Source: Methanoculleus methanifontis
GTDB taxonomy: Archaea; Halobacteriota; Methanomicrobia; Methanomicrobiales; Methanoculleaceae
Assembly: GCF_030464365.1 (NCBI RefSeq)
Contig: NZ_VCYI01000005.1
Span: 1 to 64,000 of the forward strand
Length of the DNA: 64,000 nucleotides
Reading direction: 5' to 3'
A program made the position numbers and the translations under genes. Numbering within the stretch: position 1 is the first letter of the stretch; each line of letters opens with the position of its first letter. This document shows positions 1 to 64,000 of the stretch, piece after piece. Under the pieces are notes generated by a model that was given only the letters and a program-made list of their open reading frames with translations, did not search any database and was not told where the DNA came from.

Positions 1-209
1 CCTTTTTCTCCAAGAGTAACTTCTCCGGCCTGACCTCCGGGTCAGACCCAACCCATTCTTAGTCGAAAAAGGTGCTGAGGCACCTTTTTCTCCAAGAGTA
101 ACTTCTCCGGCCTGACCTCCGGGTCAGACCCAACCCATTCTTAGTCGAAAAAGGTGCTGAGGCACCTTTTTCTCCAAGAGTAACTTCTCCGGCCTGACCT
201 CCGGGTCAG
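1..209. repeat. 82-bp tandem repeat, about 2.5 copies
   Basis: Copies run 1-82, 83-164 and 165-209 (partial) and look identical over their shared length. Each junction forms a perfect hairpin with an 11-bp stem and a TGAG loop (65-90 and 147-172). Each copy also holds a smaller hairpin around a TCCG loop. The array lies directly downstream of secY and has no coding sequence. It continues to the window edge, so the true copy number is unknown. A duplicated terminator or an assembly-collapsed repeat are both possible. Confidence 0.9.
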
Positions 210-212
210 GCC
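191..212 (-). terminator. hairpin just after secY
   Basis: A perfect 9-bp stem (191-199 with 204-212) around a TCCG loop begins 8 nt after the secY stop codon. The next hairpin in the transcript (147-172) carries T5 in its 3' arm on the minus strand. Together they are a plausible end of the ribosomal operon transcript, although archaeal termination depends mainly on U-runs and these are short here. Confidence 0.5.
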
Positions 213-219
213 TCCGAAC

Positions 220-1653
220 TTACTCTTTCCCAAAGAACCCGCGCATGAACGGGTACATCTCCATGATCTGCTGGCTTGCAACCTCCTCGTAGAGGCGGTA
301 GGTGATACTCACCGCAAGCAGCAGACCCGTCCCCCCGACCGCGCCTATCACACCGAAGAGGTTCGCGACGACCGAGAGAAGGCCGATGAACACACCGCCG
401 ATGACGGTGATCCTCGGGATGTAACGGTCGAGGTACTTCACAAGCACCTGCTCACTCCGCCGATAGCCGGGGATCTGCATCCCACTTCTCTGGATCTGCC
501 GGGCCACGTCCTTCGAGTCGAGACCCGCGGTCTTGACCCAGAAGAGCGCGAAGATTGCGCCTCCGACCACCATGACGGTGATATCAATGCCCATACGCAG
601 CATGATCTCCCATGGAGCGTGCCCAAGCTCGGAAAGCCACCACATCCAGTCCTGCGGCTGGTTGATGGGCGCGATGTACCACATCAGGCCGTTTACCGGC
701 ATCTGCCCCTGGAACTCGCCGAAGATGGTTATCCCGGCGTTCGAGAGGAACATCCCGATCATCTGGATGTTCGCCTGCAGCACCCGGACGAGGATCATCG
801 GCAGAACGCTCGCATAGATGAGCTTCACCGGGAATCGCGCACGGGCGCCGCGAACGGCGGTGTGCGCAAGCGGGATCTCAATACGGGTCGACTCCACGTA
901 GACGATGATCATGAAGATCGCTATCGTCGTGATCAGTGCCAGGAGATCCGTGCCGAAGTACTCGAGGAAGTTCGCTCCCGAGGTGCCGATGGCGAACAGC
1001 CGCGGGAAGAACCCGATCGGGAAGGGATCGGTGCCCGTCTGCCAGTTCAGGAACCCGTTCACGAGACCCTGCGAGACTCCTGCAACGATGAAGAGCCCCA
1101 CGCCTGAACCGACACCCCACTTGGTGACGACCTCATCCATCATCACCACCAGCAAACCGCCGAGGCAGACCTGGAGGAAGATCAGGAGCGCGACCGTGAA
1201 CGCGTTTCCGCCGAAGAACTGCGCGGCCACCGTTGCGTCGGGCATCATCATCCCGCTCGCGACCATGGGGAACGCTTCAACGACGATCATCACGAAGATG
1301 AGCAGTTTCTGCAGGCCCATGTATATGACCTGCCCGCGTGCTTCACTGGTATCGATCTGCAGGAGTCCGGCACCCTTGAGCAGCTGCAACACGATTGACG
1401 CGGTGACGATCGGCCCGATACCAAGATGCAGGAGCGAACCGCTCGCACCAGCAAGCAGGGCACGCCATAGTCCGAAAATATCCTGCGACTCAGGAGAGAG
1501 CCCGAAGATATTGATGTTGGTCAGTGCAAAATAGAGGAGCAGAATCGCAAGCGTCCACATGAGTTTATTCTTGAAGTGGACGTGCCCCTCCGGCCCCCTG
1601 ACTGCAGGCATCGCTGCAAGGATGGGTTCAAATCTATCCAGCAGATCTCCCAT
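220..1653 (-). CDS. secY: protein translocase subunit SecY
   Basis: This is the pore subunit of the Sec translocon in the cytoplasmic membrane. The 477-aa product is almost wholly hydrophobic, with about ten membrane segments, the usual SecY/Sec61 alpha size. The N-terminal block around FKNKLMWTLAILLLYFALT and the GPIVTASIVLQLL segment are typical of archaeal SecY, and the short cytoplasmic tail ends in FFGKE. It is the last gene of the ribosomal operon, 21 nt after rpl15p, its usual archaeal position. The adk and cmk genes that often follow secY in archaea are not next; the 82-bp repeat array is. Confidence 0.97.
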   Translation of the reverse strand: MGDLLDRFEPILAAMPAVRGPEGHVHFKNKLMWTLAILLLYFALTNINIFGLSPESQDIFGLWRALLAGASGSLLHLGIGPIVTASIVLQLLKGAGLLQIDTSEARGQVIYMGLQKLLIFVMIVVEAFPMVASGMMMPDATVAAQFFGGNAFTVALLIFLQVCLGGLLVVMMDEVVTKWGVGSGVGLFIVAGVSQGLVNGFLNWQTGTDPFPIGFFPRLFAIGTSGANFLEYFGTDLLALITTIAIFMIIVYVESTRIEIPLAHTAVRGARARFPVKLIYASVLPMILVRVLQANIQMIGMFLSNAGITIFGEFQGQMPVNGLMWYIAPINQPQDWMWWLSELGHAPWEIMLRMGIDITVMVVGGAIFALFWVKTAGLDSKDVARQIQRSGMQIPGYRRSEQVLVKYLDRYIPRITVIGGVFIGLLSVVANLFGVIGAVGGTGLLLAVSITYRLYEEVASQQIMEMYPFMRGFFGKE

Positions 1654-1674
1654 AATTTCACCTGGAAAAGAAGA

Positions 1675-2100
1675 TCAGACGGTCGTTGCCTGACCGCCCA
1701 TCTCCTCAATTTTCGCCCGGGCGCGTTCCGAGAACTCCCGGGCAGAGATACTCATTTTGTGGGTGACTCTTCCACCGCCGAGCACCTTCTCGATGCCGAG
1801 TTCAGCGGCGTCGAGGGCGATGATATCGCCCTCTTGCGTGGCAAGCCCTTCACGAAGCAGCGCTTCGGCCATCTGGTCGATCTCACCGACATCGAGAGCA
1901 GATACCGGCACGGAGGTCTTGTTGATAAAACCGTGCTTACCGTTGGCTATCTCGCCCTTCAGGTAGAAGTGAGAGAAGCGGTGATCGCGCTGCCCGGCTC
2001 TACCCCGTCCACCCCTGTTGCCGGCGCCACGCCGGTTCTTGTGCGTACCGCCGCCGCAGGTTCGTGAACCCCTGTATTTGGATCTTTTGTTTACGGGCAT
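1675..2100 (-). CDS. rpl15p: 50S ribosomal protein L15 (uL15)
   Basis: The 141-aa product is a large-subunit protein. It has the Gly/Arg-rich N-terminus (GGGTHKNRRGAGNRGGRGRA) that threads into rRNA, followed by a globular C-terminal domain. The ATG at 2100 gives MPVNKRSKYRG, the usual family start. A GTG three codons upstream (2109) would overlap the rpl30p stop and is less likely. It lies between rpl30p and secY in the standard spc order. Confidence 0.95.
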   Translation of the reverse strand: MPVNKRSKYRGSRTCGGGTHKNRRGAGNRGGRGRAGQRDHRFSHFYLKGEIANGKHGFINKTSVPVSALDVGEIDQMAEALLREGLATQEGDIIALDAAELGIEKVLGGGRVTHKMSISAREFSERARAKIEEMGGQATTV

Positions 2101-2105
2101 CAGTC

Positions 2106-2567
2106 TCACCTCATCTTGTAGAGGAGATCGTTGATCTGGGGGCCGTAGTAGCCGAGAGCTCCACCCTGCTGAAAGGTTCGCTTGATGGTTTTATAGCCCT
2201 TTCGTGGGGGGTGCAGTCTCAGCACCGGTTTAATCTCCACCAGATCACGGAAGTTCGTCTCGCCGTTACAGAGCGCTGCCGCAAACTCGTCGATGTCGCC
2301 ATACGGAGTACGCGCGCGGACGTACTCGTCGGTCAGCTTCTCGTCCCCGGTCAGTCTGCCCCGGGTACGCAGGAGGGTGGCCAGAGTGCCGGCGTCAACC
2401 TCTCCATACGCCACGAAGTCCTTCACCTTGCGGATCATGCCCAGGTACGCGGGGGTATCGGGCACGATGACGCAGTGGTTCACGTGGTGCAGGCGGAGCA
2501 TCTTCAAGGTGTCCTTGATCTCGCGGTTGGTCTTGACCACGCCGCGCACCTGTACTACCGCGTACAT
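2106..2567 (-). CDS. rpl30p: 50S ribosomal protein L30 (uL30)
   Basis: The 153-aa protein is of the long archaeal/eukaryotic L30/L7 type. It opens with MYAVVQVRG and has the ferredoxin-like core, including LRLHHVNHCVIVPDTPAYLGM (given here in parts LRLHHVNHC and VIVPDTPAYLGM). The ATG at 2567 overlaps the rps5p stop by one base (TGATG). The preceding GTG at 2570 would also be open but lies inside rps5p. Confidence 0.95.
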   Translation of the reverse strand: MYAVVQVRGVVKTNREIKDTLKMLRLHHVNHCVIVPDTPAYLGMIRKVKDFVAYGEVDAGTLATLLRTRGRLTGDEKLTDEYVRARTPYGDIDEFAAALCNGETNFRDLVEIKPVLRLHPPRKGYKTIKRTFQQGGALGYYGPQINDLLYKMR

Positions 2568-3184
2568 CACTCCGTCCCTCCGATCCGAACCATGTTCGTC
2601 TGCTTGAGCGCCTCAAACGTCGCCTTTGCATAGTTAATGGTCGTCCGGGTCTGTCCCCGGTTGAACGCCCAGACATCCTTGATGCCTGCAAGTGTCAGGA
2701 CTTTCTTCGGGATATCTCCGGTCACAAGACCGATACCCTGCGGGGCGGGCTTCAGCGTCACCTTGACACTGCCCGCCTTGCCGGTCACCTCGATCGGGAT
2801 CGAGTGGGCGGTCTCGCAACCGCATTCCCAGCTCCCGCAACCGCGGGAGACCTTGATCAGATTCAATTTTGCGTTTACGATTGCCTTCTGGATCGCGTTG
2901 CCCACCTGGACGTCTTTCCCCTGGCCGAACCCGACGTAGCCGTTTCTGTTGCCGACCACCACGACGGTGCGGAACTTCACACGGCGGCCTGAGTCCGTCA
3001 TCCGCTGAACCATGTTGATGTCCAGCACCTCGTCCTCCAGGTCGGGCAGAAGGAGATCGACGATCTGGGGCTCCTTGATCGGCCTGCCGCTCGCGAGCAC
3101 TTCATCGATATTGGTGATCTCGCCTGCGGCGACCATGCGCCCGAGACCGGTGAGCGGAATCCATTCTTCCTGTACGTATGCCAT
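2567..3184 (-). CDS. rps5p: 30S ribosomal protein S5 (uS5)
   Basis: The 205-aa protein has the double-stranded RNA-binding S5 N-domain ([20 protein letters not shown]), which helps decoding fidelity. It continues with the C-terminal domain containing [19 protein letters not shown]. The archaeal N-terminal extension ([13 protein letters not shown]) is present. It starts 1 nt after the rpl18p stop and couples to rpl30p by a TGATG overlap. Confidence 0.96.
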
Positions 3185-3185
3185 G

Positions 3186-3713
3186 TCACACCAGCTCCTT
3201 CTTGATGGCCTGAGCCACAGCCTCTACATTCGCTACCAGGTTGCCCGCCCGTTCGGGAGCATACTCCGCGATGTGGGCACCTTTGAGCCGTTCTTCATCG
3301 GGGAGGATCGGTTCGCCGTAGGGGACGTCGAGACCCGCATCCACCGCTCCCTTGAGGGCGGCAAAGACGCGCGCTCCGGGTTTCGCCCGGGCAAGCCCGA
3401 TGTCGAGGATTGCCTCGTCATACCCCTCGTTCAGCGCCTTGACCGCGAAGAGCATCCCGGTCAGGTAGGCGGCCGGGGTGCTCGCAGTCGATCCCTCGTA
3501 GCCGTAGTCGGCGAGTTCAGCCGAGTATGCAGCCACCAGGGTGCGATCCCCTTTGACCTCGGGAACGACCAGTTGTACGATGACCTGCCGGTTCGTCTTC
3601 CGGACGACCATTCTCGGCGTTCCCGACGACAGGAGCGACATCCGCTTGTAGTAGTCAGTTTTGCCCTCGTGCCTTCTCCGGAAGGGCACAAAGTATCTTG
3701 GGCCGGTTGCCAT
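3186..3713 (-). CDS. rpl18p: 50S ribosomal protein L18 (uL18)
   Basis: The 175-aa protein binds 5S rRNA in the central protuberance. The archaeal long form is evident from the basic N-terminus ([18 protein letters not shown]) and the motif [12 protein letters not shown]. The start ATG shares one base with the rpl19e stop (TAATG), which suggests coupled translation. Confidence 0.96.
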
Positions 3714-4165
3714 TATTTCATCCTCCCTGCCGTTATCTCAATCTGAGCCTCAAGGTGCGACACGCTCCGGAACTGGCCTCCGGAAGCCCGCCGATACATC
3801 AGGCGGTAGAGACTCCGGTCGATTGTACCTTCTTCGCGCATCTCGCGCAGAGTGCGACGCTGTGCCCGAATCTTGCGGATCCAGGTCCGCTTGCTGGCGT
3901 TCCGGGCTCCGCCGGCACCCTTCCTCCGACCCGGACCTTTCCGGTGACCGTAGGAACGCTTTGCCATCCTTACGCGAGCCCGACCGCGGCTGTTCCCCTT
4001 CACGGGGTGCGCGCTGATCGCACCTTCCCCGATAAGGTCGCGCAGGTCGTTTCTTGAGATCGCTGCCTCGATATCGGCCTGACGCTCGGGATCGAACCAG
4101 ACACGGTTAATCCCGCACTTGAGAATGGCGGCCGCCATTCGCTTCTGGCTGGCGAGATCACTCAT
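3713..4165 (-). CDS. rpl19e: 50S ribosomal protein L19e (eL19)
   Basis: This archaeal/eukaryotic-specific large-subunit protein has 150 aa. It shows the family start MSDLASQKRMAAAILKCG, the basic central stretch RRKGAGGARNASKRTWI and the long C-terminal helix. ATG codons occur at 4171 and 4165. A GAGGTG Shine-Dalgarno lies 7 nt before the inner one but abuts the outer one, so 4165 is preferred. It overlaps the end of rpl32e by 8 nt. Confidence 0.95.
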   Translation of the reverse strand: MSDLASQKRMAAAILKCGINRVWFDPERQADIEAAISRNDLRDLIGEGAISAHPVKGNSRGRARVRMAKRSYGHRKGPGRRKGAGGARNASKRTWIRKIRAQRRTLREMREEGTIDRSLYRLMYRRASGGQFRSVSHLEAQIEITAGRMK

Positions 4166-4595
4166 CCTCATTCACCTCTTCTTCTTCTTCGGCTGCGGCA
4201 GGTGCCTCAGCCGCAGGGGTGAGGTCTTTTGCGTTCAGGACTTTGAGCCCGAGTTCCAGTGCCCGCTCCTGAATCGCTCCACGCTTCCTGTTGCCTACGG
4301 AACCCGCGATCCGGATAGCCTGGGTTTCCGGGTTCAGATCCACGAGATCCGTCGGTGTAAAGACCCGTACCTCAGCATACCCGCTCGGGTGCATGCCGCG
4401 AACTGCGGCAGGGCTGCCGTATCCCGGCCGGGGGAGGGCACCCTTCGCCCTGAACTGCCGCCTCTGCTTGCTCTGCAGACCGCGCGGACGCCGCCAGACA
4501 TCTGCCAGTTTCGCTTTGCGGTGAAGGCCCCGCCTCTTGAAGGCAGGCTTGTTGTGCCGGGTGCGGACGCGGATCAGTCTTCTTGTTTCGTCCAT
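4158..4595 (-). CDS. rpl32e: 50S ribosomal protein L32e (eL32)
   Basis: The 145-aa protein is found only in archaea and eukaryotes. The core FKRRGLHRKAKLADVWRRPR and the RPGYGSP motif are typical. The C-terminus carries an Ala/Glu-rich acidic tail (AAAEEEEEVNEDE), a feature of some archaeal versions. The ATG at 4595 is chosen over a GTG at 4604 that lies inside rpl6p. The gene starts 5 nt downstream of the end of the rpl6p stop codon. Confidence 0.95.
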   Translation of the reverse strand: MDETRRLIRVRTRHNKPAFKRRGLHRKAKLADVWRRPRGLQSKQRRQFRAKGALPRPGYGSPAAVRGMHPSGYAEVRVFTPTDLVDLNPETQAIRIAGSVGNRKRGAIQERALELGLKVLNAKDLTPAAEAPAAAEEEEEVNEDE

Positions 4596-4600
4596 TGTTT

Positions 4601-5125
4601 TCACGCCCTCTCGGTGATGTAAATGCCGTCCTGGAACACCCGGGGATCGCGTTTCGTGATCCTTGTCGCGTGCTCTATGTTTGCGGCCGTGTTGCCCACC
4701 TTCTCCTTGTCGATACCGGTGAGAGTAACCTCGTCGTTTCCAATCTTGACGGTGACACCCTCGATGATCTTTGCGATCCGGGGCTGTTTCTCGCCGAGGA
4801 AGTTGGTGATCTCGAGGCGGTTACCCTGCTGCTTGATCTGGATCGGGAAATGGCTGTAGACCACCTTCATCCGGTACTCGTAGCCGTCGACGACGCCCCG
4901 GATCATGTTCTTTGCATGAGCCTCGAACGTGCCGGTCATGGCAAGGATCCGCTTCTTGTCGGATGCCGTGGAGACGACGACTTCACCGCCTTCGACCTTG
5001 AGGTCGATCTGCGGGAAGCGCATGTCGCGGACCAGCGTGCCCTTCGGCCCGGAGACCGTAAGCACACCGCCGTCGAGCGTGACGTCAACGCCGGGAGGGA
5101 TCTCGACCTGTCGTGTTATTGCCAT
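4601..5125 (-). CDS. rpl6p: 50S ribosomal protein L6 (uL6)
   Basis: The 174-aa protein has two tandem L6 folds and sits near the GTPase-associated region. It starts MAITRQVEIPPGVDV and contains GGVLTVSGPKGTL and the second-repeat motif AAANIEHATRI-like (NTAANIEHATRI). An AGGAGG element lies 9 nt before the ATG at 5125 and 3 nt before another ATG at 5131; the inner start fits spacing better. It is 14 nt downstream of rps8p. Confidence 0.95.
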   Translation of the reverse strand: MAITRQVEIPPGVDVTLDGGVLTVSGPKGTLVRDMRFPQIDLKVEGGEVVVSTASDKKRILAMTGTFEAHAKNMIRGVVDGYEYRMKVVYSHFPIQIKQQGNRLEITNFLGEKQPRIAKIIEGVTVKIGNDEVTLTGIDKEKVGNTAANIEHATRITKRDPRVFQDGIYITERA

Positions 5126-5139
5126 ACTCATCTCCCTCC

Positions 5140-5532
5140 TTAGTAGACGTAGCCCAGCAGCTGCCCGCCGATCCCCGCGTCCCGTGCCTCTGCATGGGAG
5201 ATGACTCCCTTTGAGGAGGAGACGATCAGGATGCCGAAGTTCTTCGCGGGAAGGTACTGCGACTCCCAGTATTCCATATCAGCCATCTTCACCGGGAACC
5301 GGGGGCTGATGGCGCCACACTTATTGATCGTTCCGGAGAGTTGGACCCGAAACTGGCCGCCGCGGCCGTCGTCGATGAACTCGAAGCCGCTGATAAAGCT
5401 GTTTTCCTGCATGACGCGGAGCATTGCGCCGAGAAGTTTGCTGGCGGGTTCTACAATAACCTCGCTCTTGCCAGCGTCTCCGGCATTCTTGATTGTGCTC
5501 AGCGCGTCAGCGATTGGATTCAGTCGTGCCAT
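5140..5532 (-). CDS. rps8p: 30S ribosomal protein S8 (uS8)
   Basis: The 130-aa protein starts [17 protein letters not shown] and ends in the conserved GISHAEARD-type region, here [16 protein letters not shown], that contacts 16S rRNA helix 21. The reading frame is open further upstream through the uS14 gene. The start at 5532 is fixed by family length and by the position 11 nt after the uS14 stop. Confidence 0.96.
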
Positions 5533-5543
5533 GTTCTCTACCC

Positions 5544-5723
5544 CTAGTTCATCTTCTTGAAGCCCATCTTGCTCGCCCACTCGCGGAAGCACTGGCGGCA
5601 GAAGTAGATGCCGTACTTCCGTACAAGGCCCTGCTTCCGGCCACAGATGCGGCACTCGTTCGCGCCGCGGCCGAACTTCCGTACGTTCTCACCCGTTGCA
5701 GGCGCTCCTGACTCTTCCGCCAT
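5544..5723 (-). CDS. rps14p: 30S ribosomal protein S14, zinc-binding type (uS14)
   Basis: A 59-aa protein is encoded between rps8p and rpl5p, exactly where archaea keep uS14. It begins [20 protein letters not shown] and carries the zinc ribbon CRICG ... CRQC followed by [14 protein letters not shown]. All four zinc cysteines are present. The gene is short and easily missed by length cut-offs. It begins 3 nt after the rpl5p stop. Confidence 0.96.
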
Positions 5724-5726
5724 GCC

Positions 5727-6230
5727 TTACACCTCCACCTGGTAGCGCTCGCGCATGAACGCGATGGCTTCCTCTTTGTTCACTTTCTGGTCGGCCGGCA
5801 GTTTCCTGCGCTCGACGCTTCTTCTTGCAATCCGCACGCCCTTGTACTCGAGCACCAAGTTGACGTCCATGCCGTAGATCCCGATTGTCGGATCGTACGA
5901 CATGCCCGGGAAATCGGTGTGCTCCTCGATACCGAAGGAAACGTTCCCGGTCCGGTCGAACTGCGAGGGTGAAAGCTGCCGCTCAATGATGTCGAGAGCG
6001 GTCGTGATGAACTTCTCGGCGTTCTCCCGGCGCAGGGTGACCTTGCACCCGATGGGTGCGCCCTTCCGGATACCGAACGCCGGCTGGGTTCGCTTCGCGA
6101 TGGTGCGGACGGGCTTCTGGCCGGTGATCTGTTTTACGAGATCCTCTGCCTTGACCAGCCGCTCACCGCTCTCCCCGACACCCATATGCACGACAACCTT
6201 GTCGATGTAGATATCCTTCATCGCGGTCAT
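5727..6230 (-). CDS. rpl5p: 50S ribosomal protein L5 (uL5)
   Basis: The 167-aa protein binds 5S rRNA with L18. Visible motifs are KVVVHMGVGESGE at the N-terminus and TIAKRTQPAFGIRKGAPIG in the middle. The ATG at 6230 has a GGAGGT element 6 nt upstream and overlaps the rps4e stop by 4 nt (ATGA). A second ATG at 6221 lacks this spacing. Confidence 0.96.
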   Translation of the reverse strand: MTAMKDIYIDKVVVHMGVGESGERLVKAEDLVKQITGQKPVRTIAKRTQPAFGIRKGAPIGCKVTLRRENAEKFITTALDIIERQLSPSQFDRTGNVSFGIEEHTDFPGMSYDPTIGIYGMDVNLVLEYKGVRIARRSVERRKLPADQKVNKEEAIAFMRERYQVEV

Positions 6231-6955
6231 GCCGAGACCTCCAGTTCGGGTGCTATCGCGGAGCGGCCGACCATGAAGACGTACTCCTCGATGGTCTCGA
6301 ACCGCTCGCCGGCCGAGTCGTCCGCAAGGATGACACGGTTCGGGACGGAACTTGCCGTCCTGGTGATCTCGATGATTCTCGCGACCTTGCCGGAGTGCTT
6401 ACCGCCGACGATCATGGCCACGTTGCCTTCCGCGAAGGGGAAGTGGTCGACGATCCTGAACCGCTCTTCGCCGTCTATCCCGAGGGTCACGACGACGGAG
6501 TCCTTTGCCTTGTAGGTGTTGTCGGCGAGGATGTTTGCACCGAACGCAAGGTTCAGCTGCACTTTGCCGCCCTTGACCGTGGTCTTGTTCCGGATCTTGC
6601 AGAGCCGGGTCTTTGCGGACTCCGCCGGGATCTCGACGGCGCTCAGGTTGCCCCGCACGTCGAACTGGATGCGGTAGTGCTTCCCGAGCTTCGGGATCGA
6701 GACGATGTCAAAGACACCAAGGCCCATCCGCGGGTCTTTGCAGGCCCGTCCGTTGACGAGCACGTCCCGCTGGTGCAGGACTTTTTTAACTTCGCTCGCG
6801 TTCTGTGCAAGCCCGACATGCTCGCGGAGCCAGACACCGATCGGCAGAGCGTCGGCGTTGTGGGGGCCGGGAGCGGTCTTCATGACGAATTTCTGTACTT
6901 TCTTCGGGATGTGCCAGGAGCCTGGCGCTACCAGCCGCTTGAGATATTTGGACAT
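6227..6955 (-). CDS. rps4e: 30S ribosomal protein S4e (eS4)
   Basis: The 242-aa archaeal/eukaryotic small-subunit protein has an S4-like RNA-binding domain (VKKVLHQRDVLVNGRACKDP) followed by the central S4e domain. A KOW-like C-terminal segment reads FAEGNVAMIVGGKHSGKVA. The length matches archaeal relatives. Its start shares one base with the rpl24p stop, and it overlaps rpl5p by 4 nt. Confidence 0.96.
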   Translation of the reverse strand: MSKYLKRLVAPGSWHIPKKVQKFVMKTAPGPHNADALPIGVWLREHVGLAQNASEVKKVLHQRDVLVNGRACKDPRMGLGVFDIVSIPKLGKHYRIQFDVRGNLSAVEIPAESAKTRLCKIRNKTTVKGGKVQLNLAFGANILADNTYKAKDSVVVTLGIDGEERFRIVDHFPFAEGNVAMIVGGKHSGKVARIIEITRTASSVPNRVILADDSAGERFETIEEYVFMVGRSAIAPELEVSA

Positions 6956-7320
6956 TATGCTCCGCCTCCGAGCCTCTCCTCACGTAGTTTGTCTTTCAGG
7001 TTGAGCTTCGTGATCTGCACGTTCGAGGGATCGACCGGCCGGGGAACCTCGGTTCCATCCGCCTTCGTCACCATCACGCCGTGCACGACCAGCCGGCACG
7101 TCTTCATGTCAACCGCATCGACGACGCCTTCATCGCCGGTAAAGTCTCCACGGAGCACTTTCACGGTGTCGCCCTTGACCACACGGGTTCTCCGGATGTT
7201 GTACTTCCCGCGGAGTTCAGGGGAGAGTGATGCGGAGAGGAAACGGCCCCGGGTGTGGTTCGGTGCGTTGTAACGCGCCTTGCGCTGTTTTCTCGGCTGT
7301 TTGCTAACTATGCGTACCAT
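6955..7320 (-). CDS. rpl24p: 50S ribosomal protein L24 (uL24)
   Basis: The 121-aa protein initiates assembly of the large subunit near the exit tunnel. It has the basic N-terminus (SKQPRKQRKARYNAPNH) of the L26e-like archaeal form and a KOW motif (VKGDTVKVLRGDFTGDEG). The ATG at 7320 gives MVRIVSKQP. A GTG at 7329 is rejected because a normal ribosome site precedes only the ATG. Confidence 0.95.
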   Translation of the reverse strand: MVRIVSKQPRKQRKARYNAPNHTRGRFLSASLSPELRGKYNIRRTRVVKGDTVKVLRGDFTGDEGVVDAVDMKTCRLVVHGVMVTKADGTEVPRPVDPSNVQITKLNLKDKLREERLGGGA

Positions 7321-7332
7321 TCTTACCACACC

Positions 7333-7731
7333 TTACACGATTGTCGTCGCCATCGAGGCGATCTTCGGGAAACGTTCCGCGATCTCGCGGGGCACAGCCC
7401 CCTTGATCTCGGTTCCCTTCGGCTCGCCGCGCTCGTTGACGAGCACCATGGCGTTGTCCTCGAACGAGAGACGGATACCGTTCGGGCGGCGGATCTCCTT
7501 CTTCTGCCGGATGACCACCGCCTTTTCGAGTTTCCGCCGCATGTCGGGGGTGCCCTTCTTGACGCTCACGGTCGCGATGTCGCCGAGGCCCAGGCAGGGC
7601 TGCCGCCGCCGGACACCATGATAATAGTCGACCGAGACGACCTCCACAAGCCGTGCCCCGGTGTTGTCGGAGCAGACCATCCTGGAGCCGGTGGCGAGGG
7701 CGCGCGGAATCTTTGCCTGCATCGCCTTCAT
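7333..7731 (-). CDS. rpl14p: 50S ribosomal protein L14 (uL14)
   Basis: The 132-aa protein lies at the subunit interface. It has the typical [17 protein letters not shown] core and the [14 protein letters not shown] signature region. The ATG at 7731 overlaps the rps17p stop by 4 nt (ATGA) and has AGGTGA 7 nt upstream. An inner ATG at 7722 (MQAKIPRA) is possible. Confidence 0.95.
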
Positions 7732-8054
7732 TCCTGCATCACCTCGACCACAACAAAGTTCGTTGTCTTTGAAAGCGGACGGCACTCCGCAATCCTGACC
7801 ACGTCACCCACGCCGGCGTTGATGCAGGGCGTGCTGTGGGCATGGTACCGGGATCTGCGTTTCTCGTACCGCTTGTATTTCTTGACGTAGTGGAGGAACT
7901 CACGCTCCACAACGACAGTACCGTTCATACGGGCGCTCACGACTTTGCCGGTAATCACCTGGCCGCGTACCGGCAAAGTGCCGTGAAACGGACAATTTGC
8001 GTCCTCACATTCCGATTCCGGAATAGGGACGTCCAACCCAATGTTTCGTGCCAT
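7728..8054 (-). CDS. rps17p: 30S ribosomal protein S17 (uS17)
   Basis: The 108-aa primary rRNA-binding protein is of the archaeal type. An N-terminal extension with two cysteines ([17 protein letters not shown]) precedes the OB-fold core ([18 protein letters not shown]). The segment [16 protein letters not shown] is the conserved basic loop. It lies 13 nt downstream of rnp1. Confidence 0.96.
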
Positions 8055-8067
8055 TATTCATCCTCGT

Positions 8068-8340
8068 TTATCTGATGCGCATGCCGATCCGCCGTTCCGG
8101 CTGTATCTCCAGGCTCGACCCGTCGACGTCGACGGTCGTGCCGTCGGGGAGCCGGAAGCGGAACACGCTGAACCGTTTTGGTATCTGCTTTTCTCCCCGC
8201 CCGGTCAGGATGACCAGGGTATTCCGGGTCTCATCAGTGACGCGACCGGATACCCCGGCATGACCCGGGTTGCTCGCACGGACCACCAGAACGTCCAGCC
8301 CGATCAACTCATGGCGAAGGACGTTCTGGGGAGAGATCAT
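8068..8340 (-). CDS. rnp1: ribonuclease P protein component 1 (Rpp29/Pop4)
   Basis: This 90-aa protein is the archaeal homologue of Rpp29, which binds the RNase P catalytic RNA for tRNA 5' maturation. It shows the Sm-like barrel pattern: HELIGLDVLVVRASNPGHAG, then VTDETRNTLVILTG and the KRFSVFRFRLPDG strand. Its place between L29 and S17 is standard in archaea. The start overlaps the rpl29p stop by 4 nt. Confidence 0.94.
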   Translation of the reverse strand: MISPQNVLRHELIGLDVLVVRASNPGHAGVSGRVTDETRNTLVILTGRGEKQIPKRFSVFRFRLPDGTTVDVDGSSLEIQPERRIGMRIR

Positions 8341-8540
8341 GCGTTCCTCCGTGAATTCTTCTCGGTTCGGATGCGCGCAATCGTCCTCCTGACCTCCCGG
8401 ATCCTTCCGGGGTTCTCGGTGGCACCGCCGGCGCTGACCTTGCCGCGCTCCTGAATCAGTTCAAGAGAGAGTTTCTGCTCCTGCTCGAGGAGTTCGGTGT
8501 CGGAGAGTTGCTTCACTTCATGTGCGCGAAAGATTGCCAT
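8337..8540 (-). CDS. rpl29p: 50S ribosomal protein L29 (uL29)
   Basis: The 67-aa two-helix protein sits near the polypeptide exit. It begins MAIFRAHEVKQLSDTEL and ends with the conserved helix region NPGRIREVRRTIARIRTE. The start codon directly abuts the rps3p stop (TAGATG). No SUI1 gene, present at this place in some archaea, lies between it and rnp1. Confidence 0.95.
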   Translation of the reverse strand: MAIFRAHEVKQLSDTELLEQEQKLSLELIQERGKVSAGGATENPGRIREVRRTIARIRTEKNSRRNA

Positions 8541-9245
8541 CTAGCTCTCCTCCTCGTACTCCTTGCCGGAGGTCTCCTCGAACTCTTCCTCGAATACGTC
8601 TTCACCGACTTCTTCGGGCTCGACGGGTTCCGCCGGAACCTGCTTTGGTTCGGGTTCGAGGACATCGAAAGCATCTGGCAGCCGTGCATCCGGCGGGACG
8701 ATCTTGACCTGAACTCCGATGGTTCCGAGCTTCTTGACCGCAAGCGCGTAGCCCTTCTCGACGATCGTCTCACTGGGTTCGCCGCAGTGCTTGATGTAGC
8801 CCGCGGTGAACTTCTGCGTCCGTGACCGCGCGCCGGTCAGTTTCCCGGCGACGATGACCTCGCAACCGAGCGCACCGGACTCCATGATCCGGCGGATCGT
8901 GCTCGATCCGGCCTTCCGGAAGTACCAACCGCGCTCGAGAGCGTTTGCCAACCTCTCCGCCATGATCTGGGCGCTGAAGTTGGGGTTCTGGACCTGCTGG
9001 ACTTCCACCTGCGGGGACTCGATATCGTAGTCGGTGGCAAGGTCCTGCGTCAACTGGCGAACCTGCTTGCCGCCCTTCCCGATCACAATACCGGGCTTCT
9101 CCGCAAAGATCGTCACCTGGGTGCCGAGCGGCGTCCTGGCGATATCCATGCCGCCGTATCCTGCCCGCTTGAGTTCCTTCGTGAGGAACTTCTCGACGCG
9201 GACGTTGCGTACGCCGTCAGTGATAAACTTCTTCTCGATTGCCAT
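8541..9245 (-). CDS. rps3p: 30S ribosomal protein S3 (uS3)
   Basis: The 234-aa protein lines the mRNA entry channel. The KH-2 domain motif GIVIGKGGKQVRQL and the C-terminal S3 domain with ERGWYFRKAGSSTIRRIMESG are clear. An acidic tail (about the last 40 residues, rich in Glu) extends beyond the core, as in several Euryarchaeota. It overlaps the end of rpl22p by one base. Confidence 0.96.
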   Translation of the reverse strand: MAIEKKFITDGVRNVRVEKFLTKELKRAGYGGMDIARTPLGTQVTIFAEKPGIVIGKGGKQVRQLTQDLATDYDIESPQVEVQQVQNPNFSAQIMAERLANALERGWYFRKAGSSTIRRIMESGALGCEVIVAGKLTGARSRTQKFTAGYIKHCGEPSETIVEKGYALAVKKLGTIGVQVKIVPPDARLPDAFDVLEPEPKQVPAEPVEPEEVGEDVFEEEFEETSGKEYEEES

Positions 9246-9706
9246 TACGCCACCTCGGTCACGACGATCTCGATGTTCACGGTCTCCCTGCGCTTTGGAG
9301 TAGCGCGACCCATCGCACGCGGGAAGAACGCCCGGAGGCCACGGCCGGCGTTGGCTGCGGCGTGGTCGATCCGGAGATTTTCGACATCAAGGCCGATGTA
9401 TTCGGCGTTCTTCTCAACGGATTCAAGCAGTTTGAGGTAGGCCTCTGCCGCCTTGACCGGGTACCGGCCGGCGGGCCACTTCGAGAGCCCCCGCTTGTGA
9501 GCGACGTTCCGGTTGAACCGCTTGAAGGGGATGGCCTTCTTCAGTTCCACCACGTCGGCAAGGTATGCCTTTGCTTCGGTGGTAGTCATGTTCTTGATGA
9601 ACCTGGCAATCTCGATCGAGTGCTTGGGAGAGACGGGAAGTTCGTTCGCTTTTGCGCGAGCGACGTTCTCGCCCTCAATCCTTGCTGAATAACCTGTTCT
9701 TGCCAT
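9245..9706 (-). CDS. rpl22p: 50S ribosomal protein L22 (uL22)
   Basis: The 153-aa protein lines the exit tunnel. The archaeal long form shows [19 protein letters not shown] and the beta-hairpin tip region [16 protein letters not shown]. Starts at ATG 9712 and GTG 9715 would also be open; the ATG at 9706 ([12 protein letters not shown]) matches the usual family N-terminus. It is 5 nt after the rps19p stop. Confidence 0.94.
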
Positions 9707-9711
9707 ATCCA

Positions 9712-10125
9712 TCACTTCAGCGGTACGTATTTACTCGACCGGGTTGCACCGATACCGGCGCTACCGTGAGCGATCCTCCTGCGGGTCAGTGCAAACTCCC
9801 CAAGATAGTGGAAGACCGCCTCGGGCTGGATCTCCACCTTCTGGAACTCCTTGCCGTTGTGGATCTCGATGGTTCTCCCCACCATCTCGGGCATGATGAT
9901 CATGTCGCGCAGGTGAGTGCGGATCTTCTCATCCCCGGACCTGAGATCGGCGAGGAGTTTCTCGTGCTCCCGGGAGAGGCCCCGGTCAAACTTCCTGCGT
10001 GCCCTTGCCGGCATGAGCGGCAGCAGCTCGGAGAGAGCCATCTGCTGCAGGTCCGCAACGGAGTAGCCGCGATAGGTGAACTCCTCGCGGCGCCGCGGCA
10101 TTCTCTTCTGTGTCTTCTTTGCCAT
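9712..10125 (-). CDS. rps19p: 30S ribosomal protein S19 (uS19)
   Basis: The 137-aa head protein includes the archaeal N-terminal region ([18 protein letters not shown]). The conserved core is [17 protein letters not shown] followed by [20 protein letters not shown]. It sits 10 nt downstream of rpl2p in the standard order. Confidence 0.96.
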
Positions 10126-10135
10126 GCTTCACCCC

Positions 10136-10855
10136 TCACTTCTTCCACTTGCCGGTTCTCCGGGCGGCAACATTCCCGACCTTCCTCCCCGGGGACGTGC
10201 CACGGGCGACGGTCTTGGGGCGTCCGCAGTGCTGGTGTCCACCGCCACCGAACGGGTGGTCGATGACGTTCATGCAGACACCCTTGACGCGAGGCCATTT
10301 CTCGGCAGAGGACCTGACGTGGAAGTGCTTCTTTCCTGCCTTGACGAACGGTTTTTCGCCCCGTCCGCCGCCGGCAACGATACCAACGGTTGCCATGCAG
10401 GCACCGTTGAACCACTTGTTCTTGCCGCTCGGCATCCGAACGCCGACCCTGCCGTCGTCGGCCTTGCCGATGACGAGAGCCTGGACACCGCTCGAACGGA
10501 CGAATTTACCGCCGTCGTTGGGCTTGGCTTCGACGTTACAGACGTATGCGCCGACCGGGATCTCCCGGAGCGGCAGGGTGTTGCCGTTCTTCACCGCGCC
10601 CCCCGTGCCCCAGGAGACCGCATCCCCGACACCGAGCCCTTCGGTGGCGAGGACGTAGACCTTCTCGCCGCTCTCAAGTCTGGCGAGAGCGACCGGTGCG
10701 TGGCGGGCCGGGTCGTGCTCGATGTCGACGACGCTCCCGGAAACCAGGACGTCGGTCTTTCCTGCATGTCGCAGTGCTGCCTTATACCGGTGCGACGGTG
10801 CACGGTAGGTTGGGCCGCCTTTTCCACGGTTCTGTGCTATGATTCTGTGTCCCAT
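10136..10855 (-). CDS. rpl2p: 50S ribosomal protein L2 (uL2)
   Basis: This 239-aa protein is needed for subunit association and peptidyl transfer. The OB-fold and SH3-like domains are followed by the diagnostic C-terminal motif NVIDHPFGGGGHQHCGRPKT, which contains the histidine close to the peptidyl-transferase centre. The ATG at 10855 has AGGTGA 6 nt upstream; a GTG at 10861 lies within that signal. Confidence 0.96.
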   Translation of the reverse strand: MGHRIIAQNRGKGGPTYRAPSHRYKAALRHAGKTDVLVSGSVVDIEHDPARHAPVALARLESGEKVYVLATEGLGVGDAVSWGTGGAVKNGNTLPLREIPVGAYVCNVEAKPNDGGKFVRSSGVQALVIGKADDGRVGVRMPSGKNKWFNGACMATVGIVAGGGRGEKPFVKAGKKHFHVRSSAEKWPRVKGVCMNVIDHPFGGGGHQHCGRPKTVARGTSPGRKVGNVAARRTGKWKK

Positions 10856-10866
10856 CGTCACTCACC

Positions 10867-11115
10867 TTACATGATTCCCAGTCGGCTGAGAATCTCTTCA
10901 GCCGCCTTCTCGTCCGCAAACGTTACAATGGCCTTCTTCTCGCCCTTCATGGTCATCATCGTACGGACGTTGGCCACTTCCTGCTCGAAAGACGATTCCA
11001 GTTCGCGCTTGATGTCCTGCTTGGTGGCATTCCTCTGTACGATAAACTGGAGCTTGCTCTCGCCTTCGAGCATCATCGTTGCTTTTTCAGTAACGAACGG
11101 GTGTTTCAGTATCAT
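10867..11115 (-). CDS. rpl23p: 50S ribosomal protein L23 (uL23)
   Basis: The 82-aa protein borders the tunnel exit and docks SRP. It starts MILKHPFVTEKATMM and has the family core LQFIVQRNATKQDIKRELE. It overlaps the rpl4p stop by 4 nt and is followed 11 nt later by rpl2p. Confidence 0.96.
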   Translation of the reverse strand: MILKHPFVTEKATMMLEGESKLQFIVQRNATKQDIKRELESSFEQEVANVRTMMTMKGEKKAIVTFADEKAAEEILSRLGIM

Positions 11116-11861
11116 GAGAACTCCTCCAGTCTCTTGATTGCAGATTCCGTCCAGACCGTCAGGCGCCCAGCCTGCGTGCCGGGGGCCAGCAGCTCGGTGT
11201 TGAGCTGGCCGACCGTCACGGCGTCGACGCCCGCAAGGTTCCGGGCCGCCCGGAGCGGTTCGCCGCCGGTGACGATGAGAACGCTCTTGCGCTGCTTGTA
11301 GCGGCGGCCACGCATGGTGCCCCGCCCTGCACGGACCTTCCGGCTGCCCTTCGCCCGCTCGACGTCGGCATAGACACCAAGCGCGGTGAGCGCCGTGATG
11401 ACGTCGCCCGTACGGGTGATCCCCTCAAACTGGTCTTCGCAGACCAGCGGGAGGTCGCCCTCGAAGAGGTGCCCGCGTTCCCTGACGAGGTCAGGGTACG
11501 TGCTGGCGGCGACGGCGGACCGGAGAGCTTTGCGCTTCTCCTTTCTGTTGATCTCTTTGACGAGGATCTTCTCGACCTTCGGGGGGTGCGCTGCACGCCC
11601 GCCGGTTGCCTGCGGAACCCTGGCCACCTTGCTGCCGTTCTTCAGGCGGGGAACCTGGGCGACACCGCGGCCGCTGCCCCAGGACTCTGCCGAGGTCCGC
11701 ATGCCCGCGTAGGGGTTTGTCCCGTGCGGCTGGAACCGGGTGCTCTGGAGCGCGAGGACTGCCCGCTTAATCAGGTCGGGTCTGTATTCTTCTTTAAAGA
11801 TCTCCGGGAGATCGATCTCGTGGGCGATCTCGCCCGTCAGTGTTCGAACCTGTGCCTTCAT
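11112..11861 (-). CDS. rpl4p: 50S ribosomal protein L4 (uL4)
   Basis: The 249-aa archaeal L4/L1e-type protein has the long tunnel-reaching loop (GSGRGVAQVPRLKNGSKVAR, positions about 62-81). Its C-terminal part includes GRGTMRGRRYKQRKSVLIV. It begins 6 nt after the rpl3p stop. Confidence 0.96.
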   Translation of the reverse strand: MKAQVRTLTGEIAHEIDLPEIFKEEYRPDLIKRAVLALQSTRFQPHGTNPYAGMRTSAESWGSGRGVAQVPRLKNGSKVARVPQATGGRAAHPPKVEKILVKEINRKEKRKALRSAVAASTYPDLVRERGHLFEGDLPLVCEDQFEGITRTGDVITALTALGVYADVERAKGSRKVRAGRGTMRGRRYKQRKSVLIVTGGEPLRAARNLAGVDAVTVGQLNTELLAPGTQAGRLTVWTESAIKRLEEFS

Positions 11862-11867
11862 CGCTGC

Positions 11868-12881
11868 TCACCCCTGCTGGCTCTGCACGCTGACGAAGTT
11901 GATCGTCGGCGTGCGGGCGGTGTGTTCTCCCTGCCGTATCGCGGACCGTATCCGGACCAGCCGCTTGTTCGGTCCCGGGACGGAACCCTTGATCAGCACG
12001 TAGGGGCCGCGCACAAGGCCGTAGTGCAGGAATCCGCCTGCCGGCGTTATCTCGTCGCCGTCAGTGCCGACCCTTAAGATCCGCTTGTTGAACTCGGTGC
12101 GCTGCTGGTAACCCATCTGGCCTGACTGCGGGACCTGCCACCTGACGTGGTGCGGGTGCCAGGGACCGAGGTTGCCGATGTGGCGCTTCTTGCCGCCGCG
12201 GGAGTGTTTCCGCTTCCGGACCTGAACACCCCACCGCTTGACGGGGCCTTCCGTGCCTTTGCCGGTGGTGACGGCGGTCACGTCGACGTACTCGCCGACC
12301 TCGAGGTTCCCGGAGATCATGATCTCTTTGCCAAGAATCTCGCTGGCATAGGCGATCTGTTCGTCGAGGCTTCCGCCGGCGATCCGCATTTCCATCAGGT
12401 CGGGGACCTTCTTCGGGACGCCGGTGAGTTCCATGGGCCGGGTGTAGGCCAGAGCGTAGAGTTCCGAGACCTTGCCTTCGCCGACGGCGGCCTTGACGGC
12501 TTCGAGGGCGGCGGCGGTATCGTGGTTCTTCGGGACGTTGATCCGGCGGGACAACTCCTCATCGAGATCGGTCGTCCACGCTTCGGTCAGCGCGTGCTTT
12601 CCGTAGGTGTCTTCACCGTATGCGCGCACGCCGGCCACCCGCATGGGCGGGACTTCAACCACGGTCACCGGCACCATCACGTCCTTGCCTTCGGTGGGGC
12701 TGCTCTTGTGGTCATCGACCATGATGACGTGGGTCATTCCCACCTTGTACCCTGCAAACCCCTGCACGGCCGGGGATCCCGTATACTCCGGCCATGAGCC
12801 GTAGCGGGGAACCGGGCTTTTTGCCCGCTTTCTCGGGCTGTACGCGAGGGATCCTCTGCGTGGTCTGTGTAAATTCGCCAT
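11868..12881 (-). CDS. rpl3p: 50S ribosomal protein L3 (uL3)
   Basis: The first gene of the ribosomal operon encodes a 337-aa archaeal-type L3 that reaches to the peptidyl-transferase centre. It begins [20 protein letters not shown] and contains [17 protein letters not shown] and the W-loop region [20 protein letters not shown] gene-poor stretch of about 800 nt with several hairpins lies upstream. Confidence 0.96.
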
Positions 12882-12960
12882 TTTTCAATCAACCCTTCAT
12901 GCGTTATAGCGTGCGGCACCGACTGCAGGCTCACTGCAGTGCGATGCGTGCGCCGGGCAG

Positions 12961-13320
12961 CCGTGCCGGACGGACCGGCACGGAACCCCTCTGGCGAACC
13001 CGGATGGGGCGGGATATCGAACGCCACGCCATTGTCGGCGTGGCGTATGGGAAACAGTTGATGGAGGCAGCGGGAACGTGAAGTCACAGGGACGTTCGTC
13101 TCCGTGCGCCTCGATCGCTCTCTCTGCTGCCGTCCCGGTGTGCACCGGGTGCATTCCAGTCGTCGCCAATAGATCCTGACACTTCGACGCTCCCGGGAAC
13201 ACTCTTCCCGGAACCGGGCGCGCTGCACTGGCGTTGGCCCAGCGTCTCGATCAGATCCAGCCTGTCATCCCGTTGTGACGAGCACAACTCCATATCGACA
13301 TCGGCCCTCCGTGAGGAGGG
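12961..13320. other. hairpin-rich segment upstream of the ribosomal operon
   Basis: Five perfect inverted repeats lie in 360 nt with no convincing gene: 12961-12983 (9-bp stem), 13022-13045 (9-bp), 13134-13149 (6-bp), 13193-13211 (7-bp) and 13305-13320 (6-bp). If transcription of the operon begins at the TATA element near 13492, these sit in the rpl3p leader. They could be regulatory leader structures, an unrecognised small RNA or intergenic repeats. I looked for SRP RNA and RNase P RNA signatures and saw none. Confidence 0.5.
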
Positions 13321-13491
13321 TTCGACCTTCGCTTTGTCTGGTACCTCCTGCACTCTCCGCCGCGAGTCCTCGATCCACATAGGTGCGATATGAGAACCCA
13401 TTCCGGGAATCAGAGGCGCGTGAGGCGCTTGATCTCCCCCGGATCCGGGCGGAATCGTGCAGAGCGGTTTCTTAAACATTACTTAAAATGG

Positions 13492-13499
13492 GATATAAA
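13492..13499 (-). promoter_or_regulatory. TATA-like element, possible promoter of the ribosomal operon
   Basis: The minus-strand octamer TTTATATC fits the archaeal TATA consensus and is the best match upstream of rpl3p. It would start transcription near 13466, giving a leader of about 585 nt. A weaker TATA-like sequence lies only about 30 nt before rpl3p, so this assignment is uncertain. Confidence 0.35.
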
Positions 13500-13593
13500 C
13501 CTTGTTATCGGATCTTTCGGGATTTTGCGCAAAGCGCTTCACCGCTGCAGGCACGGTATCGGTTCACCGGGCTGAACAGCAGGGGAGGGATGA

Positions 13594-13728
13594 ATGAAGG
13601 GCTGCAATGACTGCGTTTCCGGTGCATGGCACGAGGCATGCTCCCACGGGTCCCCTGCTCCTGCACGGAACCCGTGTGCGCGCCCGCTAACCCCTATCAT
13701 CCGAAGTAGAGATCGCCGTCTTTGTTGA
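13594..13728 (+). CDS. possible 44-aa cysteine-rich small protein
   Basis: An ATG with GGAGG 5 nt upstream opens a 44-codon frame. The N-terminus is MKGCNDCVSGAWHEACSHG, with four cysteines in the first 20 residues (C4, C7, C16 and one more after residue 25). The last 32 nt overlap the 3' end of tfx on the other strand. The family is unknown to me. The good ribosome site and cysteine spacing are the only support, so this may be a chance frame. Confidence 0.25.
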   Translation: MKGCNDCVSGAWHEACSHGSPAPARNPCARPLTPIIRSRDRRLC

Positions 13729-14101
13729 TGTAGATCTCAACGTCCTCGCGGACCTGCCGCCCCCTGAACCGCTCGGGATTTGCATCCCGAAGCCTGTTTA
13801 TCAGCGAGATTGTGTCGTATTTGACCTTCAACCCCTGTTTCTCCGCTTCGGTATAGATGTACTCCGGTGCCTTGAGCAGGTCGAGGCCGCTTTTCAGCGT
13901 GCAGAGATGCACGGCGTCGAGAGTATAGAGGAATTCAAGCGTTTCACGTGCACGCGAGATGTTCTCAAGAGCAGCTTTTTCGATAGTGCAGACGTTGGCT
14001 TTTGAGGTATGGATGATCTCCGCAATCTGCTGTTGCGTCAACCCTTTCTTCCGGTAGCGCAGCACTTCCTTCTGGCGATCGGTGAGCAGACCTTGTTTCA
14101 T
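13697..14101 (-). CDS. tfx: Tfx family DNA-binding transcriptional regulator
   Basis: The 134-aa protein has an N-terminal helix-turn-helix ([20 protein letters not shown] through [13 protein letters not shown], about residues 5-45) and the C-terminal Tfx domain ending [13 protein letters not shown]. The founding member in Methanothermobacter binds the promoter region of the fmdECB molybdenum formylmethanofuran dehydrogenase operon. Here the gene is divergent from mtd, so control of mtd or of itself is a reasonable guess. A TATA element sits 26 nt before the ATG, indicating a leaderless mRNA. Confidence 0.9.
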
Positions 14102-14122
14102 CAATTATATATGGACGGTGTA

Positions 14123-14130
14123 AATTTAAA
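14123..14130 (-). promoter_or_regulatory. TATA box of tfx
   Basis: TTTAAATT on the minus strand is centred about 26 nt upstream of the tfx ATG (14101). Transcription should therefore begin at or next to the start codon. Confidence 0.6.
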
Positions 14131-14186
14131 CACTTTCCCTTAACCCATCCCGTCATTGGACGGGGTTTTCGGGCCATTTCAAAACG

Positions 14187-14232
14187 TTTATATGAGAACT
14201 TGGTGATACTATCGTGTTCTCAAATTTTGAGA
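14187..14232 (+). promoter_or_regulatory. mtd promoter and overlapping palindrome
   Basis: TTTATATG at 14187-14194, preceded by the purine-rich AAAACG, is a strong TATA box with a predicted start near 14216. A 15-bp perfect palindrome, TCTCAAATTTTGAGA (14218-14232), begins right at that start and abuts the ribosome site. It could be an operator or an mRNA hairpin that masks initiation. Confidence 0.6.
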
Positions 14233-14241
14233 GGTGTTAAA

Positions 14242-15084
14242 GTGGTTGTAAAAGTTGGAATTGCGAAACTGGGAAATATTGCCAGTGGTGTAATGGGTGA
14301 ACTTCTTCTGGATGAGCGCGCCGACCGTGAGGACATGATCACCTTCATGGCGACCTCCGGTACGAAGCTGCAGCCTGAGGATATCGACCGTGTGGTCAGC
14401 AATATGAAGGCATGGGGCCCGGACTTCTGTATCGTCGTTTCCCCGAACGGCGTTCTCCCCGGACCCACCCAGGCCCGTGAAGACCTCGCAGCGGCCGGGA
14501 TTCCCTGCATCGTCATCACCGACGATGTCACCACCAAGAAGGAGCAGTTCGAAGCGCTCAAGGCGAGCAACTTCGGCTACATCATCATGAAGGCCGACGC
14601 CATGATCGGCGCCCGCCGTGAGTTCCTCGACCCCATCGAGATGGCGGACTACAATGGAAACCTCGTCAAGGTGCTCGCCATCACCGGCGCGTTCCGCAAG
14701 ATGCAGATGGAGCTCGACAAGGTTATCGACCAGGTGAAGGCAGGCAAGAAGGGCGCGGACCTCGCGCTGCCAAAGGTCGTCATGACCTCCGACAAGGCGG
14801 TCGACGGCGAGTTCAGCAACCCCTACGCGCTCGCAAAGGCCCGCGCGGCCTACGAGATCGCGCAGTCGGTCGCGGGCGTCAACGTCAAGGGCTGCTTCAT
14901 GACGAAGGAGTGGGAGAAGTACATCCCGATCGTCTCGAGCGCCCACGAGATGATGCGCCAGGCCATGATCCTCTGCGAGGAAGCACGCGACCTCGAGAAG
15001 GGCGCGGACGGCGTCATCCGCAAGCCGCACAAGAAGACCGGCGAGATCGTCTCGAAGACCGCCCTCATCAGCAAGCCCGAGTAA
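14242..15084 (+). CDS. mtd: F420-dependent methylenetetrahydromethanopterin dehydrogenase
   Basis: Mtd reduces methenyl-H4MPT to methylene-H4MPT with F420H2 in the CO2-reducing methanogenic pathway, in the cytoplasm. The 280-aa product has the family N-terminus [20 protein letters not shown] and the conserved [18 protein letters not shown] region (about residues 62-79). Translation starts at the GTG at 14242, with GAGGTG 5 nt upstream; the open frame to 14200 is not coding. It is monocistronic, with its own strong promoter and a T-run after the stop. The regulator gene tfx is divergent. Confidence 0.97.
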
Positions 15085-15085
15085 T

Positions 15086-15110
15086 CTCGGCACCACTTCT
15101 TTTTTCCGAG
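15086..15110 (+). terminator. U-rich terminator of mtd
   Basis: A T6 run (15100-15105) follows the mtd stop by about 15 nt, framed by CTCGG at 15086 and CCGAG at 15106, which can pair. This fits an archaeal U-tract terminator. Confidence 0.55.
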
Positions 15111-15280
15111 TTTGTAGAGTGCGTTACCCGGTAGAGGGTATGCCGTCTGTCTTCGCCGGGGAGCGGGCGAGATCGTGGTCTTCAGGGATTATCTCGATAT
15201 AGGTGCCTCACATAAAGTGCGACGGGTCAAAAGGCTGGAGCATGAGCACCGCTATGTGCGAGTCACGACGGTTCGGAGCG

Positions 15281-15369
15281 CGATGGTTCGTAACGCGATG
15301 GTTCGTAACGCGATGGTTCGTAAGAACCGGAGCGTGAGCGCCGTCAGGTGCGAAGAACCGGAGCGTGAG
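15281..15369. repeat. short direct repeats downstream of mtd
   Basis: A 15-bp unit, CGATGGTTCGTAACG, occurs three times in tandem (15281-15325, the last one imperfect). A 17-bp repeat, AAGAACCGGAGCGTGAG, occurs at 15322 and 15353, with a small GCGCC/GGTGC hairpin between them. No gene is supported here on either strand. Confidence 0.85.
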
Positions 15370-15460
15370 AAACCCGAAGGGTTTCGAGTGCTGGCAACAA
15401 CACAACTGAAATAAAGAAAGAACCCCGTGCAGTGGGCCGTGGGACTATCGCCATAGGGGG

Positions 15461-15601
15461 GAACGACTGCCGGGACGGCAGGAGTTCGAGCACCGAAGGT
15501 GCGAGGCGCGAACGCAGTGAGCGTGAGCACCGTCAGGTGCGAGGAGGGGCTGACGGGGAGTGCGACGTTCCGCAGGAACGGAGCTCGACCACCGTCAGGT
15601 G
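15461..15601 (+). repeat. mini-hairpin array, module copy A
   Basis: Copy A (15461-15506) begins GAACGACTGC and holds two perfect hairpins: CTGCCG-GGA-CGGCAG, then GCACC-GAA-GGTGC. Three further hairpins follow: GCACC-GTCA-GGTGC near 15528, CGTTCC-GCA-GGAACG at 15566 and CCACC-GTCA-GGTGG near 15589. The stems differ but remain paired. Related copies are at 15685-15730 (inverted) and 17537-17584. The block from 15111 to 15980 has no credible gene. Confidence 0.8.
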
Positions 15602-15684
15602 GGGAGGGGGGGGTCTCCCCCCTCCCCTGTCTCCACCTCATAAGAGATATCTAACCCCCACCCCGCCCGGCCTCCGGCCTCCTC

Positions 15685-15730
15685 CTCCGCACCTTCGGTG
15701 CTCAAACTCCTGCTGTTCCAGCAGTCGTTC
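15685..15730 (-). repeat. mini-hairpin module copy B, inverted
   Basis: Read on the minus strand from 15730, the sequence begins GAACGACTGC and holds CTGCTG-GAA-CAGCAG followed by GCACC-GAA-GGTGC. Compared with copy A, the first stem has changed on both sides so that pairing is kept. Copies A and B form a large inverted repeat about 180 nt apart. Confidence 0.8.
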
Positions 15731-15981
15731 CCCGCCCCTTGGGGCGGGGGCAGTCATGGCGATATCCGGTGGAAAGCCGTGCCCCAGAGTACCCCTGGGT
15801 TGTGACCAGTTGGAGCAGACGAGTGGAGTTCAACAAGACCGAGGGGTAGCCTTACGCCAAAAACTCCATTTTCTGCAGGGTGCGGCAGTTCGTTCCATGG
15901 CCGACCGGAGGATGCGGCGGATAGAATATCCAGAACTTGAGTAATACCAGGTACGAACTCATCGCCCAGTAACTGCCACAT
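15731..15981 (-). other. GC hairpin with possible transposon-end remnant
   Basis: A perfect 8-bp hairpin (15731-15748, CCCGCCCC-TT-GGGGCGGG) resembles the right-end hairpin of IS605/TnpB elements. On the minus strand an open frame runs from 15981 to a stop at 15754, just before it. I recognise no transposase motif in that frame, so the link to an insertion sequence is only a suspicion. Confidence 0.2.
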
Positions 15982-15986
15982 TCCAC

Positions 15987-17408
15987 CTACGGCGAAAAGA
16001 TCATCATCCGCTCTTCGGTCATCTCCTCGATTGCGTACCTCGGCCCCTCGCGCCCGATGCCCGAACCCCTGACCCCACCGTAGGGAGCGTGGTCCATACG
16101 GAACGTTGATGCGTCGTTGACCACCAGGCCGCCGACCCGGAGTTCCTCAAACGCCTGCGCGATCCTCCGGGAATCGTGGGTGAAGATGCCCGCCTGCAGC
16201 CCGTATTCGGTGTCGTTCGCGAACGCTATCGCTTCTTCGAAGGTCTCGTAGGGGGCGACCGTCACCACCGGGGCGAAGACCTCGGTCCGGTTCACCGCCA
16301 TATCCGGTGTCGTGTCGACAAGGATCGTCGGCTTGAAAAGTGGGCCGTCGCGGGTTCCGCCGACGAGCACCTTCGCGCCCGACGCGACAGCCTCCTGCAC
16401 CTTTGCAAGCGCCGCGGCGGCGGCATCTTCCGAGATCATCGGACTCACGTCGGTGCCGGGCTTGCGCGGGTCGCCGGTGGTAAGGGCGCGGGCCCGCTCG
16501 ACGAGCAGCGCGAGCGCCTCCTCGTAGATCGGGCGGTGAAGGTAGACCCGCTGCACCGCGATGCAGGCCTGGCCGGCGTTCGAAAAGGCACCGGCAACGA
16601 TCCGGTCGGCGGCGAAGGGGATGTCGGCATCTTCGTGAACGATCACGGCCGCGTTGCCGCCAAGTTCCAGCCCGACGCGCTTTTGGCCGGCAATCCCCCT
16701 CAGGTGCCACCCGACAGCCGGGCTCCCGGTGAAACTCACGCAGGCGACCCGGTCGTCCCGCACCATCCGCTCCGCAAGATCGGTGTGGCAGGGGACGACG
16801 CTGACCGCTTCGGGCGGGATGCCGGCATCAAGAGCCATCTCACCGAGCATCAGCGAAGAGATCGGGGTGGCCGACGCAGGTTTGAGGACGACGGAGTCCC
16901 CAGCGCCGATGGCCGGTCCCAGTTTGTGGCAGGCAAGGTTGAGCGGGAAGTTGAACGGCGTGATCGCGAGCACCGGGCCGAGCGGGAACCGGCGAAGGCA
17001 GCCGACCCTCCCTTCCCCGGCCGCGTTCCAATCGAGAGGAAGGATTGTGCCGTCGATCCGGCGCGCTTCCTCGGCGGAGACCTCGATCGTCTCCCGTGCA
17101 CGCACGACCTCGCTTTCGGCGAGAGCGCGGGTCTTCCCCGCTTCGAGCATGATCGTCCCGGTAAGTTCGGCGGACCGTTCCCGGATGAGATCGGCGAGGT
17201 TGTAGAGGATCTCAGAGCGGCGGTGAGCCGGAAGGCGGCGGGTGAGGGAGAACCCGCGTTCTGCACAACGGAGGGCGTCCTCAACGTCGTCGCTCCCGGC
17301 AAGGCAGACCCGGCCGACGATCTCTCCAGTGCAGGGGAACCGGACGTCCAGGACATCGGTGCTCGTCCGCCATTCTCCGCCGACCAGGAATCCGCGCGGC
17401 TCTGTCAT
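15987..17408 (-). CDS. NAD(P)-dependent aldehyde dehydrogenase family protein
   Basis: The 473-aa enzyme oxidises an aldehyde to an acid. It shows the cofactor and active-site signatures of the ALDH superfamily: ITPFNFPLNLACHKLGPAIG (about residues 149-168), LELGGNA with the general-base Glu near 250, and FSNAGQACIAVQRVYLH with the catalytic Cys near 285. Many methanogens carry a related lactaldehyde dehydrogenase (CofA) for F420 synthesis. That role is possible here, but the sequence alone does not prove it. A TATA element 26 nt before the ATG implies a leaderless mRNA. It is not obviously co-transcribed with the GalT-like gene 275 nt upstream. Confidence 0.85.
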   Translation of the reverse strand: MTEPRGFLVGGEWRTSTDVLDVRFPCTGEIVGRVCLAGSDDVEDALRCAERGFSLTRRLPAHRRSEILYNLADLIRERSAELTGTIMLEAGKTRALAESEVVRARETIEVSAEEARRIDGTILPLDWNAAGEGRVGCLRRFPLGPVLAITPFNFPLNLACHKLGPAIGAGDSVVLKPASATPISSLMLGEMALDAGIPPEAVSVVPCHTDLAERMVRDDRVACVSFTGSPAVGWHLRGIAGQKRVGLELGGNAAVIVHEDADIPFAADRIVAGAFSNAGQACIAVQRVYLHRPIYEEALALLVERARALTTGDPRKPGTDVSPMISEDAAAAALAKVQEAVASGAKVLVGGTRDGPLFKPTILVDTTPDMAVNRTEVFAPVVTVAPYETFEEAIAFANDTEYGLQAGIFTHDSRRIAQAFEELRVGGLVVNDASTFRMDHAPYGGVRGSGIGREGPRYAIEEMTEERMMIFSP

Positions 17409-17430
17409 GGGAGAGAATTGATGCGGCTCA

Positions 17431-17438
17431 AAATTAAT
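17431..17438 (-). promoter_or_regulatory. TATA box of the aldehyde dehydrogenase gene
   Basis: ATTAATTT on the minus strand is centred about 26 nt upstream of the ATG at 17408, consistent with leaderless transcription. Confidence 0.5.
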
Positions 17439-17536
17439 TTTTGGCTCCGTCAGAGCGCTTCGCGCACCCTCCGGGCGATACCCGGTTGTCGGTAGAAGAG
17501 AGGCCCTTGCCGGGATAGTGACAGGTCTTCACGCGA

Positions 17537-17584
17537 AATGCGACTGCCCGTAGGACAGGAGTTTGAGCACCGTCAGGTGCGAAG
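17537..17584 (+). repeat. mini-hairpin module copy C
   Basis: This intergenic copy shares GCGACTGCC...GGAGTTTGAGCACC with copies A and B. Its first stem is CTGCCC-GTA-GGACAG (5 of 6 pairs) and its second is GCACC-GTCA-GGTGC. It lies about 2 kb from the other two copies, between the aldehyde dehydrogenase and GalT-like genes. Confidence 0.75.
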
Positions 17585-17614
17585 TGCGCGAAACCCAAAG
17601 CGAGAATGACAACT

Positions 17615-17643
17615 CCTTCGCGTTCTTCGCGCCTTCGCGTGAG
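17615..17643 (+). repeat. dispersed TTCGCG-rich repeat, copy 1
   Basis: CCTTCGCGTTCTTCGCG followed by CCTTCGCGTGAG recurs, with two differences, at 34604-34632, about 17 kb away. Both copies are intergenic. Confidence 0.7.
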
Positions 17644-17683
17644 CCGTCGGTGTATGGGTAAACCCGGAGATATTCAACAAACC

Positions 17684-18613
17684 TTACTCTTTCTCCCGGA
17701 AGAGCGCGCCGAGGTCTTCGGGGAGCGTCAGGACGATCGGCTCCAGGTGCAGCCGCTCCATGAACGCCGAGTCGCACATGGAGAGGCTGTTCGGGTTTAA
17801 CCGTGCGATGATTGAGCAGAAAGCACGATGGCCCTGCCCGGCTGTTCCGGGGGCATCAAAGAAGATCGAGGCGTTGAAGGCGTGCGTGCCGAGGCTCCGG
17901 TAAAAGTCGACGACACGGAGGATTCCGTCGGCCAGTGGCTCGATATATGGTTCGAGTTCCTCAAGCGTCGATATCGGGAGGATTCCCCGCACCTCACGCT
18001 CGCCGAGCGGGACGGGGTTTGCCGACCAGAAGATCTCGTTCTCGAAGAGAAAACGCTCCGAGCAGCGTTCGCGCTCTACGAGATCGTCCCAGTAGAGACG
18101 GCCGCGATCGGCGAGATAGCGGCGACCGCCGGAGATGTAGAGCTCCGCAAGGTGGGTGGGCTCCACATCGGCGATGCCCTGCAGGTGCGGGTGGACGATG
18201 CTCGCACCGGCCGACGGGAGGTGGTTCCAGTTGATGCTCGCATATCCAGGAGTTCGAGCAAGGGCCTCTGCCGTTCCGGATATGGCATCGGCGAGACACT
18301 TCGCGTCGAACCGGCCGGGCCCGTGATCAGGGGTGATCACCGTGACCACGTGATGCCCGGCGAACGGGTAGAGGTTCGGGAACGTCACGCTCTTCCCGCA
18401 CCGGAGCCGGCTCCCGTCCTCGAACGTCGGGGTGGAAGTATCTATAGCATCGGGGCAGAAGGGGCAGCCGTCGCGGGATGAAGGCATGGCAGGAGCGGCG
18501 TCGATCTGCCTCTCAACCCGGACAGGACTGATCCGGCACCGGATGCCGGTGAGAGATTCCCGGCGGTACTGGAGAATCCCCCGCTCCGTCAGGATCTCGC
18601 GGGTAGTGAACAT
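17684..18613 (-). CDS. galactose-1-phosphate uridylyltransferase-like protein
   Basis: This 309-aa protein belongs to the GalT branch of the HIT superfamily, which transfers nucleotidyl groups through a His intermediate. The zinc-site motif CPFC is near residue 50. The active-site region NHLPSAGASIVHPHLQG (about 150-166) contains the HPHxQ signature. A C-terminal half of GalT type follows, ending near FMERLHLEPIVLT. The substrate is unproven; sugar-nucleotide supply for surface glycans is possible. A TATA-like TTTTATAC lies about 35 nt before the ATG. Confidence 0.8.
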   Translation of the reverse strand: MFTTREILTERGILQYRRESLTGIRCRISPVRVERQIDAAPAMPSSRDGCPFCPDAIDTSTPTFEDGSRLRCGKSVTFPNLYPFAGHHVVTVITPDHGPGRFDAKCLADAISGTAEALARTPGYASINWNHLPSAGASIVHPHLQGIADVEPTHLAELYISGGRRYLADRGRLYWDDLVERERCSERFLFENEIFWSANPVPLGEREVRGILPISTLEELEPYIEPLADGILRVVDFYRSLGTHAFNASIFFDAPGTAGQGHRAFCSIIARLNPNSLSMCDSAFMERLHLEPIVLTLPEDLGALFREKE

Positions 18614-18793
18614 AGCCCTTCATACTCCAGTTGGCGCGCCGAGCGTATAAAACCCTGTCAGGGTTGGCGGCGATGGAGGGCTGAGGCTCGGAAAGAACGC
18701 ACAAATCGCGGAGATAATCGTGAATACCCGTGAAGCCGGCTCGCATACCGGTACGGCGATGCGGTTCAAAAAAAGGGATAGGCGTTTTCCGTC

Positions 18794-19786
18794 TCAGACA
18801 ATGTGCTTGCCGAGGAGGCGGATGGAGTTGGTCATGTCGGGGCCGAGCGGCGAACCGAAGATGATCTGGGTAACTCCAGCCTTTGTGAGGTCTTCGCACT
18901 TCTGCTTGACCATGTCGGGGGTTCCGGCGATGGTGAAGGCGTCGATCTCCGCGTCGGTGACAAGTCCGCCGACGGTCTTGAAGTCGAAGCGGCCGAGCGC
19001 TTCCTTGATCTTCTCAACGTTGTCCAGGTTGAGTCCGTGGCGCTGGAGAAGCGCGGGCGGGGAGCCGGCGGCGATGAATGCGGCAACAATCTTCGCGGCG
19101 TTCCGGGCCTTCTTCTCGTCCCTGTCGATGGACATGGCGGTGTAGGCGCCGACGTCGAACTTCTTCTTGCCGGCCTTTTCCATGGCTCCCTTGATGATCG
19201 GGATGGCGACCTCGAAGTCCTTGGGGTTCGAGGCGTTGATCAGGGCACCGTCACCGACCGTTCCGGCGAGCTCGAGCACCTTGGGACCCTGGGCGCCGAT
19301 GTAGACCGGGATGGCCTTCTTGCCGGGCAGGGTGACACCGGTCAGCTTGGCGCCGTCGTAGTCGAAGAACTCCAGGTTACCGGACTTCTTGACCTCTTCA
19401 CCGGCGAGGAGTTTCCGGATCTGCTCGACACCCTCTCTCAGGTGACCGACGGGCTTGACGGGGTCGATCGCGAGCTTGGGAAGCGTCGAGAGGTCGCCGG
19501 GCCCGATACCGAGGACGGCACGTCCGTCGGAGATCTCGTTTAAGGTAGCCATAAAGGATGCAATGGCTGCCGGGGTGTCGGTGAATGTGTTCATGATGCC
19601 CGGGCCCATCTTGATCGAGTCAGTGTTTGCTGCGATCATGGCGAGGGTCGGGTATGCATGACGGTTGTTGTAGTGGTTCGTGATCCAAGCGTAGTCGATA
19701 TCCTTCGACTCTGCAAGCTTGGTGTACTTCACCACCTGCTTGACGTTGATTGCTCCGGGCACAAATTCAATTCCATATGTAGTCAA
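18794..19786 (-). CDS. mer: F420-dependent methylenetetrahydromethanopterin reductase
   Basis: Mer reduces methylene-H4MPT to methyl-H4MPT with F420H2, the step after Mtd. The 330-aa bacterial-luciferase-like TIM barrel has YGIEFVPGAINVKQVVKYTK at the N-terminus, then ITNHYNNRHAYPTLAMIAA, GPGIMNTFTDTPAAIAS and IGPGDLSTL, all typical of Mer. The start is a TTG at 19786 with a perfect GAGGTG 7 nt upstream. An in-frame ATG at 19801 lies before that ribosome site and at the predicted transcription start, so it is not used. The gene stands alone with its own promoter. Confidence 0.97.
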   Translation of the reverse strand: MTTYGIEFVPGAINVKQVVKYTKLAESKDIDYAWITNHYNNRHAYPTLAMIAANTDSIKMGPGIMNTFTDTPAAIASFMATLNEISDGRAVLGIGPGDLSTLPKLAIDPVKPVGHLREGVEQIRKLLAGEEVKKSGNLEFFDYDGAKLTGVTLPGKKAIPVYIGAQGPKVLELAGTVGDGALINASNPKDFEVAIPIIKGAMEKAGKKKFDVGAYTAMSIDRDEKKARNAAKIVAAFIAAGSPPALLQRHGLNLDNVEKIKEALGRFDFKTVGGLVTDAEIDAFTIAGTPDMVKQKCEDLTKAGVTQIIFGSPLGPDMTNSIRLLGKHIV

Positions 19787-19821
19787 GGCTATACACCTCA
19801 TTGAGTAGTTACGTGCCGGGA

Positions 19822-19834
19822 GTTATATATATTA
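19822..19834 (-). promoter_or_regulatory. TATA box of mer
   Basis: The AT-only stretch AATATATATAAC on the minus strand lies about 40 nt before the mer start and predicts a leader of roughly 16 nt that contains the GAGGTG site. Confidence 0.6.
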
Positions 19835-20050
19835 TCATTTTGTGCTCTCCAAACGACACGTACCGCACAGGTAGTGCAAAATAGAAGGGCGTAACGAGTT
19901 CTCCAGGACATCAGGTGAATCCTCTCCCTTACCCGCGAGGAGGCTTCAGCAAGGGGGAGTTAAACCGGAATGCTTAAGTAATGACTTCCCGTGATTGGGC
20001 GGAACTCCGCCCCCCCAGAACGTACAGAAATATATATGTCCGTCCGCCCA

Positions 20051-20060
20051 CATATTTATC
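20051..20060 (+). promoter_or_regulatory. TATA box of the FtsZ-like gene
   Basis: CATATTTATC is centred 26 nt before an ATG at 20081, which begins a 19-codon frame. Between mer and this point (19835-20050) I see only an inverted repeat, GGGCGG-AACT-CCGCCC (19997-20012), and AT-rich tracts. Confidence 0.5.
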
Positions 20061-20080
20061 AGTAGTTTTGGATGATATTC

Positions 20081-20140
20081 ATGCTTCTTTCGCGGCAAAG
20101 GCCACTTTGGATATGCGAAGGTGTCTGGTGGGGAGTATAA
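20081..20140 (+). CDS. possible 19-aa leader peptide, Trp-rich
   Basis: An ATG at the predicted transcription start opens a 19-codon frame, MLLSRQRPLWICEGVWWGV, that ends 4 nt before the ATG of the FtsZ-like gene. Three of 19 residues are Trp. The frame could be a leaderless regulatory peptide, or chance. Its position exactly at the predicted start site is the main support. Confidence 0.3.
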   Translation: MLLSRQRPLWICEGVWWGV

Positions 20141-20144
20141 TCTT

Positions 20145-22082
20145 ATGCGAGTGCTGACGATAGGGTTGGGCGGCGCCGGGTCGCGTGTTGTGGATCAACT
20201 CTATGACCATGACCGGCGTAGTAAGGTCTACTGCATGAGTGCGGTAGCGATTGATATCGACCCGAACTCCCTGCTGCAACTCCGCCATCTCCCCAATCCC
20301 GCAAGGATCTTCTTCCCACGGGTCGATATATCGGGCCGCGCTCATGTCACGGACGTGATCGATATCGAGGAGGTGATGACCCGCCTCCAGAGTATGGATA
20401 CGATGGAGATCGACGCCATCCTCTTCTGTTGCGGGCTCGGGGGCAGCGTCATCGATATTGCGCCGCCTATCATCGCCGAGATCCGGAAGTCCTACGTGGA
20501 ACCGATCTTCGCCCTTGCCATACTGCCGTGCCTGGAGGAAGGGAAGCGGGTCTCGGCCAAGGCCGCCGACGACCTCGAAGTGCTCCAGGAACTCGTTGAT
20601 GCTGTCATCCTCTTCGACAACGAGACCTGGTCGCAGAAGATCAAGGCAGCCGCCGCTGCAGCCGAGGCCGAGAACACCGGCGTCATGGGCCAGCTGCGCC
20701 AGATCCCCATAGGGTCGGACCCGAGAACGCACTACAGCATGCTCAACGAGAGGATTGCGCGCCAGATCGGCCTTCTTCTTCGCGCCGGAGAATTCAACGA
20801 GTCCGGGCTCGACGTCGCCGAGGTCGTTCTGGATGCCGGAGAGGTCTTGAACACCCTGAAGGGGAACGGGTTCGTCGCGGTCGGCTACGCCACGGAGCGG
20901 CTGCCGACCGGATGGCTGAACATCTTCCACCGCCGACAGTCGCTCAAAGACTTCATCCAGGGTTCGCAGGAGAAGGCTGCCCGGATCATCTCCCTCGCAA
21001 AAAAAGCGGTCTATGAAGATGTATCGGTTCCCTGCGACCTCACGAGCGCCGATAAGGCGCTGGTGCTGATCGCCGGCCCTTCAGCCGAACTCTCGATGAA
21101 GGGGTTCCAGACCGTCCGAAAATGGATCGACCGGAGCATCGCCGGGCTCGAGATGCGGTCGGGGGACTATCCGGTGAAGAACACATCGTTTGTGGGGATC
21201 ATAATCGTGCTCTCGGGGATATCCAACATCCCCCGGGTCGAGGAGATCCAGGACATCCGGACGGAATACCAGCTTGAATGCGAGGAAGAACGATTGAGGG
21301 CGGAAGAAGAAGTGCGGCTGTGTGAAGAGGAGGCGGCCGGCATCGTCCCCGAGGTGCCGGATGACGAGGGCGCCCGGGACTTTGCCTCACCTCTTGAGTC
21401 GGCATATCTGGAGGAGATCGGATACATGGTAGAACCAACCACACCGGAGAAGGATGAGATGATCGCGCTCCCGGGCAACGGCGGAAGCGACCAGAAGCGC
21501 AGGGATGATACCATCGACATGCTCCCGAAAGCCGAGAAGAAGCAGGACGAAGATCCCGTCGTCCTTCCCCCGAAGCAGGGCGGGAGGGAGATCGATCTCA
21601 CCGGGTCGGCCTCGATCACCTCGTCGGTGCCCGCCCCGAAGAACGCTACCTTCGGCCTCAAAGGGATCAACATCGAGAAGACGGGCCCAAAAGACGATGC
21701 GGTATCATACTCCACAGCCTTAAAGCCCGTGCAGCGGCCGAAAGAGGGGTCGCTCTCCGCAGATGCGGGCACCCCTGATCGCGGGATACAGCGGCCGAAA
21801 GAAGGGGTGTTCACGGGCGATCACGTCACGCTCGGCCACGGGATACAGCGGCCGAAGGACAACCTCTTCGATGAAGCCGGCCTGCACATGCGCGAAGGGA
21901 TGCCCTTACCGAAGGACGGTTCGCTGGGCCAGAAGGGGTTCGCCCGATCCGGCCCCCGCCCGAAGGAGGTCGGTCCCTCGCGCGGAAGGCTCGAGGTGAT
22001 CGATACGGCCGCCCGGCAGAAGAGCAGTGAGGAGAAAAAAACGGACGACGACACGGACGGCGGGATCACCTGGATCCAGTAG
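20145..22082 (+). CDS. FtsZ/tubulin-like GTPase-domain protein with repeat tail
   Basis: The 645-aa protein starts MRVLTIGLGGAGSRVVDQL, a nucleotide-binding opening like FtsZ and tubulin. It continues with CCGLGGSVIDIAPPI (about 94-108) in place of the canonical GGGTGSG loop, and VDAVILFDNETW (about 147-158) like the FtsZ ILFDN region. The first 340 residues are the GTPase-like part. The tail is charged and probably disordered, with repeats VQRPKEG, IQRPKEG and IQRPKD (about 527-580). The role is unknown; a cytoskeletal or scaffold function is inferred. The GTG at 20121 is an alternative start. Its 3' end overlaps nrpR by 17 nt, tail to tail. Confidence 0.75.
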   Translation: MRVLTIGLGGAGSRVVDQLYDHDRRSKVYCMSAVAIDIDPNSLLQLRHLPNPARIFFPRVDISGRAHVTDVIDIEEVMTRLQSMDTMEIDAILFCCGLGGSVIDIAPPIIAEIRKSYVEPIFALAILPCLEEGKRVSAKAADDLEVLQELVDAVILFDNETWSQKIKAAAAAAEAENTGVMGQLRQIPIGSDPRTHYSMLNERIARQIGLLLRAGEFNESGLDVAEVVLDAGEVLNTLKGNGFVAVGYATERLPTGWLNIFHRRQSLKDFIQGSQEKAARIISLAKKAVYEDVSVPCDLTSADKALVLIAGPSAELSMKGFQTVRKWIDRSIAGLEMRSGDYPVKNTSFVGIIIVLSGISNIPRVEEIQDIRTEYQLECEEERLRAEEEVRLCEEEAAGIVPEVPDDEGARDFASPLESAYLEEIGYMVEPTTPEKDEMIALPGNGGSDQKRRDDTIDMLPKAEKKQDEDPVVLPPKQGGREIDLTGSASITSSVPAPKNATFGLKGINIEKTGPKDDAVSYSTALKPVQRPKEGSLSADAGTPDRGIQRPKEGVFTGDHVTLGHGIQRPKDNLFDEAGLHMREGMPLPKDGSLGQKGFARSGPRPKEVGPSRGRLEVIDTAARQKSSEEKKTDDDTDGGITWIQ

Positions 22083-23034
22083 CGTCCGCTATTTTTTCGA
22101 ACGGTATGGTTCCTGCACCAACCTCGGTTTTGATAGCGTAACCTTTCTCAACGGCGTTCCCTACCATGTTCATGCCGCTGAGCGCAATGACGGAGAGGCG
22201 GTAGGGGTGTTTCGGAAGGTTGAACTCGCCGATGCCCCCTCCGGCAGGGAACGTGAAGCCGCACTCCTCCATCAGGCCGACGGTCACCTCCACCCGATAC
22301 CGTGCGGCCGCCGGCACCGCACGGACGTTTGCAAGCGCGACGCCGGCCCGGGTCGTCACCAGCCGGTTGATCGAGGTGAGTCCGGCGGATATGAAGAGGT
22401 GGAGCGGGTCGACCGACGTCCCGCGGTAGCCGATGAGATCGAGGAACCCGGCGGAGCCGTCCTCATCGACGGCAATCCTGCCGGCGTATTCGAGCCTCGT
22501 CGGGATACCCAACTTCTGGAGGATGCCGTCCAGGGTGATGCTGCAGGCCGTCATGATCCCGATGTGACCGTCGGGTATGCGGGGATCGGAATCGACGATC
22601 CGGTAGGCGTTGAGGAACCCGTAGCCCGTTGCTGCCACCTCGTCGAAGGCTGCCGTGACGCCCGGGAGGTCTTCTTCCCGCACGAAGGAGAGGTTGTAGG
22701 CGACGCTGCCCGTGCTGGTCGACGGGTCGAAGGTGCTCCGGAAGGCGAGCTGCTCGAGCCTCGATATGATGAAGCCGAGCCTTTGATCGACGAGCGCGCT
22801 TTCGCTCTCGGCGATCCCGGCCTCGGTGAGGAGACGTCCCCGGTTCCCGACCTTCTCCGTAAATCCCATCTCGTCGAGGTACTGGAGATAGTACTGGACG
22901 GCGCGGTCGCTCAGGACGAATCCGCGTTCACCCATCTTCTCGCTCAACCGTTTTGCGCCCAGGGGTTCGTGCGATTCCGCGAGAATCCGGAGGATCTCAA
23001 GATATTTCCGTTCTGAACGTATCGAGGGGGTCAT
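22066..23034 (-). CDS. nrpR: NrpR-type transcriptional regulator
   Basis: NrpR represses nitrogen-assimilation genes in methanogens and is released by 2-oxoglutarate. The 322-aa product has an N-terminal winged helix-turn-helix (ILRILAESHEPLGAKRLSEK, about 14-33) and one NrpR/DUF128 domain, with motifs DGHIGIMTACSITLDGIL and FPAGGGIGEFNLPKHP. One sensor domain is present, as in the shorter Methanosarcina-type proteins; Methanococcus has two. It overlaps the upstream dUTPase-like gene by 4 nt (ATGA), so the two are probably co-transcribed. No nitrogen genes lie nearby. Confidence 0.9.
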   Translation of the reverse strand: MTPSIRSERKYLEILRILAESHEPLGAKRLSEKMGERGFVLSDRAVQYYLQYLDEMGFTEKVGNRGRLLTEAGIAESESALVDQRLGFIISRLEQLAFRSTFDPSTSTGSVAYNLSFVREEDLPGVTAAFDEVAATGYGFLNAYRIVDSDPRIPDGHIGIMTACSITLDGILQKLGIPTRLEYAGRIAVDEDGSAGFLDLIGYRGTSVDPLHLFISAGLTSINRLVTTRAGVALANVRAVPAAARYRVEVTVGLMEECGFTFPAGGGIGEFNLPKHPYRLSVIALSGMNMVGNAVEKGYAIKTEVGAGTIPFEKIADATGSR

Positions 23035-23456
23035 CGGGTACGCACCGCACCAACACTATCCTGATACCGGCCCTGGTACAGCCGGTCACCGTTCAACACT
23101 TCCTGCAGGATCATCTGCACGATTCGGTCGCCTTCAAGAAGGCGGATCTCCTCTGCGCCGGAGTTCGTCAGGCAGAGCGTCAACTGGCCGCGGAACCCGG
23201 GATCGACGAACCCCCCGCCGAGGAGGACGCCGCGACGCGCAAGCGAGGAGCGGCACCGGAGGGTCGCCGCGACGTCGTGCGGGAGTTCTACCCACTCGAT
23301 CGAGGGGACGAGGGTGCATGCGCCGCGCGGGAGCACGGTCTCCTCGGCCGCGCGGAGGTCGTAGGATGCGGGCTGCTGGGATGCATCGTGGTACGGCTCG
23401 ATGACGAGATCGCCGTTTTCGCGCCGGCAAGCGATTTCGCTGGATGAGAGGATCAT
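23031..23456 (-). CDS. dUTPase / dCTP deaminase family protein
   Basis: The 141-aa trimer-type nucleotide hydrolase has family motifs RCRSSLARRGVLLGGGFVDP (about 73-92), FRGQLTLCLTN and GDRIVQMILQEV, plus the C-terminal YQGRYQDSVGAVRTR arm. The family removes dUTP or deaminates dCTP. The position usually held by the catalytic Glu of deaminases (in a TLELTN-like strand) is Cys here (TLCLTN). This favours a dUTPase-like role, but that is an inference from memory of the motif. Start MILSSSEI is chosen because a TATA-like TTTTTATG lies about 20 nt upstream. Confidence 0.8.
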   Translation of the reverse strand: MILSSSEIACRRENGDLVIEPYHDASQQPASYDLRAAEETVLPRGACTLVPSIEWVELPHDVAATLRCRSSLARRGVLLGGGFVDPGFRGQLTLCLTNSGAEEIRLLEGDRIVQMILQEVLNGDRLYQGRYQDSVGAVRTR

Positions 23457-23511
23457 TGTATAGGGTACTGACATAAAAACGCTTAATAACTTACGATAGA
23501 AACCGAAGAGG

Positions 23512-23583
23512 GGACCCATGGGGTAGTGGACATCCTTTTGGGCTTCGAACCCAAGGACGCGGGTTCAATTCCCGCTGGGTCCG
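23512..23583 (+). tRNA. tRNA-Arg (UCG)
   Basis: A full cloverleaf is visible: acceptor GGACCCA/TGGGTCC, anticodon stem TTGGG/CCCAA with loop CTTCGAA (anticodon TCG), and T arm GCGGG/CCCGC with loop TTCAATT. There is no encoded CCA; the discriminator is G. A T6 run follows from 23586. No intron is seen. Confidence 0.95.
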
Positions 23584-23622
23584 TTGTTTTTTGAGGGGCG
23601 TTGTCCACGCACCCGAATATCG

Positions 23623-23760
23623 TTACATGAGCCGGATGTATGCCCTGTGCCGCTCTCCGACCGGGATGGGCGCAAAGAGCAATCCGGCACCGGGTACGTC
23701 GTCTGCCAAGGCGCGTAGCCAGATCCGGTATTCGTCCGGGCAGTGAACCCTGCAGGGATC
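23623..23760 (-). pseudogene. C-terminal remnant of a third VWA surface-protein paralogue
   Basis: On the minus strand, 45 codons end in HRAYIRLM and a TAA. The fragment DEYRIWLRALADDVPG lines up with the C-terminal segments GEYIIWVRGSAPDTAD and GEYLIRLVASAEDAPE of the two intact paralogues. The endings HRAYIRLM, DAYIRIQ and RAYIKIE also correspond. An in-frame TAG immediately upstream shows that nothing longer is translated. It is therefore the leftover end of another copy. Confidence 0.65.
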
Positions 23761-23850
23761 CTATGTCTTTGGGGGTACAGGCCCCGGAAGAAGAAGGGTT
23801 CAGGGGCCCGGGGACGCACCCCACCTGTTGAAAATAGGTGTCGGGGCCCC

Positions 23851-26800
23851 TCACTGGATACGGATATACGCGTCTCCGGTCGCCCCGGCACGTACATCCA
23901 TGGTAATCTTGTCCGAGGAGTCCGCGGTATCCGGTGCGGAACCACGAACCCAGATGATGTACTCGCCGGGCGGGAGGCCCCGCACGTCCAGCGTGGACGT
24001 TCCGCCCGTCGTCGTATTCGTGGCGGAGAGCGTGTCGAATTTCACCCAGGTGTACTCGTTGTCGTTGGAATAGAAGACATCCTCCGTCACGTCATATAGA
24101 CCGGTGTAGTTGAGATCCCAGGCGACCGGGAAGAACTCATCGATCGGCCCCGTGCCTGTGAACACGAGGTCTTTGATCTCCAGCGCCGCAAAGTCCATCC
24201 CGGTGTTGTTCAGGGGTACGGCCGTGATGAAGGTGTCGGGGAGTTCAAGCGAATCGGTGCCGTTGTTGAACGAGATCGTCGAACCGGGGCCGAAGATATT
24301 GATGTTGCCTTCCGTCTTCACCGCGAGCCTGAAGGTCGTCTCCCAGGTCTGGCCAAGGCGCACGGTGCCGATGTTGAAGGGGAGGTGCGGGTTTGCCGCG
24401 GTCCAATTCGGCGTGTCGTCGCGGGTATAGCGGGGTATGATCTCATAATGATCCACCGTTTCGTTGTCGATCCAGCTCTCGATGGTGGTCGATACATCCT
24501 CTTCGTGGACGTAGTCGAACACACTGGTCCCGGTGGTTAAATTCCCGTTCACCTCGACGTTCTCAAAGACGACGTCCAGTTCGGTATCGACGCCGGCCTC
24601 GGTCTTGAGTTCGCCGGCAATACGCTCGTATATGTCGGTGAGATCGTCAGCGTCAGGGGCATGCTCGTAGAACCCGTCGGTGGAATTAGCGAGTGTTTCC
24701 ATCGCAGTACGGACATTATCTGGATTATAAGCAAACGTGATCGTATACAATGAGATATTATTTGCAATTGCATAATTTGACATGTTCTGGTTTGTTACCT
24801 CTCCTATGCCACTAGGGCAATAGTCAGTTTTTTCATTATTGTAGTAATAGCCATCATAACCGACTTTCGGCACAGTAATCCACCCATACTCAAGCGTACC
24901 CCCGAGACCGTCGTAGTATTCATAGTAATCGTACGTAATCGTATTACCACTCCAGGTCCAATCCTGTAAGCCTATGCCGTGCCCCAAGGGAGTTCCATGG
25001 TAATTCCAGTCGCCATCGGACATCAAGATAACGGCTTTCACCGCTTCCGGTCGTCCATTATCACGAAGGTGTGATATTGCCGTATAGAATGCCTCTCTCA
25101 TGTTCGTAGCACCTGTTGGTTCAAGGTCATCGATCTTTGACTCAAGGGCAGCCTTGTCGTTTGTGAGAGGGGCATCCAGACGGGCATCCGACGCGAATGA
25201 AACGAGCCCCACCCGGTCACGAGTAGAGTTCATCTGAGCGACAAAGTTGTTCGCTGCATCCTGTGCTGCCTCCATCCTTTCGTTTGAGGTACCGCTGTTC
25301 CTGGCGATATCATACTTCATACTCCCCGATCGGTCGATCACCAGCACCACGTCGATCGGATCCGGTTGGAGCGCCCAGCCGTCCCCTTTCAACCGGATTG
25401 TGACGTCGACCGTATCGTTCACCGCCACCGTCTCGGGGGAGACCTCCGTCTCCACCGAGAGGTAGGGGTAGTTCTTCCAGGTGAGTTCGATATCCCGGCT
25501 GACGTTGCCCCACGTCGCCCGGACGATCGCCGTCCCGGTCGCGGTCTCGCTCCAGCCCGCGACATCCGGATCGGTCGTGAACGCACCAGGGTGGAACTCC
25601 ACAGTCGCATACCCATCGATGTCGGTCACGCCCGATGCCGCCGCCAGTTCAGGACCCCGGGTCTGCACGTACGGCGTGCAGTCCGTCGATACGATCTCGA
25701 ACGTCACCGTCTCGCCCTTGACCGGGTTCCCCCTGATATCCATCACCTTGGCCCGGAGTTGCGAAACGGAACCGTCGTTGACGTCCCGGCTCGGCATCGA
25801 CTGCGGGCTTGCGGAGAGGAGCATGTTCACCGGTTCGGTGCTGGTGAACTCGACGTCCTGCGATGCGCTCGCGCTTGCGTTCGCGGCTGCCGTCGCGGTG
25901 ATGATGGCTCTGCCGACGGAGTCCTCGGGCCCGTAGGTGATCATCGCCCGTCCCAGTGAACTGGTGTTGAGGAGACGACTCTCCTGCTCATCCGGTTGGT
26001 TCAATCGAATCAGTGTGGCGTTCACCCAGATGCCGTGCCCGGAAACAGGGTTTCCGTACTCGTCCAGCAACGTGTAGGTACACGAGACCCTCGTCTTCCC
26101 GTCGGCCGGAACCGAACCGCTCTCCGGAACAACAACCTGCGTGATACTGACCGGGTATCCTCCTATCCCGGCGATGGAGATCATATCGCTTCCGATCGGT
26201 GCCGGAGGGCGAATCCAGACGAGGTTCTCCCCGGCCACCGTATCGACCCGGAGCGTCGCGGTAGCGTTCCCGACCGCATCCACCGATACTGAAAGCACGT
26301 CCACGAGGGACTCCCCATCCACAAACCCTGCCGGCGGGCTCACCGTGAAGAGCACCCTCTCGATCACGTTCCGGCCGTCCACCACATTCCCATACCTGTC
26401 CTCCATCCGGACGATGATCTCCGTCGTCTCCCCAACGGTCACCTCAGGGTCGTACCAGGTATTGACGAGCTCATACGGCGCCGCGTGGTCGATCTGCTGC
26501 TCACCACTCCCGGTCAGGGGCGCGTCCACCCCATCTGAGACCGTCGCCGCGATCGTTGCTGTCCCGCTCCGTGTCCCGGGCCTGAAGGTTGCCGCCGCCG
26601 TTCCGTCACTGGCCGTGATCACGTGCGCGGGCGAGATGCTCCCGTAGGCGCTGTCGACCGCAAGATTCACGACAACACCGGAAACTCCATCGCTGCCGTT
26701 TGTGACCAGCACCGTGATGGTCGCGGTCTCCCCGCTCCCCGCCGTCAGCCATTCGCTGCTCGTAACGACCTCAATCGTATCGGGCACCAGGGCAGCGGCC

Positions 26801-26859
26801 GGAACGGCAAGAAGGAGCAGTCCGGTGATGATTATGCAGGTGCGTATCCACGTACTCAT
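23851..26859 (-). CDS. secreted VWA and Ig-like domain surface protein (paralogue 1)
   Basis: The 1002-aa protein has a signal peptide (TCIIITGLLLLAVPAAAL). Several Ig-like invasin-type domains follow, with the hallmark turns EDRYGNVVDG, LDEYGNPVSG and MDIRGNPVKG (up to about residue 480). A von Willebrand A domain has an intact MIDAS (DRSGSM near 506, TNM near 573, SDGDW near 600). A C-terminal beta region follows, with many N-glycosylation sequons. No membrane anchor or sortase-like tail is visible. The family usually mediates adhesion or cell-surface contacts. The ATG at 26859 fits the TATA at 26891-26898; the upstream ATG at 26877 lies before the predicted transcript start. GC is lower in the middle of the VWA domain. 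Confidence 0.8.
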   Translation of the reverse strand: MSTWIRTCIIITGLLLLAVPAAALVPDTIEVVTSSEWLTAGSGETATITVLVTNGSDGVSGVVVNLAVDSAYGSISPAHVITASDGTAAATFRPGTRSGTATIAATVSDGVDAPLTGSGEQQIDHAAPYELVNTWYDPEVTVGETTEIIVRMEDRYGNVVDGRNVIERVLFTVSPPAGFVDGESLVDVLSVSVDAVGNATATLRVDTVAGENLVWIRPPAPIGSDMISIAGIGGYPVSITQVVVPESGSVPADGKTRVSCTYTLLDEYGNPVSGHGIWVNATLIRLNQPDEQESRLLNTSSLGRAMITYGPEDSVGRAIITATAAANASASASQDVEFTSTEPVNMLLSASPQSMPSRDVNDGSVSQLRAKVMDIRGNPVKGETVTFEIVSTDCTPYVQTRGPELAAASGVTDIDGYATVEFHPGAFTTDPDVAGWSETATGTAIVRATWGNVSRDIELTWKNYPYLSVETEVSPETVAVNDTVDVTIRLKGDGWALQPDPIDVVLVIDRSGSMKYDIARNSGTSNERMEAAQDAANNFVAQMNSTRDRVGLVSFASDARLDAPLTNDKAALESKIDDLEPTGATNMREAFYTAISHLRDNGRPEAVKAVILMSDGDWNYHGTPLGHGIGLQDWTWSGNTITYDYYEYYDGLGGTLEYGWITVPKVGYDGYYYNNEKTDYCPSGIGEVTNQNMSNYAIANNISLYTITFAYNPDNVRTAMETLANSTDGFYEHAPDADDLTDIYERIAGELKTEAGVDTELDVVFENVEVNGNLTTGTSVFDYVHEEDVSTTIESWIDNETVDHYEIIPRYTRDDTPNWTAANPHLPFNIGTVRLGQTWETTFRLAVKTEGNINIFGPGSTISFNNGTDSLELPDTFITAVPLNNTGMDFAALEIKDLVFTGTGPIDEFFPVAWDLNYTGLYDVTEDVFYSNDNEYTWVKFDTLSATNTTTGGTSTLDVRGLPPGEYIIWVRGSAPDTADSSDKITMDVRAGATGDAYIRIQ

Positions 26860-26890
26860 AGATCTCAAAGGGGTCATTTAACCAAACCGA

Positions 26891-26898
26891 CATATAAA
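26891..26898 (-). promoter_or_regulatory. TATA box of VWA paralogue 1
   Basis: TTTATATG on the minus strand predicts a start near 26869, about 10 nt before the ATG at 26859. The same octamer is used by paralogue 2. Confidence 0.6.
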
Positions 26899-27335
26899 CA
26901 TATCTTATTAGTGAAAAACATATTAGATCAAAATAGTAAGATTTTGAAGCCAAATATTAGCTGGATGTGAAAATAATTTGAGATTTACGCGTTCGACTCG
27001 AACAACCATGCAGCCGGGCAGGAAATGCTGCAGAATTTGTTTCCCTGCAGGAAAAAACCGTTCTCCTGCTCGAACAGGGCCGGTTCCAGAAGAGGTCGGC
27101 ACAGGGAGCCGGCAGGGTTCGCTGGTAGGCCGGGTTATATCCGGCCACAGTTCAACTAACTCCGCAAAGAGTCCCCGGTCTTTAGGGCGGGGAGGAATTG
27201 CGGCTTCACACCCATGGTAGCAGAGACGACTCCTAGGCCGCTGGTAACCAGTTCGTCCCCGGAAAAGCAGCCTGCCACGATTCTTCGCGGTCAGGCCGGG
27301 ATGAATGATGCACCGAACGCCAAAAAAGGAGGTGT
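26899..27335. other. gene-free spacer between the two VWA genes
   Basis: No gene is supported. A GC hairpin at 27172-27192 (CCCCG ... CGGGG around TTTAG) followed by AGGAATT resembles the end structure of IS605/TnpB elements. An 80-codon plus-strand frame runs through it (26978-27220) without recognisable motifs. This may be a decayed element end. Confidence 0.3.
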
Positions 27336-30300
27336 TCACTCGATCTTGATATAAGCGCGCGATGTGTTTCCGATGTGAACCGGGATGGTCGTCGTATCCA
27401 CGGCCTCGGGTGCATCTTCGGCCGAAGCCACCAGCCGGATGAGATACTCACCGGCGGGCAGGTTGCTGACGTCCATCAGGGTCTCGCCCTCCGTCGTCGA
27501 GCGATTCACCGTCCTCGCCCAGAAGAGCGTCCACGAGAGACCGTTGTCGTTTGAGTAGGCAAGCGCTTTGTCGATATTTCTGGTGCCGTTGTAAGTGACA
27601 GTCCAGGTCAGCGGGACGGTGTCGGTGAATGGACCCAATCCCGGATCAGCGAGTTCCACCTCGAGCCAGCGGTTGGTGATCCCCGTGTTGTTCAGGTCGG
27701 GGATGGCTGTGATGAAGGTGTCGGGGAGGGTCAGATTATCGTCGTCATCGAACGTGATCGTCGAGCCGGGGCCGAAGATGTTGATGTTGCCGTCGGTGAG
27801 AACTTTCAGGCGGAAGTTCGTCTCCCAGGTCTGACCGAGGCGGATGGTGCCGATGTCGAAGTGGAGCTTCTGGCCGCTATCCCACTGGGAGGTCTGATCG
27901 ATGGTTTCCTCGAACCCGGTCTGGTTGCAGATGTAGGTGGAATTCCCATCGTCGTAGACATAGTCGAAGACATCCGCTCCGGGGAGGTCTCCACCAGTTA
28001 CATTGACCTGCTCAAAGACAATGTCCATCTTGGTGTCGACGCCGGCCTCGGTTTTGAGTTCGCCGGCGATTTCGGCGTAGACGTTCCGGAGTTCAGTCTC
28101 GTCACCGGCCCAGACGTAGTTACCCCCGGTCGCTTTCGAAAGGACGGCAAGGTCGCGCTCGACATTGGAATCCAGTTTCGAAGCGAACCCGATGCTGTAG
28201 ATCTTCACCCTGTCCGTATCATCACCACTGTTGGCGTACACCGACATGTTCTGGTTGGTGAACCGGCCGTTATCGCAGACTTGTCCCTCATGATACATGT
28301 CATGCGGCGAATATCGATACCAACTCAACTGTCTACCCAGCGTACCCTTTGGATCAGGGAGATCTTGATACCACTCGTACTTTTCACTCCCGAAGGCATA
28401 GTCAGACCCACTCCAAGGGTAACCAGAGAGAATAGCAGTAATATACTGCGGATATCTTGTTGAAAGATAAGGATCACTATTCGGGTAACCAGTTCCTTTC
28501 GCCAGCGGCGAACCGTGGTAGTTCCAGTCGCCGTCCCCCATGAGGATGACTGCCTTGACGGCATTAGACCTTCCGTTCTCCTTGAGGTACTTGATCGCGG
28601 TGTAATACGCCAGTCTCATGTTCGTCGCACCGTCAGCCGACAGACCGTTGATCGCTCCCTTGATCTCATCCTTTTCGTTGGTCAGGCTCTGGTCAAGCGT
28701 CGCATCAAACGCGAACGAGACCAGTGCCACCCGGTCGCGGGTAGAGTTCATCTGGTCGACAAAGTTGTTCGCTGCATCCTGTGCTGCCTCCATCCTTTCG
28801 TTTGAACTCCCGCTGTTCCTGGCGATATCATACTTCATACTCCCCGACCGGTCGATCACCAGCACCACATCAATCGGATCCGGCTGCATCGCATACCCAT
28901 CCCCCTTCACCCGGATCGTGACGTCGACCGTATCGTTCACCGCCACCGTCTCGGGGGAGACCTCCGTCTCCACCGAGAGGTAGGGGTAGTTCTTCCAGGT
29001 CAGAGTAATGTCCCGGGTAACGTGACAGCCCCGGGTGACGTTCTCCCACGTCGCCCGGACAGTCGCCGTGCCGGTCGCGGTCTTGTTCCAGCCCGGCTCC
29101 CCTTCGCGGGCGAAAGACCCTGGAGTGAACCCGACGACAGCAGATCCATTGATGGTGACAGCTGACGTCTTGTTCAGTGCCGGAGGCTCGGTCTGTTTGT
29201 AGGGGGCAGAACTATTCGATACAATCTCGAACTCCACTGTCTCGCCACTGACCGGATTTCCCTTGATATCCATCACTTTGGCTCGTAGAAGCGCCGGGGC
29301 GGAGCCGGGTACGTCCCCGCTCGGCATCGACTGCGGGCTCGCCGAGAAGACCATGTTCACCGGGTCGGTGCTGGTGAACTCGACGTCCTGCGATACGCTC
29401 ACGCTCGCGTTCGCGGCCGCCGTCGCGGAGATGGTCGCGTTGCCGACGGAGTCCTCGGGCCCATAGGTGATCGCCACCTGACCGTAGCGGTTGGAGTACA
29501 GGAGAACGTCCTGCCGCTCTGCCGGCCTCTCCCCCCGCTGTATCGAGGCGTTCACCCAGAGGCCCTGCCCCGGCGCACGGTTCCCGTATTTGTCGAGCAG
29601 GGTGTAGGTGAGCTCGATCACCTTATCCCCGTCGGCCGGGACCGAGGCACCGGACGGATCGACTGCCTGTGTGATATCGGCCGGCAGTCCCCCCACGCTG
29701 GTGATGGTGAAACTATGGCGCTCAAGCGGCGAGGGGGGCTGGACCCAGACAATATTCCCGCCCGCCATCGCGTCGACCCGGAGCGTTGCGGTGACGTTCC
29801 CGGCAGCGTCCACCGGCACCCTGATCTCGTCAGTACCGCCAACGAAACTGGCAGGCGAACCCACCATGAAGAACACTTCCTCGGGAGCGGTACCCTCGGC
29901 ATTCTCCCGCCTGCCGTCCACCACATTCCCATACTCATCCACCATCCGGACGATGATCTCCGTCGTCTCCCCGGCGGTCACCTCCGGCTCGTACCAGAGG
30001 TTGGCAACCTTATGCGCCGCCGCGTGGTCGATCTGCTGCTCGCCGGTCCCGGCCAGGGGTTCGTCCACCCCTTCCGATACCGTCGCCGTTATCGTCGCCG
30101 TCCCGGCGACGGTCCCGGGTCTGAAAGTCGCCATGGCCTTTCCGTTGTTGTCCGTAGTCACGTGCGTGGGTGAGATGCTCCCGTAGGCGCTATCGACCCC
30201 AAGTTCGACGCCAACACCGGAAACTCCATCGCTGCCATTCAGAACCCACACCGTGACCGGCGAGGTCTGCCCACTCCCCGCCGTCACCCACGAAGTCTCG

Positions 30301-30392
30301 TTTATTGTGATGCTATCAGGTATCAGCGCACCGGCAGGGGCCGCCAGCAGAAGCAGCCCAACCACCAGACATGCATATGTCCACCTATCCAT
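27336..30392 (-). CDS. secreted VWA and Ig-like domain surface protein (paralogue 2)
   Basis: This 1018-aa protein has the same plan as its neighbour: signal peptide (YACLVVGLLLLAAPAGAL), Ig-like domains with VDEYGNVVDG and LDKYGNRAPG turns, and a VWA domain. The MIDAS residues are DRSGSM near 513, TNM, and GDGDW. A C-terminal beta region ends in RAYIKIE. An 83-nt block (28918-29000) is identical to 25400-25482 in paralogue 1, pointing to recent duplication or gene conversion. The start ATG at 30392 is preceded by GGTGG and a TATA at 30425-30432; ATGs further upstream precede the predicted transcript start. Surface location is inferred from the signal peptide. Confidence 0.8.
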   Translation of the reverse strand: MDRWTYACLVVGLLLLAAPAGALIPDSITINETSWVTAGSGQTSPVTVWVLNGSDGVSGVGVELGVDSAYGSISPTHVTTDNNGKAMATFRPGTVAGTATITATVSEGVDEPLAGTGEQQIDHAAAHKVANLWYEPEVTAGETTEIIVRMVDEYGNVVDGRRENAEGTAPEEVFFMVGSPASFVGGTDEIRVPVDAAGNVTATLRVDAMAGGNIVWVQPPSPLERHSFTITSVGGLPADITQAVDPSGASVPADGDKVIELTYTLLDKYGNRAPGQGLWVNASIQRGERPAERQDVLLYSNRYGQVAITYGPEDSVGNATISATAAANASVSVSQDVEFTSTDPVNMVFSASPQSMPSGDVPGSAPALLRAKVMDIKGNPVSGETVEFEIVSNSSAPYKQTEPPALNKTSAVTINGSAVVGFTPGSFAREGEPGWNKTATGTATVRATWENVTRGCHVTRDITLTWKNYPYLSVETEVSPETVAVNDTVDVTIRVKGDGYAMQPDPIDVVLVIDRSGSMKYDIARNSGSSNERMEAAQDAANNFVDQMNSTRDRVALVSFAFDATLDQSLTNEKDEIKGAINGLSADGATNMRLAYYTAIKYLKENGRSNAVKAVILMGDGDWNYHGSPLAKGTGYPNSDPYLSTRYPQYITAILSGYPWSGSDYAFGSEKYEWYQDLPDPKGTLGRQLSWYRYSPHDMYHEGQVCDNGRFTNQNMSVYANSGDDTDRVKIYSIGFASKLDSNVERDLAVLSKATGGNYVWAGDETELRNVYAEIAGELKTEAGVDTKMDIVFEQVNVTGGDLPGADVFDYVYDDGNSTYICNQTGFEETIDQTSQWDSGQKLHFDIGTIRLGQTWETNFRLKVLTDGNINIFGPGSTITFDDDDNLTLPDTFITAIPDLNNTGITNRWLEVELADPGLGPFTDTVPLTWTVTYNGTRNIDKALAYSNDNGLSWTLFWARTVNRSTTEGETLMDVSNLPAGEYLIRLVASAEDAPEAVDTTTIPVHIGNTSRAYIKIE

Positions 30393-30424
30393 TCTCCACC
30401 GTATGTCATCCTGAAACATCATGC

Positions 30425-30432
30425 CATATAAA
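30425..30432 (-). promoter_or_regulatory. TATA box of VWA paralogue 2
   Basis: TTTATATG on the minus strand predicts a start near 30402, 10 nt before the ATG at 30392. The arrangement is the same as in front of paralogue 1. Confidence 0.6.
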
Positions 30433-30652
30433 GGTTATCAGTGTGGCAGACCCCTTAGAAAGGCCCTTTCCCGCATAAGTCAAAGATAGCCGTGCAAAAT
30501 GAACATTCTTTCCATACAACGTCCTGGATATGAAAAATAGATATCACCACCCCGTCATGCACAACAATCCCCCTCCAGAGGCGAATTCGGTCGCCGGATC
30601 GAGAGAAAAGCGCACTGTCGGCACCCGAACAGAAGAAGAAGGGGTTGGGGGA

Positions 30653-32047
30653 CTACAGGCTGTCCCGGCCGCGTGACTTGCCCTTATTCTGTCCGGCACG
30701 TCTGTGCCGTATCACAAGAACAGCACCGATAAGGATCGCAGCGACAACTCCAACACCGGCCACGAGCACCCAGACGTTGAAATCCTGCTCCATGACGAGC
30801 GGGACGGTGAACTCGGCCGTGCCGAGCGGGATATCGGCGTTAACCGAGATGTTCCGGTAGCCGTCACAGGCAGCGGTGACGGCATACGCCTTGTTCGTAA
30901 CGAGCGCCGTGTTAAGGTGTCCCAGACCATCGGTCACCCCGACGACCTGGCCGTCGATGACAACGACCGCTCCGGCAACCGGGTTGAGGTCGGGGTCTTG
31001 CGCGCGGATGGTCACGCTCGCCCGGTCGTAACCGAGTTCGGCGACGATATCCTCTCCCTGGCCGGAGATCTGGCGCGTTTCGCTCCAGTCCTGGTAGCCG
31101 GATGCCCGTACCAGGATCTCGTAGGTGCCTGCATGGATGTCGGAGAGAGCAAACCGGCCGTACGGGTTGGTCTTGCCCTTGAGCGTCCCGTTGAGGTAGA
31201 TCTCCGCACCTTCGATCGGTTTCGTCGCCTCGTCGAAGGCCGTTATCGACATCTGGTATGCCGATTTCGAGAGGTCCGCCGTAAGGAGGACGTTGTCCAC
31301 CTCGAGATAGCGGCTTTCCTGGTAGGGCTGATAGTCGGGCGCCGTGACCCTGAAGGAATACCTCTTCGCCCGCTCCAGGTGGAGCGGCAGCCTGCCGTCG
31401 GCATCGGTCTCCCCGGCGCGCGCGTTGTCGATGTACACCTCCGCGCCTTTGAGGGGAGCAAGCGTCTCGGCGTCCCGGACCTGGATCGCCAGGAGGTCGT
31501 TAGAAAAGAGCCAGTACTGGACGACCCTGTCGCTGTTCTCCATCTGCACGGTCTTTGACAGGTCGTAATAACCCGACGCACGGGTCTCGACGTTATAGAG
31601 CTCACCCGCCTTCACCGGGAATTTCACGCTCCCGCTGCTGCCGGTGACCTCCGAATCGGAGTAGTCCGCGCCCTCAGCGCGCACCACGGCACCGACGACC
31701 GGTTTCAGGGTCGCTGCATCGTAGAGCTCGAACGTGAGGGTCACGTCTTCCCGGACCATTTCGACTTCCATACGGTACTCGTCGTAATCGACGTAGTCTA
31801 CCCAGTTCCGGTAGCCTTTCCGCACGACTTTCAGGTTCAGGTCCCTCTTTCCGGAATGGACGTAGGAGTAGGTGCCGTCAGAGGCGGTCCTTCCCACGTA
31901 ATCGCCGTCGACGTATATGGAGGCATCGGCGAGCGCGTCATCGGTCTGCTTGTCGACCACGCTGATGCGCAGGGTGACCGCCTGCGCCGTACAGCAGATA
32001 AGGATGCAGGAGATAAGCAGAGCTATGATGAAACGACGTTTCTTCAT
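30653..32047 (-). CDS. membrane-anchored PEGA/carboxypeptidase-regulatory-like repeat protein
   Basis: The 464-aa protein has a signal peptide (FIIALLISCILICCTAQAV) and five beta-sandwich repeats of about 80 residues. Each contains an element like GAEVYIDNARAGETDADGRL, GAEIYLNGTLKGKTNPYGRF or GAVVVIDGQVVGVTDGLGHL. A C-terminal membrane helix (VLVAGVGVVAAILIGAVLVI) and a basic tail follow. Such PEGA-like repeats are typical of archaeal surface proteins. The function is unknown. It lies next to the VWA proteins and may belong to the same cell-surface cluster. Confidence 0.75.
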   Translation of the reverse strand: MKKRRFIIALLISCILICCTAQAVTLRISVVDKQTDDALADASIYVDGDYVGRTASDGTYSYVHSGKRDLNLKVVRKGYRNWVDYVDYDEYRMEVEMVREDVTLTFELYDAATLKPVVGAVVRAEGADYSDSEVTGSSGSVKFPVKAGELYNVETRASGYYDLSKTVQMENSDRVVQYWLFSNDLLAIQVRDAETLAPLKGAEVYIDNARAGETDADGRLPLHLERAKRYSFRVTAPDYQPYQESRYLEVDNVLLTADLSKSAYQMSITAFDEATKPIEGAEIYLNGTLKGKTNPYGRFALSDIHAGTYEILVRASGYQDWSETRQISGQGEDIVAELGYDRASVTIRAQDPDLNPVAGAVVVIDGQVVGVTDGLGHLNTALVTNKAYAVTAACDGYRNISVNADIPLGTAEFTVPLVMEQDFNVWVLVAGVGVVAAILIGAVLVIRHRRAGQNKGKSRGRDSL

Positions 32048-32086
32048 GCTGGAGTATACTGCGCTTGGAAATTTGAGTGCTTCGGT

Positions 32087-33610
32087 TTACACCCAGCGTT
32101 CATGGGGGATGCGTTCAAGTACCATACCTTCCACAAGCACCGGCATCAACGTCCGGCCGACCTCGATGGCACGCTCGAGCCGCCATTCCCGCTCGGCGTA
32201 GATGGTGAAGATTGGGTCGCCCTTCTTGACCCGGGTCCCTTTCTTTGCATGGATATCGAGCCCCGCGCCGTGATCGTAGGGTGAACCGGCGAGCCGGGCG
32301 AGCGTGACGAGCGCGCTGTTGTTTAGTTCGATGACGTAACCGTCCTGCGGCGCATTTACATCGAACCCATACTCCCCGGGGACGATATCCTCGGCCTTTA
32401 CGTTCGGATCGCCGCCCTGGATCTCGATGATCTGCTGCATCTTCTCAAGCGCCTTGCCGCTCCGGAGGATATCGGCAGCCGCCTGGGCACCCTGCCCCGG
32501 CCCGGCCTTCCCGGCCATCTCGAGCGCGATCCCGGCGAGGGAGAGGCTCTTCTGGATCAGTGAGTTCGGTTCGGTTGCTCCTTCGAGGACGGCAAGCGCC
32601 TCGCGCACCTCGAGGTTCGGGCCGATGGTGTGGCCGACGAGTGACTCCCCGTAACTGAGCGCGCACTCGACCCGCATGCCGAGCCGTTCACCGAGATCGA
32701 TGAACTCGCGGGCGAGTTTGCGCCCTTCCTGGGCCGTGGCTATCTTGGTGTTCTGGCCGACCGGGATGTCGATGACGACGAGGTCGGCGCCGACGGCAAA
32801 CTTCTTCGCCATGACGCTCGCGATCATCTGGCCCCGGGCGTCGATGCGGAGCGGGTACTCGTAGGTGATGATCTTGTCGTCGGCGGGGGCGATGTTCGTG
32901 GCGCCGCCCCAGACGATGGCGCCGCCGACCTTCTCGGTCATCTGCTGCACTTCGATCGCCGGGAACGAGACGGGCGCGAGAACCTCCATGAGGTCGGCGG
33001 TTCCGCCAGCGCCGGTGATGGCGCGGGAACTGGTCTTGGGGATAAAAAGACCGCTCGCGGCGATGATCGGTGCGATCAGGAGGGTGATCTTGTTCCCGGG
33101 CACGCCCCCGATGGAGTGCTTGTCGACGATGGGGTGCCGGGTGAAGTGGAGGCGTTCTCCGGTCTCGACCGTGGCCCTTGTCAGGTACTCCACCTCGTCC
33201 ATGTCGAGGCCGTTGATGTAGGACGCGGTGACGTAAGCGGTGATCTCGCCGGGCGAGAGGACGTCGTCGACGATGTCCCTGACGATATCTATGGTCTCGT
33301 CCTTGGTGAACCGGCCGCCGTCCATCTTCTTCTTGATGTGCCGGAGGGATGCCGGCCGCTCGGCGCTCCGGACAATGACAACGGTCCCTTCATCGACGGC
33401 AAGCGTCGCGTTCAGCGGGCGGTAGACCCCGATGACACCCGGCTCGATGAGCGACCCGGTGGTGTCGACGTGGGCCTGGGCGGTCTTTCCCGTCGCCTCG
33501 TCGGCGACCAGAACGCGGTCGCCGTCGCGGACCCGCATGTTCCTGGCGTCGGTGCTGTGGAGGAGAACCCCACGGTTTGCGATGTCGAGCAGTTTCACGG
33601 TCAGTTTCAT
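32087..33610 (-). CDS. deoA: AMP phosphorylase
   Basis: The 507-aa enzyme is of the archaeal thymidine-phosphorylase-like family that converts AMP and phosphate to adenine and ribose 1,5-bisphosphate. This is the entry to the archaeal nucleotide-salvage route through RuBisCO III. It has the extra N-terminal domain of about 85 residues typical of the AMP-specific type. The family motifs are [19 protein letters not shown] (phosphate-binding, about 164-182) and [18 protein letters not shown] (about 194-211). No partner isomerase or RuBisCO gene is in the window. The start is the ATG at 33610. Confidence 0.92.
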
Positions 33611-33836
33611 ACGTGTAACCCCATCCTACCTGAAATTGAGGTTTTGTACTACTTAAGGACGGCTGATCGGGGGAGCGGGCAGACGGCATCTACCCGGAGC
33701 CCAACATTCCCCGGACTTCTCTCGCGGCGTTTGGTGTGGATACAGATCCCGGCGAAGCACCGGACCGGGAGCTACGCCTCATCCAGGCGAGACGGCGCTT
33801 GGGTGAGGTTATAGTGAGAGGGGTCGGGCGGGCTGC

Positions 33837-34178
33837 TCAGCGGCCCTGCAGTCCAGCAAGGATCTCCGCAACTGCCCGCTTGAACTCAGGGAGATCTTCT
33901 CCGGTGATAGCCCAAACGGCCTCCAGGTCCACACTCATGTACTGGTGGATCAGGACGTCACGAAGACCCGCAATCCGGCGCCACGGGATATCTGGATGTT
34001 CCTCCTTCAGAAATACCGGAATCTGTTTCACCGCCTCGCCGATAATCTCAAAGTTCCGTATCACCGCGTCCTGTGCCATCGGGGAGTTCATGAACACGTC
34101 TCGCCCTTCTCGCGTATAATCCTCAATCCGCTCTATCGACTCGAGGATATGGATGAGATAGAGGCAGTCGTCACTCAC
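33837..34178 (-). CDS. hepT: HepT-like (DUF86) toxin, pair 1
   Basis: The 113-aa all-helical protein carries the HEPN ribonuclease motif RX4HXY (RDVLIHQY, about residues 73-80). In known systems the MntA nucleotidyltransferase adds AMP to the Tyr of this motif and silences the RNase. It overlaps the upstream antitoxin gene by 4 nt, as is usual for such pairs. Confidence 0.88.
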   Translation of the reverse strand: MSDDCLYLIHILESIERIEDYTREGRDVFMNSPMAQDAVIRNFEIIGEAVKQIPVFLKEEHPDIPWRRIAGLRDVLIHQYMSVDLEAVWAITGEDLPEFKRAVAEILAGLQGR

Positions 34179-34465
34179 AGCGGCACGGCCTCCCGGCAGA
34201 CGCGATCCCTGATATACCAGTGCAGTCCTTTCTCGGTCACCACGTCGACATCACGGCCAAGCAGGTCTTGCAGATCCTGGGCGAGGGCAATGTGGTCAAG
34301 GAGGCTCCTTCCGGGCTCGAACTCGACGAGGAGGTCGAGGTCGCTTGCCGGGGTCTCCTCACCCCGGGCCACCGATCCAAAGACTCTGAGGGTGCGGGCA
34401 CCATGTCTGGCTGCGATCTCGAGGATCTCATCCCTTCTTTTGAGCAGTTCCGCATGCAGACTCAT
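34175..34465 (-). CDS. mntA: MntA-like nucleotidyltransferase antitoxin, pair 1
   Basis: The 96-aa minimal nucleotidyltransferase has the GSX10DXD motif (GSVARGEETPASDLD, about residues 30-44) and the later LLVEF strand. It is the probable antitoxin of the HepT protein encoded immediately downstream. A GGAGAGGG element precedes the ATG, and a TATA-like CTTATATC lies about 40 nt upstream. Confidence 0.88.
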   Translation of the reverse strand: MSLHAELLKRRDEILEIAARHGARTLRVFGSVARGEETPASDLDLLVEFEPGRSLLDHIALAQDLQDLLGRDVDVVTEKGLHWYIRDRVCREAVPL

Positions 34466-34603
34466 TCAAACCCTCTCCTGCATCGATCTTATGGAGCAGG
34501 GGATATAAGGATTTTCCCGGGTGGATTATTTTTCATCCAATGTTTCACGTAGCACCCCATCAGCTCACGCGGCTGGTGGCACCTCAAGTTCCGGACGTTC
34601 CGT

Positions 34604-34632
34604 CCTTCGCGTTTTTCGCGGCTTCGCGTGAG
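34604..34632 (+). repeat. dispersed TTCGCG-rich repeat, copy 2
   Basis: This copy is CCTTCGCGTTTTTCGCG followed by GCTTCGCGTGAG, with two differences from 17615-17643. The rest of the spacer 34466-34911 shows no credible gene. Confidence 0.7.
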
Positions 34633-34911
34633 GTGGCGCTCTGCACGGATCCACACAGATACGGTGAAATGCCCATCAGGCAGCGAGGGGAGTATGCTGA
34701 TCCTCAGCCCCATCATTCATCCGGATGAGTTAGCTCCCGCAAATCCTGACCGGAAGGCGGCAAAACACAGGTTAAGCCCATGACAATCGGGTCTCTCTTC
34801 GGTGCTTTTCAGGGTGAAGCCCGGGGGATTCAAAAGGACCTTGGGCCCAGGACGAACAGCCTGACATCCTGTCCCATACCCGAAATGACGCTCAATAAAA
34901 CCGACTTGAAT

Positions 34912-34918
34912 AAAAAAA
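34912..34918 (-). terminator. T7 run after the S-layer gene
   Basis: The minus strand carries T7 about 16 nt after the S-layer stop codon, with TATTC and more T-rich sequence following. This is a typical archaeal U-run terminator. Confidence 0.55.
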
Positions 34919-34934
34919 TAGGGTTAGTTAGGGA

Positions 34935-37298
34935 TTAGTCGCGACGCAGGACCAGGAAGGCAACCGCACCAAGGCCGGCAAGAGCAAGGAGTGCTCCGAA
35001 TCCGGGGGACTGGGTGGTGGGGGTAGCTTCGGTGGTCTCGGTCTCGGTCGGGGTCTCCTCAGGCGTCTCAGTCTCGACCGGGGTGGTGGGCTGAGTCGTC
35101 GGGACTTCCTCGACTACGTTGAAGTTCGCGGTCGCGGTCATGTCGGCGTCGATGGACTCGACACGGACGATGTACTGGTCGGGCTTGAAGGAGGTTCCAT
35201 CGACCTCGAACGACCAGGTGTTCACACCGTCGCCCTCCTGGACTTCCGCGGTGCCGGCAACGCTCGCGAAGCCGGAGGCTTCGGTCTTGCTGGTGGGCTG
35301 GAATGCCGCGGAGGTGACCTCGATGTTCAGATCGTTGCCGACGGCGAGGTTGGTCGTGCCGGAGATCGTGAACGTGCTGCCCGCAGCCTTGTCACCGATC
35401 GCGTCGATGAAGATCTGGGCTTCCTCGATCACGAAGGTGAGCTTCACGTAGGTGTCGTCGACATACGGGGAGTCAAGGGCGTCGATCAGCGCGTTGGCTG
35501 CTTCGGATGCCTGCAGACCCACGAGGTTTGCGACGAAGACGTCGGGATTACCGTCGGCGCCAAGTCTGTAGATGCTGTCGCCACGAGCCACAACGCCAAA
35601 TCCACCACTCATCGGGTGCTGGACGACGACGAAGTACTGGCCGGAAGCGAGGTTGTCGGTGATAAGGCTGTCATCCTCAAAGGTGCCGTCAGTCTCAACG
35701 TTAGCGTTGATGACTTCCAGCCGCCCAAAGTCTCCGTAGTAGTTCCTTCCAAAGACCCAGATCTTCACTCCATCGTCCGGGTTGCCCTGTGCAGTTCCGG
35801 TGATCACCAGGTCGTCGCCTCTGGCGACGGTGGCGCCACTCGTGGTCGCGGTGATGAACCCGGAGCGGAGCTGGATCGAGGTCGAGGCGTACTTGACGCC
35901 AGAGAGGTCGTTCCTGCCCTGTGGGGCTGCAGCAGCGTAGACTGTGTAGCCACCTGCATCAGGGAACCGGTTGAGCATAGCGGTGTTCCACTCATATGAC
36001 CAGGTGTCGTCACCTTCGACCTCTACATCGGTGAAGTTGTCCTCCTGACCGCTGGTAACAGGGTTCAGGGTCTCAAGACCAACACCGTTGCCGTGAAGGT
36101 TCGGGCCGGTCATGAAGAGGTAGACAGTATCGTTGTCAGTGCTGGTACCGGAGAATGTGATCTCCTCGCCGATGTAGTAGACACCGGTGCCGGACGAGGT
36201 GATGGTGACCGCACCTTCCTCGACTCTCACTCTGACGCTTTCAGTCCTGACGGTGGTATCGGGGATTGCAGTGCCATTCTTGTCGACGGGTCCCCTGACT
36301 TCGATGGTGTAGGTCCGGGCATCGGTCGTAGCGCTGGTGTTGAGCGCTATGGTCCGGGTGCCGCCCGCAGTGGTCTTAACGATCGCTGCAGTCCCGTTAT
36401 TCACCAGATCGACTACACCAACCTGGTTAGGCGCGATCATCGGCCGGTTGTCAACGTTGGTTGTAACGTTCACCCAGTAGTGCGTCTCCGACTCACCGGT
36501 GATGGTCACGGCGAAATCGCTGTTGCGGACGACGTTGTCCTTGTTGGACGTGATGGCGACTGCTCCCGAGACTACATTAAAGGTCACGGCGTTGCTATCC
36601 GTCAGGTCAGCAGATCCGCTGGGCCAGACCGCACGGGCGGTGTAGGTACCAAGCGGGAGACCCGTCAGGTTGATAGGGTTTGTCTGCTTCCACTGGTTGG
36701 TGCTGAGGGGCAGGCGAAGGGGCTGGCCACCGAGGTTCGTCACCGTGCCGCCGCTGGGCGTGGTAACCCGAACCTCCATGACGGAGTAGTTGGCCGCATC
36801 AGCAGTGCCGTTTCCAAGGTCTCCAAGGTTGTGGTTAATCCGGAACCGGATCTTGGTCGCCCGGGTTACGTCCTGGCCGTCCACGGACGTGGTGCCACTC
36901 TTTCCGAGGAGAACGCGAAGGTCTGCCGAGGGGTCCTCGATGAGAACAGTTCCTGCGGCATTACCCGGGTTCCTGAAGTCGGTGATAGTGCTGTTGAAAG
37001 CATACCATGACGTTCCGGTCGCGGAGCCAACCGCCGTTGCGGTCAGGTCCAAATCGGTAATGTTGGTTACCCGGATAGTCCTCCCAACTGTTCCTGCAGT
37101 ATCACTAATGCTGCTATAGTATACCAGGGTTCCAGCAGTACCTGTAGAAGCATCAAATACCTCATTTAGATTGAGGTTATCTTCACCCACATAGATGACG
37201 TCACCATCATAAACATCCCGCTCTGCCGCAGCCGGTGCAATGACCAGCGCAGCCGCGAGGACCATGGCGATAACCATCAGTTTTGTCATACTCTTCAT
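34935..37298 (-). CDS. S-layer glycoprotein with PGF-CTERM anchor
   Basis: The 787-aa major surface protein has a signal peptide (LMVIAMVLAAALVIAPAAA). The long extracellular part is rich in Thr, Ser and N-glycosylation sequons. A Thr/Glu/Pro stalk (TPVETETPEETPTETETTE) and the tail SPGFGALLALAGLGAVAFLV-LRRD follow. That tail is the PGF-CTERM signal cut and lipid-linked by archaeosortase in related archaea. The start at 37298 has GGAGGT 5 nt upstream; the frame is open further upstream but lacks a signal peptide start there. The best TATA lies about 250 nt upstream, implying a long leader, as reported for other archaeal S-layer genes. Confidence 0.9.
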   Translation of the reverse strand: MKSMTKLMVIAMVLAAALVIAPAAAERDVYDGDVIYVGEDNLNLNEVFDASTGTAGTLVYYSSISDTAGTVGRTIRVTNITDLDLTATAVGSATGTSWYAFNSTITDFRNPGNAAGTVLIEDPSADLRVLLGKSGTTSVDGQDVTRATKIRFRINHNLGDLGNGTADAANYSVMEVRVTTPSGGTVTNLGGQPLRLPLSTNQWKQTNPINLTGLPLGTYTARAVWPSGSADLTDSNAVTFNVVSGAVAITSNKDNVVRNSDFAVTITGESETHYWVNVTTNVDNRPMIAPNQVGVVDLVNNGTAAIVKTTAGGTRTIALNTSATTDARTYTIEVRGPVDKNGTAIPDTTVRTESVRVRVEEGAVTITSSGTGVYYIGEEITFSGTSTDNDTVYLFMTGPNLHGNGVGLETLNPVTSGQEDNFTDVEVEGDDTWSYEWNTAMLNRFPDAGGYTVYAAAAPQGRNDLSGVKYASTSIQLRSGFITATTSGATVARGDDLVITGTAQGNPDDGVKIWVFGRNYYGDFGRLEVINANVETDGTFEDDSLITDNLASGQYFVVVQHPMSGGFGVVARGDSIYRLGADGNPDVFVANLVGLQASEAANALIDALDSPYVDDTYVKLTFVIEEAQIFIDAIGDKAAGSTFTISGTTNLAVGNDLNIEVTSAAFQPTSKTEASGFASVAGTAEVQEGDGVNTWSFEVDGTSFKPDQYIVRVESIDADMTATANFNVVEEVPTTQPTTPVETETPEETPTETETTEATPTTQSPGFGALLALAGLGAVAFLVLRRD

Positions 37299-37549
37299 AC
37301 TATACCTCCATTTGTGATGACATGAGGGAATGTGAACGCGAGGTACTCGACAGACGTCGAATACGGGTTCACCACGCTCTATACTCCGAATCACGGAATA
37401 TGTCACAATATTTGTGGAACACTTAATGTATCCTTTGTGGTCGACCGGGGATCCGGCGTCCCTGAAAGGCACCACAACGCGGGAAAACGCCCCGAATGCG
37501 CCAGGATCACGCTTCATTCCCGGATCATCGGGGTTCATAGGTATGCGAG

Positions 37550-37557
37550 GATAAAAA
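37550..37557 (-). promoter_or_regulatory. TATA-like element upstream of the S-layer gene
   Basis: TTTTTATC on the minus strand would start transcription near 37527 and give a leader of about 229 nt. A weaker candidate (AAATATTG, 37406-37413) inside a small palindrome would give an 85-nt leader. Confidence 0.35.
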
Positions 37558-37726
37558 TCTTACTCCGGGAAACAACGGGAACTCCCGGCCCCGATGGATC
37601 TCCCTCCCCCCGCCACCCGCGCTTACCCCCCATGGCGCCGCATCCGGCCGGCGCCGACCGGACAGGATCACCGCGGGTGCCCGGCACCCCGGCCGGCCGC
37701 ACCCGACGGCGGCACCACCGGAGCAC

Positions 37727-37755
37727 GTATATATGTGACCCTCCCCAGTGGGGAG
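37727..37755 (+). promoter_or_regulatory. thymidylate synthase promoter with palindrome
   Basis: GTATATAT (37727-37734) predicts a start near 37757. A perfect 15-nt palindrome, CTCCCCAGTGGGGAG (37741-37755), fills the space between TATA box and start site, where a bound repressor would block initiation. It could also be a hairpin terminator for upstream transcripts. Confidence 0.45.
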
Positions 37756-37787
37756 CCTTTTCTACCCCGGCCTGCAAACTACTCTCT

Positions 37788-38519
37788 ATGCGGATCATTC
37801 GGGCGCCTACGCTCGCACGGGCACACGAACTGGCGGTCAGGACCGTCCTCGAGAAAGGATGGGTGCTGGATACCGAGAACAACGAGGCGACGATCGAGTG
37901 CGAGGAGCTCGCGCTCGAGGTGGAGTCGCCGGAAAGCGTTCCCATGGCGAGCCCCGCCTCCCGGTTCCAGCAGCGGTTCCTGGACGTCTACGCCGACAAC
38001 CTCCTGCACGGCTCCGACGCGAAGTTCGAGTACGACTACCACCGCCGGCTCTTCGACTGGGGGGAACAACTCCGGGTCGCACCGGAGGGCGAGGACGTCC
38101 ACGTCGACCAGATCGACTACATCGCCCGGAAACTCGAGCAGGCCCCGAACTCCCGGCGGGCGGTCGCGATCACCTGGAACCCGGTCGTCGACGAGAACCT
38201 CGACGACTGCCCCTGCCTCCAGCTCGTCCAGTGCCTGCTGCGGGACGGGAAACTCCAGATGAAGGTCGTCTTCCGGAGCAACGACATCCTCTCCGCCGCC
38301 GGCTCCAACATGTACGCACTCGTCCGCCTCCAGAAGATGATCGCGGACCGGCTCGGCGTACCCTGCGGGCGCTACACGCATATCGCGCTCGTCCCCCATA
38401 TCTACTACCGCCGGGATATCAACGACATCGAGCCGTTTTGCAAATCAGGTACAGAGATCAGGCCGGTTGCCGAAGTCTGCCGGGCCTGCGGGAAGTGCCC
38501 GCGCTCGTCCGGGGCGTAA
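37788..38519 (+). CDS. thyA: thymidylate synthase, archaeal ThyA type
   Basis: The 243-aa enzyme makes dTMP from dUMP. Family motifs are SRRAVAITWNP (about 121-131), the active-site region DCPCLQLVQCLLRDGKLQMK (about 139-158), with the catalytic Cys in CPC, and FRSNDILSAAGSNMYAL (about 161-177). The C-terminus has a short cysteine cluster, CRACGKC. The frame is open far upstream but the ATG at 37788 fits the family start (RIIRAPTLARAHELA). No Shine-Dalgarno is seen; a TATA box lies 55 nt upstream. Confidence 0.88.
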   Translation: MRIIRAPTLARAHELAVRTVLEKGWVLDTENNEATIECEELALEVESPESVPMASPASRFQQRFLDVYADNLLHGSDAKFEYDYHRRLFDWGEQLRVAPEGEDVHVDQIDYIARKLEQAPNSRRAVAITWNPVVDENLDDCPCLQLVQCLLRDGKLQMKVVFRSNDILSAAGSNMYALVRLQKMIADRLGVPCGRYTHIALVPHIYYRRDINDIEPFCKSGTEIRPVAEVCRACGKCPRSSGA

Positions 38520-38571
38520 CCCCCGGCCGTCACTTTAATTAAGATTCAGAAACAACATTTTAGAGCCCAAT

Positions 38572-38644
38572 AGCCCGGTAGTGTAGAGGTCAATCATGCA
38601 AGGCTCTGGACCTTGCGACAGCAGTTCGAATCTGCTCCGGGCTA
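38572..38644 (+). tRNA. tRNA-Gln (CUG)
   Basis: The cloverleaf has acceptor AGCCCGG/CCGGGCT, anticodon stem CAAGG/CCTTG with loop CTCTGGA (anticodon CTG), and T arm AGCAG/CTGCT with loop TTCGAAT. The discriminator is A and CCA is not encoded. A TATA-like TTTAATTA is about 35 nt upstream and a T5 run follows at 38653. Confidence 0.94.
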
Positions 38645-38693
38645 CTCGAACCTTTTTCTCCGTCTCCAAACGGCATACACCGGAGGGTGGTAT

Positions 38694-39524
38694 ATGGTTG
38701 ATTACAACCTCGGCTGCACCGTGCGCCTCAACGACGAAAAGACCCTTGCCCTGCTCGCGGGGCTCTACGAAGACGGCGCAATCCGGCATATTCAGGTGCA
38801 GGCCGTCCCCCTGGCCCGGCAGTTCTTCCTCAAACGCCTCGACCGGATCGCCGCGACCGGCATCCCGGTCGTCGTCCACGCACCCCACCACGGCCACGGC
38901 GTCAACCCCTGCGCCCCCGCCGCCTATGACGATCGTCCGCCCGGCGAGATCGAGGAATATATAGAAGAGGCGATGCGGCAGACCCTTGAGGTCGCCGACA
39001 CCCTCGACGCAGAGACGATCGTCCTCCACGCCGGCCGGTACGAACCCGGAGGCCGCTTTGCCGCCGTGGAGACATTCGCCGACTTCCTCGACCGCAACGC
39101 CGATCCCCGCCTCACCCTCGAAAACCTCCCCGCCGTCTACGCCGGCTACCCTCTCCTCGGCAACACCGCCGAAGACCTCGCGGCGCTTGCAGGCAAAAAG
39201 ATCACCCGGTTCTGCCTCGACTTCCCCCACCTCGCCTGCACCGCAAACTACCGCCGCCTCTCGTTCGTGGATGAACTGGAACGGTTCGAAGACCTCAACG
39301 TGGCCCTCCACCACCTCTCAAACATCCGGCGGGGCTCGATCACCGACGAGCACCTCGCACTCGACCACCCCGACGGCGGCCTCGATCTCGCGGCGGTCTT
39401 TACCCGGCTCCGCCGGCACCCGAAAGTCCCGACGACGCTCGAGTACAAGGAGGACTCGGCGGACGTCTACGCCCGGCAGGTGAAGGTCTTTGCCGGGCTC
39501 TGGGAAGACCGTGCCGGGGAGTGA
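38694..39524 (+). CDS. xylose isomerase-like TIM-barrel / AP endonuclease 2 family protein
   Basis: The 276-aa protein has the metal-ligand pattern of the endonuclease IV / sugar isomerase superfamily. This includes VVVHAPHHGHG (about 62-72), IVLHAGRYEPGG, LTLENLPAVYAG (Glu near 143), RFCLDFPHLACT, LHHLSNIRRG and TTLEYKED. The true substrate is unknown; DNA repair, sugar isomerisation or a cofactor-remodelling phosphodiesterase are all possible. GGAGGG stands 6 nt before the ATG. It begins 49 nt after tRNA-Gln. Confidence 0.7.
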   Translation: MVDYNLGCTVRLNDEKTLALLAGLYEDGAIRHIQVQAVPLARQFFLKRLDRIAATGIPVVVHAPHHGHGVNPCAPAAYDDRPPGEIEEYIEEAMRQTLEVADTLDAETIVLHAGRYEPGGRFAAVETFADFLDRNADPRLTLENLPAVYAGYPLLGNTAEDLAALAGKKITRFCLDFPHLACTANYRRLSFVDELERFEDLNVALHHLSNIRRGSITDEHLALDHPDGGLDLAAVFTRLRRHPKVPTTLEYKEDSADVYARQVKVFAGLWEDRAGE

Positions 39525-39649
39525 ATCGCGTCCCTGCCGCATCGGGGTCACCCCGAGGATAACCGACACCGAACCGAATGATTGGTAGCCAGCAGTCGTG
39601 ATCTCACCGGGCCAGGGAAAGCAAAATCCCATATGCGGGGGCAATCCCA

Positions 39650-39922
39650 TTGAAGTATATAATGATCCTTGAGTATATCGACGCGGCACTCGAACGCGTC
39701 AACTACGAGATTATCGAGGACGATGAACCATATTACGGAGAGATCCCGGAACTTCCCGGGGTCTTTGCAACCGGCAGGACGCTGGAAGAGTGCAGGAGAA
39801 ACCTTGCCGGCGTCATCGACGAATGGTTGATCTTACGGCTCCGGCGCGGCCTCCCGATACCTCCGATCGCCGGCCGCACAGTGGGAGAGATCGTCAGGGT
39901 TGATACGGGTGCCGGAGCATAG
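39650..39922 (+). CDS. hicB: HicB family antitoxin
   Basis: The 90-aa protein has the partial RNase-H fold of HicB, with YYGEIPELPGVFATGRTLEE (about 28-47) as the diagnostic stretch and a hydrophobic helix ending VIDEWLILRLRRGLPIP. A TTG start at 39650 fits family length; an ATG at 39662 is the alternative. The hicA-like gene that follows is frameshifted, so this antitoxin may have no active toxin. Confidence 0.8.
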   Translation: MKYIMILEYIDAALERVNYEIIEDDEPYYGEIPELPGVFATGRTLEECRRNLAGVIDEWLILRLRRGLPIPPIAGRTVGEIVRVDTGAGA

Positions 39923-40135
39923 GATCAGACCCGTCTCATGGAACCAGCTTGTGAAGAATCTTCAGACCCTGGGATTCGAGGGGCCGTGCCGGGGAGGCAG
40001 ACACCCTTTCATGGTGAAAGGAGATCTTGTTCTAACCATCCCAAACCAGGTCAGAGATCAGCGTCGACCTGCTCGTGCGCATCCTCCGGCAGGCGGGCAT
40101 ATCCCGTGAGGAATGGAGCCGGCTCACCAGGTAGC
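39909..40135 (+). pseudogene. hicA: frameshifted hicA toxin
   Basis: The first part, RIRPVSWNQLVKNLQTLGF through GGRHPFMVKGDLVLTIPNQ, is a HicA double-stranded-RNA-binding-like domain with the catalytic-type His in GGRHPF. Near 40050 the frame breaks. The rest of the family sequence (EISVDLLVRILRQAGISREE then WSRLTR and a TAG) continues in the +1 frame. A loss of about 5 nt would explain it. The toxin is probably inactive unless sequencing error or frameshifting restores it. It overlaps the hicB stop by 14 nt. Confidence 0.8.
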
Positions 40136-40330
40136 GATCTATGTCACCTTTTTTGTGGTTGTGAGACTGAACGACCGTCCGGGGACCCCGGATGGCGATA
40201 TTGACTATATGGGGAAATGGGACAGACGACCAGCCCGATCCAGCCCCTCATCGCGGGAAACGTTAATGTGAGAGCGATCCCCATCTAGAACCTACAGAAC
40301 TTCCGGGCGCGCCCCGGGGGGTGAGAGCGA

Positions 40331-40717
40331 GTGAATCATTTTGTCCGGCACGCACTTGAGCGGCTCAAGACCGTCGAGGGTTTCGAGAAGGTCCGCTTCA
40401 TCATCCTCTACGGCTCCGTTGCCGAAGGGCGGGCGAGAGAGGGTTCCGACATCGACCTCTGCATCTATTACGACGCCGGCCGCGAGGAGGCAGCCCGGTT
40501 CCGCTTTGCAGCGCTCTCCGAACTCGCCGACGACCGCTACGACATCCAGATCTTCTCCCACCTGCCGCTCTATGTCCGGACGGAAGTCCTCCGCGGAAAG
40601 GTAGTCTACTGTCCCGACGAGCGGTTCCTCTACGATGTCGCGTACCGGACGATCCGGGAATTCGACGATTTCAAGCACCGGTTGTACGACTACATCGGCA
40701 AGGAGGCGATGGTGTGA
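40331..40717 (+). CDS. mntA: MntA-like nucleotidyltransferase antitoxin, pair 2
   Basis: The 128-aa protein has the GSX10DXD motif (GSVAEGRAREGSDID, about residues 28-42) followed by LCIYYD. It is longer than the pair-1 antitoxin and only distantly similar. The GTG start has GGTGA 6 nt upstream. It overlaps the next gene by 4 nt (GTGA). Confidence 0.87.
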   Translation: MNHFVRHALERLKTVEGFEKVRFIILYGSVAEGRAREGSDIDLCIYYDAGREEAARFRFAALSELADDRYDIQIFSHLPLYVRTEVLRGKVVYCPDERFLYDVAYRTIREFDDFKHRLYDYIGKEAMV

Positions 40718-41151
40718 CGCGCAAGGTCCGGGATACGGCAATCCGTATCAAACTCCAGGAGATGACCGAGAGCGTCGATATGGTCAAAAAGCACCTCCCC
40801 GATTCAGCCGATTCGTTCAGGCAGCTCGGCATCGTAAAAGACGGCATATACAAACGCGCCGAGTACGCCATCGAGAACGTCTTCGACATATGCGCAATCC
40901 TGAACGCCGACCTCCACCTTGGCGTCCCCGGCACCGATGAGAACATCCTCGATAACCTCGTGCAGCATGGGGTGCTCACCCCCGCGACGCGGCAGAACGC
41001 AAAAGCGATGAAAGGGTTTCGAAACATTGTCGTGCACCGCTACGGGGCAATCGACGATGCCCTTGCCTTCTCAATCCTGGGGGAGCATATCGGCGACTTT
41101 GCTCTCTTCAGGCAGGAGGTTGAACATTTTCTGCAGTCGGTGAACGAGTGA
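40714..41151 (+). CDS. hepT: HepT-like (DUF86) toxin, pair 2
   Basis: The 145-aa helical protein carries the RX4HXY motif as RNIVVHRY (about residues 108-115), preceded by AKAMKGF, which is typical of the HepT branch. It starts at a GTG within the antitoxin stop region. Toxin second and antitoxin first is the usual order of MntA/HepT modules; it is the same in pair 1. Confidence 0.87.
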   Translation: MTRKVRDTAIRIKLQEMTESVDMVKKHLPDSADSFRQLGIVKDGIYKRAEYAIENVFDICAILNADLHLGVPGTDENILDNLVQHGVLTPATRQNAKAMKGFRNIVVHRYGAIDDALAFSILGEHIGDFALFRQEVEHFLQSVNE

Positions 41152-41259
41152 AAGGAACCATACGGCTCTCTTCCAGACCCGGCCATACCGTAGACTCCCG
41201 GCACGATCAGCCATCGCTCTGGACGCCCATGAGCCTATCACGACCGGCTGAAGGGGCGC

Positions 41260-41994
41260 TCATGCCAGAAGCGCCGCGATGATCCCGGTCAGGAAGATCC
41301 CGTCGAACGTCCCCGCCCCGCCGATACTCGCCGTCGGCGCCCCCAGTTCCGCGATATGGTGGAGGTTTAAGAGGTCCGCACCGATCAGGGTGCCGAGCGT
41401 CCCGCTCACGTAGGCGATGATCACCGCCGCGGCCGGGACGCCGCCCGCAAAGAGCGAGAGGATCAGCGCCGCAAAGAGCGCCGCGAGCGGCGGGATGAAG
41501 AACGGCGTCGCGATCCCGAGCCCCGGCACCGGGCGGGCGACGAGTTTCGTTACAACGGTCACGACCGCGACCCCGGCGAGCGCAAGGGCGAAGAGGTGGT
41601 AGCCGTTGCTGATCACGACCGACTCGTAGAGCAGGTAGAGCGATATCGCCACCGGGATGAGGGCGCCGCCGACGTTGATCGCGAGGACCGTCCGCTGCGC
41701 CTGCTGCGGGATGCGGTAGAGCCGCCCGTACATCACGGCGTAGCGGTCGTAGGCCGGCACTCCCGGCCGGCCCTCAAGCGTCCTCACCGGGATGTTGATG
41801 AAACTCCCGATCAGCGTCAGGAAGAGAATGAAGAGCGCCTGCCACCAGGAGAACCCGAGCCGCGTGAACGTCGCCCCGATTGCCGTCAGAAAAAGGATCG
41901 GAAAGACGATGACTGCGAGGAGAAAGAGAGCAAGCAGTCCGAAGAAGAAAAGAAGCATCAGCGGGGAGAAGGGGTTGAAGACGACCCGGTCCAT
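41260..41994 (-). CDS. DUF1614 family membrane protein
   Basis: The 244-aa protein has about six to seven membrane segments and the conserved DUF1614 features GSFINIPVRT (about 62-71) and GGAGTFDGIFLTG near the C-terminus. The biochemical role of the family is unknown. A TATA element is 26 nt before the ATG, inside the 3' end of flpA, so the gene has its own leaderless transcript. Confidence 0.8.
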   Translation of the reverse strand: MDRVVFNPFSPLMLLFFFGLLALFLLAVIVFPILFLTAIGATFTRLGFSWWQALFILFLTLIGSFINIPVRTLEGRPGVPAYDRYAVMYGRLYRIPQQAQRTVLAINVGGALIPVAISLYLLYESVVISNGYHLFALALAGVAVVTVVTKLVARPVPGLGIATPFFIPPLAALFAALILSLFAGGVPAAAVIIAYVSGTLGTLIGADLLNLHHIAELGAPTASIGGAGTFDGIFLTGIIAALLA

Positions 41995-42017
41995 ATGAAG
42001 GAGTCGCCCTCCCCTCT

Positions 42018-42027
42018 AATATATACT
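42018..42027 (-). promoter_or_regulatory. TATA box of the DUF1614 gene
   Basis: GTATATATTA on the minus strand is centred about 26 nt upstream of the ATG at 41994 and touches the stop codon of flpA. Confidence 0.5.
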
Positions 42028-42631
42028 ACTCACGGAGGGTGCAGACGATCGCGGCGTGGTCGTGGTGGTAGGGGTCGAGCCACCGGACGTCCACGACATC
42101 GAGATAGCGCTCAAGCCCGGCCCGCGCCCCGGCGAGCACCTCAGCCGGATCCCGCCGGACGTCCACGCTCCGGGTCTTGAGCATCAGGATGAGGTGGCCT
42201 CCCGGTTTGAGGAAGGGGAGGTTCCGCTCCGCGATCTCGACCTGGTTGGGCTGCGCCACGTCCTGGTAGAGGAGGTCCACCGCCTCCATGAACGGCGCAT
42301 ACTCCTCCGGGCGGCTCGCGTCGGCCATGATCGGGACGATGTTTCGCCTCCGGCGGGCCACCTCGAGGAGGTCCTGCATCGGCCGGGGTGCAAACTCCAC
42401 CGCGTAGACGGTCTCGACGTAGTCGGCGACGTGCGAGACCGTGGTTCCGTTCGCCGCACCGAGATAGAGCACCCGCATCTCGGGCGTGAGTTCTACCCCG
42501 CCGCCGAGGGTGTAGAGCGCCGCAAGCTTGCTCCGGTAGGGGTCCCAGACCCGGTAACCCTCAAGTGTCCGCTCCCCGTAGACCCCCCCCTCGCCGGCCG
42601 AGACCAGCACGTTCCCAAGCCACTTCATCAT
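42026..42631 (-). CDS. flpA: fibrillarin-like rRNA/tRNA 2'-O-methyltransferase
   Basis: The 201-aa enzyme is the methyltransferase of the archaeal box C/D RNP and uses S-adenosylmethionine. The SAM-binding motif VLYLGAANGTTVSHVADYV (about 54-72) and the fibrillarin regions VYAVEFAPRP and DVAQPNQ are present. It overlaps nop5 by 4 nt, matching the usual nop5-flpA operon. Two adjacent ATG codons (42631, 42628) are possible starts. Confidence 0.96.
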   Translation of the reverse strand: MMKWLGNVLVSAGEGGVYGERTLEGYRVWDPYRSKLAALYTLGGGVELTPEMRVLYLGAANGTTVSHVADYVETVYAVEFAPRPMQDLLEVARRRRNIVPIMADASRPEEYAPFMEAVDLLYQDVAQPNQVEIAERNLPFLKPGGHLILMLKTRSVDVRRDPAEVLAGARAGLERYLDVVDVRWLDPYHHDHAAIVCTLRE

Positions 42632-43488
42632 GCCTCAACCCCCGCCTCGTCGATCCGCGCCTGGGCGTCTTTGAGGAACTCCGGCACCGCCTCGCCCCGG
42701 TAGTAGTCGAGCCGGGCGGCGATGGCGAGTTTCGCCGCGAGCACCCGGGCCACCCGTCCCCGCACCGGTCTCGGCGCGTTGTGGACCCGCCGGTGCTGGA
42801 AGATGATCCCGTGCTTGGGCGGCGGCGTCCCGCCCCGGAGGTGGGAGAAGAGGGCCCGCTCCGAGCCGATAACCTGGATGGTGCTCCCCGGCATCTTCGC
42901 GAGCGTGGGAAGCCCCCCCGCACGAGAGAGGAGCCGGGCCGCGACCAGCCCGCCGATAAGGGCGCTCGTATTCGGCATCACCTCATCAGCCCGGGCCGAG
43001 ACCGCCCGCATCAGGCGGCTCCTCGTCCCGGCGAGCCGGTCGATCTCGTCGGCGACGTCCGAGAGACCCCCTCTCGCTCCCTTCCGGATGATCCCGAGCA
43101 TCTTCTTCGCCGGGAGGGAGCGATACTTCCGGGAGAACGACGGGTTCGTGACCTGGTACCACTCCGCGGCACGCTCCTGAAGAAGGTTGATGACGTTGTC
43201 GAGCTCGTCGAGCATCCTGACCATCTGGAGGAGTTCGACATCCCGGCCCTGGTAAGATTGGGCGATCTTCTTCCGGGCAAGGGCGGTGCAGACGGAGCGG
43301 AGCAGGCCGACATACTCCTCACGTGTCCGGACGGCCCCGCAGTCCCGGGCGGTCTCCCAGTCGATAGGAACAAAGGAATCCATACCGGTGCGGAGCGTGG
43401 TCGCCCGCTCCGCGAGCGCGGCCGGATCGGTGCCGGCCGGCCGGCACCCCTCCTCGTCGACGTCCCCGAACCAGTAGCGCTGTAGCAT
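42628..43488 (-). CDS. nop5: box C/D RNP protein Nop5 (Nop56/58 family)
   Basis: The 286-aa scaffold joins fibrillarin, L7Ae and guide RNA. The coiled-coil middle and the Nop domain signature are clear: MPNTSALIGGLVAARLLSRA (about 198-217) and KMPGSTIQVIGSERALF. The frame is open to a TTG at 43530, but a TATA box 26 nt before the ATG at 43488 shows that the transcript starts at that ATG (leaderless). The charged tail of eukaryotic Nop58 is absent, as in other archaea. Confidence 0.94.
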   Translation of the reverse strand: MLQRYWFGDVDEEGCRPAGTDPAALAERATTLRTGMDSFVPIDWETARDCGAVRTREEYVGLLRSVCTALARKKIAQSYQGRDVELLQMVRMLDELDNVINLLQERAAEWYQVTNPSFSRKYRSLPAKKMLGIIRKGARGGLSDVADEIDRLAGTRSRLMRAVSARADEVMPNTSALIGGLVAARLLSRAGGLPTLAKMPGSTIQVIGSERALFSHLRGGTPPPKHGIIFQHRRVHNAPRPVRGRVARVLAAKLAIAARLDYYRGEAVPEFLKDAQARIDEAGVEA

Positions 43489-43510
43489 GGTACGGTATTG
43501 GGAGGCAGTC

Positions 43511-43518
43511 GATATAAG
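43511..43518 (-). promoter_or_regulatory. TATA box of nop5-flpA
   Basis: CTTATATC on the minus strand is centred 26 nt before the nop5 ATG at 43488. It lies in the 34-nt gap between the nop5 start and the end of the TctA-like gene. Confidence 0.6.
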
Positions 43519-43522
43519 AGCG

Positions 43523-44797
43523 TCAGGCAAGACCGAAGGAGTAGACCATCACCGGGACCATGATCGCACCCATGCAGTAGACCCGGCGGACGTTGACGAG
43601 GGACGGAACGCAGCCGACCGCCGTTGCGAGGAGAAGGACGAGACCCCCGAACGGGCCGCAGAGAAAGAGGGAGAGGAGAACAACAAACGCGATGACGCCG
43701 TAGTTGAGGTTCGTGGTGTTCAGGCCGGAGAACCGACCGGCAGTGCGCGAGAAGAGAAGGGTCAGGAGGTAGGCACCGACCGCGGCTATCGCACCCGCGA
43801 GGAGGATGGCGGTTGCCGGCGGCATCTCCTCGAGCGCCGATATCGCCGCCATCACCCCGTTTCGCGTCCGGGATACGGCGTAGAAAGCCGCAAGCCCGAG
43901 GAAGGCGTTCACGGTGTTCGCGGCGCTGGTCGCGAGGATGTACTCCCGGGGGTTGGAGTCGTAGCCGACGACCGAGGTGAGGAGGGCGTTCGCTGTCGCG
44001 CTCGAGAGGCCCGGGAGCCAGCCGACGAGAGCGCCGGCAGCCGAACCGAGGAGGGAACCCCGACGGACGGCGCTCCGGGAGAGGTCGAATCCCCGGAACT
44101 GCTGCTCCGGCATCGCCCCGTGCGACGCCTTGAGGAGAACCGCGATCCCGAAGAGCCCGGAGAGGAGAGGCATCAGCACCCCGGACTCCCCGCCCGCCGG
44201 CCAGGCGAGGAACGCGTAGCCGAGAGCGAAGAGCCCGAGGATACCCGAGACCGCGAAGACCGCAAGCGCCCACCCGGGGGATTCCGAGACGACGATGAGG
44301 TAGCCGGCGACGGCGAGAATGACAAGGCCGATGCCCCAGTCGATCGCCGGCTGGAGGGCGGGGAGCACCAGGACAAAGGCAAGCGCGAGTGGGAGCGAGA
44401 GGGCGACACCGGTGGCGCTCCCGAGGGCGGATATTCGGACAGCCTCCTCGCCCCGGCCTTCGAGGCAGAGGGCGTGGGCGGGGAGAACCGCAAGCGAGGT
44501 GTCGGCGTCGGGGATACCGAGGAACGTGCTCGGGACGCAGTCGAGAAACGTGTGCGTAACGAGGGTGGCAAACATCGCAGAAGCGACGACCACCGGGTCG
44601 AACCAGGCGAGCAGGAACGCCTGGAGCGAGAGGAGGACGCCTGCCATGGTGTTTGCATGGATGCCGGGAACAAGGCCGCTTACGGCGCCGCAGCCGATAC
44701 CGACGGCGGCCCCGAGCACGATACCGAAGAGCACGCTAATTAACGGTCGGGGCGGACGGGGATAAACCAACCGGATTGCGTCCCCCGATACAGTCAT
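43523..44797 (-). CDS. TctA-like (DUF112) membrane transporter
   Basis: The 424-aa protein has about eleven membrane segments. It resembles the large membrane subunit of tripartite tricarboxylate transporters in its archaeal single-protein form, with the diagnostic GLVPGIHANT (about 42-51) and a second related half with GWLPGLSSATANALLTSVVG. No TctB or TctC gene is nearby, so the substrate and mechanism are unknown. The start is uncertain: ATG 44797 has GGTGG close by, whereas a GTG at 44734 sits about 26 nt after a TATA-like TTTATCCC. Confidence 0.75.
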   Translation of the reverse strand: MTVSGDAIRLVYPRPPRPLISVLFGIVLGAAVGIGCGAVSGLVPGIHANTMAGVLLSLQAFLLAWFDPVVVASAMFATLVTHTFLDCVPSTFLGIPDADTSLAVLPAHALCLEGRGEEAVRISALGSATGVALSLPLALAFVLVLPALQPAIDWGIGLVILAVAGYLIVVSESPGWALAVFAVSGILGLFALGYAFLAWPAGGESGVLMPLLSGLFGIAVLLKASHGAMPEQQFRGFDLSRSAVRRGSLLGSAAGALVGWLPGLSSATANALLTSVVGYDSNPREYILATSAANTVNAFLGLAAFYAVSRTRNGVMAAISALEEMPPATAILLAGAIAAVGAYLLTLLFSRTAGRFSGLNTTNLNYGVIAFVVLLSLFLCGPFGGLVLLLATAVGCVPSLVNVRRVYCMGAIMVPVMVYSFGLA

Positions 44798-44823
44798 ATT
44801 CCACCGGGACGAAGGTTGTAGCG

Positions 44824-45504
44824 ATGAAGATCGCCATCACCCGGCTCGAGAACAAGGCGGCGGGAGACCGCGCCCTCTGCGCGACGTATGGTCACGACTG
44901 CTACACGGTCTCGCCGCTCCGGGCGGATATGCGGCCCGACCGGATCGATACGTTCGTCGAGGCCGTCCACCGCGGCGAGTTCGACTGCCTCTTCTTCTCA
45001 AGCGCCCTCCCCGCCGCGGTCGTCGGGCCGAAACTCGAACGGTGGCCCCGGGTGATCGCGATCGGGCCCAAGACCGCCGAAGTCCTCCGGGGGTTCGGGA
45101 TCGAGGCGGAAGTCCTCCCCTCGTTCTACTCCCGCGACTTCGTCCCCTACCTCGGCGACTGGCTCCGGGGCCGGACGGTCGGGATCCCGCGGGCCGACGT
45201 CCCGAACCCGGGTCTCCTCGATGCAATCGCCGCGGCCGGGGGAACCGTCCGGGAGGAGCGGGTTTACGCCCTCGTCCCAACAGGTGCCGAACTTGCGCTT
45301 GACGGCGCCGACGCCGCCATATTCACGAGCGCCATGTCCTACCGGGAAGCCCGCTGGCGGCCCCGGGACGACCTGCTCCTCGTCGCCATCGGCGATATCA
45401 CCGCGGATGCCATGCGGGCCGGGGGGCATCCTCCGACGGTCGTCGGGGACGGGTCACTCGCAGGAACTCTTGAAGCGTTGAACCGCTACGCGGAAGGCAG
45501 GTGA
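44824..45504 (+). CDS. hemD: uroporphyrinogen-III synthase
   Basis: The 226-aa protein has the two-domain HemD pattern, with MKIAITRLENKA at the start, LFFSSALPAA, VIAIGPKTAEVLRGFGIEA (about 75-93) and, in the second half, AAIFTSAMSYREA and LVAIGDITADAMRAGGHPP. It cyclises hydroxymethylbilane for sirohaem, cobamide and F430 synthesis. The family is poorly conserved, but these motifs fit well. It ends 5 nt before cbf5, with which it is probably co-transcribed. Confidence 0.85.
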   Translation: MKIAITRLENKAAGDRALCATYGHDCYTVSPLRADMRPDRIDTFVEAVHRGEFDCLFFSSALPAAVVGPKLERWPRVIAIGPKTAEVLRGFGIEAEVLPSFYSRDFVPYLGDWLRGRTVGIPRADVPNPGLLDAIAAAGGTVREERVYALVPTGAELALDGADAAIFTSAMSYREARWRPRDDLLLVAIGDITADAMRAGGHPPTVVGDGSLAGTLEALNRYAEGR

Positions 45505-45509
45505 GACGG

Positions 45510-46418
45510 TTGACCGGTCAGGACTATTCCGTCCCGGAATCCGGGATCGTCGTCATCGACAAACCGCGCGGGCCGAGCAGCCACCAGGTGACTGCCTGGG
45601 TCGGGGATATCCTCGGGCGCCGGGTGGGCCACGCCGGAACGCTCGACCCGCAGGTATCCGGGGTGCTCATCGTCATGTTCGGCGGCGCCGTCCGGCTCGC
45701 CCCGGTCCTCCTCTCACACAACAAGGAGTACGTCTGCCTGATGCGCCTCCACGGCGACGCCTCCCGGGAGGCCGTTGAGCAGGCGGCAGAGGAGTTCACC
45801 GGCCGGACCTACCAGCGGCCGCCGAGAAAGAGCGCGGTGAAGAGGAACCTCCGGATCAGGAAGATCCAGGAGATCGAGATCCTGGACATGGACGGCCGAC
45901 TCGTCCTCTTCCGGGTCAGGTGCGATGCCGGAACCTACATCCGGACGCTCTGCGTTCACCTGGGCTACGCTATCGGGACCTGCGCCCACATGGAGGAACT
46001 CCGGAGGATACGCTCGGGATCCTTCGACGAGACCGTGGCCGTCACGCTCCATGAACTCGCGGATGCTGCTGGAGCCGCCCGGGAGGGCAACCCTGAACCC
46101 CTGCAGGGGATGATCCTCCCCCCAGCGACCGCCGTCGCCGATCTCGCGAAGGTCGTCGTCCGCGACACCGCCGTCGACGCCGTCTGCCACGGTGCGGTGC
46201 TTGCCGGGGTGGGGATCGTCGGGAAGGAGGGCGGGTTTGCAAAAGGCGAGACGGTCGCGATCGTGACGGAGCGCGGCGAACTCGTGGGGCTCGGGAAGGC
46301 CCTCGTCGCTTCGTCGGCGCTGAAGCCCGGGGAGCCGGGGTTCGTCGTCGCCCCCACCACCGTCCTGATGCGGCCCGGCACCTATCCCCGCGGCTGGAAG
46401 GCGCACGCCGGGGCGTAA
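45510..46418 (+). CDS. cbf5: tRNA/rRNA pseudouridine synthase Cbf5 (TruB/dyskerin family)
   Basis: The 302-aa enzyme is the catalytic part of the archaeal H/ACA RNP and can also modify tRNA U55. The motif GHAGTLDPQVSGVL (about 40-53) holds the catalytic Asp, and RCDAGTYIRTLCVHLG is the second conserved block. A PUA domain forms the last 80 residues. A TTG at 45510 has AGGTGA 5 nt upstream and is the likely start; the GTG at 45501 lies within that ribosome site. Confidence 0.95.
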   Translation: MTGQDYSVPESGIVVIDKPRGPSSHQVTAWVGDILGRRVGHAGTLDPQVSGVLIVMFGGAVRLAPVLLSHNKEYVCLMRLHGDASREAVEQAAEEFTGRTYQRPPRKSAVKRNLRIRKIQEIEILDMDGRLVLFRVRCDAGTYIRTLCVHLGYAIGTCAHMEELRRIRSGSFDETVAVTLHELADAAGAAREGNPEPLQGMILPPATAVADLAKVVVRDTAVDAVCHGAVLAGVGIVGKEGGFAKGETVAIVTERGELVGLGKALVASSALKPGEPGFVVAPTTVLMRPGTYPRGWKAHAGA

Positions 46419-46485
46419 ACGGAGGTTGGCGGCCCACGCGGGAGCTACTATTAATAGAGTATCCCGCCAACTAATGATGCACATT

Positions 46486-46572
46486 GCTGAGGTAGTCTAG
46501 ACCGGTAGGGCGCGGGCCTGGAAAGCCCGTGGGGCGTTGAGCCCCTCGGGAGTTCAAATCTCCCCCTCAGCG
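46486..46572 (+). tRNA. tRNA-Ser (GGA)
   Basis: The class II tRNA has acceptor GCTGAGG/CCTCAGC and anticodon stem CGGGC/GCCCG with loop CTGGAAA (anticodon GGA). It also has a long variable arm (GGGGC-GTTGA-GCCCC) and T arm GGGAG/CTCCC. The discriminator is G; a TTTT run follows. A TATA-like TTAATAG lies about 35 nt upstream. Confidence 0.95.
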
Positions 46573-46738
46573 TTTTGAACACAAACTCGATTCTTCCATC
46601 ACACCTTTCACGAAGGGCATTCTGCAGCTTCCTGTCGCAACCCCCGGGGATTTACCCTTTAGCGTGAGGATTGCCCGGTCCGCCCCCCCTTCACCCACAG
46701 GTTAACATGCAGAAAAGCTACCCGTGGAGGATGATACC

Positions 46739-47395
46739 ATGAAGATCCGGGTGAGCAGGAATGGTCCATACATCGTGACCGGGAGTGTCCCGCTCATGGT
46801 GATGGAGATCTCCCACGATGATGAAGGCGACTGCCGTTCATGGCAAAAGGTACGGGAGTATCCTCTGCAGGAGCAGTATACCTTATGCCGCTGCGGGCAT
46901 TCGAAGAACAAACCCTTCTGCGACGGGACGCACGCGAAGGTTCACTTTGACGGTACCGAGACTGCCGGAGACGAACCGTATCTTGAGAACCCCACCGTAA
47001 TCAGAGGGCCGGAACTGGAGCTGGCCGATTATAAAGGGCTCTGTGCGCACGCACGGTTCTGCCTGCGTGCCGGGGGGATCTGGAGCCTCACGGGGCGATC
47101 CGATATCCCGGACGCCCGGGACACGGCGATAGACGAAGCGTGCAACTGCCCCTCCGGCCGGCTCGTTCTCCGTGACCGAAAGACCGGTGAGACGCTCGAG
47201 CCTGTTCTTGAACGATCCATTGCCGTGATCGAGGATCCCGCCAGGGGTGAACATGGGCCGCTCTGGGTCCGCGGCGGGATCCCTGTCGAGTCCGCTGACA
47301 AAAGACCCTACACGGTCAGGAACCGGGTTACCCTCTGCGGGTGCGGAAGATCCCGGAACAAACCGTTCTGCGCCGGGGACCATATCGGGCATTGA
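46739..47395 (+). CDS. CDGSH iron-sulfur domain protein with two CDGSH motifs
   Basis: The 218-aa protein has a full CDGSH site, CRCGHSKNKPFCDGTH (about 48-63), and a second variant site near the C-terminus, CGCGRSRNKPFCAGDH. The second keeps the three Cys and the His that bind a 2Fe-2S cluster. The middle part, with CAHARFC and DEACNCPSGRLVL, looks like the ferredoxin-like DUF1271 (Fer4_19) region. An electron-transfer or redox-sensing role is likely. GGAGG lies 8 nt before the ATG at 46739. Confidence 0.85.
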   Translation: MKIRVSRNGPYIVTGSVPLMVMEISHDDEGDCRSWQKVREYPLQEQYTLCRCGHSKNKPFCDGTHAKVHFDGTETAGDEPYLENPTVIRGPELELADYKGLCAHARFCLRAGGIWSLTGRSDIPDARDTAIDEACNCPSGRLVLRDRKTGETLEPVLERSIAVIEDPARGEHGPLWVRGGIPVESADKRPYTVRNRVTLCGCGRSRNKPFCAGDHIGH

Positions 47396-47473
47396 GAGGA
47401 GGGAGTCCTCCTCCCGGCAGAGACATTTCGGGGAGAGTTCATTCTGAAAAAGGTATCCCGCGAATCCCCTGTG

Positions 47474-48622
47474 TCAGATCGATATCCCGACCAGCATCAT
47501 CGAGAACAGCACCAGGTCATAGACGGTGTGCGTGATCGCCGACGTCGTTGTGTTCGTATACCGCCGGATATAGGCGAACAGAATCCCCGCAAAGAAGACC
47601 GAGACGAGGCCGTCCCAGCTGTACTGGAATGCGTGGAGCGACGCAAAGAGGAGCGCCGGCAGGAGGATGCCGAACCGGGGCTGGAGCAGGCCGCGGATGC
47701 TCACCTCCTCGCCGAACCCTGCCGCAACGGACGCCACAATGATCCCGGGGACCGTGAGCGTCCCGGCAAAGAGCAGGTTGACGGCCTCCATATCGGTGAC
47801 CGGGAGACCGAGCCAGCCCACCAGCATCGCGAGCGCCAGGTCAATGAAATGGAAGGCGGCAACGAGCACGAGACCCGCACCGACGGCGAAAACGACCTCT
47901 TTCCCCGTCGGGCGGACAAGTCCGAGCCGCTCCAGGGTCTCGCGCCCTGTCCGCCGGACAAACGCCCCGGCGATGAAGAACGAGCCGAGGAGCGTCCAGA
48001 AGAGGGTATAGGCGTTCAGCGTGACCGTCTCCGCGAGGAGGTCCCCGGACTCGAGCAAGAGGTCGAGGAACGTCTCCGAGAGGAAGGGCGGCACCCCCGT
48101 CACCAGGAGCGGTATGGGAGGGATGAGGATCATGGCGAGGATGACCACGAGCGCGACCGTATGGAGGAGCGAGTCCGGGTCGAACGGGAGATACCCCGCG
48201 AGCCATCCCCTGAACCGGCGTGAAAGCCCGACGAGGCTTGCAAATCCCGCGACGAGGGCGCCGAGGAGGAGAAGCGCAATTTCCACGGCCATAGCAAGGT
48301 CGACCGTCTCCGGATCGACCTCCTCGGCCTCGAGCACCTCCCCCGGCAGGATCGCTATCGCCCCGATCCCTGCCGCAACGGCCGCAAGCCCGGCCACCAG
48401 GACGAGCAGCCAGAGGACGGCAACCCACCAGAACGCAGGGTGCCGGGTCCCGGCGAGATAGACAAGCATCGCAAGGATGACAAAGAGCGCCACGTCGAGC
48501 GCCGAGGTGAGGAACGCTCCCGCTTCCCCGCCGACCTCTCCAAAGGCCGCAACCAGGAAGATGAGACCAAAGAAAGCGATCAGCAGTTCGGGAGTGTGAC
48601 GACGGAAGAATTCCGGCAACAT
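47474..48622 (-). CDS. CPBP family intramembrane metalloprotease
   Basis: The 382-aa membrane protein has about ten hydrophobic segments. The CPBP (CAAX protease / bacteriocin-processing) motifs are AGFGEEVSIRGLLQPRFG with the EExxxR pattern (about 302-319), then SLHAFQYSWDG with the second His, and a third-motif region near THTVYDL. The substrate is unknown. The ATG at 48622 is 26 nt after a TATA box (leaderless); the upstream open frame is not transcribed from that promoter. Confidence 0.82.
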   Translation of the reverse strand: MLPEFFRRHTPELLIAFFGLIFLVAAFGEVGGEAGAFLTSALDVALFVILAMLVYLAGTRHPAFWWVAVLWLLVLVAGLAAVAAGIGAIAILPGEVLEAEEVDPETVDLAMAVEIALLLLGALVAGFASLVGLSRRFRGWLAGYLPFDPDSLLHTVALVVILAMILIPPIPLLVTGVPPFLSETFLDLLLESGDLLAETVTLNAYTLFWTLLGSFFIAGAFVRRTGRETLERLGLVRPTGKEVVFAVGAGLVLVAAFHFIDLALAMLVGWLGLPVTDMEAVNLLFAGTLTVPGIIVASVAAGFGEEVSIRGLLQPRFGILLPALLFASLHAFQYSWDGLVSVFFAGILFAYIRRYTNTTTSAITHTVYDLVLFSMMLVGISI

Positions 48623-48642
48623 CGCAACATCTGTCGACCGGC

Positions 48643-48650
48643 GGCATAAA
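48643..48650 (-). promoter_or_regulatory. TATA box of the CPBP protease gene
   Basis: TTTATGCC on the minus strand is centred about 26 nt upstream of the ATG at 48622. Confidence 0.5.
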
Positions 48651-48659
48651 GAACGTAAC

Positions 48660-49871
48660 TCACCGCCACGCGAGTCTCCCGAAGGCAAGCCAGCTCAGGA
48701 TCCCCGTAACCCCGAGGAACGCCGCCAGCAGAAGGAAGATCGCCGCCAACGGCCACCGGTCGGCGAGGACGGCTCCCGTAAACGGCCCTGCCGAGAGCCC
48801 TATGGCGAAGAAGGTGTTGTACATACCGTATGCGGCGCCCTGTGAACCGTGGTCGCGGTAGATATCGGCGAGGAGCGGCATCGTCGGCACCACGGCGCAG
48901 CTCAGCGCGATCCCCAGCACGAAGACGGCGGCAGCGGTGAGCGGGATGACACCCGCCTGCATGGCGGCGACAGTCGCACCCCCCGCGAGGAGAAGGCCGC
49001 CGCCGATGAGGTAACGGCTGCCGCCGTACCGGTCGAAGATCCTTCCTGCAACCGGCTGGGCGAGGATGGCCGCAACCGCCAGCACCGCAAAGACAGCCCC
49101 GATCGTCGCCGGGGACGCGGAAAAGGCTGCATGCAGGTAGACAGGGAGGTAGGGGTCGAAGACACCATATGTCCCGGAGACCGCGACGATCACGACCGCA
49201 CAGGCGGCGAGCGGGAGGAGTGAACCCCGGGGCAGCATCGGAGAGCGGCCCATGCTGCCCTCCTGCCTGCAGGTGCGCACCGGTATGGCGAGAACCACGA
49301 GGCCTACGGATGCCGCCAGCACCGCCGGGACGAGGAAGGTGGCGGTGTAGCCTGCATACTCAAAGAGCAGCCCCCCGGCCACCGGCCCGAGGATCGTCCC
49401 GACCCCGACCGCCGAGAGCGCGATGCCCATCTTCTCCCCGAGCCGGGCAGGGTCGCAGGTATCGGCGAGGAGCGCAAGCCCCGCCGACCAGGTGGCCGCG
49501 GCCGAGACTCCCTGAACCGTCCTGGCGGCGATCAGGTGGGTGATCGTGGTCGAGAAGCCGAAGAGCGCCGTCGCGAGAGCCAGGAGGAGCATCCCGCCGA
49601 CGATGAGGGGGCGGCGGCCCACCCGGTCGGAGAGGAGGCCCATCGGGATGGAGAACAAGAGGAGCATGGCGGCGTAGATTCCGAAGATGACCCCGATGAC
49701 CGATTCGCCCACACCGAACCGGGGAGCGTACTCGGGAAAGACCGGGATGAGGAGACCGTAGATCATCATGTCCATGAAGATGACGAGCACGACCAGTACG
49801 AGGATTGCGTCCGGCGACGCGGCGATACGGTTCCTGAGTGCGCGAAGCCGGTGCGGCTCCCTGGTTGTCAT
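48660..49871 (-). CDS. MFS transporter, drug-exporter-like
   Basis: The 403-aa protein has twelve hydrophobic segments. The major facilitator motif A, GLLSDRVGRRPLIVGG (about 78-93), falls between helices 2 and 3, and the antiporter-type motif C region is GVGTILGPVAGGLLFEYAG (about 155-173). This suits a proton-coupled drug/H+ antiporter, but the substrate is not predictable. The order aldo/keto reductase, MFS, CPBP on the same strand has gaps of about 93 nt and 37 nt. Confidence 0.88.
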   Translation of the reverse strand: MTTREPHRLRALRNRIAASPDAILVLVVLVIFMDMMIYGLLIPVFPEYAPRFGVGESVIGVIFGIYAAMLLLFSIPMGLLSDRVGRRPLIVGGMLLLALATALFGFSTTITHLIAARTVQGVSAAATWSAGLALLADTCDPARLGEKMGIALSAVGVGTILGPVAGGLLFEYAGYTATFLVPAVLAASVGLVVLAIPVRTCRQEGSMGRSPMLPRGSLLPLAACAVVIVAVSGTYGVFDPYLPVYLHAAFSASPATIGAVFAVLAVAAILAQPVAGRIFDRYGGSRYLIGGGLLLAGGATVAAMQAGVIPLTAAAVFVLGIALSCAVVPTMPLLADIYRDHGSQGAAYGMYNTFFAIGLSAGPFTGAVLADRWPLAAIFLLLAAFLGVTGILSWLAFGRLAWR

Positions 49872-49964
49872 GCTGATTCATCTCCACGCGGCGAACTGCT
49901 CTCCCCCGTAGGTTGGCGCCGCCGGGTTATATCGGTTGCAGAAGAAGATTTTGCCGGGACCGCC

Positions 49965-50813
49965 TCACCGGATTCCACGGTAGTAGGCGAGCTCGCGGGC
50001 ATAGGGGCGGAACGCTTCAACGAGCGCCGCCGCTTCGTCGTCGGGCAAAGGACCGCTCCGGCCGGCGGCGGCAAGCGCCTGCACCTCCGCGGGCGTCGAG
50101 CAGCCGACGATCGCGACGGAGATCTCCTGGGCGAGGGCATAGCGGATGAGGACTTCAGGCGTCACCCCGGCATCGGGGACGAGGTAGTTCGACCCGCCGA
50201 GCACCTTCATCCCGATGACCGCGACCCCCTGTTCCCGCGCGGCAGGCAGCGTCGAGGAGAGGAACCCCCCGAGCGCCCCCTCAACCGGGTTTATGGGCAT
50301 CATCACGGCGTCGACCGGCCAGCTCTCCACCGCGTGCGCGAGGACATCCGGGTCATGGTGCCCCGTCACCCCGATATGCCGGACGATGCCCCTCTCCTTA
50401 GCCTCGACAAACGCCTCAAGGGCACCGCCCGCCCCCTCGATCTCCCGGATCTCGGAGAAGGTCCGGACGTCGTGGATCTGCCAGAGATCGAGGGTCTCGA
50501 TGCCTATCCTCTGGAGGGTCTCCAGGAGATCCATCTCGGCGCCCGCGTGTCCCCGACTCGCCGACTTGCTCGCCTGGAAGACCGGTGCCCGGAGGTCGGG
50601 GCGACGCACCCAGACCTCGCCGTAGTAATCCTCGCTCCCCGCGTAAACCTTCGCCGAGTCGAAGTAAGTGATCCCCTGATTGATGGCCTCCATGATGACG
50701 GCGTTTGCCTCCGCATGCCGCCCGTATGTCCTGAGGATGCCCTCTCCCCCGAGGCCCACCTGGGTAACCTCGCGCCCCGTCTTCCCGAACCTGCGTTTCG
50801 TGAGCCCCGCCAT
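49965..50813 (-). CDS. aldo/keto reductase
   Basis: The 282-aa TIM-barrel oxidoreductase has the N-terminal GKTGREVTQVGLGGEGI and the catalytic-tetrad Asp and Tyr in YFDSAKVYAGSEDYYGE (about 50-66). The expected Lys lies in FQASKSASR, and the His in LWQIHDV. A C-terminal cofactor-binding segment reads VAIVGCSTPAEVQ. The physiological substrate is unknown. The ATG at 50813 lies 26 nt from a TATA box; a GTG at 50822 would precede the transcript start. Confidence 0.87.
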   Translation of the reverse strand: MAGLTKRRFGKTGREVTQVGLGGEGILRTYGRHAEANAVIMEAINQGITYFDSAKVYAGSEDYYGEVWVRRPDLRAPVFQASKSASRGHAGAEMDLLETLQRIGIETLDLWQIHDVRTFSEIREIEGAGGALEAFVEAKERGIVRHIGVTGHHDPDVLAHAVESWPVDAVMMPINPVEGALGGFLSSTLPAAREQGVAVIGMKVLGGSNYLVPDAGVTPEVLIRYALAQEISVAIVGCSTPAEVQALAAAGRSGPLPDDEAAALVEAFRPYARELAYYRGIR

Positions 50814-50836
50814 GGGCCACACTATCCCCGCTCGCG

Positions 50837-50844
50837 TATAAAAA
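50837..50844 (-). promoter_or_regulatory. TATA box of the aldo/keto reductase gene
   Basis: TTTTTATA on the minus strand is centred about 26 nt upstream of the ATG at 50813, predicting a leader of at most a few bases. Confidence 0.5.
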
Positions 50845-50909
50845 ATTTGAGCACGGAACCGGGGAAAAGGTTATGCAACCGGTCGCCCTCGGGAACCCGA
50901 GGGAGGCAT

Positions 50910-51263
50910 GTGCCGACGATCACCTGGTTTAACATACCGGCCGCCGAGACCGAACGAGCGCGGGCCTTCTACGAGGCGGCCTTTGCCTGGGAGATAGAAC
51001 CGTTCCCGGGGATGGAGAGCGCCTTTCTGGTGACGACCGGAGGAGTAGACGGCGAGATCTTCCCGCGGGCCCGCCCCGACGAGACGGTGACAGTCTTCAT
51101 CGGTGTCCCTTCCATCGATGAGTACGTGGCCCGGATCAAGAGGGCCGGTGGAGAGGTTGTTGTCTCAAAGACACCGGTACCGGGCCGGGGTTACTTCGCC
51201 ATCTTCCGGGATACCGAGCGAAACCAGCTTGGCCTATGGGAGGACGACAGCGGCGTGGGTTGA
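50910..51263 (+). CDS. VOC superfamily (glyoxalase-like) protein
   Basis: The 117-aa protein shows the two beta-alpha-beta-beta-beta modules of the vicinal-oxygen-chelate fold. It begins TITWFNIPAAETERARAFYE and the second module runs from TVFIGVPSIDEYVARIKRAG to GYFAIFRDTERNQLGLWED, with the usual terminal Glu. The expected His of the first module is not obvious, so enzymatic activity is uncertain. The GTG start follows GGAGG closely. It begins about 97 nt from the divergent aldo/keto reductase. Confidence 0.78.
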   Translation: MPTITWFNIPAAETERARAFYEAAFAWEIEPFPGMESAFLVTTGGVDGEIFPRARPDETVTVFIGVPSIDEYVARIKRAGGEVVVSKTPVPGRGYFAIFRDTERNQLGLWEDDSGVG

Positions 51264-51502
51264 CCGGACGGCCGCCGCCCCCGGCACGATCCGGTTGATG
51301 CGCTGCGACCCTCAATACGTTCCGAAAAATCTCTTTTCGATTGCGAAAGACATCCCATGGGCTCATTTGCCTGGAGGGTTTTTGGGAAAACTCTGATGCC
51401 GGTACCACCGGGTGTAACGCTGCTGCGAACGTTTCCCGCCTTGCATTCCGGTTTTTTGGCCAGGGATAAAGTTTATTTACCCCAAGAAGCATCGTCCACC
51501 GC

Positions 51503-52174
51503 ATGAAGAGGATGTTTGGTATCCTTGTTCTCATGGTGATCGCGAGCATCATGATTGCAGGATGTGTGCAGCCAGAGGGGAACGAAACGGTAACACCCGG
51601 AACGACACCGGGACTCACCGAAACCCCGATGGAGACAGCAGAGGAGACGCCGGCAATAACAGAGACCCCAATGGAGACGGAAACTCCGATGGAGACAGAG
51701 ACCCCAATGGAGACAGAGACCCCAATGGAGACAGAGACCCCAATGGAGACAGAGACCCCAATGGAGACAGAGACCCCGATGGAGACAGAGACGCCGGCGG
51801 GAAATGAGACGCCGGCGGGCACGGAAACACCGGTGGGAACCGCAACAACCGTTGCTGCAGGTGTGACGGAGACCCCGCCGGGAACGCCGGCAGCGGCGCC
51901 CGTCGTCGCTGACGAGACCATTTCCATCACCGACGGCGGATTCGTGCCGAATTCGCTCACCGTTCCGACTGGAACCACGGTGGGATGGACCAATGACGCC
52001 ACGTCGGATCAGACCGTTACAGGCACCGGAAACATGTCGTTCTTCAGCTCCGACCTGCTCCAGCCGGGCGACTCGTACAGTTACACCTTCACTGGCACAG
52101 GCAACTACACCTACCAGTCACAGACGTCCGGATCTACCGGGACGGTCATCGTCACCGCCAACACAACCGCCTGA
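51503..52174 (+). CDS. lipoprotein with METETP repeats and cupredoxin-like domain
   Basis: The 223-aa protein has a lipobox (IASIMIAGC, Cys 21). A stalk of seven METETP repeats follows (about residues 57-98), encoded by an 18-bp DNA repeat (51671-51796). The C-terminal domain of about 90 residues (SITDGGFVPNSLTVPTGTTV onward) resembles a plastocyanin-like cupredoxin. The positions of the copper ligands are changed: NDATSDQTVT lacks the first His, and YTYQSQTSGSTGTVIV lacks the Cys, second His and Met. It probably does not bind type-1 copper. A TATA-like GTTTATTT about 28 nt upstream suggests a leaderless mRNA. Confidence 0.82.
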   Translation: MKRMFGILVLMVIASIMIAGCVQPEGNETVTPGTTPGLTETPMETAEETPAITETPMETETPMETETPMETETPMETETPMETETPMETETPMETETPAGNETPAGTETPVGTATTVAAGVTETPPGTPAAAPVVADETISITDGGFVPNSLTVPTGTTVGWTNDATSDQTVTGTGNMSFFSSDLLQPGDSYSYTFTGTGNYTYQSQTSGSTGTVIVTANTTA

Positions 52175-52220
52175 ACTCCCTTTTTCCCGCCGATGATCGT
52201 AAGGGAGCCGCAACACTCCC

Positions 52221-53552
52221 TTACGATCGCCGGAACATCCCGGCCGCCTCAACCAGCCGGTCTGCAAAACCCTCCGGGAAGTACGCGTGGGTGTACTGCC
52301 CGACCGCGTTCTGCGCGATGAGCCCGTCCCGGCCGCCGTCGATCCCCCGGCCCCGGAGGAGTTCCAGGGCGAACCGGGCGTCACGAGCGCAATCGAGACG
52401 TGAATAGTGGAACTCGTGGCCCCGGAAGGCCGAGCCCGGGGCAAGGACCGGGGCGGCCCCGGCAACCCGGGCCTCAACGTATCCGAGGGCCTGGATGCGG
52501 CCCGTCATCTCCGCCGCCGCCGGGAGGACGCCGGCCATCGGGTAATCGCCCTCATCGGTCGTGAGCCGGTCGGTAAGGTAGACGAGCCCGCCGCACTCGG
52601 CGTAGACGGGCATGCCGTCGTCGACCGCCCGGCGGACATCTTCCCGGCACCGGGATGCGGAGAGCGCCGCCGCGTGGAGCTCCGGGTAGCCGCCCCCGAG
52701 GTAGAGAGCATCCACGTCCGGGAGCCGGTCGGTCATCGGCGAGAAGAAGACCGGTTCCGCCCCCGCCCGCACGAGCCGATCGAGGTTCTCCGCATAGTAA
52801 AAACAGAACGCCGCATCGCGTGCGACACCGATCCGGACTTCCGCCTCCGGGCGGGCGGGGTTCTCCGCCGGCGCCGGGAGAGGCGGGGCCGACCGGGCGA
52901 GGTCGATGATACCGGAGAGGTTGCACGTCTCCTCCACCACCGCGCCGAACCGCGCCATCATCCCCGTCTCGGCCGCCATCGCGAGCCCGAGGTGCCGGCT
53001 TTCGACCACAAGATCCTTTCGGCGCGGGATTCCCCCGAAGATGGGGAGGGTTTTCGTCTCCTCGATCATGGCAAGGTGGCGTGGGCTCCCGATCCGGTTG
53101 AGGATGGTTCCGGCGACGCGGACGGCCGAATCGAACCCCGCGTAGCCCCGGATCATAGCGTGGACGCTCCGTGACGCGCCCCCTGCGTCCACCACGAGAA
53201 GAACCGGAGCGTTGAGAATCTTTGCGACGTGCGCCGTGCTCGCGATATCGGTTCCTTCGAGCCCGTCGAAGAGCCCCATCGCACCCTCGACAACGGCGAT
53301 GTCGGCCCCGGCAGAGGCCCGGACGAACGTCTCCCGCACCCCCGACTCCTCCATCATGAACGGGTCGAGGTTGCGGGACGTCCGGCCGCAGATGGCCGAA
53401 TGGTGCGTGGGATCGATGAAGTCCGGGCCCACCTTGAAGGGCTGGACGGCGAGTCCCCGGGCGGCGAGCGCCGCCATCAGACCGCTTGCAAGCGTGGTCT
53501 TGCCGCAGCCACTGTGGGTTCCCGCGACGACAATCACTGGAATATGGCGCAT
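52221..53552 (-). CDS. cbiA: cobyrinate / Ni-sirohydrochlorin a,c-diamide synthase (CbiA family)
   Basis: The 443-aa glutamine-dependent amidotransferase has a P-loop (AGTHSGCGKTTLASGL, about 10-25) and VEGAMGLFDGL. The C-terminal glutaminase domain has the Cys of PVYAECGGLVYLT (near 333) and the His of GHEFHYS. It amidates the a and c side chains of cobyrinate. In methanogens a close relative (CfbB) does the same on Ni-sirohydrochlorin for F430, and the two are hard to tell apart by eye. Divergence from cbiMNQO favours metal-cofactor synthesis in either case. A TATA element (53583-53591) precedes the ATG by about 35 nt. Confidence 0.88.
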   Translation of the reverse strand: MRHIPVIVVAGTHSGCGKTTLASGLMAALAARGLAVQPFKVGPDFIDPTHHSAICGRTSRNLDPFMMEESGVRETFVRASAGADIAVVEGAMGLFDGLEGTDIASTAHVAKILNAPVLLVVDAGGASRSVHAMIRGYAGFDSAVRVAGTILNRIGSPRHLAMIEETKTLPIFGGIPRRKDLVVESRHLGLAMAAETGMMARFGAVVEETCNLSGIIDLARSAPPLPAPAENPARPEAEVRIGVARDAAFCFYYAENLDRLVRAGAEPVFFSPMTDRLPDVDALYLGGGYPELHAAALSASRCREDVRRAVDDGMPVYAECGGLVYLTDRLTTDEGDYPMAGVLPAAAEMTGRIQALGYVEARVAGAAPVLAPGSAFRGHEFHYSRLDCARDARFALELLRGRGIDGGRDGLIAQNAVGQYTHAYFPEGFADRLVEAAGMFRRS

Positions 53553-53582
53553 AACGTTCCTCTAGTGTTGAATACCGCAGGA

Positions 53583-53638
53583 GATAAATATGACCGGAGA
53601 TAACCAGGGTACATCAAATTAGTTTACCTTAGGTAAAC
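53583..53638. promoter_or_regulatory. cbiA/cbiM divergent promoter region with palindrome
   Basis: A perfect palindrome, GTTTACCTTAGGTAAAC (53622-53638), lies between the cbiA TATA box (ATATTTATC, minus strand, 53583-53591) and a TATA-like CATATTTG (53639-53646) for cbiM. Its place suits a repressor that would control both directions, for example one responding to cobalt, nickel or a cobamide. The regulator is unknown. Confidence 0.5.
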
Positions 53639-53684
53639 CATATTTGTTCTGCTCGCCTCTACGGCGGCAGCCACCGGTGATATC

Positions 53685-54377
53685 ATGCACATCATGGAAG
53701 GATTCTTACCAAGCCCCTGGTGGGAGATCTGGATTCTCATCTCCCTGCCCTTCGTCGCCATCGGACTGTACCAGCTGAACAAACTTGTGCAGGAGAAGCG
53801 GGAAACCCTGCCGCTCCTTGCGGTCGCAGGCGCCTTCGTCTTCGTCCTCTCCTCGCTCAAGATCCCCTCGTTCAACGGGAGCTGCTCCCATCCCACGGGG
53901 ACGGGGCTCGGGGGCATCCTCTTCGGCCCCTGCATCGCCGCCGTCCTCGGGCTGATTGTCCTGGTCTTCCAGGCGGTCTTCCTCGCGCACGGCGGGATCA
54001 CCACCCTCGGGGCGAACGTCTTCTCGATGGGGATCGCGGGGCCGGCCGTCGCCTACCTCATCTATAAGGCCGGAACCCGGGCGGGCGCAAACACCTACGC
54101 GACGGTCTTCATCGCCGCAGCCCTCGCGGATCTCGTCACCTACGTCGTCACCTCGGTTCAGCTCGCGCTCGCCTTCCCGGGAACCGCCGGGTTCTTCGGG
54201 GCGTTCTCGGCATTCGCCGCGGTCTTCGCCGTCACCCAGGTGCCGCTTGCCATCATCGAGGGCGCGGTCATCATGCTCGTCTTCAAGTACATCGTCCAGC
54301 TCAAGCCCGAGATCCTCACGCGCTTGAACCTCCTCTCCGAGAGCACCGTCCAGAAACTCCGGGAGGCCGCGGCATGA
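53685..54377 (+). CDS. cbiM: cobalt/nickel ECF transporter substrate-binding membrane protein CbiM
   Basis: The 230-aa protein is the metal-selecting component. It starts MHIMEGFLPSPWWEIW, where His2 and the N-terminus bind Co2+ or Ni2+ in the family. Six to seven membrane segments follow, with SFNGSCSHPTGTGLGGILFG and HGGITTLGANVFSMGIAGP as conserved blocks. GGTGA precedes the ATG. It overlaps cbiN by 4 nt. Confidence 0.94.
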   Translation: MHIMEGFLPSPWWEIWILISLPFVAIGLYQLNKLVQEKRETLPLLAVAGAFVFVLSSLKIPSFNGSCSHPTGTGLGGILFGPCIAAVLGLIVLVFQAVFLAHGGITTLGANVFSMGIAGPAVAYLIYKAGTRAGANTYATVFIAAALADLVTYVVTSVQLALAFPGTAGFFGAFSAFAAVFAVTQVPLAIIEGAVIMLVFKYIVQLKPEILTRLNLLSESTVQKLREAAA

Positions 54378-54673
54378 AGCACGGCATGGAGCTTGCGGTC
54401 GCCGCGCTCATCGTCATCTTCGCCGCCGTCTTTCTCTTTCAGGACGCCGCGATACAGGCAACCCTCGGCGACGGGGAGGAAGCCTGGGGCGGGGCCGACG
54501 GCGAGGCCGCCGGGCTCATCGAAGCCTCCGGCTACGAGCCGTGGATCGAGCCGTTCTGGGAGCCCCCGAGCGGCGAGATCGAGTCGCTCCTCTTCGCCCT
54601 GCAGGCTGCCATCGGCGCCGTGATCATCGGTTACGTCTTCGGCTACTGGCAGGGCAACAGGAAGGCCGCCTGA
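54374..54673 (+). CDS. cbiN: cobalt transport protein CbiN
   Basis: The 99-aa protein has two membrane helices (about 6-22 and 73-92) joined by an acidic extracellular loop. The loop carries GADGEAAGLIEASGYEPWIE and the EPPSGEIESLLFALQAAIGA region typical of CbiN. It assists metal loading of CbiM. It overlaps cbiM by 4 nt and precedes cbiQ by 39 nt. Confidence 0.93.
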   Translation: MKHGMELAVAALIVIFAAVFLFQDAAIQATLGDGEEAWGGADGEAAGLIEASGYEPWIEPFWEPPSGEIESLLFALQAAIGAVIIGYVFGYWQGNRKAA

Positions 54674-54712
54674 TTATTCCGGCAGTCCCGCAAAGAGATA
54701 GGGGGAGACGCA

Positions 54713-55489
54713 ATGTACGAGGTGCTTGAAGACTATGCCCAGACCAATAACCTCCGGGAGACGAGTGTGGAGCTCAAACTCTTCATCGGGCTTGCAAGCA
54801 TCCTTTTATGCGTCTCGTCGCCGGGCCCCGTCGCCCCCCTGCTCGTCGCGGCCTCGATGAGCGCCGCCGTCCTCGCCCTCGCGAAGATACCGGCACGGTT
54901 CTACGCGAAACTCCTCCTGGTGCCGGTCTCGTTTGCAGCGATGAGCATCGTCGTGGTTCTTTTCATCACCGGCGGCGGGACGGTGCTCCTGGAGGTTCCC
55001 GGTCTCCCCCTCGCAATCACGGCCGGCGGTGCGAACCTCGCGCTTCTCCTCCTCGCGCGGGTCTTCGGCGGGATGTGCTCGCTCTACTTCATCGCGCTCA
55101 CGACGCCGATGACCGAGATCTTCGATATCCTCCGGAAACTCAGGGTTCCCGCCGTACTCATCGATCTTGCCATGCTCACCTACCGGTTCATCTTCATCCT
55201 CATCGAGGAAGCAGGCCAGATCTACCGCTCGCAGGTGATGCGGCTTGGTTACGGGAGGTTCCGGGAGTCGGTGCGGTCTTTCGGAATGCTCGCCGGGGCG
55301 CTCTTCATCAGAACCTGGGAGAGCGGCGAAGCCCTGGTCCTTGCGATGGACGCACGCTGCTACGACGGCAGGCTCGGCATCCCGGGCGATTCCCGGCCGA
55401 TACCGGTTCCCGCGCTCGCGGGGGGTTTCCTCTACCTCTCGGCAGTCCTCGGCGTCTCGCTCTTCACCGGTGGGGTGGTCATCGTATGA
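54713..55489 (+). CDS. cbiQ: ECF transporter T component CbiQ
   Basis: The 258-aa transmembrane coupling protein has five to six hydrophobic segments. The coupling helices carry the A-R-x motif pair typical of T components, seen here around RSQVMRLGYGRFRESVRS and ALVLAMDARCYDG. It links the CbiO ATPase to CbiM. It overlaps cbiO by 4 nt (ATGA). Confidence 0.93.
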   Translation: MYEVLEDYAQTNNLRETSVELKLFIGLASILLCVSSPGPVAPLLVAASMSAAVLALAKIPARFYAKLLLVPVSFAAMSIVVVLFITGGGTVLLEVPGLPLAITAGGANLALLLLARVFGGMCSLYFIALTTPMTEIFDILRKLRVPAVLIDLAMLTYRFIFILIEEAGQIYRSQVMRLGYGRFRESVRSFGMLAGALFIRTWESGEALVLAMDARCYDGRLGIPGDSRPIPVPALAGGFLYLSAVLGVSLFTGGVVIV

Positions 55490-56694
55490 CGAAAACGCTG
55501 CTCGAAGCCGAGAACGTCACCTACACCTACCCAAACGGCCCCGTCGCCCTTGCCGGGGTGAGCGTCCGGATCGAGGCGGGCTCGAAGACCGCACTCGTCG
55601 GGCCGAACGGCGCCGGGAAATCGACGCTTCTCCTGATGCTCAACGGCATGCTCCGGCCGGCCTCGGGCGTGATCCGGTTCGACGACCGGCCGCTCGCCTA
55701 CGACAACCGGAGCCTCCGCGAGCTCCGCCGGCGGGTCGGGTTCGTCTTCCAGAACCCCGACGTCCAGATAGTCGCCCCGACCGTCGAGCAAGACGTGGCC
55801 TTCGGGCCGGTGAACCTCGGCCTCCCCCCCGACGCCGTCCGGGAAGCGGTGCGGGACGCGCTCGGCTACGTCGGGCTCCGGGGCTACGAGAAGCGGCCGC
55901 CCCACCACCTCTCCGGCGGCGAGAAGAAACGGGTCGCCATCGCGGGCATCCTCGCGATGGAACCGGCGGTTCTCGTCTTCGACGAACCGACCTCCGCGCT
56001 CGATCCCGCAAGTTCGGAGGAGGTGATGGAACTCCTCGACGAACTCGCCTCCGGCGGCCGGACGGTGCTCGTGTCCACCCACGACGTCGAGCTCGCCTAC
56101 CACTGGGCCGACTCGGTCGTTCTCATGGAACGGGGAGGCGTCCTCGCCCGGGGGCCGCCGGAAGCGGTCTTCTCCGACCACGCCCTCCTCGCGTCCGCCA
56201 GGCTGAAACCTCCCGCCCTCCTCGACCTCTACAACGAACTCAACCTGCGCCGCGTCATCGACCGGGGCGTCCCCCCGAAAAGCGTGCTCGAGTTCACCGA
56301 CCGGATCGAGCGGGCGATGCACGGCCACGCCCCGGCCAGGGACGGAACCGGGAGAATTTACCTCTGCAACGCCGATCTGACCGGGGGCGACGAGGTGCGG
56401 CGGCTCATCAAGCAGGGAACGGTCGAGCACGTCGGGGCGATGGGCACCCGCGCGAAGGAGTTCGCCAACCGGGAGCGGATCCTCCTCGACTACACCTACG
56501 GTGTCATCGACAAATGCATCTTAAAAGCCCTCATCGGGGAGAACTCGCTCATCATCACCACCGGAGGCATGGTCGAGCACGTCCACCGCCGTATCGGGGA
56601 GTACAGCGCAGAGAGCGGACGGACGCTCGCGGTGACATCGGTCAGGGAACCGGAGGAGATCCCTCATCCGAACAACGAGCGCATCCCCTCCTGA
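55486..56694 (+). CDS. cbiO: ECF transporter ATP-binding protein CbiO with C-terminal extension
   Basis: The 402-aa ATPase drives the transporter. It has Walker A GPNGAGKST (about 39-47), Q-loop FQNPDVQIV, signature LSGGEKKRVAIAGIL (about 144-158), Walker B VLVFDEPTSALDP and H-loop STHDVELAY. A usual CbiO ends near residue 280. Here about 120 more residues follow, including IYLCNADLTGGDEVRRLIKQ, ERILLDYTYGVIDKCILKAL and SLIITTGGMVEHVHRRI. I do not recognise this domain; a regulatory or metal-sensing role is conceivable. Confidence 0.92.
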   Translation: MTKTLLEAENVTYTYPNGPVALAGVSVRIEAGSKTALVGPNGAGKSTLLLMLNGMLRPASGVIRFDDRPLAYDNRSLRELRRRVGFVFQNPDVQIVAPTVEQDVAFGPVNLGLPPDAVREAVRDALGYVGLRGYEKRPPHHLSGGEKKRVAIAGILAMEPAVLVFDEPTSALDPASSEEVMELLDELASGGRTVLVSTHDVELAYHWADSVVLMERGGVLARGPPEAVFSDHALLASARLKPPALLDLYNELNLRRVIDRGVPPKSVLEFTDRIERAMHGHAPARDGTGRIYLCNADLTGGDEVRRLIKQGTVEHVGAMGTRAKEFANRERILLDYTYGVIDKCILKALIGENSLIITTGGMVEHVHRRIGEYSAESGRTLAVTSVREPEEIPHPNNERIPS

Positions 56695-56719
56695 CAGGCG
56701 TGCCGGCGCTCCAAACTTG

Positions 56720-56724
56720 TTTTT
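56720..56724 (+). terminator. T5 run after cbiO
   Basis: A short T run lies 26 nt after the cbiO stop, between two copies of CCGGCGCT. It may end the cbiMNQO transcript; the run is short. Confidence 0.3.
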
Positions 56725-56785
56725 CCGGCGCTCACCAACTCCCCCGGGAGAAGGTTAATCCGGTGCCGATGCCCGAAGGGTACCT

Positions 56786-58285
56786 ATGATGCTCGAAGAG
56801 GTGCTGCACCGGATATCCAAGCAGGCGAAACGGAAGCGGATGACCCTGCCCGACCACAAAACAAAGATTGTCTGTACCATCGGGCCTGCATCGCGCTCCC
56901 GGGAGGTGCTCGCCCGGATGCTCCTCGCCGGCATGAACGTCGCCCGGCTCAACCTCTCCCACGGATCGTTTGATGAGCACCGGGAAAACATCCGAAACAT
57001 CCGGAGCGCCGCGGAGGATACGGGGCTCCCGGTCACGATCCTGCTCGACCTCCCGGGGCCGAAGATCCGGGTAGGCACCCTGGCAGAAGAACCCATGATG
57101 CTCCAGAAGGGCGAAACCGTCACCTTCGTCTCCGCCCCGGCATCGAGCGATCCATCCCGGATCCCCGTCGACTTCGACCAGTTCCCGCAGCTGGTCTCAG
57201 AGAGGAGCACCATCTTCCTCAACGACGGGTTCCTCCAGCTCCGGGTCGACGAGATCGGCGAAAGAGATGTCCGGGCGACGGTGGTCATCGGCGGCCCCCT
57301 CCTTTCGCGCAAGGGGATGACTCTCGTCGGCGGCGGGGGGATCGTCGCCCTCAGCGCCGTGACCGACCGGGACCTCGAGTGCATCGAGTTCGGGCTTGCC
57401 GAGGGGCTCGACACCTTCAGCATATCCTTCATCCAGCGGGCGGAGGACATCCTGAGGGCCCGGGAACACGCCGCCCGATCCGGGAAGTCCATCCGGGTAA
57501 TTGCAAAGATTGAGCGGCAGGAAGCGCTCGCAAACCTCGACGAGATCCTCCAGGAGGCCAACGGGGTCATGATCGCCAGGGGCGATCTCGGCGTCCAGAC
57601 GCCCATCGAGGAGGTTCCTGCGGTGCAGAAACGGATCATCCAGAAGGCCAACATCCTCGGCCGGCCGGCGATCACCGCCACCCAGATGCTGATGTCGATG
57701 ACCGACAACATCCGGCCCACCCGTGCAGAGGTGACCGACGTCGCGAACGCCATCCTCGACGGAACCGATGCCGTCATGCTCTCCGAGGAGACGTCCATCG
57801 GGAAGTACCCGGTCGAGACGGTCGCGATGATGGCGAACATCGCCCGGTCGACCGAGGAGAAGCGCTCCCTTGTCGGGGCGGGATGTACCCCGCTTGAATA
57901 CTTTCGGCGCGGGAAGGGGCGCGAGGAGATCACCGTCAACGACGTCGTCTCCTTAAACGTCATCGAGGCACTGGACGCGCTCGGCATCCGCTACGTGCTG
58001 ACCCCCACCCGTTCAGGGAGCACCCCAAGAAACATCTCCCGGTTCAAGCCCGTGGCCTGGATCCTCGCGTTCACCCGGAACCCGAGCACCTTCAAGTTCC
58101 TGGCGTTCACCTACGGGGTATGCCCGTTCCTGATCCGGAGCGAGAAGGAGTACTGGCACGGGGCGATCCTCGACTCGATCCGGGACTCGGGGCTGATCTC
58201 GCCCGGTGAGCGCGTGGTGCTGACCGAGGGGGTATCCCCCGGACGCGAAGGGACCGATTCGCTCATCATCCTCACGGTCGATTGA
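56786..58285 (+). CDS. pyk: pyruvate kinase
   Basis: The 499-aa enzyme converts phosphoenolpyruvate and ADP to pyruvate and ATP. It has KIVCTIGPASRS, RLNLSHGSFDEH and the active-site signature VIAKIERQEALANLDEI (Lys near 241), followed by MIARGDLGVQTP and ITATQMLMSM. A C-terminal allosteric domain ends SLIILTVD. It is slightly longer than most archaeal enzymes because of an 18-residue basic N-terminus; an internal ATG at 56840 would give the shorter form. A TATA-like GTTAATC about 26 nt upstream suggests a leaderless transcript. Confidence 0.94.
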   Translation: MMLEEVLHRISKQAKRKRMTLPDHKTKIVCTIGPASRSREVLARMLLAGMNVARLNLSHGSFDEHRENIRNIRSAAEDTGLPVTILLDLPGPKIRVGTLAEEPMMLQKGETVTFVSAPASSDPSRIPVDFDQFPQLVSERSTIFLNDGFLQLRVDEIGERDVRATVVIGGPLLSRKGMTLVGGGGIVALSAVTDRDLECIEFGLAEGLDTFSISFIQRAEDILRAREHAARSGKSIRVIAKIERQEALANLDEILQEANGVMIARGDLGVQTPIEEVPAVQKRIIQKANILGRPAITATQMLMSMTDNIRPTRAEVTDVANAILDGTDAVMLSEETSIGKYPVETVAMMANIARSTEEKRSLVGAGCTPLEYFRRGKGREEITVNDVVSLNVIEALDALGIRYVLTPTRSGSTPRNISRFKPVAWILAFTRNPSTFKFLAFTYGVCPFLIRSEKEYWHGAILDSIRDSGLISPGERVVLTEGVSPGREGTDSLIILTVD

Positions 58286-58353
58286 GCGGCGGCCTTCGGA
58301 TCCCTCCCGGCACGACAAACCCTATCCCGGCGGAGGGCGAACACTCTTCAATC

Positions 58354-59352
58354 ATGGCCGTGCTTGCTTCGGGGGAGCGGGAAGTCTCGGAGAGGGACAA
58401 CGTGCTCAAAGAGAAGACCGCACGCCTCTCGGTCGCATCAAACTCACTCCTTGTGGTGGCGAAACTCGCCGTCGGCATCTCTATCGGATCGGTCGGTATC
58501 ATGTCCGAGGCGATCCACTCCGCCATCGACCTGGTGGCCGCTGTCATTGCCTATTTCTCGGTTCGCCAGTCGGCCCGCCCCCCTGACGAGTGCCATACCT
58601 TCGGGCACGGGAAGTACGAGAGCATATCGGGGCTTCTCGAAGCGGTTCTGATCCTCGCGGCGGCTCTCCTGATCATCAACGAAGCGGCGAGAAACCTCCT
58701 TGGTGGCGAGGAGACGCTGAACATCGAGGGGCTCGGGCTCGGCATCGCCGTCATGCTGCTCTCGGCCGGGATAAATTTCTACGTCTCTTCCCGGTTGATG
58801 ACGGTAGCGAAGAAGACCGAGTCGATTGCGCTCGAGAGCGACGCCTGGCACCTCCGGACGGATGTCTACACCTCCGTTGGGGTCGTCATCGGGCTCGTCC
58901 TGATCCGGCTGACCGGTCTGGTGGTACTTGATTCGCTCATCGCGCTCGCGGTCGCCGCCATCATCCTCCGGGCGGCTTTCGATCTCATCCGGCGCTCGTT
59001 CGAAGATCTCGTCGACAGAAGCCTCCCCGCCGACGAGGAGAACCGGATTCGGGAGATCATCAGCGGGCACTGCACGGACGCCATCGGTTTTCACCGCCTC
59101 CGGACGCGCCGGTCGGGGCCGAACCGGTTCGTTGATCTTCACCTGGTCGTCCCGCGGACCGCAACCCTTGAAGAGGCGTACGGCATCGTGAAAATGGTGG
59201 AGGACGACGTCCGGCGGGAGTTCCCCCGGACGAACGTCACAATCCGGGTTCAGCCCTGCACCGGCGAAGACTGCGCCGACTGCGGGGTCTTTACCACCTG
59301 CCCGGAGTGCGACCGGCCCGCGCTCTCTGGGAAGGAAAAAGAGTGGGAGTAA
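58354..59352 (+). CDS. cation diffusion facilitator (CDF) metal transporter
   Basis: The 332-aa antiporter exports divalent metals such as zinc, iron, manganese or cobalt. Six membrane helices carry the metal-site motifs MSEAIHSAIDLVAA (helix 2) and ALESDAWHLRTDVYTS (helix 5). The cytoplasmic C-terminal domain includes FHRLRTRRSGPNRFVDLHL. A cysteine-rich tail, CTGEDCADCGVFTTCPEC, is unusual and may bind metal. The start is uncertain; the ATG at 58354 is taken because the upstream frame runs into pyk. Confidence 0.9.
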   Translation: MAVLASGEREVSERDNVLKEKTARLSVASNSLLVVAKLAVGISIGSVGIMSEAIHSAIDLVAAVIAYFSVRQSARPPDECHTFGHGKYESISGLLEAVLILAAALLIINEAARNLLGGEETLNIEGLGLGIAVMLLSAGINFYVSSRLMTVAKKTESIALESDAWHLRTDVYTSVGVVIGLVLIRLTGLVVLDSLIALAVAAIILRAAFDLIRRSFEDLVDRSLPADEENRIREIISGHCTDAIGFHRLRTRRSGPNRFVDLHLVVPRTATLEEAYGIVKMVEDDVRREFPRTNVTIRVQPCTGEDCADCGVFTTCPECDRPALSGKEKEWE

Positions 59353-59365
59353 AAGGCCGGGGTTT

Positions 59366-60019
59366 CTACCGCCAGGAGAAGAGGCTCCGAACCTGCATCT
59401 CCTCGCTCGCAAGAGTCCTCAACCGATCCTGCCCCTGCTCGATCGTCCGGACCTGCTTCTGGAGCATCGTCCGGGTTGCGTCATCGCAGGTGGAGTTTCC
59501 AATCAGGTATCCGAGTTCCGCGGTCCGCTCCCGGTTGCGCTGCGCCTCCTCCTCAATCAGCCGGGCGGCTTCTGCATCGCCGCCGAAGAGGAACCGCATG
59601 AAGGCGTGCCGGGCCCGGATCTGCTCCTCGGCCCGGACGGTCTTTTCAACCGAGTTGTTGATCTCCCGGGCGATAGCGGAGACGTTCTCTCCTATGCCGC
59701 CGGTCTGGTTCCCGGCACCGAGCAGGGCATGGACGGCGAGCCTGACGCGGTCCCGATCGGGAGCCCCATCTCCCGACCGGAGGGGCGTGTGCTCTGCGGC
59801 CCGCTGCTGCACTCTCTCCCCGGCGGTTTCGCTACCTTCTTCCGCACGGACGGTTCTGTTCTCCTCGATCCTCGCCTGCTGTTCCCCCGCGGGCGTCGCG
59901 TTCACCGCGCCATACCCGGCCTGTGCTTCCCCCGGGCCGCTCTGGGCACCGGAAGCGGCGGACGCGAACCCCGGAAGGAGGAGGAAGACGATCATGGCTG
60001 CTGCAACGATGCGTTTCAT
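59366..60019 (-). CDS. secreted protein of unknown function
   Basis: The 217-aa protein has a signal peptide (VAAAMIVFLLLPGFASAAS). It continues with a charged, mostly helical and probably coiled-coil body rich in Glu, Arg and Ala, with a few N-glycosylation sequons. GAGGTGA stands 6 nt before the ATG, and TGTATATAC is about 40 nt upstream. I recognise no family. It is convergent with the CDF gene, 13 nt apart. Confidence 0.75.
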   Translation of the reverse strand: MKRIVAAAMIVFLLLPGFASAASGAQSGPGEAQAGYGAVNATPAGEQQARIEENRTVRAEEGSETAGERVQQRAAEHTPLRSGDGAPDRDRVRLAVHALLGAGNQTGGIGENVSAIAREINNSVEKTVRAEEQIRARHAFMRFLFGGDAEAARLIEEEAQRNRERTAELGYLIGNSTCDDATRTMLQKQVRTIEQGQDRLRTLASEEMQVRSLFSWR

Positions 60020-60094
60020 CGATCCTCACCTCTGTTGGAAGAGAGATCGGGAACGGACGTATATACAATAATTGAACCGCCTGGTTCGACACTC

Positions 60095-60643
60095 TCAGAG
60101 CAGTATCGTGAGGGCGATGCAGGCCGCGACCGGGACGACGAGATTGTCGTCCACGGGACTCGCCAGTTCGGCGACGGCCGCGGCCGCCGCGGTCGCGAGG
60201 GCAACCCCGGGCGGGACGAGAAGACCGAGCACGATCGCCGTCGCTGCAAACCCGGCGAGTGTGCCTTCGAGCGATTTGTGATTGTAGATCCGGGTTTTGC
60301 CGAACCGGACACCGGCAAGGGTGGTGACACTGTCGAGGAGCGAGAGCGCGACGAGCCCGACGAATGCGACCTCTTTTGCAAAGAAAGCAACGCAGAAGAG
60401 CGCTCCAAGCGCAAAGAAGAGCGCTCCTTTCCCGGGGGCGGCGTCCCGCCGTTCGAGACCTGCGATGATCGAAGAGATGACCGGGATGATGTAGCCCTGG
60501 GAGAGGGCGTCGGAGAGGATGAACCCCGCGAAGAGAGCGAGCACGAGGACGGAGAGGACGAGATCGCGGTCGAAGAGGAGGACGAATCCCGCGATCCCGA
60601 GACCGAAGATGAGGTGGACGACCTGCCGGAGCGACTCGTGCAT
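60095..60643 (-). CDS. diacylglycerol/polyprenol kinase family protein
   Basis: The 182-aa membrane protein has about six hydrophobic segments. It starts MHESLRQVVHLIFGLG and has the motif block LLDSVTTLAGVRFGKTRIYN then HKSLEGTLAGF (about 108-138). This matches the CTP-dependent polyprenol/dolichol kinase and phytol kinase family, in which KSLEG is conserved. The likely role is phosphorylation of an isoprenoid alcohol for lipids or glycan carriers. A TATA-like ATTTAACC is about 26 nt before the ATG at 60643. Confidence 0.75.
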   Translation of the reverse strand: MHESLRQVVHLIFGLGIAGFVLLFDRDLVLSVLVLALFAGFILSDALSQGYIIPVISSIIAGLERRDAAPGKGALFFALGALFCVAFFAKEVAFVGLVALSLLDSVTTLAGVRFGKTRIYNHKSLEGTLAGFAATAIVLGLLVPPGVALATAAAAAVAELASPVDDNLVVPVAACIALTILL

Positions 60644-60745
60644 CACTCCAGAGGTTGGCACAGAACCGGTTAAATTCTCTGGCAGCGGATACGGATCACG
60701 GCGGTTAAGTAGCCAGGGAGCGCATATTTCAGCAGGAGGTGATGG

Positions 60746-62011
60746 ATGGAGCCTTCAACCTATACCGGAGAGAACGCCGCGGAAGCCAGGGATATGGACG
60801 CAGTGGCGCGATTTTACGTCAAATGCGCACTCTGGCTCGGGGTGCACGATCCGGCCTTCGTGGATGCCTACTTCGGTCCGGCGGCGGTGCGGGACGAGGC
60901 GCTCGCGGTTACGGTTCCACCGGACCGCATCGCCGGATACGCCGCAGACCTCCTTGCCACCCTGGACAGGATCGACCCCGACCGCCTGGAGGAATCCGGG
61001 CGCACACGCCATACCCACCTCCGGGAGATGATCCGGGCGCTCGAAATCCGTGCCGGAATCCTCGGGGGGCAGAGCCTAGCCTTCGATGCCGAGATCGAGG
61101 CACTCTACGGGATTGCAGCAACGGAGGACGATCCCGACTGGTACGATGAACCGCACGCAGTGCTCGATTCCCGTCTTCCCGGAAACGGCGACCTCTCCGC
61201 CCGCTACAGGGCGTTCATGGACTCGTTCGTCATCCCTCCCGAGAGGCTGGAACCGGCCTTTGCGGCAGCGTTTGCCGAAAGCCGCCGCAGAACTACCGAA
61301 CACCTGCCGCTTCCGGCAGGGGAGCGGCTCGAGATCAGTTACGTCGCCGGGGAGCCGTGGGAGGCTTTCATCCGTTTCCTCGGGGACGCAATAAGCCTCG
61401 TCCGGGTGAACGCCGATCTGCCCGTCACCGTCGACCGGGCACTTGCCTACGCCTGCCACGAGGGCTACCCCGGCCACCATACGATGCGGGCGATCCGGGA
61501 GGCGGCACTCGTCCGTGCCCGGGGCTGGATCGAGCACTCGGTCGTCACCCTCGCGTCGCCGCTCGCGACAGTCGCCGAAGGGGCCGCCGTGCTCGGGGAG
61601 GAGATGATCTTCCCCGGTCCCGAGCGCGTGCGGTTCTTCGAGGAAGGTCTCTTCCCCCTGGCCGGGTTCGACCCGGGGAATGCCGATCTCTTCGATGCGG
61701 TCGTTACTGCGTCCACGGTTCTGAACCTCACGGGAAACGCCCGGGTGGCCCGTGGGTACCTCGGCGGCGCACTGTCGCGGCAGGAGGCGTACCGGCTCCT
61801 CCAGGACGTCCTGCTCCTCGACCCGGAGGCGACGCAGGCGCGTCTCCGGTTCATCGAGGAGTTCCGGGCGTACCCGGTGGCCCTCGCTCAGGGCTACCGG
61901 GTCGTCCGGGACTACGTCGGAGACGGTGCGGACCGGTGGGAACGCTTCGTCCACGCCCTCACCGAGCCGCTGCTCCCTGGAGACCTCACCTCGAGCGGCA
62001 GTCTCGGATGA
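60746..62011 (+). CDS. DUF885 family protein with HEGYPGHH motif
   Basis: The 421-aa protein is mostly helical and has ALAYACHEGYPGHHTMRAI (about 231-249), the hallmark of DUF885 proteins. These resemble zinc metallopeptidases with an HExxH-like site. Downstream Glu residues in AEGAAVLGEEMIFPG could be the third ligand. The physiological substrate is unknown. A perfect GGAGGTGATGG precedes the ATG. It is probably cytoplasmic, as no signal peptide is seen. Confidence 0.83.
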   Translation: MEPSTYTGENAAEARDMDAVARFYVKCALWLGVHDPAFVDAYFGPAAVRDEALAVTVPPDRIAGYAADLLATLDRIDPDRLEESGRTRHTHLREMIRALEIRAGILGGQSLAFDAEIEALYGIAATEDDPDWYDEPHAVLDSRLPGNGDLSARYRAFMDSFVIPPERLEPAFAAAFAESRRRTTEHLPLPAGERLEISYVAGEPWEAFIRFLGDAISLVRVNADLPVTVDRALAYACHEGYPGHHTMRAIREAALVRARGWIEHSVVTLASPLATVAEGAAVLGEEMIFPGPERVRFFEEGLFPLAGFDPGNADLFDAVVTASTVLNLTGNARVARGYLGGALSRQEAYRLLQDVLLLDPEATQARLRFIEEFRAYPVALAQGYRVVRDYVGDGADRWERFVHALTEPLLPGDLTSSGSLG

Positions 62012-62252
62012 ACGACCGGGCCTCTTCGTCGGCGATCGCATAGGTCGCCTGGGCATCGAGCGCGACGACACGGAGGACCACCGCGACATCATCGAGACGC
62101 CGTTTATGATCGCCGCGAACGTGCTTTCTCACCTCGCGCAGGGTCTCGAGCGCGGTCGCGACGTTTGCGATCGTGCATAAGGCACTCTCCCGGGTGCCGG
62201 CATCGACAACGGGGAGGGCACGGGGCGGCCGGGTGACGGGGACAGGGGTCAT
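61986..62252 (-). CDS. small hypothetical protein
   Basis: An 88-aa frame (MTPVPVTRPPRALPVVDAGT at the start) has a helical middle (TIANVATALETLREVRKHV) and ends RSFIRDCRSR. AGG lies about 4 nt before the ATG and a TATA-like TTAATACG about 55 nt upstream. It overlaps the end of the DUF885 gene by 26 nt, tail to tail. The helix-like composition favours a real gene, but no family is recognised. Confidence 0.45.
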   Translation of the reverse strand: MTPVPVTRPPRALPVVDAGTRESALCTIANVATALETLREVRKHVRGDHKRRLDDVAVVLRVVALDAQATYAIADEEARSFIRDCRSR

Positions 62253-62363
62253 GCTACCTATCCTTGCGCTTCATGAACTTGAACCTGCTGGAACCCCTGC
62301 AGATAACGTATTAACCCCAAAACCCCAATCTGAATTGAGTATCTCCCGGTCGGAGATCAACTT

Positions 62364-63080
62364 ATGAGCGCAGACAATACGACCAATATACCCGGACCGG
62401 AGGACTGGAGAGACCTCCTTGCAAATCCCTACCTTGCAGGTCCCATAAAATTCGTCCTCCCGTTCGTCATCGCACTGGGCATTTTTGCTGGGCTTTACCT
62501 GATCGAGTCCTACCACCAGTTCCTCGTCATCTCGGGGCTGCTCGCCGCCTACTTCTTTCCCCCGGCCGGGAAGGAGTCGATCATTCCCATCGCGATCATG
62601 ATGGGCTACCCCTGGTGGCTCGTCACCCTCGCTATTTTCCTCCTCGACGTGGCCGTCTCCCTCTTCGTCGTCTGGAACTTCGACCTGGCCCTGAAGATCC
62701 CGCTCATCGGCCGCCTCCTCGAAAGCGGGATGACAGCGGGCCGGACTTACACCGATGCCCGGCCCTGGCTCCGGCGGTTCTCGACGGTCGGGCTCATCCT
62801 CTTTGTCTTCTTCCCGCTCCAGGGAACCGGGGCGATGAACGGGGCGATCCTCGGCAGGCTGCTCGGGCTGGATATGTACCGGGTTTTTTCATGCGTCTGT
62901 ATCGGATCGCTTGCCTCCAGCCTCGCCCTCGCCCTCGGCTCCGACGCGCTCCTGGACGTCTATCACCAGAATCCGATGTTCGGGATCGGCATCCTGGCCG
63001 CGATCGTCGTTGCGGTTCTGGCCGCCGTCATGGGATGGCGGATCCACAAGGGGCGGCTCCGGGAACGGATTCCCCGGTAA
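62364..63080 (+). CDS. small multidrug export-like membrane protein
   Basis: The 238-aa protein has five to six hydrophobic segments and resembles the putative small multidrug export family (Sm_multidrug_ex). Conserved-looking parts are SGLLAAYFFPPAGKESIIPI (about 53-72) and FVFFPLQGTGAMNGAILGRLL. The export role of the family is itself only putative. GGAG lies about 8 nt before the ATG. The spacer before it (62253-62363) holds TATA-like and C-rich sequence only. Confidence 0.72.
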   Translation: MSADNTTNIPGPEDWRDLLANPYLAGPIKFVLPFVIALGIFAGLYLIESYHQFLVISGLLAAYFFPPAGKESIIPIAIMMGYPWWLVTLAIFLLDVAVSLFVVWNFDLALKIPLIGRLLESGMTAGRTYTDARPWLRRFSTVGLILFVFFPLQGTGAMNGAILGRLLGLDMYRVFSCVCIGSLASSLALALGSDALLDVYHQNPMFGIGILAAIVVAVLAAVMGWRIHKGRLRERIPR

Positions 63081-63156
63081 CGGCACGTTTGACGGAAGAG
63101 CAATTTCGCAGACCTTAAATTTTCCGCCACCTATTTCCCTGTATCAAGTGATTTTG

Positions 63157-63999
63157 ATGAATTCTCAATTATACCCGTGGATTGTTGCCGCTCTGGCGGC
63201 TCTGGTCGCCGTCGGCGCCGGTTTTGCTGCGCTGAACCAGCCGGCGCCGACGGCCGCCTCCGCGGCCGATGAGGATGCTGCGACACTCCTCATCCACCTG
63301 CAGTCCGACATCACAGCGGCGCTCGAGGCCCTGGACACCCGCATGAGCCATGCCGCGTTCGAACTCGGAAAGACCGATCTCTCCGACGCCCGCGCTCGCG
63401 GAATCCTCGCGAACCTCTCCATTGCCGACCCGTCGATCGTCGACTACTCGGTCAGCGGCGCGAACGGCACGATCCTCGCCGTCGAACCGGCGGCGTACCG
63501 CGACATCGAGGGTGCGGAGATCAGTGGTCAGGCCCATGTCCGGCACATCCTCGCGACGAAGCGGCCGATCATGAGCGAGGTTATCACGGTCGCAGAGGAG
63601 ATCCCGGCGGCGGTCATTACCGCACCCGTCTTCACGAACGAAGGGCTGTTCGTCGGGTTCGCCTCCGCCGTCTTCCGGCCAGAGGCCCTGATCGCAGGCA
63701 TCGCCGGCCCGGCGGCGAACGGCACCCCGTACCAGGTAATGGTCGTCCAGACGGACGGGAGGGTGATCTACGACACCGACCCGGCCCAGATCGGGAAGAT
63801 GACGTTTGAAGACCCGCTCTACGCCGATTACCCGGATCTGCTCGACGTTGCCCGCAGGGTTGCCGGCGAGCGGTACGGCACCGCGGAATACGGGTTCGCT
63901 GCCGACGACGGAGAGGCGGTGCAGAAGGAGATTACCTGGACGACGGCCGGGCTCCACGGGGTAGAGTGGAGAGTGGCGGTGATCCGGGCGGTTGAGTAA
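63157..63999 (+). CDS. membrane-anchored extracellular sensor-like (dCache-like) protein
   Basis: The 280-aa protein has an N-terminal membrane or signal segment (PWIVAALAALVAVGAGFAAL). Its extracellular domain resembles PAS-like double-Cache sensors: YSVSGANGTILAVEP, FTNEGLFVGFASAVF, VMVVQTDGRVIYDTDPAQIG. No signalling output domain (kinase or HAMP) follows, since the stop is at the window edge (63997-63999). It may be a stand-alone ligand-binding protein. A TATA-like TTAAATTT lies about 40 nt upstream; a GTG at 63148 is an alternative start. Confidence 0.7.
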   Translation: MNSQLYPWIVAALAALVAVGAGFAALNQPAPTAASAADEDAATLLIHLQSDITAALEALDTRMSHAAFELGKTDLSDARARGILANLSIADPSIVDYSVSGANGTILAVEPAAYRDIEGAEISGQAHVRHILATKRPIMSEVITVAEEIPAAVITAPVFTNEGLFVGFASAVFRPEALIAGIAGPAANGTPYQVMVVQTDGRVIYDTDPAQIGKMTFEDPLYADYPDLLDVARRVAGERYGTAEYGFAADDGEAVQKEITWTTAGLHGVEWRVAVIRAVE

Positions 64000-64000
64000 G

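Follow-up and report, generated by a model that had tools for sequence, protein, structure and literature searches.

What is the repeating entity in the intergenic DNA of this locus, and is it kept as a mobile element, a protein-binding array or a structured RNA? The first-pass annotation had marked a two-hairpin module there in three copies and had offered these three interpretations. The window, that is, the whole stretch of 64,000 nt analysed, is part of contig 26 of the Methanoculleus methanifontis genome (2.61 Mb in 30 contigs). All three copies are real, and their coordinates needed adjustment by only a few bases: copy A lies at 15460-15504 (+), copy B at 15686-15731 (-) and copy C at 17539-17584 (+). 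Their first stems are as described, namely CTGCCG/CGGCAG with a GGA loop in A, CTGCTG/CAGCAG with a GAA loop in B and, in C, the mostly paired CTGCCC/GGACAG with a GTA loop and one C.A mismatch. The second stem had been called constant, which is true of GCACC/GGTGC in A, B and C (loops GAA, GAA and GTCA, respectively) but not of a fourth, overlooked unit, D (15561-15606, +), where CGTTCC-GCA-GGAACG as stem 1 is joined to CCACC-GTCA-GGTGG, a stem 2 altered on both sides.

Copies A and B had been taken for separate intergenic copies. Both are in fact the inward-facing ends of one 319-bp composite repeat (type B, 15446-15764, unstranded, with ends TATCGCCA...TGGCGATA), and are therefore not independent. 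Copy A, in which GAAC...GTTC can pair outside the GA/GA bases, is followed by unit A2 (15506-15542, +; stem 1 ACGC-AGTGA-GCGT, stem 2 GCACC-GTCA-GGTGC) and by the 5' half of a published G-rich motif, the recurrent potential G-quadruplex sequence (rPQS), with the central loop CTGAC (15543-15560, +). This motif is interrupted by unit D, beyond which a G-run and a C-rich track complete it (15607-15627, +; assigned by sequence, following the motif as given in the available part of PMC8044849). The GGAG that ends the 5' half (15557-15560) recurs at 15603-15606, the end of unit D. Among the sequences compared, 39 pairs of type B ends are listed at a span of 60-800 bp, with lengths of 78-512 bp. Copy C sits in another composite repeat (type A, 17528-17643, unstranded), built of inverted arms of GCGAAG words, TCACGCGAAA... 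/ CTTCGCGTTCTTCGCGCCTTCGCGTGAG. The type A arm pattern occurs 157 times in this genome and 0 times in the reversed control. Where relatives have the site corresponding to copy C, sequence L153 has two units with other stems, L154 has an inverted interior and several relatives have nothing; in the comparison of the type A repeat with G028, G016, G112 and L164, and likewise at an empty site in C26 (about 96029-96350), the junction is too diverged to define a TSD. In G034 the type A repeat has undergone a separate explosion, with 559 matches of the ACGCGAAG...CGCGAAG arm pattern and 6 core matches of the unit.

Upstream of the type B repeat lie a degenerate unit (15218-15262, +; stem 1 CGGGTC..GGCTGG, stem 2 GCACC GCTA TGTGC), the 15-mer GATGGTTCGTAACGC twice in tandem (15282-15311, +), unit E (15312-15355, +; stem 2 GCGCC GTCA GGTGC) and hairpin F (15354-15388, +), whose stem is of the stem-2 type GAAACCC-GAA-GGGTTTC with GA/GA flanks. 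At the site orthologous to 15282-15388 in the relative G028 (L155), the 15-mer and a 31-mer fragment from the 3' part of unit E are strongly expanded in tandem, which represents fast local tandem growth.

Comparison of the copies in this genome yields a unit of 42-48 nt with the pattern TGCGA-[stem 1]-GAGYNNGA-[stem 2]-GARR. The 5' start is NGCGA, mostly TGCGA, and stem 2 is followed on its 3' side by GA and two purines. Tandem arrays have uniform stems and a period of 45-47 nt, and the repeating entity is therefore one unit of two hairpins. The concern that the genome might hold no further copies did not come true: the core pattern matches 132 times (reversed control, 0), and the stem-2 core with up to 2 mismatches is found at 99 places in the 2.61 Mb (reversed control, 0). 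Within the genus, the core pattern is present in 31 of 35 genomes, this one included, at 0 to 133 copies each. Among 164 genomes from elsewhere in the order, 4 have it, with 14 copies in one same-family genome of another genus and 1 to 5 in the three others. Matches in named genomes belong to Methanoculleus, other Methanomicrobiales or euryarchaeal MAGs (80 of at least 111 matches listed). Arrays of 46-47-nt units also stand at the very ends of contigs (L040, 1-320; start of G046:C11); assemblies therefore probably break there, and copy numbers are lower bounds.

The first-pass annotation had argued, from changes on both sides of the stem, that structure and not just sequence is kept. The set used here for stem 1 was chosen by the frame alone, to avoid selecting by pairing, and comprised 98 unique modules with 70 unique 15-nt stem-1 sequences; stem-1 pairing, loop classes, mismatches, nesting, flanking repeats, CTGACGGGG sites and outer covariation were all counted after deduplication. 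Across the 70 sequences, 89.8% of stem-1 cells hold standard pairs, compared with a mean of 66.1 and a maximum of 70.2 in 500 shuffles. Cells with a double change number 92, far above the shuffles (mean 29.4, maximum 43), in a count that treats related copies as independent, and the claim is thereby upheld. Two-sided change is seen at all 6 stem-1 pairs, a count that is weak by itself because the shuffle mean is already 5.4. Sliding the partner strand of stem 1 by one or two positions brings pairing down to 35.7% and 26.0%. The commonest imperfect stem 1 (of the CTGGCC..GGGCAG kind; 22 of the 70 sequences) has a G.G mismatch. The stems of the new copies, which might have turned out unpaired, are thus predominantly paired, and the 97 unique modules in which both stems form comprise 27 stem-1 types, 12 stem-2 types and 46 combinations. 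The existence of 27 paired types of stem 1 speaks against a protein-binding array, in the sense of sequence-specific binding to the duplex.

The frame around the stems is shared, as had been noted, but is probably not wholly unpaired. Among stems of at least 5 bp in 152 sequences, GA...GA is the commonest pair of bases flanking a palindrome (825 cases against 205 for the next, and against 42 GA...GA cases in the reversed control). The two positions outside GA/GA are Watson-Crick in 133 and 127 of 245 cases, compared with 66 and 66 in shuffled sets (maximum 88 and 86), and AACGA...GAGTT alternates with TGCGA...GAGC at the stem flanks. At the third position further out no covariation was found (67 against 66 shuffled). 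Judged from the sequences, this covariation fits tandem G.A pairs extending each stem. Tandem G.A mismatches of this kind would be sheared.

Comparison of filled and empty sites supports mobility of the unit. In a methyltransferase gene, a net in-frame insertion of 45 nt corresponding to one unit is present in two species, G108 (L110, L204) and G063 (L205), and the unit is absent from 11 orthologues (L206-L216), L217 spanning the downstream part only. The two carriers are 86% identical over a 736-nt query, and stem 1 is CGTTCC/GGAACG in one and CGGACG/CGTCCG in the other, both fully paired. A flanking direct repeat is not clear at this insertion, which is the one clear case inside a gene, comparison with orthologues having been made at L110/L205 only. 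At a dispersed paralogous site (the L039 family), 5 of 15 rows have a unit and 10 are empty; two of the rows (L226 and L094) are identical in sequence, and a four-unit array occupies the site in this genome. At CTGACGGGG sites a unit follows in 34 cases and does not in 54. Some of the filled sites could stem from recombination between repeats rather than from fresh insertion.

Units also enter one another. In 21 unique cases one unit interrupts stem 1 of a second unit, the usual point of entry being behind base 12 of the 15-nt stem, and the last three bases of the host stem resume beyond it; in L127 the nesting is three deep. The three bases on the left of the unit recur one base past stem 2 in 40 of 116 non-tandem units (expected 13.2, maximum 25 in 2,000 shuffles), and at offset 0 in 18 more, the exact ends of the unit being ambiguous. 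The left flank is rich in purines (145 of 149 units at -3, 136 at -2 and 133 at -4), and a purine run with a consensus of about GNRRRG usually borders the unit on that side. The unit itself has no terminal inverted repeat, as it starts with TGCGA and ends with stem 2 and a G, whereas inverted ends are present in both composites, A and B.

Filled and empty sites and self-nesting support one of the interpretations first proposed, a mobile non-autonomous element; the other two, the structured RNA and the protein-binding array, are disfavoured. We put at about 0.7 the probability that these repeats are a dispersed non-autonomous palindromic mobile element of Methanoculleus-type methanogens, with the single two-hairpin unit as the transposing entity. 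In such an element, the entity that moves would be one module of 42-48 nt, TGCGA-S1-GAGYNNGA-S2-G, recognised and transferred as DNA in folded, single-stranded form (the GAGC strand), with G.A pairs in tandem beside each stem and DNA-stable cGNAg/cGNNAg loops. Because recognition would act on the folded strand, selection would keep the fold and not the stem sequence, and stems might drift through G.T intermediates and be swapped between copies. The enzyme would probably be supplied in trans, and would be neither a Y1 transposase (IS200/IS605/RAYT) nor a reverse transcriptase encoded in this genome. Units may also hitch-hike in, or invade, the larger repeats of types A and B. More tentatively, the unit could represent archaeal mobile DNA of a new class. 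What is inherited and recognised would then be a single-stranded DNA fold rather than a sequence, with DNA-specific loops and tandem G.A pairs closing its two hairpins; the stems would be freely replaceable, the enzyme would belong neither to the Y1/HUH kind nor to the reverse transcriptases, and targeting of its own stems at a fixed position would build Russian-doll arrays.

The same copies might instead have grown passively, through polymerase slippage, template switching at hairpins and gene conversion, with neither a transposition enzyme nor selection on the fold. The tandem arrays with uniform stems at 45-47 nt speak for this, as do the expanded 15-mer and 31-mer arrays in G028 and the block-wise difference in stem 1 between the two species with the methyltransferase insertion. 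Against such growth stand units cleanly inserted, with a flanking repeat, into empty sites unrelated to one another, the nesting at a fixed position, and the distribution of the core pattern, which in the searched genomes of the order is almost wholly confined to one genus. We consider it unlikely.

Another reading is a REP/REPIN-type element moved by a host-encoded RAYT transposase of the Y1/HUH kind. The unit shares with REP, REPIN and BIME the short hairpins, the 100 or more copies and the composite arrays (PMC2817692, PMC3116915 and PMC3733652, in the parts available), and its size, extragenic bias and tandem or inverted arrangement also recall REP/BIME; moreover, 7 of the 35 genomes of the genus have Y1 transposases. 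However, no match of Y1_Tnp (PF01797) was found in this genome, while control searches were positive in 5 of 14 genomes. Matches over the cut-off occur in 1 of 23 genomes with at least 20 core matches of the unit and in 5 of 12 with fewer, and one further weak match, below the cut-off, lies in a unit-rich genome. The sequence is also unlike that of REP: the unit starts with TGCGA and not with the GTAG/CGTC tags described in the available parts of the same three papers, and its stems vary freely in place of a palindrome of conserved sequence. We therefore regard a RAYT-driven element as improbable.

Other sources of a mobilising enzyme were considered. Reverse transcriptase RVT_1 (PF00078) has 0 matches in this genome and is present in 3 of the 35 genomes of the genus. 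In other phyla, PDDEXK_3/GxxExxY proteins have a link to arms of the ACGCAAAG type; this genome has none of these proteins. Larger TATCGCCA...TGGCGATA pairs were inspected as possible autonomous copies, and on visual inspection the long frames of the 7 that exceed 1 kb resemble ordinary genes. An encoded transposase with matching ends, which had been proposed as something to look for, was thus not found among these larger type B end pairs. A lagging-strand single-stranded DNA transposon might show a replication-strand bias, and none was seen in the complete genome G092 (71 clusters, P = 0.79). Viral carriage was rejected as well, the single match to viral contigs (L224) lying in a high-GC, repeat-rich stretch and probably being due to chance. 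Separately, an intergenic stretch of L174 holds a CCCACGACTTTAGTCGTGGG-type hairpin, which we take to resemble the ends of IS605/IS1341 elements.

Loop type and strand orientation bear on which nucleic acid folds. The loops of 494 unique GA-flanked stems divide into GNA (208), GNYA (128), GNRA (25) and others (133), compared with 355, 97, 115 and 6,742, respectively, in 7,309 background stems. DNA loops of the GNNA and GNAB kinds are stable, GNRA being the RNA analogue (PMC8373063, citing Nakano 2002, in the part available). Relative to tandem flanking genes, the module strand is the same in 84 cases and opposite in 63, and it is about even between convergent genes. The GNA/GNNA loops, mostly GNYA and not GNRA, and a strand that does not follow transcription lead us to favour a hairpin that acts at the DNA level, an interpretation drawn from sequence comparison. 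Single mismatches on the module strand are G.T in 45 cases and A.C in 19 (over three sets of stem 2 together with the 6-bp set of stem 1), so that one strand seems to be the folding strand, although one stem-2 set alone leans the opposite way (G.T 1 to A.C 3). Copies fold well against shuffles with both DNA and RNA parameters (z of -1.6 to -4.7, copy C being the weakest), and folding energy therefore does not decide.

Placement relative to genes was derived with a home-made ORF scorer, and the counts of orientation exclude edge clusters (5 in this genome and 33 in the named genomes). This genome has 47 clusters, of which 39 are intergenic, 3 were called inside a gene and 5 are at an edge. The 15 calls inside genes (these 3 and 12 in named genomes) include at least two, L058 and L185, that are the same ordinary coding palindrome, and another, L066, that has masked bases. 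Divergent gaps are avoided: they hold 2 of 39 clusters in this genome and 7 of 96 in named genomes, yet make up 29 of the 127 and 97 of the 362 intergenic gaps, respectively, a depletion at divergent promoters that matches the 11% head-to-head placement reported for rPQS in the available part of PMC8044849.

This depletion, the two-sided stem changes and the good RNA folds are what a transcribed structured RNA under selection (a terminator, a 3'-UTR element or a small RNA) would lead one to expect. Against it stand the near-balance of strands relative to neighbouring genes, the excess of GNYA over GNRA loops, and the presence of units within a coding gene and within one another; in Rfam, no family scores above its gathering threshold at the repeats (15200-17700). 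The structured RNA put forward by the first-pass annotation is accordingly improbable. Finally, the idea that the unit is mere internal filler of type A and B inverted-repeat elements of the MITE kind, moved by a DDE transposase, agrees with the location of A, A2, D, B and C within such elements but is made very improbable by the decoupling of type A arms from the unit (arm/core matches 559/6 in G034, 8/95 in G046 and 0/28 in G022), by the lone unit without arms in a gene and by the finding that, of 149 units classified by left flank, type A arms precede 17 and, under the strict rule, an rPQS site precedes 13.

A mobile two-hairpin unit can be set beside several described systems. With MITEs it shares insertion polymorphism and empty sites, and it differs from them in having no terminal inverted repeats of a known transposon. 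Rickettsia palindromic elements (RPE) are, to our knowledge, without a known autonomous partner. Like the unit, RPE are small palindromes that insert intergenically and in frame within protein genes (PMC10969869, in the part available). There they are described as bacterial and about 150 bp long, whereas the unit is archaeal, about 45 nt long, free in the sequence of its stems and nested in itself at a fixed position. The likeness noted is one of description. In Methanomicrobiaceae, the rPQS with a CTGAC loop and its C-rich track (PMC8044849, available part) lie here within the type B repeat, and rPQS and the unit have the same intergenic, strand-indifferent distribution. What is accessible of that paper describes the G-rich host motif and makes no mention of the two-hairpin unit, of its insertion into rPQS or of the TATCGCCA ends. 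The Methanoculleus marisnigri satellites Fam_48_45_4 and Fam_102_51_3 are reported in PMC6749651, whose available part names Methanocella conradii as the sole archaeal non-coding exception; by description, not by sequence, the 45-nt tandem satellite of M. marisnigri may correspond to tandem arrays of the unit. No description of the unit itself was found in the literature searched (main texts). Thus the rPQS host motif, and maybe the 45-nt satellite, are already in print, and the unit works like a palindromic mobile repeat of the REP/RPE sort that lacks the Y1 transposase and the sequence marks of REP.

Small palindromic repeats of archaea are little studied, and the REPs known from bacteria rely on a Y1 transposase. 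The present unit belongs to a genus of methanogens from biogas and sediment and is mobile-like, yet most of the genomes that carry it have no gene for a Y1 transposase or a reverse transcriptase. It thereby becomes directly testable what agent moves or copies short hairpin repeats where a RAYT is lacking, and the family provides a natural data set on how hairpins evolve by compensatory change.

Elsewhere in the window, a long, perfect, GA-flanked hairpin (GAAAAAGGTGC..GCACCTTTTTC) is present in two copies at 65-172 (-) and in one copy in the G028 stretches. At 13176-13254 (-), just upstream of a ribosomal protein gene cluster, the Rfam L4-Archaeoglobi ribosomal leader RF03135 matches with 48.5 bits (gathering score 34.5), in a Methanoculleus-like genome outside the clade for which the leader is named.

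Follow-up and report, generated by a model that had tools for sequence, protein, structure and literature searches.

In tubulins, the phosphates of GTP are held by the T3 and T4 loops and the guanine by T6 and H7, and the T7 loop reaches over to the GTP of the neighboring subunit. ARC3 of chloroplasts, an FtsZ-like protein of an unrelated lineage that carries a MORN domain, has a degenerate GTPase domain and regulates an active paralog. The proteins FtsZl1 and FtsZl2 possess a GGGTG(S/T)G loop, and FtsZl1 is without a recognizable T6-H7 region (Makarova and Koonin, 2010; PMC2875224). The C-terminal peptide of FtsZ binds SepF in Methanobrevibacter smithii; across archaea, this peptide has a consensus centered on GID (PMC8178401). 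According to the main text of a survey of CetZs, genomes of Methanomicrobiales encode two CetZs, the second of which is deep-branching and belongs to a “non-Halobacteria-like” group, and few similarities were seen among the surroundings of cetZ in three Methanomicrobiales regions (Brown and Duggin, 2023; PMC9856176). In that main text, we found no remark on lost T3 or T4 loops, a linker, a terminal peptide or a mer neighborhood.

The window analyzed here, a 64,000-nucleotide stretch of the Methanoculleus methanifontis genome, contains a gene for a divergent CetZ paralog, referred to as CetZ-N. The gene and its folded core are placed as follows.

20145..22082, + strand: CetZ-N gene, 645 aa (ORF call, Pfam, and orthologs in 98/98 genomes of the order with a completeness of at least 90%)
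20145..21284, + strand: tubulin/CetZ-fold core, residues 1-380, with PF00091 at 3-164 and PF21011 (CetZ_C) at 195-371 (Pfam, model, Foldseek, VIA)

The open reading frame runs from an ATG at 20145 to a stop at 22080-22082; an in-frame GTG lies upstream at 20121, and M1 is nevertheless conserved in all aligned orthologs. Pfam recognizes the CetZ_C domain (E = 1.6e-46; 158.5 bits against a cut-off of 21.6) and the Tubulin domain (E = 1.9e-11; 45.1 bits against 33), and the NCBIfam ftsZ equivalog score of 40.7 bits, with a cut-off of 295.2, places the protein outside FtsZ. The best sequence matches in the PDB are Haloferax CetZ1 (4b46, E = 5e-56) and then CetZ2 (4b45), and Methanosaeta CetZ (3zid) is also matched when the search uses a profile of 21 orthologs. 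The AlphaFold2 model of the core, built from a shallow alignment, is of only moderate confidence (pLDDT 59, pTM 0.53). With this model, Foldseek ranks CetZ1, CetZ2 and Methanosaeta CetZ at the top of 350,542 chains (4b46: E = 1.5e-23, probability 1.00; 4b45: E = 4.0e-20), the corresponding VIA Z values being 22.8, 21.1 and 22.3, and the Foldseek and VIA matches listed all belong to the tubulin superfamily. Since CetZs rank first in both comparisons despite the moderate model, the fold can be considered settled, and a plain Rossmann enzyme is ruled out by the same matches. The earlier note had described a non-canonical FtsZ/tubulin-like protein and suggested structure prediction and comparison; Pfam, the PDB sequence search, Foldseek and VIA all bear the description out, the comparison recovering the tubulin superfamily fold with CetZ structures closest. 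A full-length AlphaFold2 model made with 21 close homologs (mean pLDDT 45) was left out of the fold searches. Viral contigs yielded no relative.

Four tubulin-family genes are detectable by Pfam in this genome, two FtsZs and one canonical CetZ besides CetZ-N; SepF is encoded there as well. CetZ-N is 30% identical over the core to the canonical CetZ of its own genome. Because two CetZs per genome have been reported for the order and only four tubulin-family genes occur here, CetZ-N is very probably the second Methanomicrobiales CetZ of Brown and Duggin. A cytoskeletal or membrane-scaffold role, as suggested in the earlier note, may still apply. The suggestion of a new family is too strong: CetZ-N is a fast-evolving CetZ paralog with a Pfam CetZ_C domain, neither a new fold nor an unknown family, and the CetZ pair already stands in the published tree (PMC9856176). 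Its assignment to methanogens at large is too broad and should be confined to the order Methanomicrobiales, although Archaeoglobi may have a cousin of it. Literature searches of accessible main texts returned no description of lost T loops in this CetZ, and we likewise found no account of its order-wide presence and position, of T3/T4 loss with T7 kept, or of an FtsZ-like terminal peptide.

The distinguishing features of CetZ-N are concentrated around the nucleotide pocket.

20163..20180, + strand: T1 loop GLGGAG, residues 7-12, kept (alignment, residue scoring)
20322..20342, + strand: lost T3 site, residues 60-66, where the canonical KGHGVGTDN..G is deleted or replaced and the chain is 8 residues shorter (alignment)
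20433..20456, + strand: degenerate T4, GLGGSVID, residues 97-104, at the position of canonical GLGGGTGSGG (alignment)
20613..20621, + strand: T6 F-D-N, residues 157-159, with the guanine-side Asn, kept (alignment, residue scoring)
20631..20729, + strand: lineage-specific H6-H7 insertion, about residues 163-195 (alignment)
20826..20855, + strand: T7 loop, kept as V-L-D-x-x-E-V-L-N-T at residues 228-237, in which D230 and E233 are of catalytic type (alignment, residue scoring)

The glycine-rich start and ILFDN element noted previously are both present, as T1 GLGGAG and residues 155-159, and GLGGSV does stand at residues 97-102 in place of GGGTGS, the canonical CetZ of the same genome reading AGLGGGTGSGG there. 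Sequences were divided by GGGTGS into 49 canonical proteins and 100 without the motif (including one not belonging to the order), a sorting that makes the T4 difference true by construction, although synteny and the tree also part the two groups. Positions invariant among 26 non-redundant canonical CetZs were then scored in 65 non-redundant CetZ-N orthologs. None of the ten invariant T3 residues is kept, about eight residues being lost altogether, and T4 retains GLGG and nothing of GTGSGG; the signature GGGTG(S/T)G is absent from the synteny-supported orthologs. T2 keeps one of five, with Asn replaced by Asp. T1 keeps six of eight, including the loop G, G, A and G, and GxGGAG is found in nearly all orthologs. 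All three T6 positions are preserved (guanine-side Asn in 100%), as are five of seven in T7/H8 (D230 in 100%, E233 in 98%), so that the catalytic acidic residues of tubulin superfamily GTPases are in place, and 18 of 29 in the C-terminal domain. The residues that replace T3 and T4 are hydrophobic and acidic, and the H6-H7 loop has a median of 37 residues between markers, compared with 13 in canonical CetZ. Because pocket residues invariant in canonical CetZ (e.g., Q10, N37, KGHGxG and GGGTGSGG) are wanting, CetZ-N is best filed as a CetZ-derived paralog rather than as a canonical CetZ.

Given the roles of these loops in tubulins, the loss of T3 and T4 with retention of T7 leaves CetZ-N with its nucleotide face dismantled and the opposite face intact. 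Because T1 and the contacts to guanine persist, the protein may still bind nucleotide to some extent. It is conceivable, if unlikely, that CetZ-N is an unusual but working CetZ GTPase, whose T1 and T6, together with a remodeled T4/H6-H7 region, would hold GTP differently and which would form filaments of its own beside those of canonical CetZ. Such an enzyme would fit the near-universal T1, the invariant guanine-side Asn, the T7 Asp/Glu pair (98-100%), the retained GLGG start of T4 and the strong purifying selection, but both phosphate-holding loops of the family are gone or replaced and Asp stands in place of the T2 Asn. The T7 residues could also be kept for folding alone.

A comparable pocket occurs outside the order. 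Archaeoglobi-like genomes (L190, L196-L201) encode a short second CetZ of 302-340 aa that is without T3 and T4 and keeps T7; unlike CetZ-N, it has no tail, and T1 is also changed in several copies. The Pfam Tubulin model misses this protein in several genomes, and in one (G299) its gene adjoins that of canonical CetZ. In a quick maximum-likelihood tree, the short proteins and CetZ-N are sisters with a support of 99, and both lie inside CetZ. When the short copies are removed, CetZ-N stays beside the canonical CetZs of Methanomicrobiales and of Archaeoglobi-like genomes, with which it groups; when the CetZ-N clade is removed, the short copies wander. Pocket loss may thus have had a single origin, in line with the support of 99 in the full tree, or two, as the short copies shift once the long branches are separated. 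Altered T4 loops (GLGGATGGG, GLGGAAGAG and GLAGGTGGG) are also seen in CetZ-like proteins of haloarchaeal-type genomes (L202, L205, L209; G153, G166), so the pocket change may have arisen more than once among CetZs. The published deep position of the branch may be a long-branch effect, and a deep branch of the CetZ tree can be a fast-evolving pseudo-enzyme instead of an ancient lineage.

CetZ_C proteins are present in 118 of 120 Methanomicrobiales genomes. CetZ-N, recognized by its far closer match to the protein encoded in the window, occurs in every one of the 98 genomes with a completeness of 90% or more; a canonical CetZ accompanies it in almost all of these, one genome (G080) showing none. 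Six genomes (G006, G012, G018, G036, G060 and G086; f6/g8, e.g., L032) carry two canonical copies plus CetZ-N. Weak Pfam Tubulin matches also occur in open frames of 1058-1090 aa (G001:C1:190870, G013:C2:172509 and G015:C1:996200), which are possibly FtsZ-like 1 proteins. Selection on the CetZ-N core, as judged by dN/dS (Nei-Gojobori), is relaxed relative to canonical CetZ (about 0.10 versus 0.04-0.06), yet the core is clearly constrained and under purifying selection; values for the tail are 0.28-0.43. That the CetZ-N gene is decaying and will eventually be lost is scarcely credible: it evolves faster than canonical CetZ, very divergent copies and tail loss are seen in one family (f5), and the copy in G060 is split into two pieces, but the gene is in 98/98 good genomes, its frame is open almost everywhere and dN/dS of the core is near 0.1. 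For the order as a whole, decay is refuted by these selection and presence data.

Three flanking genes accompany CetZ-N.

18794..19801, - strand: mer (5,10-methylene-H4MPT reductase), divergent neighbor, kept across most of the order
22066..23034, - strand: NrpR-domain regulator, convergent neighbor, kept in most of the order
23031..23519, - strand: dCTP deaminase/dUTPase-like gene (dcd), conserved neighbor

The order and orientation of mer, CetZ-N, the NrpR-domain gene and dcd are maintained across most of Methanomicrobiales, with mer divergent upstream and the other two downstream at most loci in the six families sampled, including those of tailless and of the most divergent copies (35-47% identity). 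This conserved position identifies the CetZ-N copies as positional orthologs independently of sequence. There is no sign of horizontal transfer or phage origin in this conserved chromosomal neighborhood. The divergent intergenic region between mer and CetZ-N spans roughly 340 bp. Farther downstream (23851-26877, - strand) is a gene for a surface-type protein of 1008 aa that carries Big_1/invasin-like and vWA domains and whose relatives near the same place elsewhere are only 31-68% identical. CetZ-N has no operon link to canonical cetZ, sepF or ftsZ, its conserved neighbors being mer, nrpR-like and dcd, which counts against the filament-partner reading given below. A ligand switch, in which the guanine-side contacts would hold a different ring, such as a methanogenesis pterin or deazaflavin, and CetZ-N would report metabolic state to the cytoskeleton, might be read from the retention of guanine-side residues alongside lost phosphate loops, from the adjoining mer in most of the order and from links of cetZ to F420 genes in Halobacteria described in the main text of PMC9856176. 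However, the neighborhood within one order is weak evidence and mer is an isolated divergent gene rather than a clear operon partner, and we consider this switch very improbable.

C-terminal to the core is a long tail, which comprises the following elements.

21300..22055, + strand: disordered charged linker, residues 386-637 (pLDDT below 40 from residue 401; ortholog lengths)
21729..21968, + strand: repeat tract, (I/V)QRPK(E/D) at residues 529, 548 and 567, LPKD at 588 and RPKE at 605 (alignment, shuffles)
22056..22079, + strand: conserved C-terminal peptide DGGITWIQ, residues 638-645 (C-termini comparison)

In the full-length AlphaFold2 model, residues 399-645 are below pLDDT 50. The tail is charged, as had been remarked of the last 300 residues, and its length is about 260; among orthologs the linker ranges from 0 to more than 740 aa. 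The (I/V)QRPK(E/D) repeats reported in the earlier note are real: three strict copies follow a 19-aa period and two looser ones accompany them, far above the level of 20,000 tail shuffles, only 0.015% of which contained at least one strict copy and none five loose ones. Methanoculleus-like genomes mostly have three to six loose copies, and most other families have fewer. The repeats are confined to close relatives, so they are genus-level linker filler and not what the tail conserves. A role as the general functional core of the tail is rejected, as their copy number varies within Methanoculleus-like genomes and they are not kept order-wide.

The conserved part is instead the end of the tail, D-D-G-I-x-W-I, which most orthologs carry on a linker. 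Near the stop, 65 of 90 complete C-termini match a pattern of acidic/glycine, I/L/F, any residue, W and I/L/M, with 0.07 expected in shuffled tails; most read DGITWI, and one family has GIDWIT. The candidate SepF-binding peptide of the window protein is DDDTDGGITWIQ. FtsZ1 of the order ends in [ED]IDF[LM][KR] and FtsZ2 mostly in LIDFL, one family having LLDWVM or LVDWVM, and canonical CetZs end in [DE][DE]xI[ED]PLF. The CetZ-N end is similar and not identical to those of FtsZ, having W at the position of F in most FtsZs and frequently T or S at that of the FtsZ D, and its likeness to the SepF-binding FtsZ C-terminus (I-D-F-L) is suggestive at the level of sequence. Copies of about 400 aa in family f5 are without both linker and terminal peptide, so tethering is not a universal role of CetZ-N. 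The tail also bears on the rather unlikely idea that CetZ-N is a scaffold or adaptor that derives from CetZ but has nothing to do with filament ends; its core would bind a partner by the altered face and its tail would recruit proteins, with no co-assembly with CetZ. The length and variability of the tail, in which short motifs are conserved within Methanoculleus, the neighbors mer, nrpR-like and dcd in place of cytoskeletal genes and the remodeled nucleotide face would suit such a protein, but the T7 face, which in the superfamily makes the longitudinal contact and completes the GTPase site, is among the best-kept regions, also in the Archaeoglobi copies.

Overall, CetZ-N is probably a partner of the normal CetZ filament, or an adaptor for it, and not itself a GTP-driven filament. 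Our preferred reading, put forward tentatively, is that of a pseudo-GTPase CetZ that would engage GTP-loaded canonical CetZ through its T7 face, as a cap, activator or co-polymer, and would in most genomes tether it via the tail. Such a protein would not bind GTP and could not use it for head-to-tail assembly of its own; its intact T7 face would dock on canonical CetZ filaments at their GTP-bearing end, where it may complete the GTPase site of the canonical subunit. The remodeled nucleotide face would then block further addition, making CetZ-N an end cap or a GTPase-activating partner. Through the tail and the terminal peptide, the filament would be tethered to a membrane adaptor, for which SepF is the most plausible candidate, and hence to the division or envelope machinery. 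An extended version, which we regard as unlikely, is a two-component cytoskeleton in which an order-wide, GTP-independent subunit caps or activates active CetZ via T7 and an FtsZ-type tail ties the CetZ and FtsZ systems to one SepF anchor. The tubulin superfamily is defined by its GTP-bound interface, and T3/T4 loss with T7 kept order-wide amounts to a natural separation-of-function variant. If CetZ-N does partner canonical CetZ, archaea evolved unequal subunits, one active and one a pseudo-GTPase, like eukaryotic alpha/beta-tubulin and plastid ARC3. The protein would also offer a concrete handle on how CetZ filaments attach to the membrane.

Similar comparisons place CetZ-N among the known systems. 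The whole core aligns with Haloferax CetZ1 and CetZ2 (4b46, 4b45), with T1, T6, T7 and the CetZ_C domain common to both; in contrast to these proteins, CetZ-N is without the T3/T4 phosphate loops, has Asp for the T2 Asn and carries the H6-H7 insertion, a 260-aa linker and a W-type terminal peptide. Canonical CetZ of the order, including that of the same genome (L003), shares the acidic D-D-G-I start of the terminal peptide but has GLGGGTGSGG, no linker, an end in [DE]-P-L-F and slower evolution. With FtsZ, CetZ-N shares the arrangement of core, disordered linker and C-terminal peptide, the last resembling I-D-F-L, and it differs in its CetZ-type C-terminal domain and in a score far below the FtsZ equivalog cut-off. 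Relative to FtsZl1 and FtsZl2, the pattern is reversed, T4 being lost and T6-T7 kept. ARC3 may be a functional analogy, as an FtsZ-like protein with a degenerate GTPase domain that regulates an active paralog, though ARC3 has a MORN domain and belongs to an unrelated lineage.
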